A DNA stretch of 64,000 nt from Benincasa hispida (Eukaryota > Streptophyta > Magnoliopsida > Cucurbitales > Cucurbitaceae), in the NCBI RefSeq assembly GCF_009727055.1, contig NC_052357.1, positions 86,851,249-86,915,248 on the forward strand, read 5' to 3'. Positions 1-64,000 of the stretch are shown piece by piece; within the stretch, counting starts at the first letter, position 1, and each line of letters starts with the position of its first letter. The position numbers were made by a program, and so were the translations under genes. The notes beneath the pieces were generated by a model. The model did not search any database. It was given only the letters and a program-made list of their open reading frames with translations, and was not told where the DNA came from.

Positions 1-685
1 CTTCATTGCCAAAAGATTGAAAGAAGTCATGCGATGTTCTTAGAAAGCGTAAAGAGAATTTGAAAGAAAGCTAGCAGACCTCTAACTTCTAGAAATATTT
101 CATGAGGTGACTATCTTAAAATTAAGTTGACTCTAGTATATACGAAAGAAATAGAAGCATATTTTTCATCATTGAAATCATAATTGGCAAAGAGACATCA
201 TGCGGTAACTTACTAAATTTATCCATGTCAAATGATTGCAGTACTCAAAGAGGATGCAGTGATAAAACTTTTAAAACTAAAATGCGATGCGATAGTGGAA
301 GATTTGAAATAGAGATAAGGAAAAATACAACTCCCAAATTTGTGTTGTCGCCCGCATTGTGTATTGATGCATCCTTCTTTGCGGCGATCTATCTTCTTTG
401 GATTGTGGTGACGGAATAAGAGAAGTTGCTTCTTCGTGTAACATCTCCGCAATCCAGTGCCTCGATCGTTGCAAGAAAATCAGAGAGAGGGTCAAATAAG
501 ATTAAAAAAAACAAACGCCATTTTTTTAGAGCAAAGTAAAAAATAGATATGCGATACTAGATGATAACAAGATGATAAAAGTTCATGAAGTATTGATACA
601 GGAAAAGGATATTCAAAAGGATTGCATCCCTGATGAGGTTGAGTTATGTAGTAACTCAGGGACTGATTATTCCAGGTTGGTCTTT
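1..685. other. Distal part of gypsy element A, no recognised coding
   Basis: This stretch lies downstream of the protease of element A on the minus strand, where reverse transcriptase would normally follow. I find no RT, RNase H or integrase motif on either strand. Only short open frames are present (228-452 and 277-495, minus). Either pol was deleted or the element is a gag-protease derivative. The element runs off the left edge, so the rest cannot be judged. Confidence 0.4.
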
Positions 686-1504
686 TCACGGCCATGGTGG
701 CTTTTCTCTCTTTTCTTTGTCCTTTGGGATCTTGACTGCCTTAATTCGGAGCTTTTCCCCATGAATGTTTATTACGATCTCCCCCTTGCGTACATCAATT
801 TGAGCACGACCGGTCGAAAGGAATGGTCGTCCCAATATGATGGGCGCGTCTTCATCCGCTTTATAATCCAAAATGAGGAAGTCTGCCGGCAAAATGAATT
901 TATCAATTGAGATTGTGACATTTTTCAATTCTCCTTCATGATGTATTTGGAATCTGTCTGCGAGTAGGAGAGTCTCTGTTGTGGGCGTGGGTGTGCCATT
1001 ATTCGATCGTTTGAAGATGGATAATGGCATTATGTTGATGCTTGCCTCTAGATTGCATATCGCCTGGACACTGTAGACCCCTCAAACAGAGCATGGTATC
1101 GTGAAGATTCCTAGGTCACCTATTTTTGGTGGGATCATAACATTTTACGTTGCGGCCACTATTGCGATCTTTTCTTCATCATTTTGTTCCTCTTTCAATC
1201 TTTGCGGAGCTGCTGGTGATTGGACTTCTTCTGTCTCAAGATCTGGAGGTTTGAGGGTGGACGTAGCTTCGGGGTTCATTTTTTCAAGCTTTTCTAAACT
1301 ATAGGTCAACGGATCTTCGGTTGTCACCACATTTAAGTTGGTCGCGCTGGGCTTCTCCCCTACTTCCGTAGTCATTTTATCGCTTAGCAAGGAGACTGTT
1401 AAGCACTGTTCCTTCCCTGTACCCCCAGTGTTGCGAGGAAGCTCAGTTGAGCTCGGCAACGCCCCTTGCGGTCTATTTTTCAACTCCCCTGCAATTTTTC
1501 CCAT
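686..1504 (-). pseudogene. Gypsy aspartic protease with upstream linker (element A)
   Basis: Open frames at 1145-1504 and 686-1030 on the minus strand cover the Pro/Ser/Thr-rich linker after gag and the retropepsin-like domain. The second frame has the blocks MPLSIFKR, LLADR, DKFILPADFLILD and PIILGRPFLSTGRAQIDV, which are standard for plant gypsy proteases. Just upstream, at about 1050-1070, the catalytic block normally read as CDLGASIN reads CNLEASIN. The active-site Asp is therefore Asn and the Gly is Glu, both explained by G-to-A changes. A stop codon also separates the two frames. The protease would process gag-pol if intact; here it is dead. Confidence 0.8.
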
Positions 1505-1570
1505 CTGAATTTTGAGATTTCGAATAGATGTTGCTTGATTCTGAAGTACTGATTCGTTTGTCTCAATGTA

Positions 1571-2722
1571 CTACTTCAACAAGCTCTCTAAGGACGAAGA
1601 TTGTGGTGATTGCGAACTACTGGCATGATTGCTTGTCTGACCGTCATTTTGTAGGAAAAATCCGGATGGCCCTCCTTTTTGCGCCACAGGTTGAAAGCTT
1701 TGTTGTTGATTTTTCCACGTGAAATTTGGGTGGTTTCTCCATCCGGGGTTGTATGTACAGAAGTAGGGATTATTTCTATGAAGTATACCGACTGTGGATT
1801 CTCGGGGCATTCTCCATCGAATGAGCGTCTCCACAATTGACACAACTTGCAGTCGTTTGAGCGATTGCATTGACCTGCCATTTTTCGCTCCCATGTTATT
1901 AATTGCAATGCCTTGAATTAAACTCATCATCGCAGTCATCTGGCTCTACAAGGATGCGTGGCCCCGTTGTTTGCGTCATTATCTTTAATTCTTAATATTT
2001 GATCGCTTTCCTGCCAATCCTCGTGATTTTTGAAAATGCGATCAAGTATACTCTTTGTCTCCTCATATGTTTTGTCGAGGTAGACCACCTACGGCTGTCG
2101 TATTGGCAGCGATCTGCGAAGAGGGATTTAATCCTTAGTAAAAGATCTCCATCTACTGACAATCTGGTAAGCTATTATGTGGACAGTCTCTTACCAGCCG
2201 CTTGAACCTCGCCCAGGCATCGCTGAGCGATTCTTCATCTTCTTGTTCAATTTTTTTTTTAATTTCCTTTTTCTAACGTTCTTCGGTTGGGGAAATACTT
2301 CTTCATAAACTTTTCCACCACCTGTCCCATGAAGTTATCTCCCCCGGTTCGAGAGAATATGCTCATTTTCTTGCCTGATCACACAAGGAGAAATGGGAAA
2401 TAGACTGAGTCGAATTTCCTCAGTTGAGAATATTCGGGAACACAAAAGTGTTGCAGATTTCTATGAAGCTCTGGAGGTGGGCGTGCGGGTCTTCGCCATG
2501 CCTCCTTCCAAACTGCCCAGCAGCCTGGATCATCCGTAACATTACCGGCTTCATTTCAATCCTCGATCCATCTAACGCTGGCCTCATGATTCCTGGAGAG
2601 AAATCATAGAGGTTGGGCAACGCATAGTCTCGAATGGGTCTATTGCGGTCATTCACTAGAAAGATGGGGTTGGCCATTATATTCTTCTCGTTCGCGGCCC
2701 TTTTTGCCGGTTGTTCTGCCAT
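1571..2722 (-). pseudogene. Gypsy gag (element A)
   Basis: The minus-strand frame at 2420-2722 opens with a MAEQ start and holds the gag N-terminal region with a PHAHLQSFIEICNTF block, as in the plant Retrotrans_gag family. After a frame break, 2200-2420 still reads as the following gag core (blocks like VVEKFMKKYFP), with stops and a run of nine T on the plus strand that breaks frame. The frames at 1571-1939 and 1588-1908 together hold a remnant zinc knuckle (CVNC, then DGECPENP in a second frame), so a frameshift splits the knuckle. The product would be the capsid/nucleocapsid precursor of the retrotransposon particle. Confidence 0.75.
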
Positions 2723-2864
2723 TCTTGGAGTTCTGTCTTATTGTTGGTGGTTGTCTCTCATTCTTCGTCTTAACGTCCTCTCAATCTCCGGGTTGTAATT
2801 TTCCAGAGATTGAGAGTCTACAAAGAAATCAGAAAAATTACAGTTAGCACACTATTTTGCCAAA

Positions 2865-2882
2865 GTTCTCGACAACGATGCA
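2865..2882 (-). other. Primer binding site, tRNA-Asp type, decayed (element A)
   Basis: On the minus strand, the sequence right after the LTR reads AGTTTTTTGCATCGTTGTC. This is a mutated form of the AGTTTTTGGCGCCGTTGCC motif that follows LTRs in Athila/Tat-like elements and pairs with the 3' end of tRNA-Asp. Compare the much better preserved copy at 49376-49393. Confidence 0.6.
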
Positions 2883-2889
2883 AAAAACT

Positions 2890-4561
2890 TGATACTTGGT
2901 TTTATGATGTGAAATTATGGATGATATGTGATGATGAAATTGCATTGAGCACTCAAGTTTTCTCAGTGGAATCCAAGTGTAAACCCCTCTGAGTTCCTGG
3001 TAAGTCCAGGGTCGAACTCTAGGACTTGGGAAAACAGGTTGCGGTGATATTTTTTAGGAAAACTTTGTGGTAACCAAATAAATCAATAAGTATTGAGGTT
3101 TTTGTTTGCAGTAATGAAAAATAAACAAATGTGGCAGAGTTTGAAAAGAGTTGATAAAACGGAAGATGCAATGAGTATGCGGTGAACGGGTTGAGAAAAG
3201 TTTCGGCTAACACTTCCTAGGATGTGTTCATGCTATGCGATCATGCAACATGCATACAACAGTAAACCACCTCTCGGTGCGAATGCCATGCCTTCTAAGG
3301 CTAGAACGCATGCAATATATGCGATAAGTCTATAGGACCTACACATAAGTCTCTATTCTTATGTATGCAATGACAAATGACACACACACAAATAAGGTGA
3401 CCACATAATATCATTCCTATCTCTAAGATGCATGTGATGCAGGTTGGCAAACAAAGCTTATCTCTAAGTCCTTATCTCTTGTTTATGCAGTTTTAATCTT
3501 GCTCTTTCGAGTCTAGATTCTAACATAGCTCTCTTGAGTAGCTCTAAAGGGATATTTGGTGCAGCATAACACAAGATAATCGCAAGTATTGAACTTCCTA
3601 GGTCATGTTAGCTTTGTTCTTCTCAACCCATTCGACTAGTTTAGCTACTCATGCATACTAAGAGAGTGAACAGTTGTAGAATAAGCACTTCCATTGTATA
3701 AATATAAAGATGAAGTATAAAACAACAATGCAAGAATAGAATAAAGAGCCTGGTAGCAATCTCTTGCTTCTCAGGCTTTTACACTATCTTTTTACTCGAC
3801 TCTCGCGAGAGCGAGATTATCTTTCTACTCGTGTTCAAAAGATAATCTTACTCTCGCGAAAGTCGACCCCTCTGTGCTTCTACGCTCAGGGTTCTCTCTC
3901 GAGTTGCCCTGAGCGATTTCTGACGTCTCTACTCTTTTCTTGCTCCGCCTTAAAATAAAAAGGAAAACTATGGACAAAGATGTGTTGAGCTAACTGATTC
4001 GAACTTATGAATTTTCGAACCCCTTTTCTGAAGGATGCCTTCGGTATTTATAGTACTTCCGGAGTGAAAGGCGGGTTTTCTCTTATGATTGCACAGATGG
4101 GATGGCTTTAATTCCCTGACTGATGCACCCAATATTTGTCACCGAAAAGCTGAATGTACTTGTTATCGTTAGCGGCTGTCAACTTAATTCGGATTCGACC
4201 ACCATCAGCTTCCTGTTCCATTGTGATTAATTATGCCTTTCACCTAGATGCGCCCACCAAGTTGTGCCGACCAAGTTGCCGCAATCCTTCTTGAGCAAAT
4301 GTTTACGAACACAATCACCGCAAAGCCTTGCGGTAATGCTGCACTCGATCAATGATTTCCTATGATCGCAATTTTCGCCTTGCGTCAACGCATATTCTGC
4401 ATAAAAATATAAAAATCAACTGTTCCTATGCGATGAACGCATGCGACCGCAATATTATGAATTTGATACTTTTTGGACGCAATGTAACATATTTTATCAA
4501 TACAAGCCAGCAATGTTTAAGAACTTAGCACTATGATAACGTGCATTTCTGCCTGTTATCA
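2890..4561 (-). repeat. 5' LTR of gypsy element A
   Basis: The LTR begins on the minus strand with TGATAACAGGCAGAAATGC (upper end 4561) and ends at about 2890 just before the decayed primer site. It shares with the LTRs of B, the LARD at 47372 and the LTR at the right edge the TGAT-type start followed by GGCAGAAATGC, a promoter TATA box, and a 3' block containing a GGTCGAAC-like core. Length is about 1.67 kb. No partner LTR is in the window. Confidence 0.75.
4045..4052 (-). promoter_or_regulatory. TATA box in LTR A
   Basis: The minus strand reads TATAAATA here, about 510 bases inside the LTR start, at the position matching the TATA boxes of the related LTRs at 5838-5845 and 47948-47955. It would mark the U3/R boundary region. 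Confidence 0.5.
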
Positions 4562-6417
4562 TTGACATGCGCCTAAGATTGCTTCCAGCTTATGCGAATA
4601 ATAGCCTTTTTATCTTGGGGTCAACATTGACTTTCGACGCATTGCCTATACTTCAAATATTGTTTGCAACTTGGTCACACAAGCTATAATATGCCCAAGA
4701 TTAAAAGGGTGCTTGTGAAAACATAAAACTTAAGGAAAATTGGGGGTGAACGCAATTATGCGTTGTTGTATGTCTTAAACTATGAGTTTATGCCCATGCG
4801 TTGGAGGTCATGTGTTGGAATGGAAAGTATACGTTTATCTAGTATGCAATGACCATGCGTTCCTATCATAAGTTTTCTTGCCTTCTCGCCAAGTATAACG
4901 AGAACGCAAGGTTCTCGGGTAATCCGAGGTCGAACACAGGGACTTGTCACTCGATAATGCTTGTGAAGCAATGTGTTTGAGGTGATAAATAAAAGTAAAA
5001 GGAAGAAGTTTAATGGATTACATACTACTTCTACTCCTAACTAAACAGATTGAGCAATAGAAAACTTGCGATGAGAATTGGTAGATACATAACAACTGTT
5101 AACGCATAGTAATGTTTATTATCTTAAATCGCTCGAGTAATCTCAGCTTGTCACACTAACACATTGCACACCTCTCAGTGGTCAGCCGCATGACTATATC
5201 TCTATAGTGCATGGTTGTGTCGAGCATAAGACCGTGCCTATCTCTAGGAACAATGCATACTTTGCTTTAGTGCGTTCCATCTCTTACCTTCTCAGGCAGT
5301 TAGATGCGACTGATTAACATATAGATAAGAAGTGCAACATCCCATCGACAAGCATTGCTACAGCCTTTCACTAAGCAAAGAGAATTAACTCACTATACTC
5401 GCACAATGCACACCTCTCGGTGGGTTGCTATATGCGTATCATTAGGCTACACGATTGAGTACGCGATCGCCTTTGATAAATAAACGATGAAGGTAAACGA
5501 TGATAAAGATAAAGACGATGAAGAAGATGGCATTGAAGGAATAAAGATGTGCATTGATTACAAAATGTCTTAATATCTTAAGCTAAAATGTAATACAATA
5601 CAGAGATCACAGAAGAAATGAAAGACTAGGCGTCAAGGTTGCTGGTGGTGCCATGGATGGATGGTGGAGAGGTCTCTCTCGAGCTCAATCTCTGGCGATA
5701 GCTTCGGTCGTCACTCATACTTGTTTGTGGAGATGAAGAATCCTCACAGAAAATCTCGCTCATGCTCTCATCTATGATTGCAAACCTCTGCCTTAAGGCA
5801 GAAGTTCAGATGTCTTGAAATGAAGGTCCAAAGGGCTATTTATAGAGTTTAAATGCCGACAACAATCATGATTGCGTTATGTCTCACTACTGCTTTTGTC
5901 GCTATATAGGCAATGTCAACATCATCTTATCTTATTGATATTCCCAAGGTATGCGTTCGAGCTTGATTCAACTGAAGTATCAACGCATTCCACCCATATT
6001 GCGATCACCCTTCTATTTAAGGTTATCACTCCGTGGCCAGAATCTCCATGTAATGGACACATTCGATCACTGCAACTTCCATGCGATGGACGCATGTGAT
6101 CACTGCATGCATCATCTATGCGACAGTTCGGCTTTCACCGAATGTAATTGTCTTTGCGGTCGCCTTGCTTCAGCGCATGCATTTGATTTTATGATTGTTT
6201 ATTTCTAGCGCATGCGTTTGATTCCTACGGTAGGTACAAAATAGACACTTTGGCACGGAATAATGCATAATATTGGGGTTAGTGAGGATTTAGGTGCTGA
6301 CCAACGCAAAACTCAAATTTTCACAAATTCTAAGTATTATCACTGCATTTTCTATTTGTTAGCCCTCATAATTCTAAATAAAAGGCTTATAATAACTGGC
6401 ATTTCTACCAGTTAACA
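4562..6417 (-). mobile_element. Non-autonomous gypsy-type element B (LTR plus internal fragment)
   Basis: The minus-strand LTR runs from 6417 (TGTTAACTGGTAGAAATGCC) to about 4721. The following internal stub, 4720 to 4562, matches the internal start of the LARD at 49440-49560: both hold blocks equivalent to TAGCTTGTG, CAAGTTGCAAACA and CGATGCGTCGAAAG. B therefore belongs to the LARD family. Its primer site is lost in a small rearrangement around 4720, and the rest of its interior is cut off by element A at 4561. No coding capacity is visible. Confidence 0.7.
5838..5845 (-). promoter_or_regulatory. TATA box in LTR B
   Basis: TATAAATA on the minus strand, in the context CTCTATAAATAGCCC. The same CTATAAATAG core lies at equivalent places in the LARD LTRs. 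Confidence 0.5.
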
Positions 6418-7127
6418 GTCGTTAAGGTGAGATATAAGTCTCTAGTATCAACGACATTATATACAGAGACTAGTCATCTCGTGGTCTGGTCTTATAAAAA
6501 TTCTCTTTATAGGACATCTCTGCTCGCATGTCTCCACATGAATGGTCAGGATCTACCATCTGTAGTAGTTCACAACACTTGCAAACTTCTACAAAGCGGG
6601 CCGTATCCGTAGTGTCACCAGGATCAGGTATCCCTCCTTAATCCTTATACTACAGACCTTTTTAGGTTATCACTTAAGGCATGGTGGCATGACCTCAATC
6701 CTAAGTGTTTTGGGAACTCCTGCCTTTGAGGGCATTATATACAGAGACTAGTCACCTCGTGGTCTGGTCTTATACAAACTCTTTGTATAGGACATCCCTG
6801 CTTACATATCTCCACATGGTCAGGATCTACCATCTGTAGTAGTTCACAACACTTGCAAACTTCTACAAAGCGGTCTGTATCCATAGTGTCACTATGATCA
6901 GGTATCTCTCCTTAATCCTTATATTACAGATATTTTTATGTTATCACTTAAGGCATGATCCACTTGTTTTTCTCATATACATGCTTAAGTTTTCATACAA
7001 TAACCATGGAGCTTTGTTTATTGGATATAAGTAAATGCCAAATAAAATAACTCTTATTTTATTCATAAAAATGTGTATAGATTACAAACTATGAGACTCC
7101 GAGAGAATTAGGACACCAATCCTAACA
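6418..7127 (-). repeat. LTR2-family copia LTR fragment
   Basis: The upper end (CCAATCCTAACA, 7127) matches the start of the LTR2 family seen in C1 (TGTTGGGGTTGATGCC on the minus strand, decayed). The body matches LTR2 copies at 16340-16760 and 9950-10080: a block with TGGTCTGGTCTTAT, then GTCTCCACATGAATG, then ATCACTTAAGGCATG. The rest of the LTR toward its 3' end is missing, so it is cut at the join with element B at 6417. Confidence 0.7.
6455..6955 (-). repeat. 278-bp tandem duplication inside LTR2 fragment
   Basis: CATTATATACAGAGACTAGTCA at 6455 and a near-identical start at 6733 each begin a block of LTR2 sequence that runs on through the same landmarks (GGTCAGGATCTACCATCTG, AACACTTGCAAACTTC, TATCACTTAAGGCATG). 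The two copies differ by scattered substitutions and small indels, so the duplication is not recent. Other LTR2 copies in the window have one copy. Confidence 0.75.
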
Positions 7128-7132
7128 AAGCC

Positions 7133-8423
7133 ATGTTCTTTATTGATGCCAACTTATGGCAAGAAGCTACAAATGATGAAATGGACTCTTTTGAGTTAAA
7201 TAGACCTTGGCATTTGGTAGACCCACCCCTTAGTTACAAAGCAATAGGTTGCAAATGGATCCTAAGGAAGAAGCTTAAATCTGATGGAACAATTGACAAG
7301 TTTAATGTCAAGTTAGTAGCAAAGGGCTTTAGACAAAGAGAAAACGTAGACTTCTTTGACACCTTCTCCCCAGTCACTAGAATTACCTCAATCTGTGTAC
7401 TATTTTCTCTAGCTGCCCTAAATAACCTCATAGTACATTAGATGGACGTAAAGGCCGTTTTTCTAAACGGTGAACTTGAAGAAGAGATTTATATGGAAAA
7501 ACCTGAGGGCTTTATAGTCCATGGTCAAGAGAATAAGGTTTGTAAGCTAGATAAATCTCTTTATGGTCTAAAATAAGCTCCTAAACAATGACATGAAAAA
7601 TTTGATAACCTAATCTTATTTAAAGGTTTCAAGGTTGATGAAAGTGATAAATGCATCTACTAAAAGTTTGAAAAAAAATCCTATGTCTGTACATAAATAA
7701 CTTGTTAATATTTGGGTCGAACTTGCACATAAGAAATGATGTAAAATCTATGTTAAGTACAAACTTCGATATGAAAGACTTAAGAGAAATGAGTGTAATT
7801 TTAGGCATAAAAGTGACTAGGTCTGAAAAGGGAATTTCTTTAGATCAATCTCACTATGTAAAAAAAGATTCTAAAAAAATATAATTACTTTGAATGTAAA
7901 CCAGCATGTACTCCTTATGACCCTAGTGTTAAGTTGTTCAAGAACACTAGTAACAGTGTTAATCAAACTGAGTATGCGAGCATCATAGGCAGTCTCAGGT
8001 ATGTGCTGACTGCACTAGACCTGATATAGCTTATGCTGTAGGATTACTTTGTAGGTTTACAAACAGACCTAGTATAGAGCATTGAAATGCTATAGGAAAG
8101 GTTATGAGGTACTTAAAGAAAACTCAAAACCTATAATTACATTATCAGAAGTTTTTCGTTGTCTTGGAAGGGTTCATAGATGCTGACTGGAACTTCCTCT
8201 CGGATGATTCAAAAGCTACAAGTGGCTATATTTTCAATATAACAGACAGAGCTCTCTCTTGGAAATCCAAAAAATAGACTATCTTAGCCTAATCAATGAT
8301 GAAGTCAGAAATGATAGCACTAGCAACAACTAATGAAGAAGCAGATTGACTTAGAAGTCTGCTATCAAAGATTCCCCTATGGAAAAAGCCAGTACCAACT
8401 ATTTCGATCCATTGTGATAGTAT
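7133..8423 (+). pseudogene. Ty1/copia reverse transcriptase-RNase H fragment (C4)
   Basis: The first frame (7133-7441) has copia RVT_2 blocks: IGCKWILRKKL, KLVAKGFRQRENVDFFDTF and SPVTRITSI. A stop at 7441 interrupts the block that continues as MDVKAVFLNGELEEEIYM and SLYGLK. A later frame (7702-7884) has the ILGIKV region that follows the YVDD site, and 7970-8420 reads as RNase H with several stops, ending at an IHCDS-like block. The upstream pol (integrase, protease, gag) is missing, and the 3' end is cut by the LTR2 copy beginning at 8424. It differs from the C1 pol, so it is another copia family. Confidence 0.8.
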
Positions 8424-8960
8424 TGAAGGAACCTATGAAGACCTTGAGTAGAAACATGGATCATTCTAATTTTTGGTTTTCACAGAATACAAATTATGCA
8501 TAACACAAAATTTACAGCATGCTTAATAAATGAGAAAAATAAAATTAGGGATTAGGGTTTCAAAAAACCCTTACCTTTGAAGATCTGATCTTCTTCACCA
8601 ATTCCCTATTCTTTTCAAATTGTCAAAAACTTGAAACCCTCAAACAAAAAACCTTGTGGACACCACTTCAAGAAGCCTTTTGTATTCTCTTGGGATGAGA
8701 ATCATAGGAGTTGTGTGGGCTTTGTGAATTTTATGAGAGAGGGAGAGATTGAGAGGAGAAGAGATTTTTTCTTTCCTCAGAGAACTTTTCTCTATTTTTC
8801 TGTAAACTGTAAGAAGAAAAACAGAAAGAGTCTCCCATTCACAACCACTTTGATCGTGAGATGAAGAGAGAATTAAGAGGAGAGAAGTTATTTCCCTCCC
8901 TTTAAAATTGAAATTAAAATTAATAAATAAATAAATTAATTTTAATTTTAATTTATATAT

Positions 8961-8968
<8 letters not shown>

Positions 8969-9018
<50 letters not shown>
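8969..9018. repeat. (AT)n microsatellite
   Basis: About 25 uninterrupted AT units, inside the AT-rich part of the LTR2 copy. Likely length-variable between individuals and prone to assembly error. Confidence 0.9.
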
Positions 9019-9022
<4 letters not shown>

Positions 9023-10084
9023 AATCATATATAACAATTAACCTTTGGTTTAATATTGTATCATATACAATATAACCTATAATTTTAATTCTCTCATTAA
9101 TGATATTTAATATAAATCACATTTATATTAAATTTAATTATATGAATCTAATTCATATAATTAATATCTGAATCATATACAAATATTTATTTCCTCTCAA
9201 ATAAACTTTAAATTATAATGTATCATATACATTATATCATATATATAATTAAGTAAAATCAATTATATCACATATAATTAATTTTCTCAATTAATTTGAA
9301 CAATTCAAATTAATCCAAAATTTATTCTCATTTAATCCTTGTTGAACTACAGAGGAGACCTCATGGACTTGTAGATTGAAGCTCCAATGGTACTTGAATA
9401 ATTAATTAAACTTCTTTAATTAAATTATTCAACATCCATTAACTGTTGGGCATTCCACTAAAGACTGATAGCTACACTATTCGCATTACAAATATATTTT
9501 TGTGTCCATTGGATAAAACCAGTCAATAGTGCGATGACCCTTCACAAATTGCTCGTAAGTACAGCTGGGCCAAAATTACCGTTTTGCCCCTATAGTTACA
9601 TCTAACTTCTTAAGTATCATTGATCCCTCTAATGAATAATAAGTCATAGTCAAATTATGACCAAACCCCTTTCTGGCTAAGAGAGGGTGTGACACCACAT
9701 TGTTCAAACCTCAGAATCAGCCCCTAAGAGAGCAAATTATCTAATTACCGCGACGTTAAGGAAGGAGTGAATTCCGTCTTGTGTAGCCGTGTTCCCAGCT
9801 CCCCAATTAGACGAATCGCTAAAATGGTAGGCTTACTAAGTTGGCGATCTGGCTACTCTCACCCATACAAATCAAAGGACCGCCTTCTTAGGTAGGAGTT
9901 CACAACTCATTGATTCAGATCATATCATCTATGGTCATCCTAGTGAAATGTAAGTCTCTGTTATGAACGACGTTATATAATGAGAATAGTCATTTTGTGG
10001 TCCGGTCTTATATAAACTCCTTTGTATAGAATACCATCGTTCAAATGTCTCCACATGAATGATTAAGATCTAAATACCAAACTA

Positions 10085-11407
10085 CTCCTATTATTACCAA
10101 AATGTAACAATAGTGGTAAGTCTGAGTTGATCTGTAGGGAAGCGCGATTTGTTTCGCTAAGCCAATTGTCTAACTAGAGCGATAAATGCAGGATTTTTGT
10201 GTGGAAGAGAGAAATACGTGAAATTAAAATAAAAAGGGTAAATGTAATCTAGGATAGGGGTCTGTCTAATTTCTAGAGCAAGAGAGAGAGTTTCCTATAC
10301 AATTTCTATCATAGAAATTAATAATTAAACAAATATTTTGTTCTATGCATTCACGACTACTATATCAATTCGGCTTAACTAATCTCTACAAAGATTGACA
10401 ATCAATTAAATCAAAATCAATCAAGCGCCCTAATTATTAATTAAGTCAGAATAATTAAACTATATGCTCTTAATTCTACTGGGTTCTCAACGATCATATA
10501 GAATTAAAAAAATCATATACATAAGAATGAGGATTCAATTACGTTGACTAAATGTCAGGAAAAGCCATATCCAATTAACCAAATTATTCTTCGAATCTAG
10601 ATTAAACATGCATTCACATCCAATCTTTTGCTGCGAGCTCGAAATTAACTAGTGGAGACAACCATTATGATAGGGTCATCAGTCCAACACACAAATGCAA
10701 ATCTAATTACATCAAGATTCAAAGAAAACATAGAATGAAGAATATCACAATTTAATTATAGAATTCTCAAGAAATTAGACATAGGGCTCTTGCTCAAAGA
10801 AATTAGATAAAAATTACCTCTTAATTCATAGACAAATCCGAGATAAACATTCGATCTATTGATTACAACCCAAAAGAAAAATAAAAACTAACCTAAAGAT
10901 ACTAAAATTTGTAGAGAAAAGAAGAAGAATGATGATCAACCTCGACCTCCATCAATTCAACCCCAAAAGTTAGCATATTTTGACCTAAGGGTGAAGAGAT
11001 ATATTTATAAAATAAATCGAAGTGTTTCCCTGTGTTTGAGCCAAAGAAGACGCGCGCGTGGACGACATGGGTAGTGCCACTCCAATCGGAGCATTGCAAT
11101 TCTATTGGCAGCATTGCAACCTACCCTACACACCAACATTATGTCTTCTGGCGTCAGGCAAATGTTGGACCTAAACAAGGGATGTGCGTTGCGATGTTGA
11201 AGTAAGGGAATTTTGGTCTTTTTAACTCCTTTGAAGCCCGAATGCTCAAATCAACTCCATTTTTCTTCAGATTAATCCCGTTTAGCTCAAAATACTTGGT
11301 TCTACCTCTTGATTGCTCGGTACCTACAAAATAGGGCAATAAACACATAAAATCCAATAACAAGCCTGAATTAAGCTAGGAATAATAGCTTTTTTTGAGA
11401 GCTATCA
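10085..11407 (-). repeat. Gypsy LTR nested in LTR2 copy (likely solo)
   Basis: The upper end is sharp: on the minus strand it starts TGATAGCTCTCAAAAAAAGC at 11407, a common gypsy LTR start. The lower end is less sure, near 10085-10130; a block there (AAGTCTGAGTTGATC) resembles the AAGTCGAGTATCATC block just inside the 5' LTR of G1. LTR2 sequence resumes on both sides (AAACTACTCC on the left, ATGATCCACC on the right). No internal gypsy sequence accompanies it. Confidence 0.6.
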
Positions 11408-11494
11408 ATGATCCACCTATAGGTCTCTACATACATGTTTATACAATGTTTACAAACTACGAGAATATAGAGATTTAAGACACCAATCCTGACA

Positions 11495-11859
11495 ATCTCC
11501 TACTTGTCCTAAAGCTTAGGAAGCCAAATGTACAATACAAATAAAGTACAAAATACTTTAAACTAGGACATACACTATACTTCTGTAACATCTCCCATTT
11601 TCCCTAGACAATATGCCGCATGTCCTGTAGACCTAAACTTTCTAGATGACCCTCAAACACTGTAGCCATGAGAGCCTTGTAAACGGATCAACAACATTGT
11701 GCTCCGAAGCGATCTTCATGAAAATCACGTCACCTCAATGCAAAATCTCCTGAATCAAGTGATATTTCCGCTCAATGTGTTTGCCTCTTTGATGACTCCT
11801 AGGTTCCTTAGAACTTGCCATCACACCACTGTTATCACAATAAAGTGTGATGGGCAAAG
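11495..11859 (-). pseudogene. Copia C2 3' internal end (RNase H tail)
   Basis: Reading on the minus strand, this has the C-terminal RNase H region of the C1 copia family: blocks equivalent to the HKRGKHIE and VADPFTK regions are recognisable through frameshifts, followed by AAGCTTTAGGACAAGTAGGAG as the purine-rich tract before the LTR. It matches the same part of C1 at 16780-17120. Upstream pol is absent because the sequence turns back on itself at about 11860. Confidence 0.65.
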
Positions 11860-12161
11860 ACATGACTCCTAGGTTCCTTAGAAGTTGTTCCAAATATGCT
11901 TTTGCCCATCACACTTTATTGTGATTGTGGAAAATTCTAAGAAACCCAGGAGTCATTGAAGAGGCAAACACATAGAGCGAAAATGTCACTTGATTCGGGA
12001 GATTGTGCATCGAGGTGATGTGATTGTCATGAAGATTGCTTCGGAGCATCGTTGCTGATCTGTTTACAAAGGTTCTCACAGCTAAAGTGTTCGAGGGTCA
12101 TCTAAAAAGTCTAGTTCTACGGGACATGCAACATATTGTCTAGGGCAAGTGGGAGATGTTA
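11586..12161. repeat. Large inverted repeat of a copia tail
   Basis: Left arm 11586-11859 and right arm 11900-12161 are inverted copies of the same copia RNase H tail. The arm landmarks TAACATCTCCC (left start) and GGGAGATGTTA (right end) pair, as do GTGTGATGGGCAAAG and CTTTTGCCCATCACAC at the centre. The 40-base spacer carries an extra copy of the ATGACTCCTAGGTTCCTTAG motif also present in the left arm. The arms differ at scattered sites. A transcript across it could fold into a ~260-bp hairpin. Confidence 0.8.
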
Positions 12162-12560
12162 TTGGGGGTTGCCTAGAAATATTGCCAATACATTGGCATC
12201 TATCACCAGATTTAACAAAAGTATAACAGTCTTTAAAAAGTGAAGGCATTTAAAACCTGATTGAAGTATCTTAGCTGCAGTTTTAGTTGGTCCAAAATGA
12301 CCTCTATAAGGTGACGAATGACAAGAGTTCAAAATACTTACAACTTCCTCCTTGTGGACATATTTTCTTATGAGACCATCTGCATGCACATTGTGAAGAA
12401 GAGGATCCTCCCAATGATAAGATTTGATTTTGTGTAAAACCTCTTCATTTGCTGAGTGGTTTGATCAGAAGGCAACACCTTACCTGTAAGATAATTAACA
12501 ATGTCAACAAACCAAGGTAACTTGCCCTCTACCTGATATAGACATTCATCAGGGAAGGTG
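12162..12560 (-). pseudogene. Gypsy integrase N-terminal zinc-binding part (G1)
   Basis: The frame at 12159-12389 has the H2C2-type integrase zinc finger block of gypsy elements: CHSSPYRGHFGPTKTAAKIL followed by a QSGF motif. The two Cys of the finger that should follow near the end are not readable, because the frame ends in decayed sequence at the join with the copia tail. The catalytic core is absent. If intact it would insert the cDNA into chromosomes. Confidence 0.7.
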
Positions 12561-14073
12561 TCAACAATAGATGAGCTAGGTTTTCCATTCTCAAACTCAA
12601 GCCTAGATAGTGGTCTACAACCACATTTTCACATCCTTTCCTATCCTTGATGGCATAGTCAAATTCCTACAAAAGCAAAACTCATCTCATCAATCTAGGT
12701 TTGGACTATTTCTTAGCAAACAAATCATTCCAAAGCTGCATGGTCAGTATGAACAGTTAACTTAGAACCAAGTAAGTAGGGCCTAAACTTATCAAAAGCA
12801 AACACAACAACTCTTTTTCAGTAGTAGTATAATTCTATTGAGTATTATCAAAAGTTTTACTAGCATAGTATATCATCCTAAAAATTTTATCCTTACGTTG
12901 GCCTAAGACAACACCTAATGCATAATTTCAAAAGGTTCAGACCACATAGGTGCAACAATGATAAGGGAAAAATCAATTTCTCTTTAAAAAATGTAAAAGC
13001 TTTTGAACATGCATCATTAAAAACAAATTTAGCATTTTAATCTAGTAAGTTACTCAAGGTTTTAGCAATTTTTTAAAAATTGATAAATCTCCTATAAAAC
13101 CTTGCATGTCCTAGAAAGCTCCTAACTCCTTTCACATCTATAGAAGGTGAAAATTGTTCAATTGCAGAAAATTTTGCTTTGTCCACCTCTAAACCATTCT
13201 AAGATACTTTATGCCCCAAAACAATGTCTTTCTTTACCATGAAATAACACTTTTCCCAATTCAGCATAAGACTGGCTTCTAGACATCTCTGTAAAATAAG
13301 AGTAAGATTAGCAAGGCAAGAATCAAAAGAAGATTCAAAAACAGAAAAGTCATCTATAAACACTTCCATAATCTCCTCTATCGACCTCTAAAAAATTTCC
13401 ATCACACACCTCTAAAAAGTGGTAGGTGCATTACATAGACCAAAGGACATTCTCCTATAAGCAAATATCCCATATGGATAAGTGAAGGTAGTCTTCTTCT
13501 AATCCTCAGGAGCAATGGCAATCTGATTATACCCTGAATATCCATCTAAGAAGTAATAGTAAGAATAACCTACAAGCCTATCAAGTATTTGATCAATAAA
13601 AGAAAGTGAAAATGATATTTTCTAGTAGCCTTATTTAACTTCCTATAATCGATACAAGCACGCCATTCTGTCAGTAATCTAGTGGATATTAATTCACCTC
13701 TATCATTCTTAGCTACCGACATACCACATTTCTTAGGGACAACCTGCACATGACTCACCCAAGAACTGTTAGAAATAACATAAATAATCCTTGCATTCAA
13801 AAGTTTCAACACTTCCTTTTTAACCACATCATTCATAGTGGGGTTTAATCTCTTTTGATGTTCTACTGAAGAAGTAAAGGAATCTTCCATTAATATTCTA
13901 TGTGTACTGATTGATGGACTAATCCCCTTAAAGTCCTCAATAAACCAACCAATAGAAAATTTATTTAGCATTCTCAATAATTTCTCTTCTTCACATTCAT
14001 TTAGATCAGCATAAATAATAATAAGAAAGAAAGAAGAATCACCCAAGAATGCATATTTAAGATGAGTAGGCAT
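12560..14073 (-). pseudogene. Gypsy reverse transcriptase and RNase H (G1)
   Basis: The 13570-14073 frame (167 aa) is the RT N-terminus: HLKYAFLG, then an IGW block, KGISPSISTHRI, RRLNP-like RLNPTMNDVVKKEVLKLL, SNSSWVSHVQVVPKK and WRACIDYRKLNKATRK. Beyond a break, 13340-13500 reads FAYRRMSFGLCNAPTTF and FIDDFSVF; the second holds the catalytic Asp pair (FIDD, for the usual FMDD). Further down, 12600-12960 reads as RNase H (NYTTTEKELL, near a YYASKTF block). Stops interrupt all three parts. This is the DNA-synthesis enzyme of the element. Confidence 0.8.
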
Positions 14074-14107
14074 TGTCTTAACTCCATAACAGGTTTCTCT
14101 ACCTCAC

Positions 14108-14910
14108 TCATAGCATACAAAGGCTCAAGAGGTATGAGTTTATACATTTTTTACAAACTAGTAGACTATCTAACCATTTAACATACAGAGCAATGTCATC
14201 CAACCATGTATCGACATCATCACGACCAAAATCTAAAATGTTATGTCCTAAATATTCTCTAACAAGTAAGACATTAGCATGCTCCTCAACAATTCTATCA
14301 ATCATATCTATCATATTGTAAGAAGTGACCTCATCATGATGTTTCAATGACCTATAGATATTAAATGCCACTTTTTTATCATTCACCCTCAGAGTTAATT
14401 CACCTTTTTGGACATCAATCAAAGCTCTTCTAGTGGCTAAGACTGGATGGCCCAAAATGATAGGAATTTCAAAGTCCTCCTCTATGTCTGGCACCATGAA
14501 GTCTGCAAGAAAAATAAACTTGTCAACCTTGACTAAAACATCTTGAACAATACCTCGAGGATATGTCAAAGATCTATCAGCTAGCTGCAAAGAAATCGTA
14601 GTGGATTGCACTTCTCCAACATCAAGCTTCCTGAAAATAGGTAAAGGCATCAAATTAATGGAAGCACCTAAACCACACAAAACTCTAGCAACACTCAATG
14701 AACCAATAGTGCAAGGGAGAGTAAAACTCCTTGGATCCTTGAGCTTTTGTGGTAACTTTTTCTGCAGCACAACACTGCACTCTTCTGTCAGACTAATCAT
14801 TTCATATTTCTTAAACTTATTCTTCTTTGACAAAATATCTTTCATGAATTTTGCATAATTAGACATTTTTTCTAAAGCTACTAAAATGGAATATTGATAT
14901 GCAACTTCTT
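14108..14910 (-). pseudogene. Gypsy aspartic protease with gag-pol linker (G1)
   Basis: The 252-aa frame at 14108-14866 begins in the linker (MSNYAKFMKDILSKK) and continues with CSVVLQKKLPQKLKDP, TLPCTIG and the protease. The block normally read CDLGASINLMPL reads CGLGASINLMPL, so the catalytic Asp is Gly. After it come SLQLADRS, DKFIFLADFMV and PIILGHPVLATRRALIDV (the usual GRP is GHP). Upstream, 14867-14910 still reads KKLHINIPF before stops. The frame is long and nearly open, but the active site is gone. Copia C1 begins at 14911. Confidence 0.85.
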
Positions 14911-16760
14911 AAAAATCTATAGAAACTTAGAAAATTGTTCATCTAAATTATTTTTAATAATAAACGAAATTACTACTTTGGAACTCTTACCTTTGAATAC
15001 CAAATCTTATGTATATGATTTTTTTAATTCTATATACAGGAAAATAAAATCCCTCAATCTTCAAATTAGGCTCCACCATAATGGAAACCTTGGCATTCTC
15101 AGGGATGAGATTCCAGAAGGAATGGGCTTTGACTATTTGTGATTTTAGAGAGAAGAGTTAATTGAGAGAGGAGAGGAAGATCAAACAGAAAATTACAGAG
15201 AGCACTTCTGTTTGATTTTCTCAGGAAAAAGAAGAAGGAAGACCAGTCATCCACTCCTACACATTCTGGAGAGAGTAATGGGGAGGGAGTTAAAACTACC
15301 TCCGTAAAATATTTTATTATTAGAAATATAATCTATAAAATTAATTTTAATAATAAACTTTAATATGTATATGATAACTACTTTATCATATAATATATAT
15401 GCTAAATTATATTTTATATCAAATTTAATATATAACCTATAATTCAATATTATATCCAATACAATATAACCTATGGTTTAATTCTCTCAACAGCGATATT
15501 TAATATAAATCCAATTTATATTAAATTTAATTATATGAATCCAATTCACATAATTAATATTTGAATCATATTCAATTGTTAGATTTCCCTCAAATAAATA
15601 CTTAATATTATAATATATCAGATACATTAGATTAATTATATTATATATAATTAATATTTAATTAATTATATCATATATAATTAATTCTCTCAAGTAATTT
15701 GAACAATTCAAATTAATTCAAAAACAGATTCTCATAAAATCCCATTAAGCTACCGCGAGGACTTCATGAACCTGTAGCATGAAGCTCCAACGGTACGTGA
15801 ATAATTACTTGAACTCTTTAATTAAATTATTCACCATTTGTTAACAATCAGACACTCCATTAAAGACTGACAGCTGCACTGTCCACACTACAGATATATT
15901 TCTATGTCAATTGGATATAACTAATCAACAATATAATGACCCTTCACAAATTACTCGTAAGTACAGCTATGCCAAAAATACCGTTTTTCCCCTGCAATTA
16001 CATCTAATTTCTTAAGTACCACTGATCCCTATAATGAACAATAAATCATAGTCCAACTCTCTCTCGAGCCAGGAGAGGGTGTGGCGCCACATAAGCCTCG
16101 GAATTAGCCCTTAAGGGAGCAATTTATATACTTGCACTGCCTTGGGGAAGGAGTGAATTTCTTCTTGTGTAGTTGTGTTTCTAGCTCCCCAATTAGACGA
16201 ATCCCTAAAATGGTAGGCTTGTTGAGTTAGCAATTTGACAACTCTCACTATACAAATCAAAGGACCGCCTTCTTAGGCTGAAGTTCATAACTCACTCAGG
16301 ATTCGGGTCATGTTACCTATGATCGTCCTAGTGAAATGTAAGTCTCTATTATGATCGGTGTTATATAATGAGACTAAATATTTCATGGTCCGATCTTATA
16401 CAAACTCCTTTGTATAGAATATCACTGTTCACAAGTCTCCATATGAATGATCAGGATCAAATCATAGTACTACTTTACAACAATTGTAACATCTACAAAG
16501 TATGTCATACCAGGATAAGGTATCCAACCTTATGCATTTACTACAAACCATTTAGATTATCACTTAAAAATGATCCACCCGTATGTCTCTACATACATGT
16601 TTAAGCTATAAGCTAACCTTGGATATTAATTTATTGGTTTGTGATTAATGCAACTAATTTTGAAATAAAGCATTATATATTTTATTACATAAATAAAATA
16701 TTTGTACAATGCAATTACAAACTATAGGACCCTACGAGATTTAAGGCATCAACCCCAACA
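14911..16760 (-). repeat. 3' LTR of copia C1 (family LTR2)
   Basis: On the minus strand it begins TGTTGGGGTTGATGCCTTAA at 16760 and runs to the edge of G1 sequence at about 14910. It aligns throughout with the 5' LTR of C1 (30545-31610 and 43550-43802), for example in ATCCAATTTATATTAAATTT and TGGTAGGCTTGTTGAGTTAG-like blocks. An ORF-like stretch at 16368-16604 is only LTR sequence. Confidence 0.8.
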
Positions 16761-16785
16761 ATGTCCCATTTGACCTAAAGCTAGT
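16761..16785 (-). other. Polypurine tract of C1
   Basis: The minus strand just before the 3' LTR reads CTTTAGGTCAAATGGGACAT, purine-rich in its last part. This is the expected plus-strand priming site of a copia element. Confidence 0.5.
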
Positions 16786-16879
16786 GAGGTGTACAATGTA
16801 AAAGTCAAATTAAAATACAAAGTACACAAAACAATAATATGCGCCTAGTACAAATCTTCCAATTGCCTTAGTCTAAACA

Positions 16880-18480
16880 TGGCTTGTCCTATAGACCCAT
16901 ACTTTGTAGGTGACCTTCAAACACCTTAGCCGTGAGGACCTTTGTAAATGTATCAACAACATTGTGCTTTGAAGCTATCTACGTGACGATCACGTCCCTT
17001 CAATGCACAATCTTGTATGAGATGATACTTCCACTCAATATGTTTCTCGCGCTTGTGACTCCTAGGCTCTTGGAAATTAGCCACAACACTACTATTATCA
17101 GAATAAAGTGTGACGGACTTTGACATGTCTGGAATGACTTCCAGATTAGTCAAGAATTTCCTGAGCCAAATTGCTTCCTTAACAGCTTCACAAGTCGCTA
17201 AATACTCAGCCTTCATGGTGGAGTCAGCAATGCACCTTGCTTGGTGCTCCTCTAGACTACTACTCTTTCGTTAAGAGTGACATTGATTCTAATGTGAATT
17301 TGCTAAAATCTTTATTAGTCTGAAAATCAGAGTTCGTGAATTCTGTAAGGATTAGATCCTTAGAACCATACACGAGCATGTAGTCCTTCGTTCTCCCTAG
17401 ATACTTGAGGATATTCTTAATGGCGGTCCAATGATCATATCCTAGATTAGACTGATATCTACTGACTATCCTCATTACATAGAAAATGTCAGGTCTAGTA
17501 CATAATGTCGCATACATTAGACTGCCAACAACTGATGTATAAGGAATCCGTCTCATTTCTTCAACTTCTTGAGGTGTCTTAAGATACTATTCTTTAGACA
17601 ATATTATTGCATGCCTGAAAGGTAGTAAGCCTTTTTTTTAGTTCTGCATCGAATACTTGATAAACATCTTGTCAATGTATAATGCTTGAGATAGAGCTAG
17701 CTTTTTGTTTTTTCAATCTCTAAAGATCTGAATTCCTAGAACAAATTGAGCCTCTCCCAAATCTTTCATTTGGAATTGAGTCGCTATCCAATTCTTAACT
17801 TCAGTCAGTAGGTCCACATTATTCCCAATGATTAGGATATCGTCTACATGTAACACTAGGAAAGCTATTGAACTATTGATGATCCTCTTGTATACACAAG
17901 GCTCATCAATATTTTGATCAAAGCCATAAGATTTAATCGCAGTATCAAACCTTATGTTCCAAGATCGAGAAGCTCGCTTCAGTCCATAAATGAATCGATT
18001 AAGTCTACAATCCTTTTGCTCTTGACCTTGGGTTATGAATCTCTCGGGCTGCTCTAAATAAATGGTCTACTTAAAATTGCCATTTAGAAAAGTAGTCTTG
18101 ACGTCGATTTTCCATATCTCATAGTCATAATATGAGGCAATGAATAGGAGGATCCGGATAGACTTGAGCATGGAAACAAGTGAGAAAGTCTCCTCATAGT
18201 CGACTATCTCAACTTGGGTATAACCTTTTGTTACTAGTCTAGCCTTGAAGGTTTGCACCTTCCCATCAGCACCTATTTTCTCTTGTAGATCCATTTGTAA
18301 TCTATAGGTTTAACCCCATTAAGTAGATCTATAAGATCTCAAACTGAATTTGAATACATCGACTCCATTTCGAGATCCCTGGCTTTGATCCATTTATCTT
18401 TGTCAACATCCTCCATTGCTTTATTGTAAAACAATGAATCCTCAGCATCTCCGTCAACTACAATAGATAGGATTTCTATT
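16880..18480 (-). pseudogene. Copia reverse transcriptase and RNase H (C1)
   Basis: The 18067-18294 frame holds KARLVTKGYTQVEIVDYEETF and IDVKTTFLNG, typical RVT_2 blocks. At about 17830-17860 the catalytic site reads LHVDDILIIGN, so the Asp pair is present. The 17260-17556 frame has VVGSLMYATLCTRPDI and the link to RNase H; 16953-17216 has MKAEYLATCEAVKEAIWLRKFL and DNSSVVANFQEPRSHKR, the RNase H C-terminal blocks. Frames are separated by stops and single-base shifts (for example a run of T near 17630), so the gene is dead but more complete than the other copia copies here. Confidence 0.85.
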
Positions 18481-18524
18481 AAACCTATGTAATGTATAGG
18501 AGGTGGATTTGACCTAATAGATGA

Positions 18525-19116
18525 TCAAACTTCAACTCTTATTGAATGTTCGGTAGATTCATTGGAAAGTTCATTCAACACAATCTTATTACGGGACTTG
18601 TACTCCCTTATGTGGTATTCTTCCAGAAAAGTAGCATTTTTCAATACAAACACTTTATTTTCCTTAGGGTTAAAGAAGTAACCACCCCTCGTTTCTTTGG
18701 GGTAGCCTACAAATAGACACTTTTTTGAACGAGGTTCCAGTTTCTTAGGATTTGCCTCAAGCACATGTGCTGGGAAACCTCAAATTCTGAAATGACGTAA
18801 ACTAGCTTTACAACCATTCCATAATTCCAAAGGTGTTCTGGTAACACTTTTGGATGGAACACAATTCAAAATATACGCTATAGTCTGTACTACAAAACCC
18901 CAAAACGAATCAAGTAAGGATGCGTAACTCACCATAGACCGAACCATGTTTAACAAGGTTTGATTTCTCCTTTCTGATATACCATTTTGTTGAGGTGTAC
19001 AAGGTGCTGAGAGTTGTGATAGAATTTCATGCTCTATCAAATAGTTTTGAAATATTAGATCCAAAAACTCTTCACCTCAATCGGATCGAAATGTCTTATT
19101 AGTTCTATTTGATGTA
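18525..19116 (-). pseudogene. Copia integrase, C-terminal half (C1)
   Basis: The 18780-19064 frame has the conserved integrase core end: LSAPCTPQQNGISERRNQTL, then MVRSMVSYASLLDSFWG and AYILNCVPSKSV. The catalytic Glu of the DDE triad lies in the NGISERRNQ block. The 18525-18764 frame continues with KKCLFVGYPKETRGGYFF. At 19117-19121 the gene is interrupted by a solo LTR, and it resumes at 23054 on the far side with the N-terminal part. Both halves belonged to one gene before the insertion. Confidence 0.85.
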
Positions 19117-22100
19117 TTTTCTGTTGAGGTTGATGCCCTAAATCTCGCAGGGTCCTATAATTCCTAAGCTTTTTATGAAAAAACTCTTAAGTGATTAATA
19201 ATATATGATATTTTTATTCACTTTGTCTATAAAATATGTGATATTTTAGTTGCATTAACCACAAACCAATAAACTAACATCCAAGGTTATTGTTGTAACT
19301 TGAACATGTATGTGGAGACATACAAGTGGATCATATTTAAATGATAACCTAAATAGTCTATAGTATATGGATAAGGTTGGGTACCTTATCCTTGTGACAG
19401 TACGAGTATGGCCCGTTTTGTAGGTGTTATAATTGTTGTAAAGTGCTACAAATGATCTTATCCCGATCATTCATGTATTAGACATGTGAGCGAAGATATT
19501 CTATACAAAGGAGTTTGTATAAAACCGGACCAAGAAATGTTTAATCTCATTATATAACGACGTTCATAATAAAGACTTTCATTTCGCAAGGATGACCTAG
19601 GTAACATGACCTTAATCCTGAATGAGTTGTGAACTCCTACTTACGAGGACGGTCCTTTGATTTGTATGGGTGAGAGGGGTCAGATCGCCAACTCAACAAG
19701 CCTACCATTTTGGAGATTCGTCTGAATGGGGAGCTGGGAACATAGCTACACAGGATGGAATTCATTCATTTCACGAAGCAGAAATAAGTAGATAAATTAC
19801 TCCGAGGGCTGATTCCGCTTCTTGAACAATGTGATACCATACCCTCTCTTGGTAAGAGAGGGGTTTAGTCATAGTGGGACTATAATCTATTGTTCATTAG
19901 AGGGATCAATGGTAGTTAAGAAGTTAGATGTAACTACAAGGACAAAACGGTAATTTGGCCTAGCTGTACTTATAAACAATTTGTGAAGAGTCATCGTACT
20001 ATTGATTGGTTATATCCAATGGACAGATAAATATATCTGTAGTGTGAAGAGTACAGCTATCGGCCTTTAGTTGAATGCCTGACAGTTAACGGATGGTGGA
20101 TAATGTAATTAAATAATTTAATGAATTATTCACGTACCGTTGGAGCTTCAAGCTACAGGTCCATAAGGTCCCCTTGGTAGCTCAAAAGAATTTAGTTGAG
20201 AATCAATTTTTAGGTTAATTTGAATTGTTCTAATTAATAAGAGGGAATTCAATTATATATGATATAATTAAATTGATTCAATTATATATAATATAATTTT
20301 TATAATGTATTTGATACATAATAGTTTAATTGGAGGAAATAAATATTTGAATAAATTTCAAGTATATTTTCTATGAATGTGATTCATAGTTTTGAAATTT
20401 AATATAAATATGATTTATATTAAATGCCATAAAATAGAGAAAATGAACTATGATTTATATTGTATATGATGTTAGGTTTTATGTCCTAAAACTCATGGTT
20501 TGTAAACAATAAAACTTATTCTGAAAATTTAATAAGTTTTTATTTAAAATATGTATTGCTTATTTCGTTTTAGAAATGAATCCAATAAACTAAAAGATCC
20601 ATGACTATTATATGAGTACTTGAACTTTATGTGGAGACAGGTTCAAACAAATAGTCAAAATGATCTATAGTATATGAATAAGGTTGGGTGCCTTATTCTG
20701 GTAACACTATTATATGCAGCTCACTCTGTAGTTGTTACAAAGAGTTGTAAAGTGCTACAGACAATGTGATCCTAATTCGTACATGTTATGACATGAGGAG
20801 TATGGGCATCCTGTGCAATGGATTTGGACAAGATCGGACCACGAAATCAGTCACTTTTACTTTATAACACTGTTTACTATTTAAGACTAACTATTTCAAA
20901 GCGATAACCTAGGTAACTTGACCTTAATTCTGAGCTAATTATGAACTCCTATTTATTCGGGATTATCCTTAGATTTGCATAGATAAGGGTTGGCTCAACA
21001 TGCCGGTTCAATAAACCTCCATTTCAGGGGTAAGATCAGGTAGGTTGCTGGGGACATAGAGTGCAAGATGAAATTCACTCCTACCCGTTTTTAGGGATAG
21101 TAGAGAGGTTGTTCCCTTAAGTGCTGACTTTGGGTCTTGAACAAGGGGCCCCACTCTTTCATTGACTCGAGAGGGACTCGTTTTGTTGATCGGATCACAA
21201 AATAATTATTCATTAGAGGATCAATGGGACTTAAGGAAGAAGAGGTAATCTTGGGGATAAAATAGACATTTGACGAATAACCTGTGAAGGGTTAACTTAT
21301 TAATCATGGTTATATTAAGTGGACATAATCTATCTACAGTTAGGGGAGTGCAATTATAGGCTTTAGTGGAGTGACGCATTAGTTAACGAATGGGGGTTAA
21401 TTCGGTGTAAAGAGTTTAGCCAATTAATCTCAGATTGTTGGAGCCTATGATTTGTAGGATCGTGAGGTCCCTCTACTAACTCGTAAATGGATTAACTTTA
21501 GAGTAGCGTGATAAATTAATTTGAAACATTCAAATTAGAATTAAGGGAATTAGTAATTATATGAGATATAATTATGCGTTTAATTTTGGAATTAAACAAA
21601 ATTGGAGAATTTTAATTAATATTTAAATATGATTTAAATATTAAATTCATGAAGTTGGAATTTATGTAAAATTAATTTAATATTTGATATTAAATTTATT
21701 AGAATTAATTAAATTATTTATTTAATTAATTATTATTAATTTTATTAGAAAATTAATTTCTGAAATTAATTTTGAAAAATTAATACAGTTTTAATTTTGA
21801 AAACTAAAATTTATTTTGGAAATCAATTTTGAAATCAAAATTGCAAAAACACAAAAAAAGAGAAAAGTTGGATTTCTTCACTCATTTACCAAGTAGCTCA
21901 CTTAACATCCACTTGACTCTTGCTTCAATTCACCAAGCATAAGTTACACCTCATCTAGTCTTCTCCATTGCATGATAGTCCTGCAATAAATAGAGAAGAT
22001 TAAAGTGGAATTGAGGCAGGCATTAGTTGAATTTTTATAGAAAAATTTGAGTTGAAGAAGGTGTTCTTCAAGTGGGTGCAGCAGTGAGTTCTTCTCCAAA

Positions 22101-23053
22101 TTTCCTTCATTCAAGCTTATTTTGAGTCCTACAAATTAATCTAAAGCTCTAAGAGAATAGTAGGGAAGATCTTCAGGTGGTTCACAACGAGATTTGGAGA
22201 AAATTTGTAGCTGAGAACCGTGATTCAAGGTGTTCTTCAAAGGTATGTCATGAAACCCACTTTGTATTTTATGAGTATGCTTAGATTCAAAGCCAAAATT
22301 AATGAATTAGAATGCTTAATGATCCATTTTTCTTTCGTGTTTGTTTCCTAACCCTAACATATGATACAATATTAAAACTATAGATTATGTGTTATATTTG
22401 ATATAACATAGAGTTCAATATAAATAAGATATGATAAGTTAGTTATCATATTTATTAGTTATCATATTTATTTATATTATCATATATTATTTATATTAAT
22501 TCTATTATTTTGGATAATAATTTCTAATCTCTCTCCAACCACCTTAGTGGGTGGTTAATTCGTTTTATGGCAAAAGGAATAAAAGAAATTTGTTTATCTT
22601 CTTCCTTACAGTGGATACACGATTGATTTTTTTGCTATACGATAAAGAATATCACAGAATCGTTTTGTGTCTTCCACAATCTCCTTCCTCCTCAAACTCA
22701 AAAAACCCTCCAAACCAAAATAGTGAGAGCTTACCACTCCTGGACTCTCACCCTGAGTATACTGAAGGCTCCCTGTGGTAGTGTTTTCTTATTTTTGGTT
22801 CGTGAAGTTCTTGAAGTGGGTCTTCAAGTTTGTTGCTGTGTTCGAGGTTCGTGACCACGAAAGGGATTTACAAGAAGAAAAGTTCTTCAAAGGTAGTGTT
22901 CCTTGAACCATTTTTCTTTACAATAGGCATGCTGTAATTTATATAGAATGTATATCTTGTATGTTTATTAAAAAATTGTTTTTTCAATCAAAATGAAATT
23001 TGGACGACCCGCTTCCACTCAAGGATCTCTTTAAAATGAATTCCTTCATTTTC
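19117..23053 (+). mobile_element. Solo LTR of family LTR2, antisense inside C1 integrase
   Basis: The LTR runs 19122-23048, starts TGTTGAGGTTGATGCCCTAA and ends TTCCTTCA. It is flanked by the exact 5-bp repeat TTTTC (19117-19121 and 23049-23053), and the integrase gene reads on either side. Removing the nested LTR3 solo (1,895 bases with its duplication), it is about 2.0 kb, a full LTR2. There is no internal sequence, so it arose by recombination between two LTRs of a full insertion. It is in the opposite orientation to its host, which belongs to the same family. Confidence 0.9.
20465..22364 (+). mobile_element. Solo LTR of family LTR3 nested in the solo LTR2
   Basis: The LTR runs 20470-22359, from TGTTAGGTTTTATGTCC to CCTAACCCTAACA. 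Perfect 5-bp target duplications TATGA lie at 20465-20469 and 22360-22364. LTR2 sequence continues on both sides (TTGTA then TATGATACAATAT). The 1,890-base length agrees with the 1,878-base 5' LTR of C3, to which it is related in inverted orientation. It holds no gene. Confidence 0.92.
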
Positions 23054-23790
23054 AACTTCAGCCTTGAATTCTTTGAACTTTTCAAAAGATTCAGACTTAT
23101 GTTGCATTAAATAAATATACCCATATCTTGAATAATCATCAGTAAAAGTGATGAAATATTCAAAACCTCCCCTTGCTTTGACATTCATCGGGCCACAAAG
23201 GTCTGAATGTATCAGCTCTAGAGGTTTTTGACCCTGTAACCTTTTCCAGTAAAAGGTGTTTTAGTCATTTTGTCTTCAAGGCATGACTCACACACAAGTA
23301 ATGAATTTTCTTCTAACCCATTTAAAAGTTCATTCTTCACCAACCTCTCAATCCTTTTGAGATTGATGTGTCCTAATCTCAGGTACCAAAGTTGGGCATT
23401 TTCTTTGGGAGAAATTTTAAGCCTTTTATGTTGAGTTATCGCAGTTTTAAACATAGTTGCTAACAGCCTTAGTACATATAAATCATTTTCCAGTTTAGTT
23501 GAACAAAATTGACATCATCCTTAGTAATAAACACTTTATTTATAAAGAAGTTTATACAATAAGATTGTTCAAGTAAACATTTTACAGAAATTAAGTTCCT
23601 CTTCAAACCAGAAACTATATATACATTTTCTAGCAAAATATATCTATTATGTAAAGTAACCGGAGACCTCCCACTGCTACAGCCGAGACAACGGATGACG
23701 TGCCCAGTTCCAATCCGCATTGTCATTTCCCTAACTCCTAGTTGCCGTCAGGAACTGATTCCTTGAAATGAAGAACAAACGTGGTTAGTG
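23054..23790 (-). pseudogene. Copia protease, GAG-pre-integrase and integrase N-terminal half (C1)
   Basis: On the minus strand, 23469-23790 covers the end of the protease (a DDSGVTNH active-site-like block near 23790, then NRYILLENVYIVSGLKRNLIS). The 23218-23454 frame is the pre-integrase zinc region (AQLWYLRLGHINLKRIERL, CESCLEDKMTKTPF). The 22988-23188 frame starts the integrase core with RGGFEYFITFTDDYSRYGYI; the DD of FTDDYSRY is the first catalytic Asp region. The frame's last codons before 23053 come from the nested LTR, not from the integrase. Stops and shifts separate the parts. Confidence 0.85.
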
Positions 23791-23849
23791 ACACCCGAAT
23801 CATTTATCCAGGATGAATCATCATTCTCCCATAAACAGGTTTTCAAAAC

Positions 23850-24752
23850 CAGCAAATGATATCTACTTTGCTTGGCCTTCTTTTTTTCTGCCAAGTATTT
23901 GAGACAGTTCCTCTTCCAATGTCCCTCCTGGTTGCAATGGAAATAGATTCCCTTTGCAACCTTTGTTTTGTTGTCTTTTTGGACAGCAGCTAGTGGGTTA
24001 GCTTTTCTCTTTCCACCTTTCTTCTTCTACCACTTTTTGGTGTCAGAAGAAGAAGGCATAGACTTTGTCCTAGAGATCAAACCTTTGTGGAACTTTTCAA
24101 AAGATGAAGCAACATTTGCTTCACCTTGCTGTTCCTTATTTTTCATCAAGAACTGGAAGGTTTGTAGTTCGTTGAGCAAGGTGGTCAGATGTAGTCAATC
24201 CTGTTCATAATAACATTGCTACGGAGCTAAAGAAAACTTTCAGGTAAAGATTCTAAAATGAAGCTAACTTGACTAGCTTCGTCGATGACAGACTCATTCA
24301 TCTCCGCCACGTTGAAGTGGACCATCGTGTTAAGAACATGTTCTTGAATAGGTGCCCCTTCTTTTGGGCATTTAAGATGTGTTTGAGAGCATCATGCCTG
24401 AGTTGTGCGAATGGTTGTCCGAATATTCTGTTCAGGGACTCTATAATCTCACGAGTCATGAGTATGGGCTCATGCTTCTTGGCCAAGACTTTAGAAAAGA
24501 TTGCTAAGATGTACGTTCAAGCCTTTTCGTTTGCCCGTGTCCATCGCTTATAAGCTTCTCGAACATTTGAGCAACATTGAGAGCTGGAATAGGAGAACAA
24601 TCCTCCATTAGGAAAAAATGAAGTTCATTGATGATAAGGATTGTGTTGATCGTGTTTTTCCAATAAGTATAGTTTTTGCCCGTTAATTTATCAATGACAA
24701 GTAAATTAAGTGTAGTGGAAGTTATATTGAAAAGATTTCTGAAACCATACAA
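23850..24752 (-). pseudogene. Copia gag (C1)
   Basis: The 24504-24752 frame starts the gag with LLVIDKLTGKNYTYWKNTIN, the block that marks this copia gag type, and 24298-24486 continues it. At 23890-23950 the minus strand reads a zinc knuckle, but its first Cys is Tyr: GIYFHCNQEGHWKRNC in place of a CxxC start. Stops and frameshifts lie between. Gag would form the particle that packages the element RNA. The frame on the opposite strand at 24269-24553 is a shadow. Confidence 0.8.
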
Positions 24753-27056
24753 ATTATTTATAATTAGTCTATTTGTATTAAACCATCAAGACAACCAATT
24801 AATTTGAGCAAAATAATTATATGTACCCTAAGTGACGTTTATTTTGCAATGATATTTCAGTGAAGCTGAACAAAAGTCACCATAGGGTGATCAGGTGTCC
24901 CTTTACTGAAATGAGACAATCTCAACTAATAGACATAACAACTCATTGTTACTGTCACTATTAGTCATCATTGTGTGGTCCAAAATTTGTTAAACTCGCT
25001 TAACAATTCTTGTAAGTGTAACCTCTCATTTTAGGTCCTAAAGTTCCGCCGTAATGAACCAACCATAGGAAAAAACCGATTGGGACATGAAACTAAAGTA
25101 ACTCTGTCCATTGCTGAAGTTTGAATAAAGCGTCATGAAAAATGCCATCTTATAGGGGGACACTCAAGGTGCCATAAGGCTATGCACGAAACTTTACTTC
25201 AAGCTAATGAGAGGGACCGAGGGATATGTTGTCACATGTCCCACTCACACTTACTATAAACACTCTCTCCATTCACCTTGATATTGACCCGTACAAACGC
25301 CATTCATAGGGGGATACTCAAGGTGCCTTGAGGCCAAGTATAGATCTCACGGTCTAAACTTTAAGGGAGAAACGTGAAGAGGATAAAATGAAGTATTATA
25401 TACTTCATTTTCCTCTCGCTGAGCGTTTTACCTAGGGTTAATTAACTTAGAAAAAACCTGTTACTGATTTCAACTAAGTGAATGTTTAATTTGCCCAAAA
25501 ACAACACTTTCCTTTGGATGGTTAAACAATTTTGATTAAGGTCTATTAAACTCTTTAACAAACTTTAATCAAACTTGCATGCATGTAACAAATCTATCTA
25601 ATTCACCTTTCCAGGTTAGTTCTCAGGTAGGGGTGTTACGTTTCCGTCAACTTAAATACCCTCAGCCTAGACAAAACTCGCCTTAGACAAAAGGTCCCTT
25701 ATAGATACATTTGTTACATAGTTAATCTTTTATTAAGAATCAATTTAATCCTGTTAAACTGATTAAAAGATTAAACTTATATTTCTAATTTCATAAATGT
25801 GATCTTAAGTCTATCCGAATCATGTTTTAAAATGATTTTAAAAGATGATTTTAATTAAGGTTTGCATGCAACTCTGAATTATAGATTTTAATTTCTAATT
25901 TCATTTTGTTACAACAATTATAAACAAATGAAACAAATTAAAACATACATTGCATGCAATGACATACTTTAGTAAATTATAACATTTATAAATTAACTAA
26001 GGTAGTGTCATGCTTCATGTAATTTTATTTCAATACTGACATATATAACATTTATATATAAGGTAATGATACATGCTATAACATACATCCATACATTTAT
26101 TGAACTATATATTATAACAATTATAATATAAATGATGCATGGATATGCTATTAATGCATGCATGCATATACTATAACATTTATATTATATGATACATGAG
26201 CATGTTGTAAAAATAAATCATGCATCTTAAATCCTAACATTTATAATATGATGCATGAAATTAAATACATAACCTATGGTAGGATTTTTATACTATATGA
26301 CATAAAAATATAAATAAATAGCATATATCAAATGCATAATTAATAAACAAAAATTAATGGACCGGGATTAGATAGTAAACAAATCAATTAAATTAATATA
26401 ACTCTTATATTAGATTAATTAACCTGAGAATCTAACTATTAGAAGAATAAAATATCCATCCGGTTCGAAATAGGTGAATCGAGCCTTGAATTGCTTGAAC
26501 TAGACCAGGAATCATTCCAGATGAACTCAAACTGCTCGAACCAAAGAACCAACAAATCGAATCGGACCAGCAGACCACGAACCATGCGTGAACCAGAGCT
26601 GAACAACGTGAAAACTCTGTCTCAGACCGTCGCGACGCTGTGCTCTAGAGTTGCGATGCAGTGCTCTAGCGTCACGACGCTACGAAGTCTTCCTTCGTTT
26701 GCCGCATCGTAGCGTCGCAACGCTAGGGCACATTGTCGCGAAGCTACTTTATAGTTTCGAACTTCTTCGAAACACCTCTGATTTTGGCCTCGTTTTCACT
26801 AGATCGTCACCAGGAACAACACGAACGATTCGAGGACTTAAAACACAAACTTAATTTCAAGTTTATGCCCCAAAACATCAGCCTATATAACAACTAATTT
26901 TAAAACAAAGAAATAAACAAAGTGTCAATCTCAAAACATCCAATAATTTTAAACCACATTAACACAGAATATCACATGAACAATCTGAATGTAGTAACCC
27001 ACCAAAACTGTAAAATTAATTTTGAAATTTTTGAAAAAATTGCACAATTAAACACC
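24753..27056 (-). other. Long 5' leader of copia C1
   Basis: About 2.3 kb lie between the primer site and gag, with no supported coding. Parts match the leader of C3 in the same order: for example CTCCATTCACCTTGATATTG at 25266 and CCCCATTCACCTTGTTATTG at 36312, and ATCTCACGGTCTAAACTTT against ATCTCACGGTGTGAACTCTT. The promoter-proximal part (26620-26750) holds degenerate GC-richer repeats around GTCGCGACGCTG and GCGTCGCAACGCTAG. The remainder is AT-rich with ATGCATGCATGCAT runs near 26150. Confidence 0.6.
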
Positions 27057-27068
27057 GTTCTGATACCA
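27057..27068 (-). other. Primer binding site, initiator tRNA-Met type (C1)
   Basis: The minus strand reads TGGTATCAGAAC two bases after the LTR end (27071). The canonical plant copia site is TGGTATCAGAGC, so one base differs. Confidence 0.8.
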
Positions 27069-27907
27069 ATTGAAGGAACCCTGTGAATGGACCATAAAGT
27101 GGAAGTAGATCGTCCTAATTTTTTTCAATTTTACAAAATGTAAAATTTGACAGAGACAAAAAGAAAATATGCATCACTACAAAAATTTTCATTATTCCCG
27201 ACTAAACTTCCCTCTACAGTGAAATGGCAGTGTTGGGAGAAAATCCAATCCCGATAGATCGTTTACTACCGTTGAGATAATGAATCTATCCCAATGGTCT
27301 AAAACCCAACTGTCGTGCGTATTCAGCTATCTCGATGGTATCATGATCGCCGGGCAATGTTTCTGTTCTTTCGATGGTTGAGGCAATACCGTCGGGGTAA
27401 AGTCCCTTTGCCCGAAGATTCTGGAGTCGGCATATAACGAAATAGAAAATTGAGAAAATTTATGAAAAATTATTAAATTCTCCCAATGGTGCTCGAGCAT
27501 GTTTTGGCCGACTGTATGGATGTAACTGTCGAGATAATATTTGGTTTGCTTGATGATATTTGATGATCTTCGGGCATTTGTATTTCAGCCGATGGTTTCG
27601 GAGAGACCTTTGGGTGATCGTTATTACAATAAAACACTTATGGAAAATTGTGAAGTTATGCCAATGGTGGTATAAGAAGACCATCAGGATTTAGTGGAGT
27701 TAGCCCGATGGTACGCGGGCGACAGCTGGCGGATGGGTATTAAATTAAAGATATGGTGGGAAGTTGTGAAGTTATGCTGACGGTTGTGTCAGAACTTCGT
27801 CGGCATAACTTGATGTTAGCCTGACGGTTTGCATGTGACCATTGGGACTTTGTAATTTCCCCGATGGTTCTTAATTTACCAGACGACCATTGGGAGAAGT
27901 TCGTTTA

Positions 27908-28100
27908 AAACCCTCGTCGTAGCTTCTTCTTTTCCTTCTTCCTTCATTTTTCTTTCTCTCCTTTTGATCTTTGAAATGCAAGCGTTCGATTTTTCTCATA
28001 CGCTCGCCGTCCGATCGTTGTCCCATCCACTCGCCATCCAATCCCGTGCAGTCGTCGTTCTGTCCGCTCGCTGTCTACTCGCAAACCATAGTTTTTTTTT
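27908..28100. other. Pyrimidine-rich, gene-like segment inside the CACTA-like element
   Basis: A CT-rich run (CTTCTTCTTTTCCTTCTTCC and onward) followed by GC-richer sequence resembles a plant 5' untranslated leader. Short frames on both strands (27964-28182 plus, 27944-28171 minus) match nothing I know. It may be a second captured fragment. The evidence is composition only. Confidence 0.25.
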
Positions 28101-28497
28101 TGTAACATTTTTTTCCTGTCCGAGATGCACAGATACCAATTTGAATGCATCAATTTTTGTTGTTGATACATATACTACATAGATACCAATTTGAATGTGA
28201 ATGAATTGAACACATATACTACATAGAAACCAATTGACTGATTTATATGACTGGTTTATGTGAACACATATAATTATATTGGATATAACATACATTTGAG
28301 AGCATTGACACACACAAATTTATAGATTTTCGATTACAAATATTACATAGATAAGATACACACATTTTCCAAACCCCACAAACATTATATTCTTAATAAT
28401 AGACATAACAAACACACATGACACATAATTTCTTATTTGTAAGAACAAACCAAGTAGAAAGCATCCAAACTTTAGGTAACATTATTGTTTTGGGGTT

Positions 28498-28767
28498 TTA
28501 GTTCTTGGAAAAATAAGCATCAATGTCTTTGGAAATCTTGGCAAACAATCCTAAGTAGCTTTCTGGTGAAGGCACATTTTCATTTGTCTTTACAAACTCA
28601 ACAGTCCATTTTGCAAAGCTTCCTCCTACTTTGTTTAACCCTCCATTAATAACTTCAAGTTTTACATTGAACACTTTGTAAATCTTTAGGACATCTCCTT
28701 CAACAATTTCATAGACTATGCATTTCTTCACATCATCCACCACTCTCAATAAACATTTCACTGTCAC
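28498..28767 (-). pseudogene. Major latex protein (MLP, Bet v 1 family) exon 2 fragment
   Basis: The minus-strand frame of 89 codons matches the C-terminal half of plant MLP-like proteins: VEGDVLKIYKVF, then AKWTVEFVKTNENVPSPESY and FAKISKDIDAY, ending with a stop where MLPs end. MLPs have about 150 residues in two exons, and this is the second-exon part. A possible splice acceptor (TTTACAG) lies just upstream at about 28785, but stops follow it, so the exon start is damaged. The first exon is not found. The fragment lies wholly between the two CACTA subterminal regions, so it was probably captured. In plants MLPs are small ligand-binding proteins linked to stress and defence. Confidence 0.72.
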
Positions 28768-28856
28768 AGATTAACCTCCTGTAAATCATCATATTTCAAA
28801 TTAATAAGACCCTTTCTTTATTTTCTCTAACTATGAAACAAAATATTAAGTGCCCG

Positions 28857-29045
28857 TTTGAAAACGTTCCTATTTCCTGTTTCCTATTTCTATTTCTAAT
28901 TTTTTAAGAAACTAACCTGTTTGATAACCATTCATGTTTCTTGTTCCTAAAATTTGAGAAACTTTCCTAAAAATGGGGCCAAAATTGAGGAATTACAAAA
29001 ATCAGTTTCTCCTGTTTCGTTTCTTTTTATTTAATGTTGTTTCTA
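28857..29045. repeat. MITE-like repeat
   Basis: The segment starts GTGCCCGTTTGAAAACG and holds CTATTTCTATTTCTAATTTTT and TTGAGAAACTTTCC blocks. A related segment occurs at 61530-61690 (CTATTTCTTGTTTCTATTTC, ATGAAATATTTC). Such GT(T)TGATAACC-containing repeats are common miniature elements in dicots. Exact ends are uncertain. Confidence 0.45.
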
Positions 29046-29089
29046 AAGTGGATTAAAGTGCAAATTTGGTTATAATCGTCGGCATAACT

Positions 29090-29192
29090 TTACATAAACC
29101 ATTCAAATTCATTCATATCAAATTTGGTTATATGATTGACACAACCGAGAGGTGGTTTATGTGAATGAATTTGAATGTGAATGGTTTATATC
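29090..29192. repeat. Short imperfect inverted repeat
   Basis: ACATAAACCATTCAAATTCATTCA on the left faces TGAATGAATTTGAATGTGAATGG and GGTTTATGTG on the right, with a ~35-base loop region. It lies between the MLP fragment and the right end of the CACTA-like element. Confidence 0.6.
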
Positions 29193-29269
29193 AATTATTT
29201 TACAGGATTTGAAGTGTAATTAAGGGGTGAAAATGTATGATAGAGTTTAATCTCTAGCTTGTATCATCA

Positions 29270-30224
29270 CTAAGTTCGATAGAGCATTCGATTGGATTAC
29301 AAGAGATTGTCAATCCTTTTAAAGGAAAATTTTATTTTCAAGGATGATTTGAAAAATTCACCCAGAAAAAAACACGAACAAGAAATAAATTAAATGAAAT
29401 TAAAAGTTAGAAATTTGAACTATGTGTTCTAATATAACTAATTGTCTAAATCATATAGATTCAAGTTATCACATATATTATTAAGAATGGATAAATAATG
29501 GATTAAGATTAGGAACAAGTTATCAATTGAGTATGCAGAAGGAGTATATCCATTCCTTGTAGTTGCAAAACTTCATGTTAATAACTCGAAAAAAACAAGA
29601 TGTCCATGCAGAAAATGTATGAGAGCAAGGTGGGAGTCAATAGATGAAGTTGAATGAGATTGAAATATATAAATGTATGAATGCCAAAAATGTTAATATT
29701 GAGTTTGAGATTGAAATATGCAAGTTTAAGTTGGATTGTTTCAATTCATTAATGTTCTTAGTTGAGTTTTAAATTCTATATTTATTTTGAGAATGGTATA
29801 TGGTATATTAAGCATTAAACTTATTTAAATATATATTTTGTAAGTACCTCGAGGTTTATGTTGCAGATGCATCTCCTAACAAATGTATTTAGGTTGTAAA
29901 TGTTAATGTTATTTTCGATTTATGAATTGTGGATTAAGATTGTTATGCATCTTCCGATAGGACCCAACGCTATCATGTAATGTTATTTTGGATTAAGGAA
30001 TTATGGATGTATTGTTTTAATTTGAGACGAATAGTATGTTTAAGACTTGAAATTCAAACATGTTTTCTATATATTATTTACTATTGTAGACATTTACTTG
30101 ATTTTGACAATTTTTATATTAATTTGAATGATATTTGTAAAATTCAAATAGGTATGACATTTGAAAAAAAAAGATTTAAATAAAGAATAAAAAAAGCTAA
30201 TTCTAATGGTTAAATATATACTCT
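29270..30224. other. AT-rich interior of the CACTA-like element, no gene
   Basis: I see no coding similarity on either strand. The only longer frame (29980-30183 plus) has low-complexity composition and no recognisable domain. Confidence 0.6.
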
Positions 30225-32011
30225 TGACGATACAATGGTCGGAAAAAACCATAATTTAATGGATTTTTTTTATCTTCTCCCGACGCTAATGAACAAACCC
30301 CCAATGGTTCATGGGGTCAGAAAAAGATACAAAATCCCGATGGTGCAAGGTTACCATCGGGATAATTGAATTACTCCCGATGGTGACACTAATTTTTCAT
30401 TGTCGGGATATAATTATTTATCCCAACGGTGGCTTCTCACTGCCGGGTGAATTCTTTTTATCCCGACGGTCTTAATAAATTATGACCGTTGGAGTTTACA
30501 AATTATTTTGACAGTGTTGTTTAGGGTCGACATAAAAGCCCCATTCTCCATTATGTTATATCAAATATAACATATAATCTATAGTTCAATATTTTATCCA
30601 ATACAATATAACCGATGGTTTAATTCTCTCAACAACGATATTTAATATAAATCCAATTTATATTAAATTTAATTATATGAATCCAATTCACATAATTGAT
30701 ATTTGAATCATATTCAAATATTAGATTTCTCTCAATTAAATACTTAATATTATAATGNATAAAAATATATTAAAGTAATTATATCATATATAATTAAAAT
30801 TTAAATAATTATATCATATATAATTAATTCCCGTTGAGCTAATGAAGGGACTTTATGGACCTGTAGCTTGAAGCTCCAACAATACGTGAATAATTAATTA
30901 AACTCTTTAATTAAATTATTCACCATCTGTTAACTGTCGGACACTCCACTAAAGACCGACAGCTGCACTCTTCAGATTACAGATAAATTTGTATGTCCAT
31001 TGGATATAACCAATCAACAATATAATGATCTTTCAAAAATTGCTCGTAAATATAGCTAGGCCAAAATTATCGTTTTGCCCCTATAGTTACATCTAACTTC
31101 TTAAATACCACTGATCCCTCTAATTAACAATAAATCATAGTCCAACTCCCTCTCGAGTCAGGAGAAGGTGTGACGCCACATTGTTCAAGCCTCGAAATTA
31201 GCCCTTAAGGGAGCAATTTATATACTTGCCCCGACATTGGGGAAGGAGTGAATTCCTTCTTATGTAGTTGTGTTCCCAACTCCCCAATCAGACAAATCTC
31301 CAAAATGGTATTCTTGTTGAGTCAGCTATCTAGTCACTCTCACCCATACAAATCAAAAGACCGCCTTTATAGGTAGAAGTTCATAACTCACTCAGGATTC
31401 AGATCATGTTACCTATGGTCATTCTAATGAAATGTAAGTTTCTATTATGAACGACGTTATAGAATGAGACTAAACATTTTGTGGTCCGGTCTTATACAAA
31501 CTCCTTTGTATAAAATATCCCGCTCACATGTCTCAACATGAATGGTCAGGATCAAATCATTTGTAACATTTTACAATAATTGTAACATCTACAAAGTAGG
31601 TCATACTCGTAGTGTGATAACTTGTAGAAATACAAGTTATTATCTCTCAAAAGTTGGAACAATTAGGATTCTTAATGATAAAAACACATTTGTCTAAAAG
31701 AAAAATGCATGGAATTCCTCGAACAATACTAGCCTTTATAAAAACATTTTTTTTTTGATAAAATTGCGTCACTAACGCATCTTATTGTAGGATTTCAATA
31801 AAACTCGCTAAATGTCGCAGGCTCAGCTAACGCAAAAACATGCATCTAAAGTATTCCAACTCAAAGAAGATACATTGGTTCATGCTGTTCCTGTCAAATC
31901 ACCAAAGTATGGGTATTTGACCGTCGGCATCTGAAAAGCAATTGAATTGGCAGGCGCCTGACTAAGGCATGGAAATTAATGTGTCTTATCACAAGTTGCT
32001 GAGAAAAACGC

Positions 32012-32019
32012 CTATAAAT
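32012..32019 (+). promoter_or_regulatory. TATA box in LTR E
   Basis: TATAAATA in the context CGCCTATAAATAGGAAG, about 400 bases from the LTR start. Position and context match the TATA boxes of the other gypsy-type LTRs in the window. Confidence 0.5.
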
Positions 32020-33206
32020 AGGAAGACTTGCAACTGGAGATGAAGACCATAATTTAGATAGAGAACTTTAGAACTTAGAATATAGTTTTTTGTTGTGTCA
32101 AGAAGAACACAGGAGGGAAAAAAACTTTTTCATCCTTGATCAAGGAGAATTGTAGAAGATCAAGCTCGAAAGAGAATTATTCTTCATTTCTTCACTAAGT
32201 TGGTTGTACACACATTTAGATCAAGCCAAAGAGGACAAGAGATTGAACTCTATGGCTTGACTCTTTTCTTTTCACTTCATTTCCATTTTTCATCTCATGC
32301 GATTAAGTGTTACTATAGTAAAGACAGTTTCGTTCTTTATAAAATTATGTATTTGATCCATCACTTTTGCCTCTGCTTACATTTTATTGTGTGATAGACG
32401 CATTTGAGACTTGTTGCATGCTTAATTTCTAAAGCTTTAATCATTTTGATCATCTGGTTGAAGTTATCTCAACTAAAACCATTTGAGAGAATATGTGGTA
32501 TTCACATGCACCATAGAAATAGGAATATATGTGGCATTCGCATTGAGAAATGTTGAATAATCAGATAAACATAAACCTAACACATCTACATACATTTGGA
32601 TTGTAAACAAGCATTTCTCATCTTCATCTTTACTCATACTCTTGAATGAGTTCATCTTACTTGGATCAACACTTACCTCTAGCACTTAGCACCATTCTTT
32701 CATTATGCCTTGTGTTTCATTTGAACTCTTTTGTCTTCTTGTATGCATGCAGTAAAATTAGTGGAGATAAACTTCTCCAACATTTATTTAGAACCCTTTT
32801 GCAACTGCTGAAATGCAAGGTCTGCGTTAGTCTAGCATAAATCCCTGTGTTCGATCCTGAACTTATCAGAAACCTGAACTAGATTTATACTTGGATCTGA
32901 CTCAGGAAAATCTTATATGCATTAGAGAGAGTGTAACGCATCTCATAAACGCATCACCCAATCTTCTCGCCTAGAGAAGTAATTCACCATAGGGGTGTTC
33001 GTGGGTTGGGTTGGGTTAGACTTAGGGATATTTTAGGCCCAACACTATGCCTCGGTTTGTGTATTTTTCTAACCCAAACTAAGCCTTGTTAAATTATGAA
33101 CTCGAACCAAACCAACCCATAAAAAATGTGTTGGATTGGCTCAGTTCCATCGGTTCCCTTAAAAAAAAGCTTGGAATTACCAATAAAAAAACACAAAAGA
33201 TTCCAC

Positions 33207-34500
33207 TGTTGGAAGGTACCAATGTGCAGCAGAAGAAACTAGGATCCATAAGTACTCTAATTCATTAATTTTGGTAGAAAAGAAAACATGATTCGACAGA
33301 AAAAAAGGGTTTCATGACATACCTCTGAAGAACTTCCTCTATGCTTCGATTCAGCTGCAAATCTCCACAGGATCTTGTTGTAGACTACCCCAAGATCTTT
33401 TCTACTATCCTCTTGGAGCTCAAGATTGAGTAGTGGGACTCAAAATAAGCTGGAATTAAGGGAATTTGGAGAAGCTCACAGCAACAACCATGGAGAAGAA
33501 CACACTTCTTCTCTCCAATTTTTCTCAAAATTTTGTTCGGTTGCTCTCTCTTTAAAACACTCCAAAATATTCTATTTATTGTAGACATTCATGGAAAGAA
33601 GTTTGCTGCATAAGATGCAATTCCCCTCAATGTAGATATACGTCCACTCGATATAACCATGATTACTAAGTTAACCCTTCACAGGTTGCTTGTAATAACG
33701 GTTGAGCCGAATCTCTATTTTACCCCCAAAATTACCTCTTGTTTTTTAAGTTCCACTGATTCCTTAATGAACAATTGATTTTTGATCCAATCAACAAATC
33801 GAATCCCTCTCAGGCCAATGAGAGGGTGAAGTCTCTTGTTCAAGACCCAGCACTTGAAGGGAAAAACCTCTCTACTAACCCTAACCAGGTAGGAGTGAAT
33901 TCCCTCTTGCACCCTATGTTCCTAGCTATTCATCCAGTCTTATCCCCAAAATGGTAAGCTTATTGAGCAGAGACAATTGGTCTACTCTCACCGTTTATAG
34001 ATCAAAGGATAATCCTGAACAAAGTGAAGTTCATAGTTAGCTCAGGATTAAGGTTAAATTACCTAGGCCATCGCTTTGAAATAGTCAGTCTTAAACAGTA
34101 AACAACGTTATAAAGTAAGGATGACAGGTTTCATGGTCCAATCTTACACAAAACTCATTTGCACAGGACACCCCCACTCCTCATGTCTCAACATGCATGA
34201 ATTAGGATCATTTCATATGTAGTACTTTACAACTCTTTGTAACAACTATGGAGTAGGCCATATCCAATAGTGTTACTAGAATAAGGTACACAACCTTATT
34301 CATATACTATAGATCATTTTGACTATTTACTCGAACCTGATCCACTTGTAAGTCTCCCTAAAGTTCAAGTACACATATAATAGTCAATGGACTTAGGTTT
34401 ATTGGATTTTTAAAAAATAATTTCAACAACAACTTTATCGAATTCTCAGAATAAGTTCTAATGTTTACAAACCAAGAGTTTTAGGACATAAAACCCAACA
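33207..34500 (-). repeat. 3' LTR of C3, internally deleted
   Basis: Ends match the 5' LTR (GTTGGAAGGTACCAATG at the lower end, TAAAACCCAACA at the upper end). Relative to the 5' LTR, about 600 bases are missing near 33612, where the text jumps from TTTGCTGCATAAGATG to CAATGTAGATATACGTCC. The deleted part is the AT-rich block seen at 38770-39340. Confidence 0.85.
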
Positions 34501-34517
34501 AACTCCCACTTGGACTA
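34501..34517 (-). other. Polypurine tract of C3
   Basis: The minus strand reads AGTCCAAGTGGGAGTT next to the 3' LTR, a usual copia purine tract. Confidence 0.65.
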
Positions 34518-35049
34518 AAACTCCAGTGGTAACTTATATATCCGATATATAAGACTGAGTTTCTGAGTTTTATAGAGAAATACAATAAACTAGGGCATCT
34601 CATACCCATGGTTTTACCAGGTATCTCATTCCTGATATTTTTTCCACTTGCCCTAGGTTATTAACCTTCGATATTTCTAGTCTTACTAGATGATTCTTAA
34701 ACACTTTAGCCGAGAGAATCATTGTAGACATATTAGTATACATATAGGTTTCTTATGGGGAATTCATCTATTTCTCAATAATGGCTAGGAAGCACATTTT
34801 CCTCCCACTACATTGAGGTACTCTCAACTCTTTGATTAAAATGATCTGACCTGCCTTAATGACTCTTGTTAATAGTCAGAGCTAGAAATATTAAATTCAT
34901 TATACTTTGATCTTAACCATTTAAATATCTGAATATTTGCTGATGGCTATTAACAATTTTATTCTTAACAGAAGTTGCTTGAGCAAACATATTTTTTGAA
35001 AATGAACATTTCATTTATCCCAAAAATACGTTTTGTTCTTTACAAGATT

Positions 35050-35810
35050 TAATAGTTAAAAACAAGTAGCAACTTTAGCCACTGGATGAGCTGAACAAAC
35101 AGTCCCAGGGACAAGTTAGCCTGGCTACATTTCTCTACTCTCTTCTCGACAAGATATTGAGGGCAGTGTCTCCTCCAGTGCCCTTCATCGTTGCAATGGA
35201 AACATTTTCCTTTGCAGCACTATCCTTGCCTTTCAATCCAGTAGGCTTTTTCTTCCCTTTCCCCTTTCCTTTCTTCACATGAATACTCTTACTCTTTGAA
35301 GAGGAAGTAACTTCAGGCTTGGACATTCCTCTCTTCTCAGCAGAAGTAACATTTCCTTCTGATACCAGACCCTTTGTTCTCAACATTGTCTGATAAGCCT
35401 GTAGCTCATTTAGTAGAGTAGTCAAATTTTATTCATTAATGCATTCAAAATTTCCAGAAAACTCTTCGGAAGAAATTCTAGAATAAAACCAACTTGGCTT
35501 CTCTCATCCATCATAGCACCATTCACTTCAGTCACATTAAAGTGGACCAACATGTCCAGGACATGTTCACGAACATTGGTCCCCTCTTTCATGTGACTAT
35601 TGTAAACGCATTTGAGCTAGGAATGGGATGACATTCCACTGTTAAGAAAAATCTCAAATCGTCTATCGTGAGTATTGTATTCAAATTCGATTTCCAGTTT
35701 ACATAATTGTCCCCAATCAGTTTGTCTGAAGCCAACAATTGTATAATAGAACTCGCCATTTTGCAATTATAAACAAATTTTATAAGTGAATTGCTTTTAA
35801 ATCCAATCAA
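35050..35810 (-). pseudogene. Copia gag (C3)
   Basis: The 35589-35810 frame has the gag start MASSIIQLLASDKLIGDNY and VNWKSNLNTIL, the same type as C1 gag. The 35135-35425 frame has the basic region before the knuckle (KKGKGKGKKKPTGLKGK). In a second frame, at about 35150-35220, an intact CCHC knuckle reads CFHCNDEGHWRRHC, so a frameshift separates it from the basic region. The mid-gag part (35430-35590) is broken. No pol frame follows to the purine tract at 34501. Confidence 0.8.
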
Positions 35811-38313
35811 GTTTTAGGAAAGTGATAATGTACCCATAATCATTATTTTTACAACGATACTTAAGTGATTTAGAACAAATGCTACCATGGGGCAGTCAAG
35901 AATTCCTTCACAAAAGCAAGACAGTTCTTGACCAAATACTATCTCCAGAATAACTCATATTCCGATAGACATTTAGTTATTTTTTCCGGTCAATATCATT
36001 ACTAACAGTTAGTAAGTCTTGTAAGTGTAGAACGGCCATTTTTAGATCTTACAGAATGGTATGAGTATGCCTCTGAAATAGAAGACAATACCCAAGATGG
36101 AACTATAAGACTCTATTCATTTTATTGAAGCCTGAGTTGTTCCAAATCCTATATTACAACCCTCCGTAGGGATTGCCGCAGTTAACAACTAGCTAGTGCC
36201 GCATGAAAAATGACAGCAGACGCAACATAAGAATCTCATGGTTCAAACTAATGGAGTAGACCGTAGGACAATGTTGACACATTTCCTTCACCCACTCACT
36301 ATGAACGACTTCCCCCATTCACCTTGTTATTGACCCATGCAAACAGTTTCCATATGGAGTAATCGAGGTAAAGTCGACAAGAAGCCGAGCATGGATCTCA
36401 CGGTGTGAACTCTTGAGGACGTGAGAGCTAATAACTTGTATTGTCCCACTGAAGTGTTCTATATGTTTGGGTATATTTATACTTGGATTCTTTTCGGCTA
36501 ATAAACATAACCCTAAGTCTAGGTGGTTTATCCAAGTATAACACTTATAAATGGATTTTAAACCTACAATGTCTAGGTGATAAACCGTTTTTATTGCCTC
36601 ATACCGCTCATGAATGCTCATTAAACCAGTTACCAACGCTCAATTATTCGACTATAATCCCTAGGTAGGAGGTGTTCCGTAGACCGTCAACTTAAATACC
36701 CCCAGCCTTCGACAGGATTATATATTGGTTGAGTTTGTAACCCTAGTTTTACAAGTTTATTGACCTATTTTAACTTTAAAACAAGTGGTTAACCTAAGTG
36801 AGCATGAAATTGTTCTTTGTTATGGATTTTAAAGGTTTAACCAATTTTATAACAACTTACTAAATTTTAGACATGCTAAACATCCATGACAAATAGCAAA
36901 AGCATTCAATATCTAATATGACTATTATATTAAAAAAAAAAAACCTAACATGCATACTATATATTTTAACATTTTATAACATAGTATTAATGCATGTAGC
37001 ATGCTTCCTATGGTGGGATTTTAAATCTACATGGCATACTGTATGCACATACAAGATTTATTTAATTATAACATACATCACATGCATAAATAATTAAATA
37101 TTAACTGATATGACTTTAGTTTTGGCAAAAACAAGCAAACAAAACCTAATTATTACAAAACAACTTCTGAACTACTCCCGAATCACTCGAACCACTCCAA
37201 AACGAACTCAAGTAGCTTGAACCGAACTCGAACCGGACTAGCCAATTCTAAACCAGACCAGCTAATGACCATTCGACAAGAAAACCGGTTGAACCGACAG
37301 CCCTCGCTCATGTTCAACATCCCGCTAAGTCTCATCGTTTAGCAATATGACCATCGTTTTGCACTTTGCCTGATTATTTAGTAAATGCTTGATCGTTTAG
37401 CAAAACTACACGATCATGTAGTATTTTCCTCCTATCACATAGTGTCATCGTTTAGTGCCAAAGGAAGCAACATGATCGCTTAGTGTCTCACACTATCGCA
37501 CAACTTCATCGTTTTGCACGGATAATTTACTACACGATCGTTTAGCTCCATCGTCTAACGCATGAAGCCGATTGTTTAGCACGCGCAAAAGGTAAATGAT
37601 CGCTTAATGCCATCGCATAGCATTCAATGCATCGCCTAGCTGCCGCACATAGGTAAACGATCGCGTAATGCTATCGCTTAGCATCTCGATGCATCGCTTA
37701 ACTGCCGCATAAAGGTAGACGATCGCGGAGTGCTATTGCTTAGCAATTGAACGCATCGTTTATCTCCCGATCAAAGGTAAACGATCGTGATAAGTGATCG
37801 CTTAGAGTTATCGTATAGCTCTTCATCACATCGCTTAGCTCCCACCCGAAGCAACACGATCGTGTAGTGCCATTGCATAGCAATACAACACATCACCTAA
37901 CTCCATTAGGTACACGATCATATAGCTCACAATACCTCAACGATCAACACCCAAAGCTACGCGATTGCTCAGCTTTTCTTCACATCATCTAACGCATGAA
38001 GCTAAACGATCCTTTAGCTATTGAAGCTTAATGACGATAAGAACAGAGGCTGATTTTCTGGAACTACAACTTGGCCTCTTCGCTTGTTTCTTCAATTTAC
38101 AACTTAAATCCAACTCTAATGAGTCCAAATAAATTATAGACTCTTGGGAACACATTGAAGCTCGTCAAGCAAGAGCGAATTAAAAATTTAAACGGAAAAT
38201 CAATGTGAAATTAAAAGCCAAAACTGAAAGAACCATATCAGTACAACAGTTTCATAATTCTCATATAAAACACCCATCAAACCAAAATTAAACCGAATTG
38301 AGTGCTTATTGAT
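35811..38313 (-). other. Long 5' leader of C3
   Basis: About 2.5 kb lie between primer site and gag without supported coding. It is collinear with the C1 leader over short blocks (see 24753-27056). Its 37300-38040 part is a degenerate tandem array given separately. Frames at 36319-36636 and 36483-36668 overlap on opposite strands and match nothing. Confidence 0.6.
37320..38040. repeat. Degenerate minisatellite, about 61-bp unit, rich in CGATCG
   Basis: The clearest units start with AGGTAAAYGATCG at 37590, 37651, 37712 and 37775 (spacings 61, 61, 63). Each continues with a CATCGCATAGC / TATCGCTTAGC block and a GCATCGCTTAACTGCCGC block. More diverged units extend to both sides. The palindrome CGATCG and the motif ATCGCTTAG recur throughout. 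It lies in the C3 leader. Confidence 0.85.
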
Positions 38314-38325
38314 GCTTTGATACTA
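38314..38325 (-). other. Primer binding site, initiator tRNA-Met type, decayed (C3)
   Basis: The minus strand reads TAGTATCAAAGC, against canonical TGGTATCAGAGC. Both differences are G to A. It lies two bases from the LTR end at 38328. Confidence 0.7.
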
Positions 38326-38327
38326 GT

Positions 38328-40205
38328 TGTTGGAAGGTACCAATGTTTAGCGGAAGAAACCAGGATCCATAAGCACTCTAATTCATTAATTTTGGCAGAA
38401 AAGAAAACATGCTTCAACAGAAAAAAATAGGTTTCATGTCATACCTTTGAAGAACTTCCTCTAAGCTTCGATTTAGCTGTAAATCTCCACAGGATCTTGT
38501 TGTAGACCATCCCAAGATCTTCTCTACTATCCTCTTGGAGCTTAAGATTGTGTTATGGGACTCAAAATAAGCTAGAATTAAGGGAATTTGTAGAAGCTCA
38601 CAGCAGCAACCATGGAGAAGAAAACACTTAGGAGAAGAAAACACTTATTCTCTCTAATTTTTCTCAAAATTTTGATCAGTTCCTCTTTTTCAAAACACTC
38701 CAAAATCTTCTATATATTGTAGACATTCATGCAAATAAGTTTGCTGCATGAGATGTACCTCATGCTTGGATTTAATGAAGAGTTATAGTGGGTTGTTGGT
38801 GAGCTAGTTAACGAAGTAAATGGAAAATCAAGTTTTCCAACTTTGTGTTTTTCTTTTCTTTTTCAATTTTATCAAAATTGATTTCAAAAATCTATTTTAT
38901 TTGATAAAACTGAAAAATGTTATTAATTTTACAAAATTAATTTCATAAATTAATTTTTTTAATAAAATTAATAAATAATTATTTAANAAATTAATTTTTT
39001 TAATAAAATTAATAAATAATTATTTAAACAATTTAAATAATTCTTATTAATTTAATATCAAATATTAAATTAATTTTTAACACAATTCCATCTTTAAATA
39101 TTTAAATCATATTTAAATATTATTTCTCCAAATTCATTTAATTCTAATTTGAACATTTCAAATTAACTTGTCACGCTATTCTAGAGCTTATCCATTTACG
39201 AGCTAGTAAGGGAGACCTTGCAGACCGATAGATCATGGGCTCCAACGATCCGAGATTAATCGACTAAACTCATTAAACCGATCTAACCTTCATTCGTTAA
39301 CTAATGGGTCATTCTTTAACTCCCCCATTGTAGATATATTATGTCCACTCAATATAACCATGATTAGTAAGTTAACCCTTCACAGGTTGCTCGTAATAAT
39401 GGTTGGGTCGAATCTCTATTTTACCCCCAAAATTACCTCTTGTTCCTTAAGTTCCAATGATCCCCTAATAAACAATTTATTTTTGATCTAATCAACAAAT
39501 CGAATCCCTCTCAAGCAAATGAGAGGGTGAGGCCTCTCATTTGAAACCCAGAATCAACACTTGAAGGGAACGACCTCTCTACTAATCCTAACCAGGTAGG
39601 AGTGAATTCCCTCTTGTACCCTATGTTTCCAGCTATTCATCCAATCTTATCCCTAAAATGGTAAGCTTATTGAGTAGAGGCAATTGGTCTACTCTCACCA
39701 TTTGCAGATCAAAGGATAATCCTGAACAAGCAGGGTTAGCTCAAGATTAAGGTTAAGTTACCTAGGTCATCACTTTGAAATAGTCAGTCTTAAACAGTAA
39801 AAAAACGTTATAAAGTAAGAGTGACAGGTTTCGTGGTCCGATCTTGCACAAAACTCATTTACACAGGACACCCCCACTCCTCATGTCTCAACATGCACGA
39901 ATTAGGATCACTTCGTATATAGCACTTTACAACTCTTTGTAACAACTATGGAGTAGGCCATATCCAATAGTGTTACTAGAATAAGGTACCCAACCTTATT
40001 CATATACTATAGTTTTTTTTGACTATTTACTCGAACTTGATCCACTTATATGTCTCCACATAAAGTTCAAGTACACATATAATAGTCAAGGGACTTAGGT
40101 TTATTGTATTTCTATAAAACAATATATTCAACAACAACTTTATCGAATTCTCAGAATAAGTTCTAATGTTTACAAACCACGAGTTTTAGGATATAAAACC
40201 CAACA
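38328..40205 (-). repeat. 5' LTR of C3 (family LTR3)
   Basis: 1,878 bases, starting TGTTGGGTTTTATATCC on the minus strand (40205) and ending CCTTCCAACA (38328). It aligns with the solo LTR at 20470-22359 and the solo at 45876-53375. It contains a single N at 38987 with identical sequence on both sides (see findings). Confidence 0.85.
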
Positions 40206-40536
40206 TCCACAATCCACAAGAACAATATCCAAAATCTATTATAACAAAATAAGTCTCCAAAATTCACAAGAAAGACCATAATGTCTAAAAAATTCAAAAT
40301 ATAGGCAACAATGTTTTCAACTATCTACAAAATCCATAAGTAAGATGATAATGTAATGTCTACAAAAGTCTTCAAAATCCAATAGATTTCAACGACCGAT
40401 TCATGATCCTAACAAAACTTGCTCCTTGAAGAACCCTAAACAAGATTTAAACAATAAATTATATAAGAATACTATCATAATTTCAATATATTAATATAAA
40501 TTATAGAGTAAATATATAAAAGATAACACTGCCTGA

Positions 40537-42593
40537 TAAAACTTGATCCCAAGTTTCCAATTCTTTAGTTTGTGGAGTAAGATCTAATAACGCCGGCTTT
40601 GTGCGTAGCCAATTTTGTGTACATATTAAAGCCTCCACCATCTTAGGACTTAAAAAACTTCTAAAAGAGTCAAGTATTCTACCTCATGTACTAAATGCTG
40701 ATTCAGAAGCAACATTTGACACTAGTACGGATAAGACATCTCGAGCAACTTGTGATAAAAACTTTGTATTTAGGAGCATTTAATTTCCACCAATTCAAAA
40801 TATCAAAATTTTCTATCAGATCTTCATTAGGTTCTGATAAATATCTCTCCACATCATTTCTTGTTTCATTCAAAATTTTGCCTTTTCTTCTTCGTTTGTA
40901 TTCCAACTGTAAATCCATTTCCATGTCATCACAATCTTCACTTATTTCAACTATGTGACATGGTTGTTCAAAAGCATGACCACTTGAATCACTTATCTTA
41001 TAAAACTCATACAATTTCATCAAACTAACTTTCACCTCATCAGTCATTGTTCTAGCAACTACATCCCTATAGATACTTATGAAATAAAAGGACACATAAT
41101 CCAACTTATATCGTGGATCAAACACTTTGTTCATCTTGTCAAGGGATCCCCAATACTTATCAAATTTCATTCTCATATTGGAAGCCATAGTATATATCAC
41201 ACTATTTACATTTTGGCTCCAACCTATTAAACATCGTCGAATCCCATAAACTTCATGAAAAAAATGTATTAAAAGTGACATAAGTTGAGCTACTAACCTT
41301 CAATGTAAGATCGTACAACATCTTAAAAAATTTGAAGAATGTTTGAACATGGTTTTAATCGGCTAAGGTCGGTGGTCCCTTTCCTTTCTTTCCATTCTCA
41401 TCTTTAGTAAAGTTATGTACAAAATCTTCATCCTCTTCTTCTAAGCATTGAAAAGCCTTTTCAAATTTTAAAGCATGAACAAGTATCAAATATGTTGAAT
41501 TTCATCTTGTAGACTCATCCAGACAAACAAGGGCTTTAGAATCAATCTTTTCATGTCCAACACAATCTAAATTTTTTTTCAATCGTTTAAGAGAAGATCT
41601 AACATATCTTACAACATTTTGTACACTAGCTATCGAATCATGCAATTCTTTCAATCCACCATTGACAATCAAGTTCATAATATGAGCACAACATCTCATA
41701 TGCAATAATTCACCATCCAAAATAAGAGATTTCCAAATCTTTAGTTTTCTCTTCATATATAAGATTGCTGAATCATTTGAAGTTGCATTATCAACAATAA
41801 TTGAAAAAACTTTATCAATACCCCAATCCAATAAACAACATTCAATTACTTTACCAATTGTCTCTCCCTTATGATTAGGCACTTGACAAAAATTCAATAT
41901 TCTTTTCTATAAATTCCATTCAGAATCAACAAAATGTGCTGTGAGAATCATATAATTGGTGTTCTATAAAGAAGTCCAAGTATCTGTTGTTAGGCTCACT
42001 CTTTGACCACTTTTGATTAAAGTTGATTTCAAATTTTTTTTTTCATCCACATACAACTGATAAATATCCCTAGCAATTGTGATTCTTGAAGGAATGTCAA
42101 ACTTAGGACATACAATATTACAAAATTCTTTAAATCCCTTTGTCTCTACAAATCTAAATGGTACCTCAGACCATACTAGAATCTTAGCACATGCATTTCT
42201 AACTCTTTGTTGACTAAAGGCAGTAGACAAAAAATTCATATTGATAGCACATGTTGCATCAATTTCATTCGGTTGAAATTTTAGTATGGTTTGCCCTTTA
42301 GATTGCTCTCTAAATGGATAATTTTTACATTGTTCTTGCAAATGCTTCCATAAGGTACTAATTCCACATGAAGAAGTGTCACAAGCGTAATCTTTATCAT
42401 AATAATTACATTTGCATCTTATACCTTTGGTGTTAGATCTTTCCATCTTTGTAAAGTGATCCCACACTGAAGATGATGGCCTAGTTGGTTTTCTCTTGCC
42501 AATGACTTCCAATGGTTTAGAACATGCATCAGGGACGGAACTATTTATAGGTAGTGATTCATCGTCGATCAACTCACCATTTTGATTTTCCAT
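40537..42593 (-). pseudogene. hAT-family transposase
   Basis: Three main frames in order on the minus strand. 41964-42593 (209 aa) has a BED zinc finger (SVWDHFTKMER, then GISTLWKHLQEQC; one zinc Cys appears to be Tyr in KCNYYDK) and ends TTDTWTSL, with the first catalytic Asp. 41502-41897 has VDNATSNDSAI, the second catalytic Asp block, and RCCAHIMNLIV. 40703-41281 covers the RNase H-like end and the dimerisation domain (ERYLSEPNEDL, FDILNWWK). A frameshift at about 40740 moves the rest of that domain (SNVASESAFST, then a stop) into another frame, to about 40537. Stops also lie between the frames. An intact protein would bind the element ends and cut and paste it. Confidence 0.9.
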
Positions 42594-42750
42594 CTACAAT
42601 ATTAACAAATAAAGAAAAATAAAAAAAATTGTGAGCATAGGTGAACCATGAGGAATAAATAATTAAATATATATATATATATATAAATAGTTTAATAGCT
42701 AACCAGTAACCAATGAGGCTGTGTGAGATTTCAATGTGAAGATGACACTG

Positions 42751-42965
42751 ACGGAGAGGAAGAGTGAGGACTGAGGATTGACGGACGGAGAGGCTGGCGT
42801 GATGAGTGACGAAAAGGGAATGATGGACGGACAAGTGAGGAGTGACGGACTCGGACGGAAAGGAAGAGTGAGGACGAAGAGACTGGCATGACGAGTGACG
42901 AAAAGGGAATGACGGACAGACGAGTAAGGAGTGACGAACTCAGACGGAGAGGAAGAGTCGAAACT
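42751..42965. repeat. 89-bp tandem repeat upstream of hAT transposase
   Basis: ACGGAGAGGAAGAGTGAGGA at 42751 recurs in variant form at 42855 and 42945, and GAGTGACGAAAAGGGAATGA at 42804 recurs at 42893. The unit is GAC-rich on the plus strand and lies 160-370 bases before the transposase start, in its promoter or leader. Long frames across it (42731-43126) are products of the repeat. Confidence 0.75.
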
Positions 42966-43802
42966 CGGACGGAGTCGACGGACGAGTCATGAATGGCATG
43001 ACAAAAAGGGACGAATGGCGCCACTGACCTACCGTCCGTGTCTATCTGGTGTCTAGTGGGAAGTTGAAATGTGGAGAAGAAGTAAATCAAAATGACCTCC
43101 AATCTCCAAGGGCCATGTGTTGACAAGGGAATAGCATCTAACGAGAAGTGGGAAGTTGATACTGGTTTGGGCCTTCTAGTTCTTGGGTTGAATTGAACTG
43201 AAGGGAATTGGCTGAATGCTAAAGTCTACTGAGAGAGAAGTGGTCAACCGCTGGGCATTGGGTCTGAATCTTGAGTCGGCTCGATTCGAATCGAATTTTT
43301 TTTCTACGAACCCACGAACCGAACCTACCTATTTGGGTTTATTAAAAAAAACCCAAACCAAACCATTTTTTTCTTTAACCAACCCAAACCAGCTGGGTTG
43401 GGTTTGGTTGCTCGATTTTTTCAGGTCTTCGATTTTTTTGAACACCCCTAATTGACCATTCATCTTCATTCACCTTAATCTTGTCTTCCATCTTTATTTA
43501 TAATACACTCCTAGCACACATCACGAAGTTCAAACAAGTTTTTGAGTGTCACTAGGATAAGGGATCTAGCCTTATCCATATACTACAGACCATTTAGATT
43601 ATCATTTATACATGACCCACCCGTATGTCTCTACATATATGTTTAAGCTACAAGATAACCTTGGATGTTAGTTTATTGGTTTGTGTTTAATTCAACTTAT
43701 TTTGAAATAAAACATCATATATTTTATTACATAAATAAAATGTTTGTACAATACAATTATAAACTATAGTATTCTACGAGATGTAGGGCATCAACCCCAA
43801 CA

Positions 43803-45098
43803 ACCTTCTTATGAGCTTAAACTGTAGTATCTAAATTTTAGTTCTTTTTCTAGACTCCTTGACAAATTCCAACATTGCCTCCTCTAGAGAAGATTTCCTC
43901 TCTATATTTGATAGACCTGTACTAGAGAATCTAGTGGTGCCTGCAAAACAATTTTATTATTAGCATAGAAAAAATTTTCATGATTTCTTAAACTAAAATG
44001 ATAATCAGTAGGAATTTGTTGGTGGCCCCTATAATGTCCTTTATTAACATAATTGGTCGTCTCACTTTCTTGTCCACCCCAAACTTATTGAGATTCTGCT
44101 GTCATGGCTGAATGGGAAGCTATTAATGGTGAATTTAATGATTGTTCTTCTGCAACCAATTTAGACAAAGTGTTAGTAATTATGATCAATTGAGCCTGAC
44201 TAACATTTAGTTCATCAATTCCATACACTCCAATGGTTTTGGTAGTGCAAGCTTCGTCACTTGGTCAATTATAACTCGTAGTGGCCATGTCCTCCAAAAT
44301 AGCATCAAAATAGCATAGGCCTCATTAGTAGTTTTTGCAAAGATCGATCCGTCAGCAGTAGCATCTAGAATGGATTTAGTGTTACCGTTCAACCCATTGT
44401 AGAATAACTGAATTTGTAACCAGTTAGGATATCCATGCTATGGGTATCTCCTCAATAAATCCTTGTATCTCTTCTAACATTCATATAGTTGTTCATCAAG
44501 TTATTGCTATAATCTCAGATCTCAATTTGGAAAATTTGGTGGGCAAAAAGTACTTGTTCAGAAAGACTTGAGTTAGTTCATCCAATGTTCCTATGCTCTC
44601 CAATGGAATTGATTCAAGTCAATTCTTAGCTCAATCCTGCAAAGAGAGGAAATAATCTCAGTCTTATAACATCATTAGAAGCTCCATTAATTTTTACTAT
44701 CCCACAAATTTTAAAGAATGAACTTAGATGCTTGTGAGGATATTTAACAGGACGTCCTCTAAAAGCAATGTCCTTTGCTATTTGAATCAACCCCGGTTTC
44801 AACTCAAAATTATTTGAATTAATAGGTGCCTTCACGATCCTGGGCTGAGCTATGGGAAAGGATGGTTCAAACTAATTCTCAATGGCCTTCTCCACTTCTT
44901 CGGCCTCACTTTTCCACTTCTTATTTGATTCCAAGATTTTTCCTAAACATATGTTCAATCTCAGGATCAGGAGCCAAAAGAGGTGTGTTCTTATCACAGA
45001 GCATGCACAAAATAAACTCCAAGAAAATTAGCACAAAAATAGGCCCTAGTCTAAAATTTCTCCAATTCTTGAATAGTAAGAAAAAAACTGTTATTTTG
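43803..45098 (-). pseudogene. Gypsy gag (G1)
   Basis: The 44626-44835 frame has NNFELKPGLIQIAKDIAFRG and KHLSSFFKICGIVKINGAS with NDVIRLRLFP, a standard plant gypsy gag core. The 44207-44392 frame continues with a block near LNGNTKSILDATADGSIFAKT. Further down, 43830-43930 reads as the coiled region before the linker. The gene is cut at 43803 by the LTR of C1; the protease part continues only at 14910 with intervening codons missing. Confidence 0.8.
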
Positions 45099-45099
45099 G

Positions 45100-45117
45100 T
45101 CCCCAACAACAATGCCA
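45100..45117 (-). other. Primer binding site, tRNA-Asp type, decayed (G1)
   Basis: The minus strand reads TGGCATTGTTGTTGGGGA directly after the LTR-end context ATCAAGTTTT. The reference motif is TGGCGCCGTTGCCGGGGA; three or four differences are transitions. Confidence 0.75.
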
Positions 45118-47642
45118 AAAACTTGATGTGCAATGGTTAAGTGCAAACGAACGCGGTCAAGTTATAATATATTAAAACAGCTTAAGAAGTCGAGTATCAT
45201 CCTCGGGGATCAAACAAAGAGTTTTCACTTAATTATTCAGAACCGTATCGATTTTAGCTAGGAAATTGTAAAGTCGAATTGAGTGATTTCTATTTAATTG
45301 CAACAAAACAAGATAAAAAAATGAAATTTCAAAATTAAAGAGTGTTCTAAGGTGTCGATTTTCATTATATACTTCATTGAACAATACTTATGTCAATCAT
45401 GGAAGTAAGCATACTATGTATGTTTATCTAAATTTAGAATCTAAATTCTGAACTATTATCTTTCGAAAACAATTCTAGAATCTAAATTTCGAACTATTAT
45501 CTTTTAAAAACTATTCTTTCTCACGCAATCTTAAATGACAACTAACTTAGTGATATTAAATTAAAACCCATGATATTAAACATTGTCGTGATCAACTTTT
45601 ACTACTCTTTTTACTATGTATGTGATAAGTTAATAGCAATTTAATATTACAAGTTCGATTATACATACAATCTATTGAATTGAACATAAAATCTAACATT
45701 TATTGATGGCCAATCAAAGTCAATTAAAATAGTAACATTAAGAGATAAATAGCTATGCAATTCCATGTAAATTTCTAAATATTAACTCAAATCCATATGT
45801 AAATCCAACAATACCCTATAACAAAGGGTCTAGCCACCCATGGTTCTCAAAGACATATTCTCATACAAGATTGATTGAAAGAGTAAATTAACATGTATCG
45901 AAGAAAAACATAATCAATAAGCACTCTAATTGCATTTAATTTGAGTTCTAAAAGTATGCTTTGACATAAATCATAAGAGGGTTTCAAGTTTAACATACCT
46001 TTTATGAATCCTCCCAATTCCAAGTTGCTTTTCACGTGAATTCAACTTCAATTCTTCGGTGAACCACCAAGAGATCTTCTCTACTATTCTCAACCTTCAA
46101 TTTGAATAGTGGAACTCCAAATTGAGTGAATTTGTGAAGGAAATTCTGTAGATTTCAAGAGAGAAGAAGAAAGTTGCAGAGAACCTTTCTTCAACAACCC
46201 AATCACCTAAGACTCAGCCAAATATGAAGTCTTTTATTCAACCTTTACATGCAAGCATTATTGAACTCCACAATGCTAGCTCTAAGTTGCTAAGTCAGTG
46301 GGACTTGTGTATGATTATAAGAAGAACACTTCCTACTAGGTATGTTTTGTGGGATATTCCCACTTAAACCAAATTTTCATTTTTCAATTTCAAATTTTAA
46401 TCAATTAAAAAAATTAACTAAATTTGATTTAATTAATTCATAATTAATTAAACCAAAATTCAATTTCTTAAATTGAATTTGAAATTTAAAAATTAATTTG
46501 CTTTTTAATTAATTAAACATATTTAACTAATTAACTAATTTAATATCAAATATTAAATTAATCACACACCTAATTTTAAACATGAATCCTATTCATGTAA
46601 GTAATAATTAAATCAATAATTAAATATTATAAACTCTTCAATTTCGTTTAATTTCACCAAATTAAACGTTTAATTATATCAAATACAATTATATAAAACC
46701 CTAATTTTGAATTAGAACTTATTCAAAATTAAGCCCTAATTTCAATTTGAACATTTTCAAATTGAGATTCATTTTGAACAATTCAAATTGATATCATTCC
46801 AAATTCACTCAATTTATTAATTCAAAGTGTTCACATTTTACGAGCTAGTAGAGAGATCTTATGGACCTACAAATCATGAGCTACAACAATTTTAGATTAA
46901 TTGGCTAAATCTCTTTAGACGAAATTAATCAGTATTCGTTAACTATCAAATAACACCACTATAATTCAATAGTTATACTCTTCTCACTGTAGATATATTT
47001 GTGTTCACTTGATTTAACCATAATCAGTAAGTCGACCCTTCACAAGTTATTCGTAATAACGGTTGAGTCTATTTGCTATTTTACCCTCGATATTACATCT
47101 TGCTCTTTAAGTTCCACTGATCCTTTAATGAACAATTGGTTTATGATCCAATCACTAAATTGGATCCCTCTTGGGCTAATGAGAGGGTGGGGCCCCTTGT
47201 TCAAGATCTAGATTTAGAACTTAAGAGAATAATCTTTCTTTTATCCCTAAATCGGATAGGGGTGAATTTCTTATTGCACCCTATGTCTCCCCAACTATTT
47301 ACCCGGTCTTACCCCTAAAATGGGAGGCTTATTAAGCCAGCGTTGTTGAGCCAACCCTCATCTATGTAAATTGATGACGGGCAGAAATGCATGTCATTAT
47401 AGGCTTTTTATTTAGAATTATGAGGGCTGTTAAGTAGAATATGCGGCGAATATGTTAGAAATTCATAAGAAAGCGAATTTGCGTCGATCGACATTAAGAA
47501 TCTTGGCTAACCAACTATTATGCGTTATTATGCGTTCAATTGTTTATTTTTGTAGCAACTACAGAAATTGATCGCATACGCAGGATCCAGGTTATCGCGG
47601 AGACGATCACATACGATTGACACACGGATGTTGCGTCCATCT

Positions 47643-47753
47643 ACCGCATGCGTCCATCGCATGGATGTTGCGACCATCAACCGCATGCGTGCATCGCATA
47701 GAAGTTGCGGCCATCAAGCGAATGCAGTCATCGCAAGGAGATTTCAGCTACAG
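47643..47753 (+). repeat. 37-bp tandem repeat in the LARD LTR
   Basis: Units start ACCGCATGCG at 47643 and 47680, and a weaker third unit (AGCGAATGCA) starts at 47717. The same array, with differences, is in the 3' LTR near 51138-51245. Confidence 0.75.
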
Positions 47754-47947
47754 ACAATAACCATAATAGAAGGGATGAACGCAAGGTTGGTGGAATGCAA
47801 ACATGAATGCATACATTGGGAATATAAAAAAGATGATGTTGACATTTCACCAACCACGCCGTTAGTAGCAGAGATTCAGAAAAGGACCATCATGCCGTGA
47901 GTGTTAGATTCAGAGCAGGTCCATTAATGCTGTCGGCGATCAAGCTC

Positions 47948-47955
47948 TATAAATA
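47948..47955 (+). promoter_or_regulatory. TATA box in the LARD 5' LTR
   Basis: TATAAATA in the context CAAGCTCTATAAATAGAAG. The matching box in the 3' LTR is at 51395. It likely drives transcription starting 25-35 bases downstream. Confidence 0.6.
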
Positions 47956-49375
47956 GAAGTCGTTGAGCAGAATTTCAAATCATCTAAAGTTTTTTTTGCC
48001 TGAGGCTCCCTACTTTAGACGTAAGATCCTTGAGAGTTCTTCATCCCCTTCAATCATTCCGAGTGACGACCGGAGCCTTCGCCAGAGTTAGAGCTTGAGA
48101 GAGTCTACTCCACCACCCATCCGTGGCACCACCGGCAACCTTGACACACATCTGCTGGAAGCAAAACATTGCTTCCAGCTGGTCCTTCCATTTCTCTTCT
48201 TTCCTTTTATTGTATTACATTTTGGCTTAAGGAATTAATACATTTTGTGATCAATACATTTCTATATTTTCCTTCGACTCCATCTTCATATTTATTTACT
48301 TAGCAACCTTAACTTTCATTGCATTACTTAGTGAGACTGTCAGAGTATTGCATACTTAATCATGCGACATAGGAATATAAAGCATGTAGCAAACTGCCGG
48401 GAGGTGTGCGTTGTGTGAGTGTTGTGAGAAAAACTTATTTGCTTAGTGAGAAGTTGTAGCAACATTTATCTATAAGTGAACGCAATGCTCGTCTATGAGT
48501 AAAATCAGTAGAAACTAACTACCCGGGAGGGTAAGTGGTTGGTCACATTAAGCAATGTAAACAGGTGTTCACTAGGAATAGAAATAATCTTATGTCACCC
48601 AGGTTTATACGATTACCTTGTCTTATGAGCGCATCATTCATCATATAGACATACTTGGGAGAGTAGTCTAAAACCAAATCTAAGTCTTGGGAGAGCGGAT
48701 TGGATCACATAAGCAAGAATGGGGAACTTAGGAATAAGCTCTGTTTGCTACTACACCCTGCATGCACCCTTTAAGTAGGATATGGTGGTATGCGTTCATC
48801 TCGCTTTTATGTGAGAGCACGTGAGCGGGTTATGGAGGCTTAGAAATAGGCTTCTCGACACTATCGCATATACATCGCATGCGTCTACGTCAAGTGCGTA
48901 TAGCATGATCGCATAGCTTGCGTTGGCTAGGGTTGCCCTTGTGGTCAAGCTTAGTGTTGCAGTGAAGACATCCTTTCCTTTTCATCTGTTTTTCCATGTG
49001 TTTTACTACGCGTTAACAGTTATCGTGTCTCTACCTCTAATTCATATTCCCATTGCTTTGTCTGTTAGTTAGGAGTAGGAGTAGTGTATAGCTTATAACC
49101 CCCATCATTCTTTTATTCATTCGCGACAAACACATCACCACATACCCTTTAGCTACAAGTCCCTGAGTTCGACCTCGGATCACCCGAGAAACTTGCGTTC
49201 TCGTTATACTTGGCGAGAGCGCAAGAAAACTTGTGACAGGAACGCATGGTCATTGCATATGAGATCAATGCATACATTCTATTCCAACGCATGGCCATCG
49301 ACGCATGAGAACCAGCGCATAACTTAAGACATGCATCGCATAATTGCGTTCACTAATTTTATGTCATCAAGTTTT

Positions 49376-49393
49376 TGGCGCCATTGCCGGGGA
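49376..49393 (+). other. Primer binding site, tRNA-Asp type (LARD)
   Basis: TGGCGCCATTGCCGGGGA, six bases after the LTR end. One base differs from the TGGCGCCGTTGCCGGGGA motif of Athila/Tat-like elements. Confidence 0.85.
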
Positions 49394-50861
49394 CTTGGCA
49401 GCTAATAGTTTGTTGAGTTTTGTGCTTTCGCAGGCAACCTTTTTACCTTGGGAGTATTGTAGCTTGTGCAGCCAAGTTGCAAACAGTATTGAAGTGTAGG
49501 CGATGCGTCGAAAGCCAGTATTGACCCCTATATAGAAGAGCAATCAATCGCATGAGCTGAAGGTAGTCTAAGAACATGGTGGCCAACATGTGCCCAACAA
49601 TTGCCGAAAGTTCCAATGGTCAAGGCGAGCCCTTTGACCTAAGCAGTTGAGAGAAATCTTCTGCATAGGAGACTCCTTGCGATGACATCACTCCAATTTC
49701 TCTAGGGACGTCTTCTACTCTATTTTTACCTTGCTTTCTTAGTTTAGTTTATTTTTATTGTTATTTTGGATATGCGGTTGCTTCCTTCGTTGTAGTGCAT
49801 TTGCTCATTGTAAGTGCGAGAATAATTCTCCACGGTGCGCAGTTACAACAGAAAAATTCTCCCCATTCTTCAATGCATGGCTTCGACCACATGAATTCCA
49901 AAGCATGATCGCAAGTGTGTTCTATTCAAGGTTCTTTTCTTGTTATCTTTTTGCATTATCCTTTTTGAAATTCTCTTTGTTCGATTGCTTCCCTTTGCGA
50001 TGCATCTATGATGATACGTATAATTCACTACATCCGCTAACTAAGCATCATAAGGCTCACCTTACTTTTAATAACTTCTTCAAATTTTGACAGTCTAAGT
50101 TTTATTTTGTGCAAACGTTTGCTTAAACATTTGTTACCACATTTCTGTTGATTTTTCTTTAGCTTTGCGGCGAGAGCGTTGCCAACCTTTAAGTTTGGGG
50201 GTGGCAGTGATCCTGGAGAATTGTGTTCACTATATTGTGATCATTTTCTATACAAAAAAAATAAAAAAAAATTGGGAAAAACAACTCAACTGTTAACGCA
50301 ATGGGGAAACCCATGTTGATAAGAGTTAAGTTGTGAAAGGCATTTACCCGAAGTTGGATGTTCGCATGATACACGTGGGGGCAAGCCAAAACGAAAGTAA
50401 GTTACCAGGATCAATGCATAAGCATAACTCCTCTGTCTGGCATAAGCTAAATTAACCAAGACAAGAGTTGAGTTGAATATGGCACGCAACCGAAGTTGGC
50501 TGTCCACATGACACACATGAGACAAGCCAAAACGATGAGCGTAACCAGGTTCAACGCCGCATTCTAATAAGAAATCGTAAAGCTTTGAATTGTTTTGAAT
50601 GAACGCGTTCTCAAAAGATGAATGCAAAGTTGCAGGGAATGAATAAAAAGTTTTTTAGCAGAGGCTTGCCAGGTTTAAACTTAGAAAAGATCTCTTTGAA
50701 GAAGTAGCCGAAGTGGAGGAGAGCTTTGCTGCCATGGTTAGAGGTATGTGTAAATTATATTCTGAGAGGCTGGTCATCGCAAACGAAAACCTGAGGGTGA
50801 GTTGTGAATTTCTTGAGTATAACGCATGCTTGAGGACAAGCATGATTCTAAGTTTAGGGTG
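49394..50861 (+). other. LARD interior, non-coding
   Basis: About 1.5 kb without any recognised domain. The 49758-50090 frame (110 aa) has no similarity I can name and ends in low-complexity sequence. A purine-rich tract TTTAAGTTTGGGGGTGG at 50188 looks like a polypurine tract far from the LTR, and TAAGTTTAGGGTG at 50849-50861 is the one next to the 3' LTR. The part between may be a 3' untranslated region kept from the parent element. Confidence 0.6.
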
Positions 50862-52855
50862 TGATGATGGGCAGAAATGCACGTCATTATAGGCCTTTTA
50901 TTTAAAATTTATGAGGGCTGTTAAGTAGAATATGCGGCGAATATGTTAGGAATTCATGAGAAAAAGAGTTTGCATCGATCGACATTAACAATCTTGACTA
51001 TTATGCGTTATTATGCGTTCAATTGTTTATTTTTGTAGCAACCGTAGAAATTGATCGCATATGCGGGATCCAGGTTATCGCGGAGACGATTGCATGCGCG
51101 ATCGCATACGCTTGACGCATGGATGTTGTGCCCATCTACCGCATGCGTCCATCGCCTAGATGTTGCAGCCATCAACCGCATGCGTCCATCGCATAGAATT
51201 TGCGGCCGTCAAACGAATGTGGTCATCGCTAGGAGATTGCGGCTACAGACAATAGCCATAAACTAGGAATATCAAAAAGATGATGTTGATATTTCATCCA
51301 CCACATCGTTAGCAGCAGAGATTCAGAAAAGGACGATTGCGCTGTGAGTGTCAGATTCAAAGCAGATCCATTAATGTCGTCGACGATCAAGCTTTATAAA
51401 TAGAAGCCGTTGAGCAGAATTTTAAATCATCCAATTTTTTTTTTTTTTTTTTTGCCTGAGGCTTCCTGGCTTAGGGTGGATCCTTGTAATCCAGACGAAA
51501 GCGTGAGAAGATAGCTTGAGAGTTCTTCATCCTCTTCAATCATTCCAAGTGACGACTGGAGTCTTCGCTGGACTTAAAGCTCGAGAGAGTCTACTCCACC
51601 ACCCATCCATGGTACCACCAGCAGCCTTGACACACATCTGTTAGAAGCAAGACATTGCTTCCAGCTGGTCCATCCATTTCTCTTCTTTCCTTTTATTGTA
51701 TTACATTTTGGCTTAAGGAATTAATACATTTTGTGATCAATACATTTCTATATTTTCCTTTGACTCCATCTCCATCTTCATTTACTTAGCATCCTTAACT
51801 TTCATTGCATTATTTAGTAAGACTGTTAGAGTATCACATACTTAATCATGCGACATAGGAATATGAAGCATGTAGCAAACCATCGGGAGGTGTTCGTTGT
51901 GTGAGTGTTGTGAGAAAACCTTATTTACTTAGTGTGAAGCTGTAGCAACGTTTGTCTATAAGCGGACGTAATGCTTGTCTATGAGTAAAATCAGCAGCAA
52001 CTAACTGCCCGGGAGGGTAAGTGATTGGTCGCATTAAGCAATGTAAACAGGTGTTCACTAGGAATAAGAATAATCTTACGTCAGCCAGGTTTATGCGATT
52101 ACCTTGTCTTATGAGCGCATCATTCATCATTTAGGCATACTTGGAAGAGTAGTCTAAAAACCAAATCTAAGTCTCGGGAGAGCGAATTTGATCGCATAAG
52201 CAAGAATGGAGAACTTAGGAATAAGCTTTGTTTGCTACTATACAGCGGATGTACCCTTTAAGCAGGATATGGTGGTATGCGGTCATCTCGCTTATGTGTA
52301 AGAGCACGTGAGCGGGTTATGGAGGCTTAGAAATAGGCTTCTCGACACTATCGCATATACATCGCATGCGTCTACGTCAAGTGTGTATAACATGATCGCA
52401 TAGCTTATATTGGCTGGGGTTGCCCTTGCGGTGAAGCTTAATGTTGCAGTGAAGATATCATCACCTTTTCATTTGTTTTTCCATGCATTTTACACGCGTT
52501 AACAGTTGTCGTGTCTCTACCTCTCATTCATATTCCCACTGCTTTGTCTGTTAGTTAGGAGTAGGAGTAGTATATAGCTTATAACCCCCATCATTCTTTT
52601 ATTCATCCGCCGCAAACATATCACCGCATACCCTTTAGCTACAAGTCCCTGAGTTCGACCTCAGATCACCCGAGAAACTTACGTTCTCGTTATACTTGGC
52701 AAGAATGCAAGAAAACTTGTGACAGGAATGAATGGTCATTGCATATGAGATCGATGCATACATTCCATTCTATTGCATGACCACCGACGTATGAGAACCA
52801 ACACATAACTTAAGACATGCATCGCATAATTGCATTCACTAATTTTATGTCAACA
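50862..52855 (+). repeat. 3' LTR of the LARD
   Basis: Starts TGATGATGGGCAGAAATGC and ends ATTTTATGTCAACA. It has a run of about 22 T near 51436-51457 and a short insertion around 51480-51515 absent from the 5' LTR. The divergence between the two LTRs shows that the insertion is old. Confidence 0.9.
51395..51402 (+). promoter_or_regulatory. TATA box in the LARD 3' LTR
   Basis: TATAAATA in the context CAAGCTTTATAAATAGAAG, equivalent to 47948-47955. Confidence 0.55.
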
Positions 52856-54032
52856 CAAATCTAAGAATAATCTCGAATAAACAAGAGTTCATAGTTAGCT
52901 CAGGATTAAGATCAAGTTACCTGGGCCATCTAAGCGAAATAGTCAGTCTTAGACAGTAAACAACATTATAAAGTAAGAGTGACTTATTTCTTGGTCTGAT
53001 CTTATGCACACTCATTACATAGGACGCCCCCACTTCTCATGTCAATACTTGAACGAATCAGGATCACTTCGTTTGTAACACCTTTACAACAACTTGTAAT
53101 AACCACAAGGTGGACCGCATCTGATAGTGTTACTCGAATAAGGCACCCAACCTTATTCATATACTATAGACCGTTTTGGCTATTTACTCGAACTTGATCC
53201 ATCTTTATATCTCTACATAAAGTTCAAGCATTCATATATTAGCCATGGATCTTGGTTTATTAGATTTAGACTTTACAAATACAATTGTTATTGAAGAAAT
53301 GTTAAATAACATCTTTATTGATAATAGAATATGTTAACTTTACAAACTGCGAGTTTCAGGATATAAAACCCAATATTGATAGTGCCGAGAAGAAGAAAGA
53401 ATAGGAGTAAATCTCGTCCATAAGGCTTTTCCACTAGTGGAAATCGCCACTCTTCTCTCCGTTAGCACGTCAGAAAGTTGAATGGTCTCACAATCGGTCT
53501 TTAATTTTTCCTTTTTGACTTAAATATCTTCCAATTAGGTCAGAATCCCCCTTTCAGTGTTCAAAGTCGCCCAATTAATTAGAATGTCCAAATTTGGCAC
53601 AAAATCCTGGCCAAAATTATCAAAATTTTTAAATAAAGAAAGCTAGCGTCATGATGCTTCGACAGCATTGCAACACCAGTCTGATTCTATCGAAGTGTTG
53701 TAATGCTCAGGCTTAGCGTTGCAACACTGCATCCTAAAGTGTAGTTACTGCCTTTTTGCGTTGAACACCCATTGACGGTGTAGCGTTGCAACTCTCCCTT
53801 ACCTTTTGATACATAGCATTTTTCCTCTATTTTCTTCACTCTCTTTGGTTCATTGCTTGGTTTAAACTCCTCTAAGCCTAATTTAGTCATTTTTTTGGCT
53901 TATTTTGAATATAATTCACTTGTCAATCAAAAATCCTAGAAATCATTAGCAAATACGTCAAATCTAATAAAAAAACACATTAAAAACAATCCTAAATCTA
54001 AAGCAAATAACACATATTTTGTGTGCGTTTCA

Positions 54033-54760
54033 ATCGGTAAGACGAAGAAATGGTGTTATAAAATGTTAAAGTGGTCGAACTCGATACCGATAATTCCATC
54101 TGTAAACCGGTATTTTCTTATTTAAAAGGCAAATGATGGAAATTGAGACACAAATATTCATACCAAATATATGGGTCCCACCGCATATTTAAACACAATT
54201 GGATTGAGGACCTTCCAAAACTCAATCATATTATAAGATTTCATTACGGATGGTACGATGGATCCCACTTTTAATTACGATTACGAATAGATGTGTAAAC
54301 AAAAGCTAAAGTAAATCGATGGGGCCCACAAACCGAAATGAATTGATTTATACCTATTCTCCCGATGTAAATGTGGCCTAAGTGCGAATTTCAAAAGTAC
54401 AACTTGGAAAGGAAACTAGCCTAGACTGCAAAGAATAGACTACAATATTTTCCTTAATCAACCCAATTTAATGACTTTTATCAAGGATAGAGTACGAATC
54501 TTAGCACCCTCAATAAAAAAAAAATGGATTGACCAAGACGACAACACAAACTTCTTAAGCCAAAAAAAAAAAATAATAATAATAAAATAACATTAGCTTG
54601 AATTGAAAGTTTGAGAAGAAAACTTGAGATGGTATGTCTATTTCATGTCAAATCGTGCTTTAATAAGACTGGAATCTTCAGAGAAATTCTTTCTATATTC
54701 GTTGAAACTTGAAATTCTTGTCATATATAGATTTTTTTTAAATAATTTTATTTTAATATA
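54033..54760. other. Unique-looking non-coding DNA between G1 and the MULE
   Basis: I see no coding similarity and no clear terminal repeats. Several blocks resemble each other weakly (ACGAATAGATGTGTAAAC, CCATCTGTAAACC, GATGTAAATGTGGCC), which may be a decayed miniature element. A poly-A run and AAT repeats lie near 54565-54590. Confidence 0.4.
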
Positions 54761-54811
54761 TATTAACAAAAATAGGGTAGGGTTAAAAAGATTGACAAAA
54801 ATAGGTTTTTT

Positions 54812-54985
54812 AATCGTGTTCCTGGTACACGATTAAGCCTGAATCGTGTACCCGGTACATGAGTGCTTGTTGATCTGGCACGCGTAGACTGCCAATTTGG
54901 TAGTCATGCAGCGTTGACTGAGGTAATTGTGTACCCGGTTAACGATTACCTTCCAGTACACGACTTCCTTCTCCATTAAACCGCC
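54812..54985. repeat. Left subterminal palindromic motif array of the MULE
   Basis: Repeated short motifs built around TCGTGTACCCGGTACACGA: for example TTCCTGGTACACGATT, AATCGTGTACCCGGTACATG and CGATTACCTTCCAGTACACGA. Each is near-palindromic. The matching array at the right end is 60104-60345. They could be transposase binding sites. Confidence 0.7.
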
Positions 54986-55757
54986 ACGACCCTTCTTCTT
55001 CCTCCATCCGAAACCTTTTTCCTCTGAAAACTTCGATCTTCCTCCGTCTAAACATCGTCTGAAAACCTCCGCTTTGCCTTATTTTCTCTTGTTGTTGCCA
55101 CCGTGAGTCGATCTACCAAAGGATTTTCTTCATCTGAAGCATTCTTTTTCACTGAGGTAAAGTTTTTTCAAAAATTTTTCCCAATATATGTATTTGATTA
55201 TAAAAATGAGGATCAAGTTCGAAAATGTATAGTTTATGGATCCATGATTTAAATGTATAATCTTCATATATATATCATTTTGTTTGCATTTGGGCTGAGC
55301 TTAATGTGTAGTTTATGGATCCATGATTTATGTTTGGATATATGTTGAACTTAAAAATTAGATTTTGTTGGGCTATTTTTCTAGATGATTATGTTGGCAT
55401 ATTTGTTGGGCTAATTTTTTTTTTATGATTAATTTGTTGGATGATTATGTATTTGTTGGGTTGAACCTAGAAATATATGTATATGTTTATAAAAATGAAG
55501 ATTGCTTTTGGGCTGAATTAAATGTATGATTCATGGATATATTATTTTATTTTTATTTGGGCTGATTTAAATGTATAGTTTATGGATCTTAGATCTGGAC
55601 TAATTTAAATGTATAGTTTATGAATCTTAGATTTGGGCTGATTTAAATGTATAAAGTTTATGGATATTAGATTTGAGTTGATTTAAATATATAATATTTA
55701 GATCTTATATGTTGAACTTTGAAATTAGATTTTGTTGGGTTGACATATTAACATACT
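54960..55757 (+). other. Probable 5' leader and intron of the MULE transposase gene
   Basis: A CT-rich leader (54985-55130, for example CTTCTTCTTCCTCCATCC) is followed by TGAGGTAAAG at about 55153, a possible splice donor, then by T-rich sequence to the first long coding frame. Part of it is an imperfect tandem repeat (55561-55715). Confidence 0.4.
55561..55715 (+). repeat. 39-bp imperfect tandem repeat in the leader of the MULE gene
   Basis: Units beginning GCTGATTTAAATGTATA occur at 55561, 55600 (CTAATTTAAATG), 55638 and 55678 (GTTGATTTAAATA), each followed by a GTTTATGGATCTTAGAT block. Looser copies occur at 55230-55330. Confidence 0.8.
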
Positions 55758-57809
55758 TTGTCAACAATAACAATTGAAAAAATCATAATAAATATGTCGA
55801 TGCGTCATGAAGATTTAGTGATTCTTGAACTTGGAAATGATGGAGATAGTGGTATTGATGTTGAAGCTGATGAATTATTTGGAAACAATAGTAGTGGGGA
55901 ACATGATCTTGAGTTGATACCATCGGATATGTTCACCCAAATAGATTGGGAAATTACAAATTCAACATGTGAACTAGGGTCTACTTTGGAGGAAAGGAGT
56001 ATAGGTGTACATAATTGTAGTTTAATACAAAAAGAAATGTTGTTTAATACTAAAAAAGATTTACAACTTGCTGTAAAAAAATATTGTGTGACAGAACACT
56101 ACGAGATTATTGTAGTGGAATCAAATCAAGATCTTTGGTATGTCAGATGTAAATCATGGAGGGATGGTTGTGATTGGAGGTTACGGGCATGTCGGCATAA
56201 AAACTCATGGGTGTTCGAAATCACCAAACTTCAAGAGGAACACTCATGTTTGTTTTCAGAATTGACACAGGATCATTCACAGCTTGATTCAAATTTTATG
56301 AGTATCCAAATCCAAAATTTGGTTAGAGTTGATCTTAGGGTACCTGTGGCCCTACTCCAAGAAGCAATTAAAAAAAATATGGCTATAATATTAATTATAG
56401 ACGGGTGTGGCAAGCCAAGAGAAAAGTGTTGATTGATGTGTTTGGCGATTGGGAGAAATCATATTTAGAGCTTTCTTATTGGTTGAGTGCTCTTGTTCAT
56501 TACAATCTAGGAACACAAACAGATTGGTATTTCCTTCCATCTGATGTGTAGGTACGACTATTTTTTGTCAAATTTTTTGGTCCTTCGGTCTTGCAAGAGA
56601 AGGGTTTAAACACTGTAAGCCATTAATCCAGATCGATGGAACTCATATCTACAGAAAGTATAAGGGGAAATTATTGACTGCCTTATCTATTGATGCAAGC
56701 AGGCATATATTTCTCCTTGCTTTTGCTATTGTTGAAGGTGAAAATTCGTCCAGTTGGTCATGGTTTTTGTGGCATTGCGTGAATATGTTACTCAAAGAGA
56801 TGGTATTTGCTTGATTTTTTATAGACATAAAGACATTCTTGCTGCAATTAATAATGAGAAAATTGGTTGGAGTGAACCTAGAGCGTACCATCGATATTGT
56901 CTTCACCATGTTACCAGTAATTTCAATACGAAATATAAATCAAAGCAACTAAAAGATTTGGTGTTTAAGGCAGAAAATCAACACCAAAGGCGTAATTTCA
57001 TTTGATGCATGAAAGAATTGAAACAATTGAACCCTGAATGCCTTCAATATTTTTCAGATATTGACTTGAAAAAATGGACCCAATCACATGACGGTGGGTA
57101 CCACTATGGGTGGATGACAAGCAATGCAGTTGAATGCATGACTGGTATTTTCAAAAGTGCTAGAATGTTACTAATTACTTCTTTGGTTAGGCTAACGTTT
57201 TATCGCACAATACTGTATTTTGAATGTCGAAGACAAGAAATCATAAAGCACTCGATCGTGGGGAAATGTATACAGAATATGCCCTGAGAAAACTTAAGAG
57301 GTGGGAAAAACGAGTATCTGTGCATACGGTGACATCTATTGATAGGGAAAGTCAAACTTTTGAAGTACAAACTGGCATAAGTATGATTTTTCCCTATAAA
57401 GAACAACACACAAGTTTGGAGCTTGAAAGAAAGAATATGTTCTTGTAATAAGTGGCAGTCATTCAAGATTCCATGCTCTCATGTAATTACAGTTTGTAAT
57501 TACATGTGTTTGATATACATACCACTTATTGATGAATGCTACAAATTGTCCAATTTCAAGCGATGTTATGAAGGTCACTTTCATCCAATAGAACACCCAT
57601 ATTATTGGCCAGAATTATCATTTGCAGAAGTTCGTCCAAATGTGGACTTACTAAGAGAACAGGGTCGGCCAAAAAGTACGCGCATTCATAATGAAATGGA
57701 TTGGAGAGAGGCAAGCCAAAAAGTTCGATGTACAATTTGCAAGAGAGAAGGACATAACATACGTACTTGTCCACAACGTACATTAGGTGCTTCGTCTTCG
57801 AGTCATTAG
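55758..57809 (+). pseudogene. MuDR-type transposase
   Basis: The first frame (55758-56432, 224 aa) has the MuDR N-terminal DNA-binding region: LFNTKKDLQLAVKKY, WYVRCKSWRDGCDWRLRAC and TQDHSQLDSNF. A frameshift at about 56400 moves the protein to another frame. 56616-56775 reads the MULE core, with IDGTHIYRKYKGKLL carrying the first catalytic Asp. In the frame from 56754 the expected SDRH reads FYRH, so the second Asp appears to be Tyr. A single stop (57003) and two shifts (57220-57290 and near 57430) follow. The last frame (57423-57809) has a SWIM finger (CSCNKWQSFKIPCSHV) and a CCHC knuckle (CTICKREGHNIRTC) before the stop. Confidence 0.9.
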
Positions 57810-57814
57810 GTGTA

Positions 57815-58080
57815 TATTTTATGTATTTATATTTTTTATGTAATTGTATTTTTCATGTAATTGTATCTTTTATGTACTTATATTTTTTATGTAATTGTAT
57901 ATTTTATGTACTTGTATTTTTCATGTAATTGTATCTTTTATGTATTTATATTTTTTATGTAATAGTTTCATTTTATGTAATTGTACTTTTTATGTAATGA
58001 ATTTATTTTTCATGTAATTGTATCATTTTATGTATTTTTTATGTATCTTTTATGTAATGGATTTTTTATGTAATGTAATT
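57815..58080 (+). repeat. T-rich minisatellite between transposase and PMD gene
   Basis: Repeats of a 12-18-base unit, TTTTATGTAATTGTATTTTT and variants with ATGTACTTATAT, more than 12 copies. It fills the space between the two genes. It probably grew by slippage. Confidence 0.85.
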
Positions 58081-58095
58081 TGAACTTCTTAGGTA

Positions 58096-59800
58096 ATAGA
58101 GTTTGGTCCTTCTAATCTTGTACAACTATATCAACAAAATACGCATCGTTCACATTCGGTATGGGATAGTTCTTCTACAGTAGTTTTGAGTTGTTGGAGA
58201 AGGGAGGCATCTGCACAACATATTATCCCATTTGATCACCGCATTATTCCCTACGTTGAACAGGCAGGTTTTCTTGGGGTTGCACAAATCAGATTTATCT
58301 AGCTTGATTGGCACCTCATTCTGCTCTAGTTGAGTGTTGGAGACCATAAACTCACACATTTCATCTGCCTTGTAAGAAATGTACAATCACGTTGCAGGAT
58401 GTTGCCATACAGTTTGGGTTACGAGTGGACGGGCAAGCGTTGACAGGTTCACTACAATATGATTGGAAGAGTGTTTGTGAAGAGCTCTTGGGCATTCCAC
58501 CAGATGATCTGAAAGGGTCAAGATTGAGTATCCCCTGGTTGGCATCTCAGTTTCCAGAATTACCTCCCAATGCCGACGACATCAACATACACAGGTATGC
58601 ATGAGCATATATTATGCAACTTATTGAAGGATTTTTATTTGTTGACAAGTCAAATACTCTAATGCATCTCATGTTCCTCTCGCTACTGTCTGATTTTGAG
58701 CATGTTGGTACGTATTCGTGGGGTTGTGCATGTCTTGCATGATTGTATAGAAAACTTTGTTGGGCTACCAATGCACAAGCGTTGGAAATAACGGGGCCGC
58801 TGATATTACTACAGGTTTGGGCTTATGATAGATTTCCAATTATAGCACCACAAGTCCAGTTACATGCCCCAGATCATCGTCCACTTAGTGCCAGGTATTA
58901 TTTTATTTATATATTTATTTCGTTATCATTTTATATAAGAATATAAATTAATTGTATTTTTTATAATTTTTGATGGAGTGGTGTATTAACTGCCTCTGAA
59001 CAGTCAGCAAATACGTTGCTCGTGTACCGAAAAATATTTGACAGACTGATGCACAATTAGGTAACAAATGTATATATAAATGAATATTTAAAACATTTTG
59101 AATGTATACTTATCTTTTTTTTTTTTTTTGTTAGATTTATTGGACGCCATACACACAACAGATTTGGTCATCACTACCTGATTACTGTCGTGATGGTGCA
59201 GACATCTGGTTGACCATTAGCCCTCTTATATGCTTCCATATAGTAGAGTGACATTATCTAAATCGTGTGTTGAGACAATTTGGTCTGCGACAAACGATAC
59301 CTTCATTGTCCTATACATTTCCAGCACTACACCAGATTTATTTGAGAGGTAAGCACGACCAAGACTAGCGTCAAATCCACGCAGAATATATATCCTATTG
59401 GCATGGACGACATGATCGTTGTGCATAGGGAGAATTAACAAATGGGTCAGCTGTATCAGATAACTACTTTTCCTCGTACGATTCAATCACGAGACGATTT
59501 ATCACACCTGATGACGATTACTATTACTGCATAGTAAGAGATTTAAAATCAAATATTTTCTATATATATGATATGAATATTGTTTAATATTTATTTTTTT
59601 TATTGTACAGAATAATTTTATCGGAGATGTACAACAATATTCAGCACAACTTACCACAGTCTTACCAGAGTTGGGTTCAATGTGTTAGCAAACATTGGTC
59701 AACATAGAAGGTATTATTCAACAAACAAGACGATTTAATGTTGCTGATGCCGATCGAAGACATATTCGTCGTAGATGACAACGACAGCAGGGTGAACCTA
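58096..59800 (+). pseudogene. Plant mobile domain (PMD) gene, MAIN/MAIL1-like, multi-exon
   Basis: The protein reads in order as PMD (serine/threonine phosphatase 7 long-form-like, PF10536). Exon 1 (58096-58894) has HRSHSVWDSS, TLQDVAIQFGLRVDGQALTG (M-start frame at 58392), GIPPDDLKGSRLSIPWL, LLQVWAYDRFPIIAP and DHRPLSAR. Exon 2 (about 58977-59060) has ANTLLVYRKIFDRL. Exon 3 (59134-59535) has IYWTPYTQQIWSSLPDYCRD, GADIW, LRQFGLRQTIP and RRFITPDDDYYY. Exon 4 (59611-59800) holds the tail. Introns keep GT and T-rich AG ends. Stops at about 58604, 58740, 59249 and 59363 replace Arg or Trp codons. PMD proteins act in the nucleus in gene and transposon silencing; this copy belongs to the MULE. Confidence 0.85.
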
Positions 59801-60100
59801 ATTTAGAGAGACATGAAGACAACCCCCATGTGGGGTAAGGGCCAGGGGGTCATCTTTAAATTTAATGTAAACTTTTATTTTCAAATTAAAGAACTAATTG
59901 TAAATCTTCTTTAATATCATAACATCTTCTTTTCTTAATATGAGTGTAATAATTATGTTTTCATTGTAGATTAAATATATAATTAAGTTGAATAATGAAG
60001 AAATTTGTAGACCCGGTCCTAAAGTCTTAATATTGTTGTACATCTCCAATTAAAAAAAATAATTAGTCAATATATTTTTTTTTTAAAAAAAAAGAAAAAC
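59801..60100. other. Non-coding DNA downstream of the PMD gene
   Basis: AT-rich, with several A-runs and possible AATAAA-like signals. No gene seen. Confidence 0.5.
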
Positions 60101-60103
60101 AAA

Positions 60104-60345
60104 TCGTGGATCGGGTCCACGATTATGGCAATCGTGGACCCGGTCCACGAGCTGTCTCTTATACACATCTAGATGTGTATAAGAGACAGATCATGGATCG
60201 AATCCACGATTATGGCAATCGTGGACTCGGTCCACGAGTCTCGTGTGACCGGTCAACCAAATTAGCCGACGTGGTGCTGACTGGATTAAACGTTAATCGT
60301 GTACCCTATACATGATTTTGCCACATGGTAATCGTGGTACACGAT
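60104..60345. repeat. Right subterminal palindromic motif array of the MULE, with tandem duplication
   Basis: Motifs such as ATCGTGGACCCGGTCCACGA and ATCGTGGTACACGATT mirror the left array. A block starting TCGTGGATCGGGTCCACGAT (60106-60151) is repeated almost identically at 60190-60237, with a sequencing-adapter palindrome between the copies. Confidence 0.8.
60152..60189. other. Tn5/Nextera mosaic-end palindrome (sequencing artefact)
   Basis: Two copies of the 19-base Tn5 mosaic end, CTGTCTCTTATACACATCT at 60152-60170 and its exact reverse complement at 60171-60189, lie head to head. This is the transposon end used in Nextera libraries, not a plant sequence. The forward translation gives the peptide SYTHLDVYKRQ, well known as an adapter contaminant in protein databases. 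Confidence 0.97.
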
Positions 60346-60427
60346 TTCACTACCCTACTTTTGTCAATATTTTTTACTCCCACCTATTTTTAAAAATACT
60401 TTCCCATATACCCCATTTTTGTCAATA

Positions 60428-62680
60428 ATTTGAAAAAATACTATATTTTTTAACTTGATCCTCAAATATATGGAAAAATTTGCACAATTTTATGTAATTG
60501 CAACTGCATTCACAATCTCAAATTCTACCATTTTCAACCCATCCTTAATAAAAGCACAAAAAATACAAAGATAAACGCCAAAATCAAGGATCAAGAACAA
60601 GATTTCTTTCTATTTTCACATGATTCAATAACTAACTAGAATATTTCACAAGATCTTTTTCCAATATACTGAAATAAACCTATAAATTGCAATGCATCGC
60701 AGTGATGCTATGGGCTAGTTGAATACATATATTTAATTTGAGATAATTTTGAATAAGAAGTGAAAAATTCATTACGAGCAATATAAAAAAGTCACACGTA
60801 ACATAGCTAAACATTTAAGTTACAATTGGCTAACCAAGTTTTTTTTAAAAAAAATTAAAAAGTACTTATATGAATTGTGTGCGTTAGTAAATTTTCTTAA
60901 TTAGGAGAATTGATAAAGGCTTTTAATTATGTGAATGAGTAGTTGTTATTTATTTATTTAAGAAAATTGACCGGATAATTTAATTTTTAAAAGTGTTTTA
61001 AATGTGCATTTTAATTTTAGAAAAGTAATTATAAATGAGTTTGAAATTAATAAGATTAAGATTAAAAGTACTATTTAGTCCCTATATTTGAAGTGTTTTC
61101 AATTTTACTTCATATGTTGTTAGTTTAATTTTTATACTTTCATAAATATTAAGATAATAATAATTTCCATATAAGAAAATATAATATGTGAATATTTGTT
61201 TTTAAAATTTATAGTAAAAATATTAATAGATAATTAAAAAAATTCTAAAAAATAACAAAGAAAAAAAAATAGTAGGAGAAACTATGTTTAAGATTTATTG
61301 AAAAGATGTGGACTATATAAAATTGGTAATTAGTACAACTAAATTGAACAAATCTAAAAATATAGAGGCTGAAATTATATTTAAAATATTTCTTGTAAAC
61401 GCTTTATTAACACGTACTGTTTTGTTTTTTACAATATTGTTATACATTTCTTCATATAATGTAATTAAAGACTATCGATTCAAAATTAAGTGAATGCACA
61501 AAATGGTAGTTATTAAGATTTTTTTTTTTAATAACATTTCCTATTTCTTGTTTCTATTTCTCATTTTTCAATAAACGGATTTATTTGATAATTATTTTCG
61601 TTTCTTATTTCTAAAATTTATGAAATATTTCTAAAAATGAAATCAAATTCGAAAAGCTACACAAAGTGGTTTTTCCTATTCTTGTTTCAATATGTATTTG
61701 AACGTGCATCCAAGTTATCCTTCTTTACTCCCTGCAGTTTTGAGTTCGAATCCCACTTAATGCAATTTTTTCTTTTACTTATTTTTATATTATATATATA
61801 TTTTTTGTTTTTTAATGATATATTCCTTTTGTTTTATTTTTAGAAATATTTCTTTTTTTTTCTTTTAAATATTTTTTTCTGTTTTTATTTATTATATTTC
61901 TTTTTTTACTTTTTCTTTTTTATACTGTATTGCTTTTGTTTTATTCATCATATTTCTAAAGTTTGCTATATTTATATAGTAGGATATTAGTTTAATTTTG
62001 TATTATAAATTTTTCAATATTTAGCTTTATATATTATTTTGATTTTCAAATTTCAAATTTTAATATATATATTTAAATATTTGAATTTTGAGTTTTAAAT
62101 TTTGGAATAAGCATGTTTATATATTATTTCAAATTTAAATTTATTATTTTTTAGTACATTTAAAACTAGTTAGAATTTTACAATATATAAATTTGGTTTA
62201 CTAAGACATTCATTTCAACTCACTTTAATAGATTACAATTATGGTATTTATATAATAACATATTTTGAGTTAAATTTGAGTTAAAATCATTCTTACAAAT
62301 GATTCGAGCGAGAAATTATAATATTGTAAATCAAATTTTAGCAACATATAAATGATAAAGTCTAAGTAAAGTTTTTTAAGACACCTCAAGTGCTTAGGAT
62401 ATATGATTAATTATCTTCTTTAAGTAGGAGACAGTTAATAAAGGAGACTAAATTAACATTTAATGTATAATTGGTTAGTTATATTGGTTAAATCAATGAT
62501 ATGACCATGCAGTATAAAATTCAAAATTTTCTCAAAATATCTATGGATAATGAGATATTTAGGTATATGGTGTCTAAGATTTGATTTTTGACAAGATACA
62601 CTAGCTCCTACAAGGATTTAGAGAAATCCATGTTAAGATTTATCCTGGTTGGCATAGTATTGGAAGGAAAATTTTAATTT
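60428..62680. other. AT-rich intergenic DNA, no gene
   Basis: Long A/T runs and short frames (61308-61493, 61637-61843) of low complexity. I find no transposon termini except the MITE-like repeat listed separately. It may be unique DNA flanking the MULE. Confidence 0.55.
61530..61690. repeat. MITE-like repeat, second copy
   Basis: Related to 28857-29045: CTATTTCTTGTTTCTATTTC, TTTGATAATTATTTTCG and TGAAATATTTCTAAAAATG correspond to blocks there. Ends are not defined. Confidence 0.4.
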
Positions 62681-62689
62681 GTTTGTGTT

Positions 62690-64000
62690 AATGGATATGC
62701 GTTGTCATACGTTAATTTGAAGAATATGCATTATGTGTTGATTGTGTATATAATGACCATTCGTCCTTGTCACAAGTTTTTTTGCTCTCTCGCCAAGTAT
62801 AACAGGATCATAAGTTTCTCGGGATGATCGAAGGTCGAACATGGGGACTTCCAACTAAAAGATGATTGTAAAGTAATGCGTTTGAGGCGGAGAATAAAAA
62901 TAAAAAGAAAAAAGTTGGCTACTATGCGCTACTCCTACTCCTAGCTAAACAGACTGAACAATTGAAGTTTGACTATGAGAATCTGTAGAGATGGGAAACT
63001 CTTAACGCGTAATAAGATGCATGGAGAAGTAGAGTTGTGGAGGAGATGTCACCAAGTCCTTAAGTTTGGTTGCAAGGGTAATTCCAGTTTGCCACACTAA
63101 CGCATTGCATACGGTGGTCAGCCACATACTTAAATCTCTATAACGCATGGTTACGTTGAACATAAGGTTATTCCTATCTCTAGAAACATTGCTTACTTTG
63201 CTTAGTGAGTTTAACTACTTACCCTCTCAGAGAGTTGGTTATAGCTATTCCGCTCATAGACAAGCATTACGATAACCTCGCACTAAGAAAACAGATTGAC
63301 TCACTATACTCGTGCAATGCACACCTCCCAATGTTTTGCTATATGCATCATAGCTCTATGTCGCATGATTGAGTATGCGATAACTTTTACAATCTACGCT
63401 TAACTCATTGCGATAAAAGAAAAAGATGGTAAATTAGAAGAAGAGGATGAAAATGATGTTGAAGGAATTAAAGGGATGTATTGATTACAAAATGTAATAA
63501 TGTTTTAAGCCAAAATGCAATATAATATAGAGGTGAGAAGAGAGATAGATGGCTAGATGTAGGTAATCTCTCGCTTCCATCAGATGTATGTCAAGGTTTT
63601 CGGTGGTGCAATGGATGGGCAGTGAAGTATTCCCTCTCGAGATCTATCTCTGATGAAGCTCTGATGGTCAATCAGAGGAAGTTGTGGAAGTGAAGAAATC
63701 TCAAATACTTTCTTCCTCATGCTCTCGTCTATGATCACAGGAATCTGCCCAAGGCAGAAGTCCCGGATGCTTGAATTTATAGAGCTCAATCGCTGACAGT
63801 TTTGATAATCCCACTCTGAATCACTACCATTTCTGATGCAGTAGGTGAGAATGTCATCATGATCTTATCTCTTTGATACTCCCGAGGTATGTGTTCATGT
63901 TTGTTTCTTCTGAAGTATCAACGCATTCCACCCACTTTGTGATCATCCTTCTATCACGGCCATCACTCTGTAGTTGCAGTATTTCATGCGACCAACTTTT
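62690..64000 (-). repeat. LTR D of the LARD/element B family, partial
   Basis: The order of blocks matches element B in reverse: TCGCCAAGTATAACAGGATC at 62793, TCGAAGGTCGAACATGGGGA at 62829, CTCCTACTCCTAGCTAAACA at 62931, AATGCACACCTCCCAATG at 63316, and TGAAGTATCAACGCATTCCACCC at about 63910. A reverse TATA box (AATTTATAGAG) lies at 63774-63784. It runs off the right edge, so its start is unseen. The left boundary is approximate. Confidence 0.75.

Follow-up and report, generated by a model that had tools for sequence, protein, structure and literature searches.

A palindrome of two Tn5 mosaic ends inside a decayed MULE of the Benincasa hispida assembly is very probably an untrimmed mate-pair junction adapter

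The mosaic end is a hyperactive form derived from the natural ends of Tn5, and its oligonucleotide is printed with the 19 bases CTGTCTCTTATACACATCT in excerpts of PMC3046479; excerpts of PMC5765368 describe it as a mosaic of the outside and inside ends. In Nextera mate-pair tagmentation, biotinylated junction adapters are used and their sequence is trimmed (PMC6298255, in excerpt), and adapter clipping or trimming appears as routine in the excerpted text of PMC5066668 and PMC5053417. The closest described relative of the locus reported here is a biotin-labelled ring adapter that circularises fragments of ~4 kb. Its 38 bases, as printed in an excerpt of PMC7357533, are identical to ours, and as one string they were not found elsewhere in the searched literature.

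We analysed a stretch of 64,000 nucleotides of B. hispida DNA, referred to as the window. A motif scan of these 64 kb found CTGTCTCTTATACACATCT exactly at 60152-60170 on the plus strand and at 60171-60189 on the minus strand. The segment 60152-60189 therefore consists of CTGTCTCTTATACACATCT followed by its exact reverse complement, and the 38-mer is its own reverse complement, which verifies the original prediction of a perfect 38-base head-to-head pair of Tn5 mosaic ends at this position. The two ends touch back to back with no cargo between them, and their target-joining ends face outward. No further match to CTGTCTCTTATACACATCT with up to 3 mismatches was found in the window, and shuffled windows gave a mean of 0.02 matches, with two matches in 0 of 100 shuffles. 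The features of the locus are the following.

54725-54950, plus strand: left terminal region of the MULE, aligned with the right terminal region.
55752-57806, plus strand: broken MULE transposase region with domain matches to DBD_Tnp_Mut, MULE (in two frames) and SWIM.
58350-58943, plus strand: plant mobile domain (PMD) pieces inside the element, from domain matches.
60103-60151, plus strand: copy A of a MULE end unit, stopping exactly at the adapter; 45/49 identical to copy A'.
60152-60189, no strand: mate-pair junction adapter (near certain), two Tn5 mosaic ends back to back, assigned from the exact match, the palindrome, PMC7357533 and copies in unrelated assemblies.
60190-60238, plus strand: copy A' of the MULE end unit, beginning exactly past the adapter; the part from 60214 rightward aligns with the opposite end of the element.
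60214-60446, minus strand: right terminal region of the MULE; scores 93 in a gapped local alignment with the left one, ungapped pieces 74-78%.

The locus shares with the ring-adapter junction, as excerpted in PMC7357533 and PMC6298255, the identical 38 bases in the identical orientation, but it lies inside an assembly instead of in reads and has a duplicated unit on its flanks. Back-to-back mosaic ends are the layout of a mate-pair circularisation junction and not of ordinary Nextera read-through, an orientation rule that we infer from the protocol. The claim that Nextera adapters carry this end thus holds for the engineered 19-base end, whereas the orientation is that of the circularisation junction and not of a plain adapter end. 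Short-insert Nextera read-through or an adapter dimer would supply the same 19 bases. However, tagmentation geometry suggests that the two ends of a dimer would come in the opposite order, and no s5 or s7 tail lies beside the mosaic end (best matches in the window, 4/14 and 3/15 mismatches), which makes this source quite improbable.

A wider search of the window for s5, s7, TruSeq, P5, P7, a lox half-site, the lox linker and SMRTbell gave no credible match. The nearest s7 match (3/15 mismatches, 60238-60252) lies inside the terminal-repeat alignment and is at about chance level, since by our own estimate ~1.6 such matches are expected on both strands of 64 kb. The lox half-site matched with 1/13 mismatches at 39907, and the full lox linker had at least 17/42 mismatches throughout the window.

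Like the ends of Tn5/IS50, the palindrome derives from the natural outside and inside ends, as the excerpted sources describe the mosaic end, but it is the engineered form, without a transposon body and without the 9-base target duplication: the 9 bases to the left and right of the adapter agree at only 4/9 positions. A real insertion of a Tn5-derived adapter or an engineered transposon into plant DNA, for example in a laboratory line, is compatible with the sequence alone; with nothing between the two ends and flanks unlike a target duplication, it is highly improbable.

The surroundings are those of a transposable element. DBD_Tnp_Mut and MULE exceed their Pfam cut-offs, identifying a MuDR/MULE transposase, and a second MULE piece scores below its cut-off (18.8 vs 27.6 bits). 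With SWIM and plant-mobile-domain pieces also found, the MULE setting named in the original prediction is borne out: 54725-60446 is a decayed MULE in which transposase and plant mobile domain pieces lie between long, diverged terminal inverted repeats that are old and only moderately alike. The left end (54725-54950) aligns with the reverse complement of the right end (60214-60446), covering the right half of A' and ending short of the adapter, and the score stayed at 93 when sequence beyond the adapter was added. Units of this kind recur in the element's ends, and copy A accordingly has a resemblance of its own to the left end (77% over 52 nt, 54812-54863). MULE target-site duplications are about 9-11 bases long; the search near the ends of this element gave only AT-rich low-complexity matches. 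The stretch 54700-60151 had no match in the plasmid collection.

The terminal inverted repeats of a MULE account for the flanks of the adapter but not for the 38-mer, which is foreign to the element. One might suspect a palindrome native to the interior of the MULE end, as the end units are near-palindromic themselves (inverted pairs I7 and I19). Yet none of the 12-mers of the 38 bases occurs a second time in the window, not even at the opposite end of the element; this same-strand search covers both strands, because the 38-mer is its own reverse complement. Exact copies in unrelated bacterial assemblies also contradict a natural palindrome, which we consider the least probable of all the readings discussed here.

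These copies are numerous. A scan of the genome collection found the exact 38-mer in at least 120 stretches of bacterial assemblies; the matches listed come from 19 organisms, counted from record titles, and include cyanobacteria, two enterococci, two streptomycetes, a Rhizobium, a Pseudomonas and several metagenome bins. The viral collection contained it in 7 stretches from 6 contigs and the plasmid collection in 5 of 72,556 records, and no match was reported among 20,395 E. coli records or 50,697 phage records. An identical 38-mer in unrelated genomes, patchy by project, is what one expects of a reagent and not of shared descent. The annotated public plasmids NZ_MT039157.1 and NZ_KY978628.1 contain the adapter, and in NZ_MT039157.1 the listed site closes the record, occupying its final 38 bases. 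Eight bacterial stretches (L041, L044, L075, L082, L085, L088, L089 and L093) hold two to four exact junction adapters in a cluster. The flanks of one viral junction (L125) were searched for a clean relative among the phages, with no match.

The palindrome also surfaces in proteins. The open frame across it (60067-60315) retrieved 35 proteins at E ≤10 among 175 candidates from the protein collection, and the whole of VSYTHLDVYKRQ is present in 35/35 of them, at varying positions; the candidates were picked by shared 5-residue words and most E-values are weak, so that the result speaks to existence and not to frequency. It shows that VSYTHLDVYKRQ occurs across unrelated database proteins; nothing further follows from it. 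Neither VSYTHLDVYKRQ nor LSLIHISEPTRR was found in the searched literature; DVYKRQ does occur there. The description of the translated peptide as a known database contaminant is therefore backed by the protein collection but not by the searched literature.

Adapter origin of the 38-mer is near certain, judged from its letters and their distribution, because an exact engineered sequence coincides with copies in unrelated assemblies and with VSYTHLDVYKRQ in 35/35 proteins. The 38-mer is very probably a Nextera-type mate-pair junction adapter that escaped trimming before assembly or gap filling, an artefact of a known kind. The original prediction of a sequencing adapter embedded in the assembly was right in substance: the exact 38-mer is printed as a ring adapter and recurs across unrelated assemblies.

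The second striking feature of the locus is the duplicated unit. A repeat search returned a pair of 53 nt with 91% identity (60099-60151 and 60186-60238), of which the second member takes in the last 4 adapter bases, so that the clean pair is 49 nt long. Two abutting copies do flank the adapter, as had been proposed, but the unit is slightly longer than the ~46 bases given. A and A' agree at 45/49 positions with zero offset on either side of the adapter, and their differences from left to right are G>A, G>A, G>A and C>T. In a control over the window with a 38-nt spacer, the junction score of 33 was reached by 0 of 9,043 sampled positions, and a threshold of 14 by 17.

The window contains two single Ns. 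The one at 38987 lies between exact 40-base direct duplications that abut it on both sides (38947-39027) and looks like an unmerged contig overlap, the second such case in the window; no flanking duplication was found at the other, at 30758.

We compared the flanks of the adapter across 155 junctions without duplicates, 154 fetched from the matches listed plus the window. Requiring at least 60 nt on each side removed 7 and left 148 (147 fetched plus the window). With 200-nt flanks, an abutting duplication was present in 28/147 fetched junctions and in the window, whereas three mispairings of the flanks, cut to 80 nt, gave 0 duplications each. With equal 100-nt flanks, the count was 24/147 plus the window vs 0 in each of ten mispairings; it drops from 28 to 24 because duplications longer than the flank cease to line up. 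Another adapter lies within 200 nt at 6 of the 25 duplication junctions (100-nt flanks, window included), and 19 of the 125 junctions without a neighbouring adapter show a duplication, the window counted. The copies are identical in 20/28 duplications and differ in 8/28; matched by record title, the 28 are spread over 9 of the 19 organisms and are not 28 independent events. An abutting duplication is thus a recurrent scar of junction adapters, common but not general, because none was seen in 119/147 fetched junctions with 200-nt flanks.

The 9-base comparison was possible at 152 of the 155 junctions (window included), the other 3 lying too near an end. Agreement was found at no position in 4 junctions, at one in 21, two in 31, three in 35, four in 32 (the window among them), five in 19, six in 6, seven in 3 and all nine in 1. 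This last junction (L058, a 3-kb stretch around 7830) has 9/9 bases equal across the adapter, as expected of neighbouring tagmentation fragments or of a target duplication.

For the assembly step that left the adapter we infer the following course. Tn5 transposomes would have tagged both ends of kilobase plant DNA fragments, circularisation would have joined the two tags, and reads would have run through the joint. An assembler or gap filler may then have extended contig ends into the untrimmed junction adapter, and two adapter-bearing contig ends may have been joined via the adapter in place of the MULE end repeat sequence in which they overlap. Such a join would yield A, adapter and A', with one unit to the left and one to the right. 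Given 4 mismatches in 49 positions between A and A', one of the two could derive from a different allele or copy of the element; alternatively, the adapter may split a genuine tandem pair. Several observations count against the untrimmed-adapter reading: A and A' are non-identical (45/49), whereas 20/28 other duplications are identical; 119/147 fetched junctions lack a duplication of this kind, as does the single N at 30758; and the distribution of the 38-mer is patchy, without a match in the E. coli and phage collections.

If the 38-mer is a mate-pair junction artefact, its flanks could also be a true mate-pair joint of places kilobases apart that were fused in the assembly. A junction read is physically such a joint, and A and A' differ at 4/49 positions, as two element copies would. 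However, the element's left end aligns just to the right of the adapter, from 60214 on, and the transposase pieces to the left are in the expected order; both sides thus fit one element, although the flanks could be two copies of one family. We regard such a long-range chimera as rather unlikely, and a local joining scar looks likelier. The terminal alignment that reaches to the right of the adapter is weak evidence, given the age of the ends, for a local join that left an extra unit. The original suggestion, from the duplication, was that a chimeric or unjoined fragment was merged here; the word "chimeric" goes further than the data, and a local bad join is mildly favoured.

The segment 60152-60189 is, on the evidence of an exact adapter match, almost surely a laboratory leftover and not biology, and the site should be masked. 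Annotation or transposon calls over the site are suspect, as originally warned: within 60103-60238 the 38 adapter bases, and possibly an extra copy of the unit, would introduce an error into any gene model, transposon structure or terminal-repeat boundary that spans them. An abutting duplication is a useful sign of an adapter that hides a contig overlap, and at such duplications excising the adapter alone would leave a false tandem repeat.
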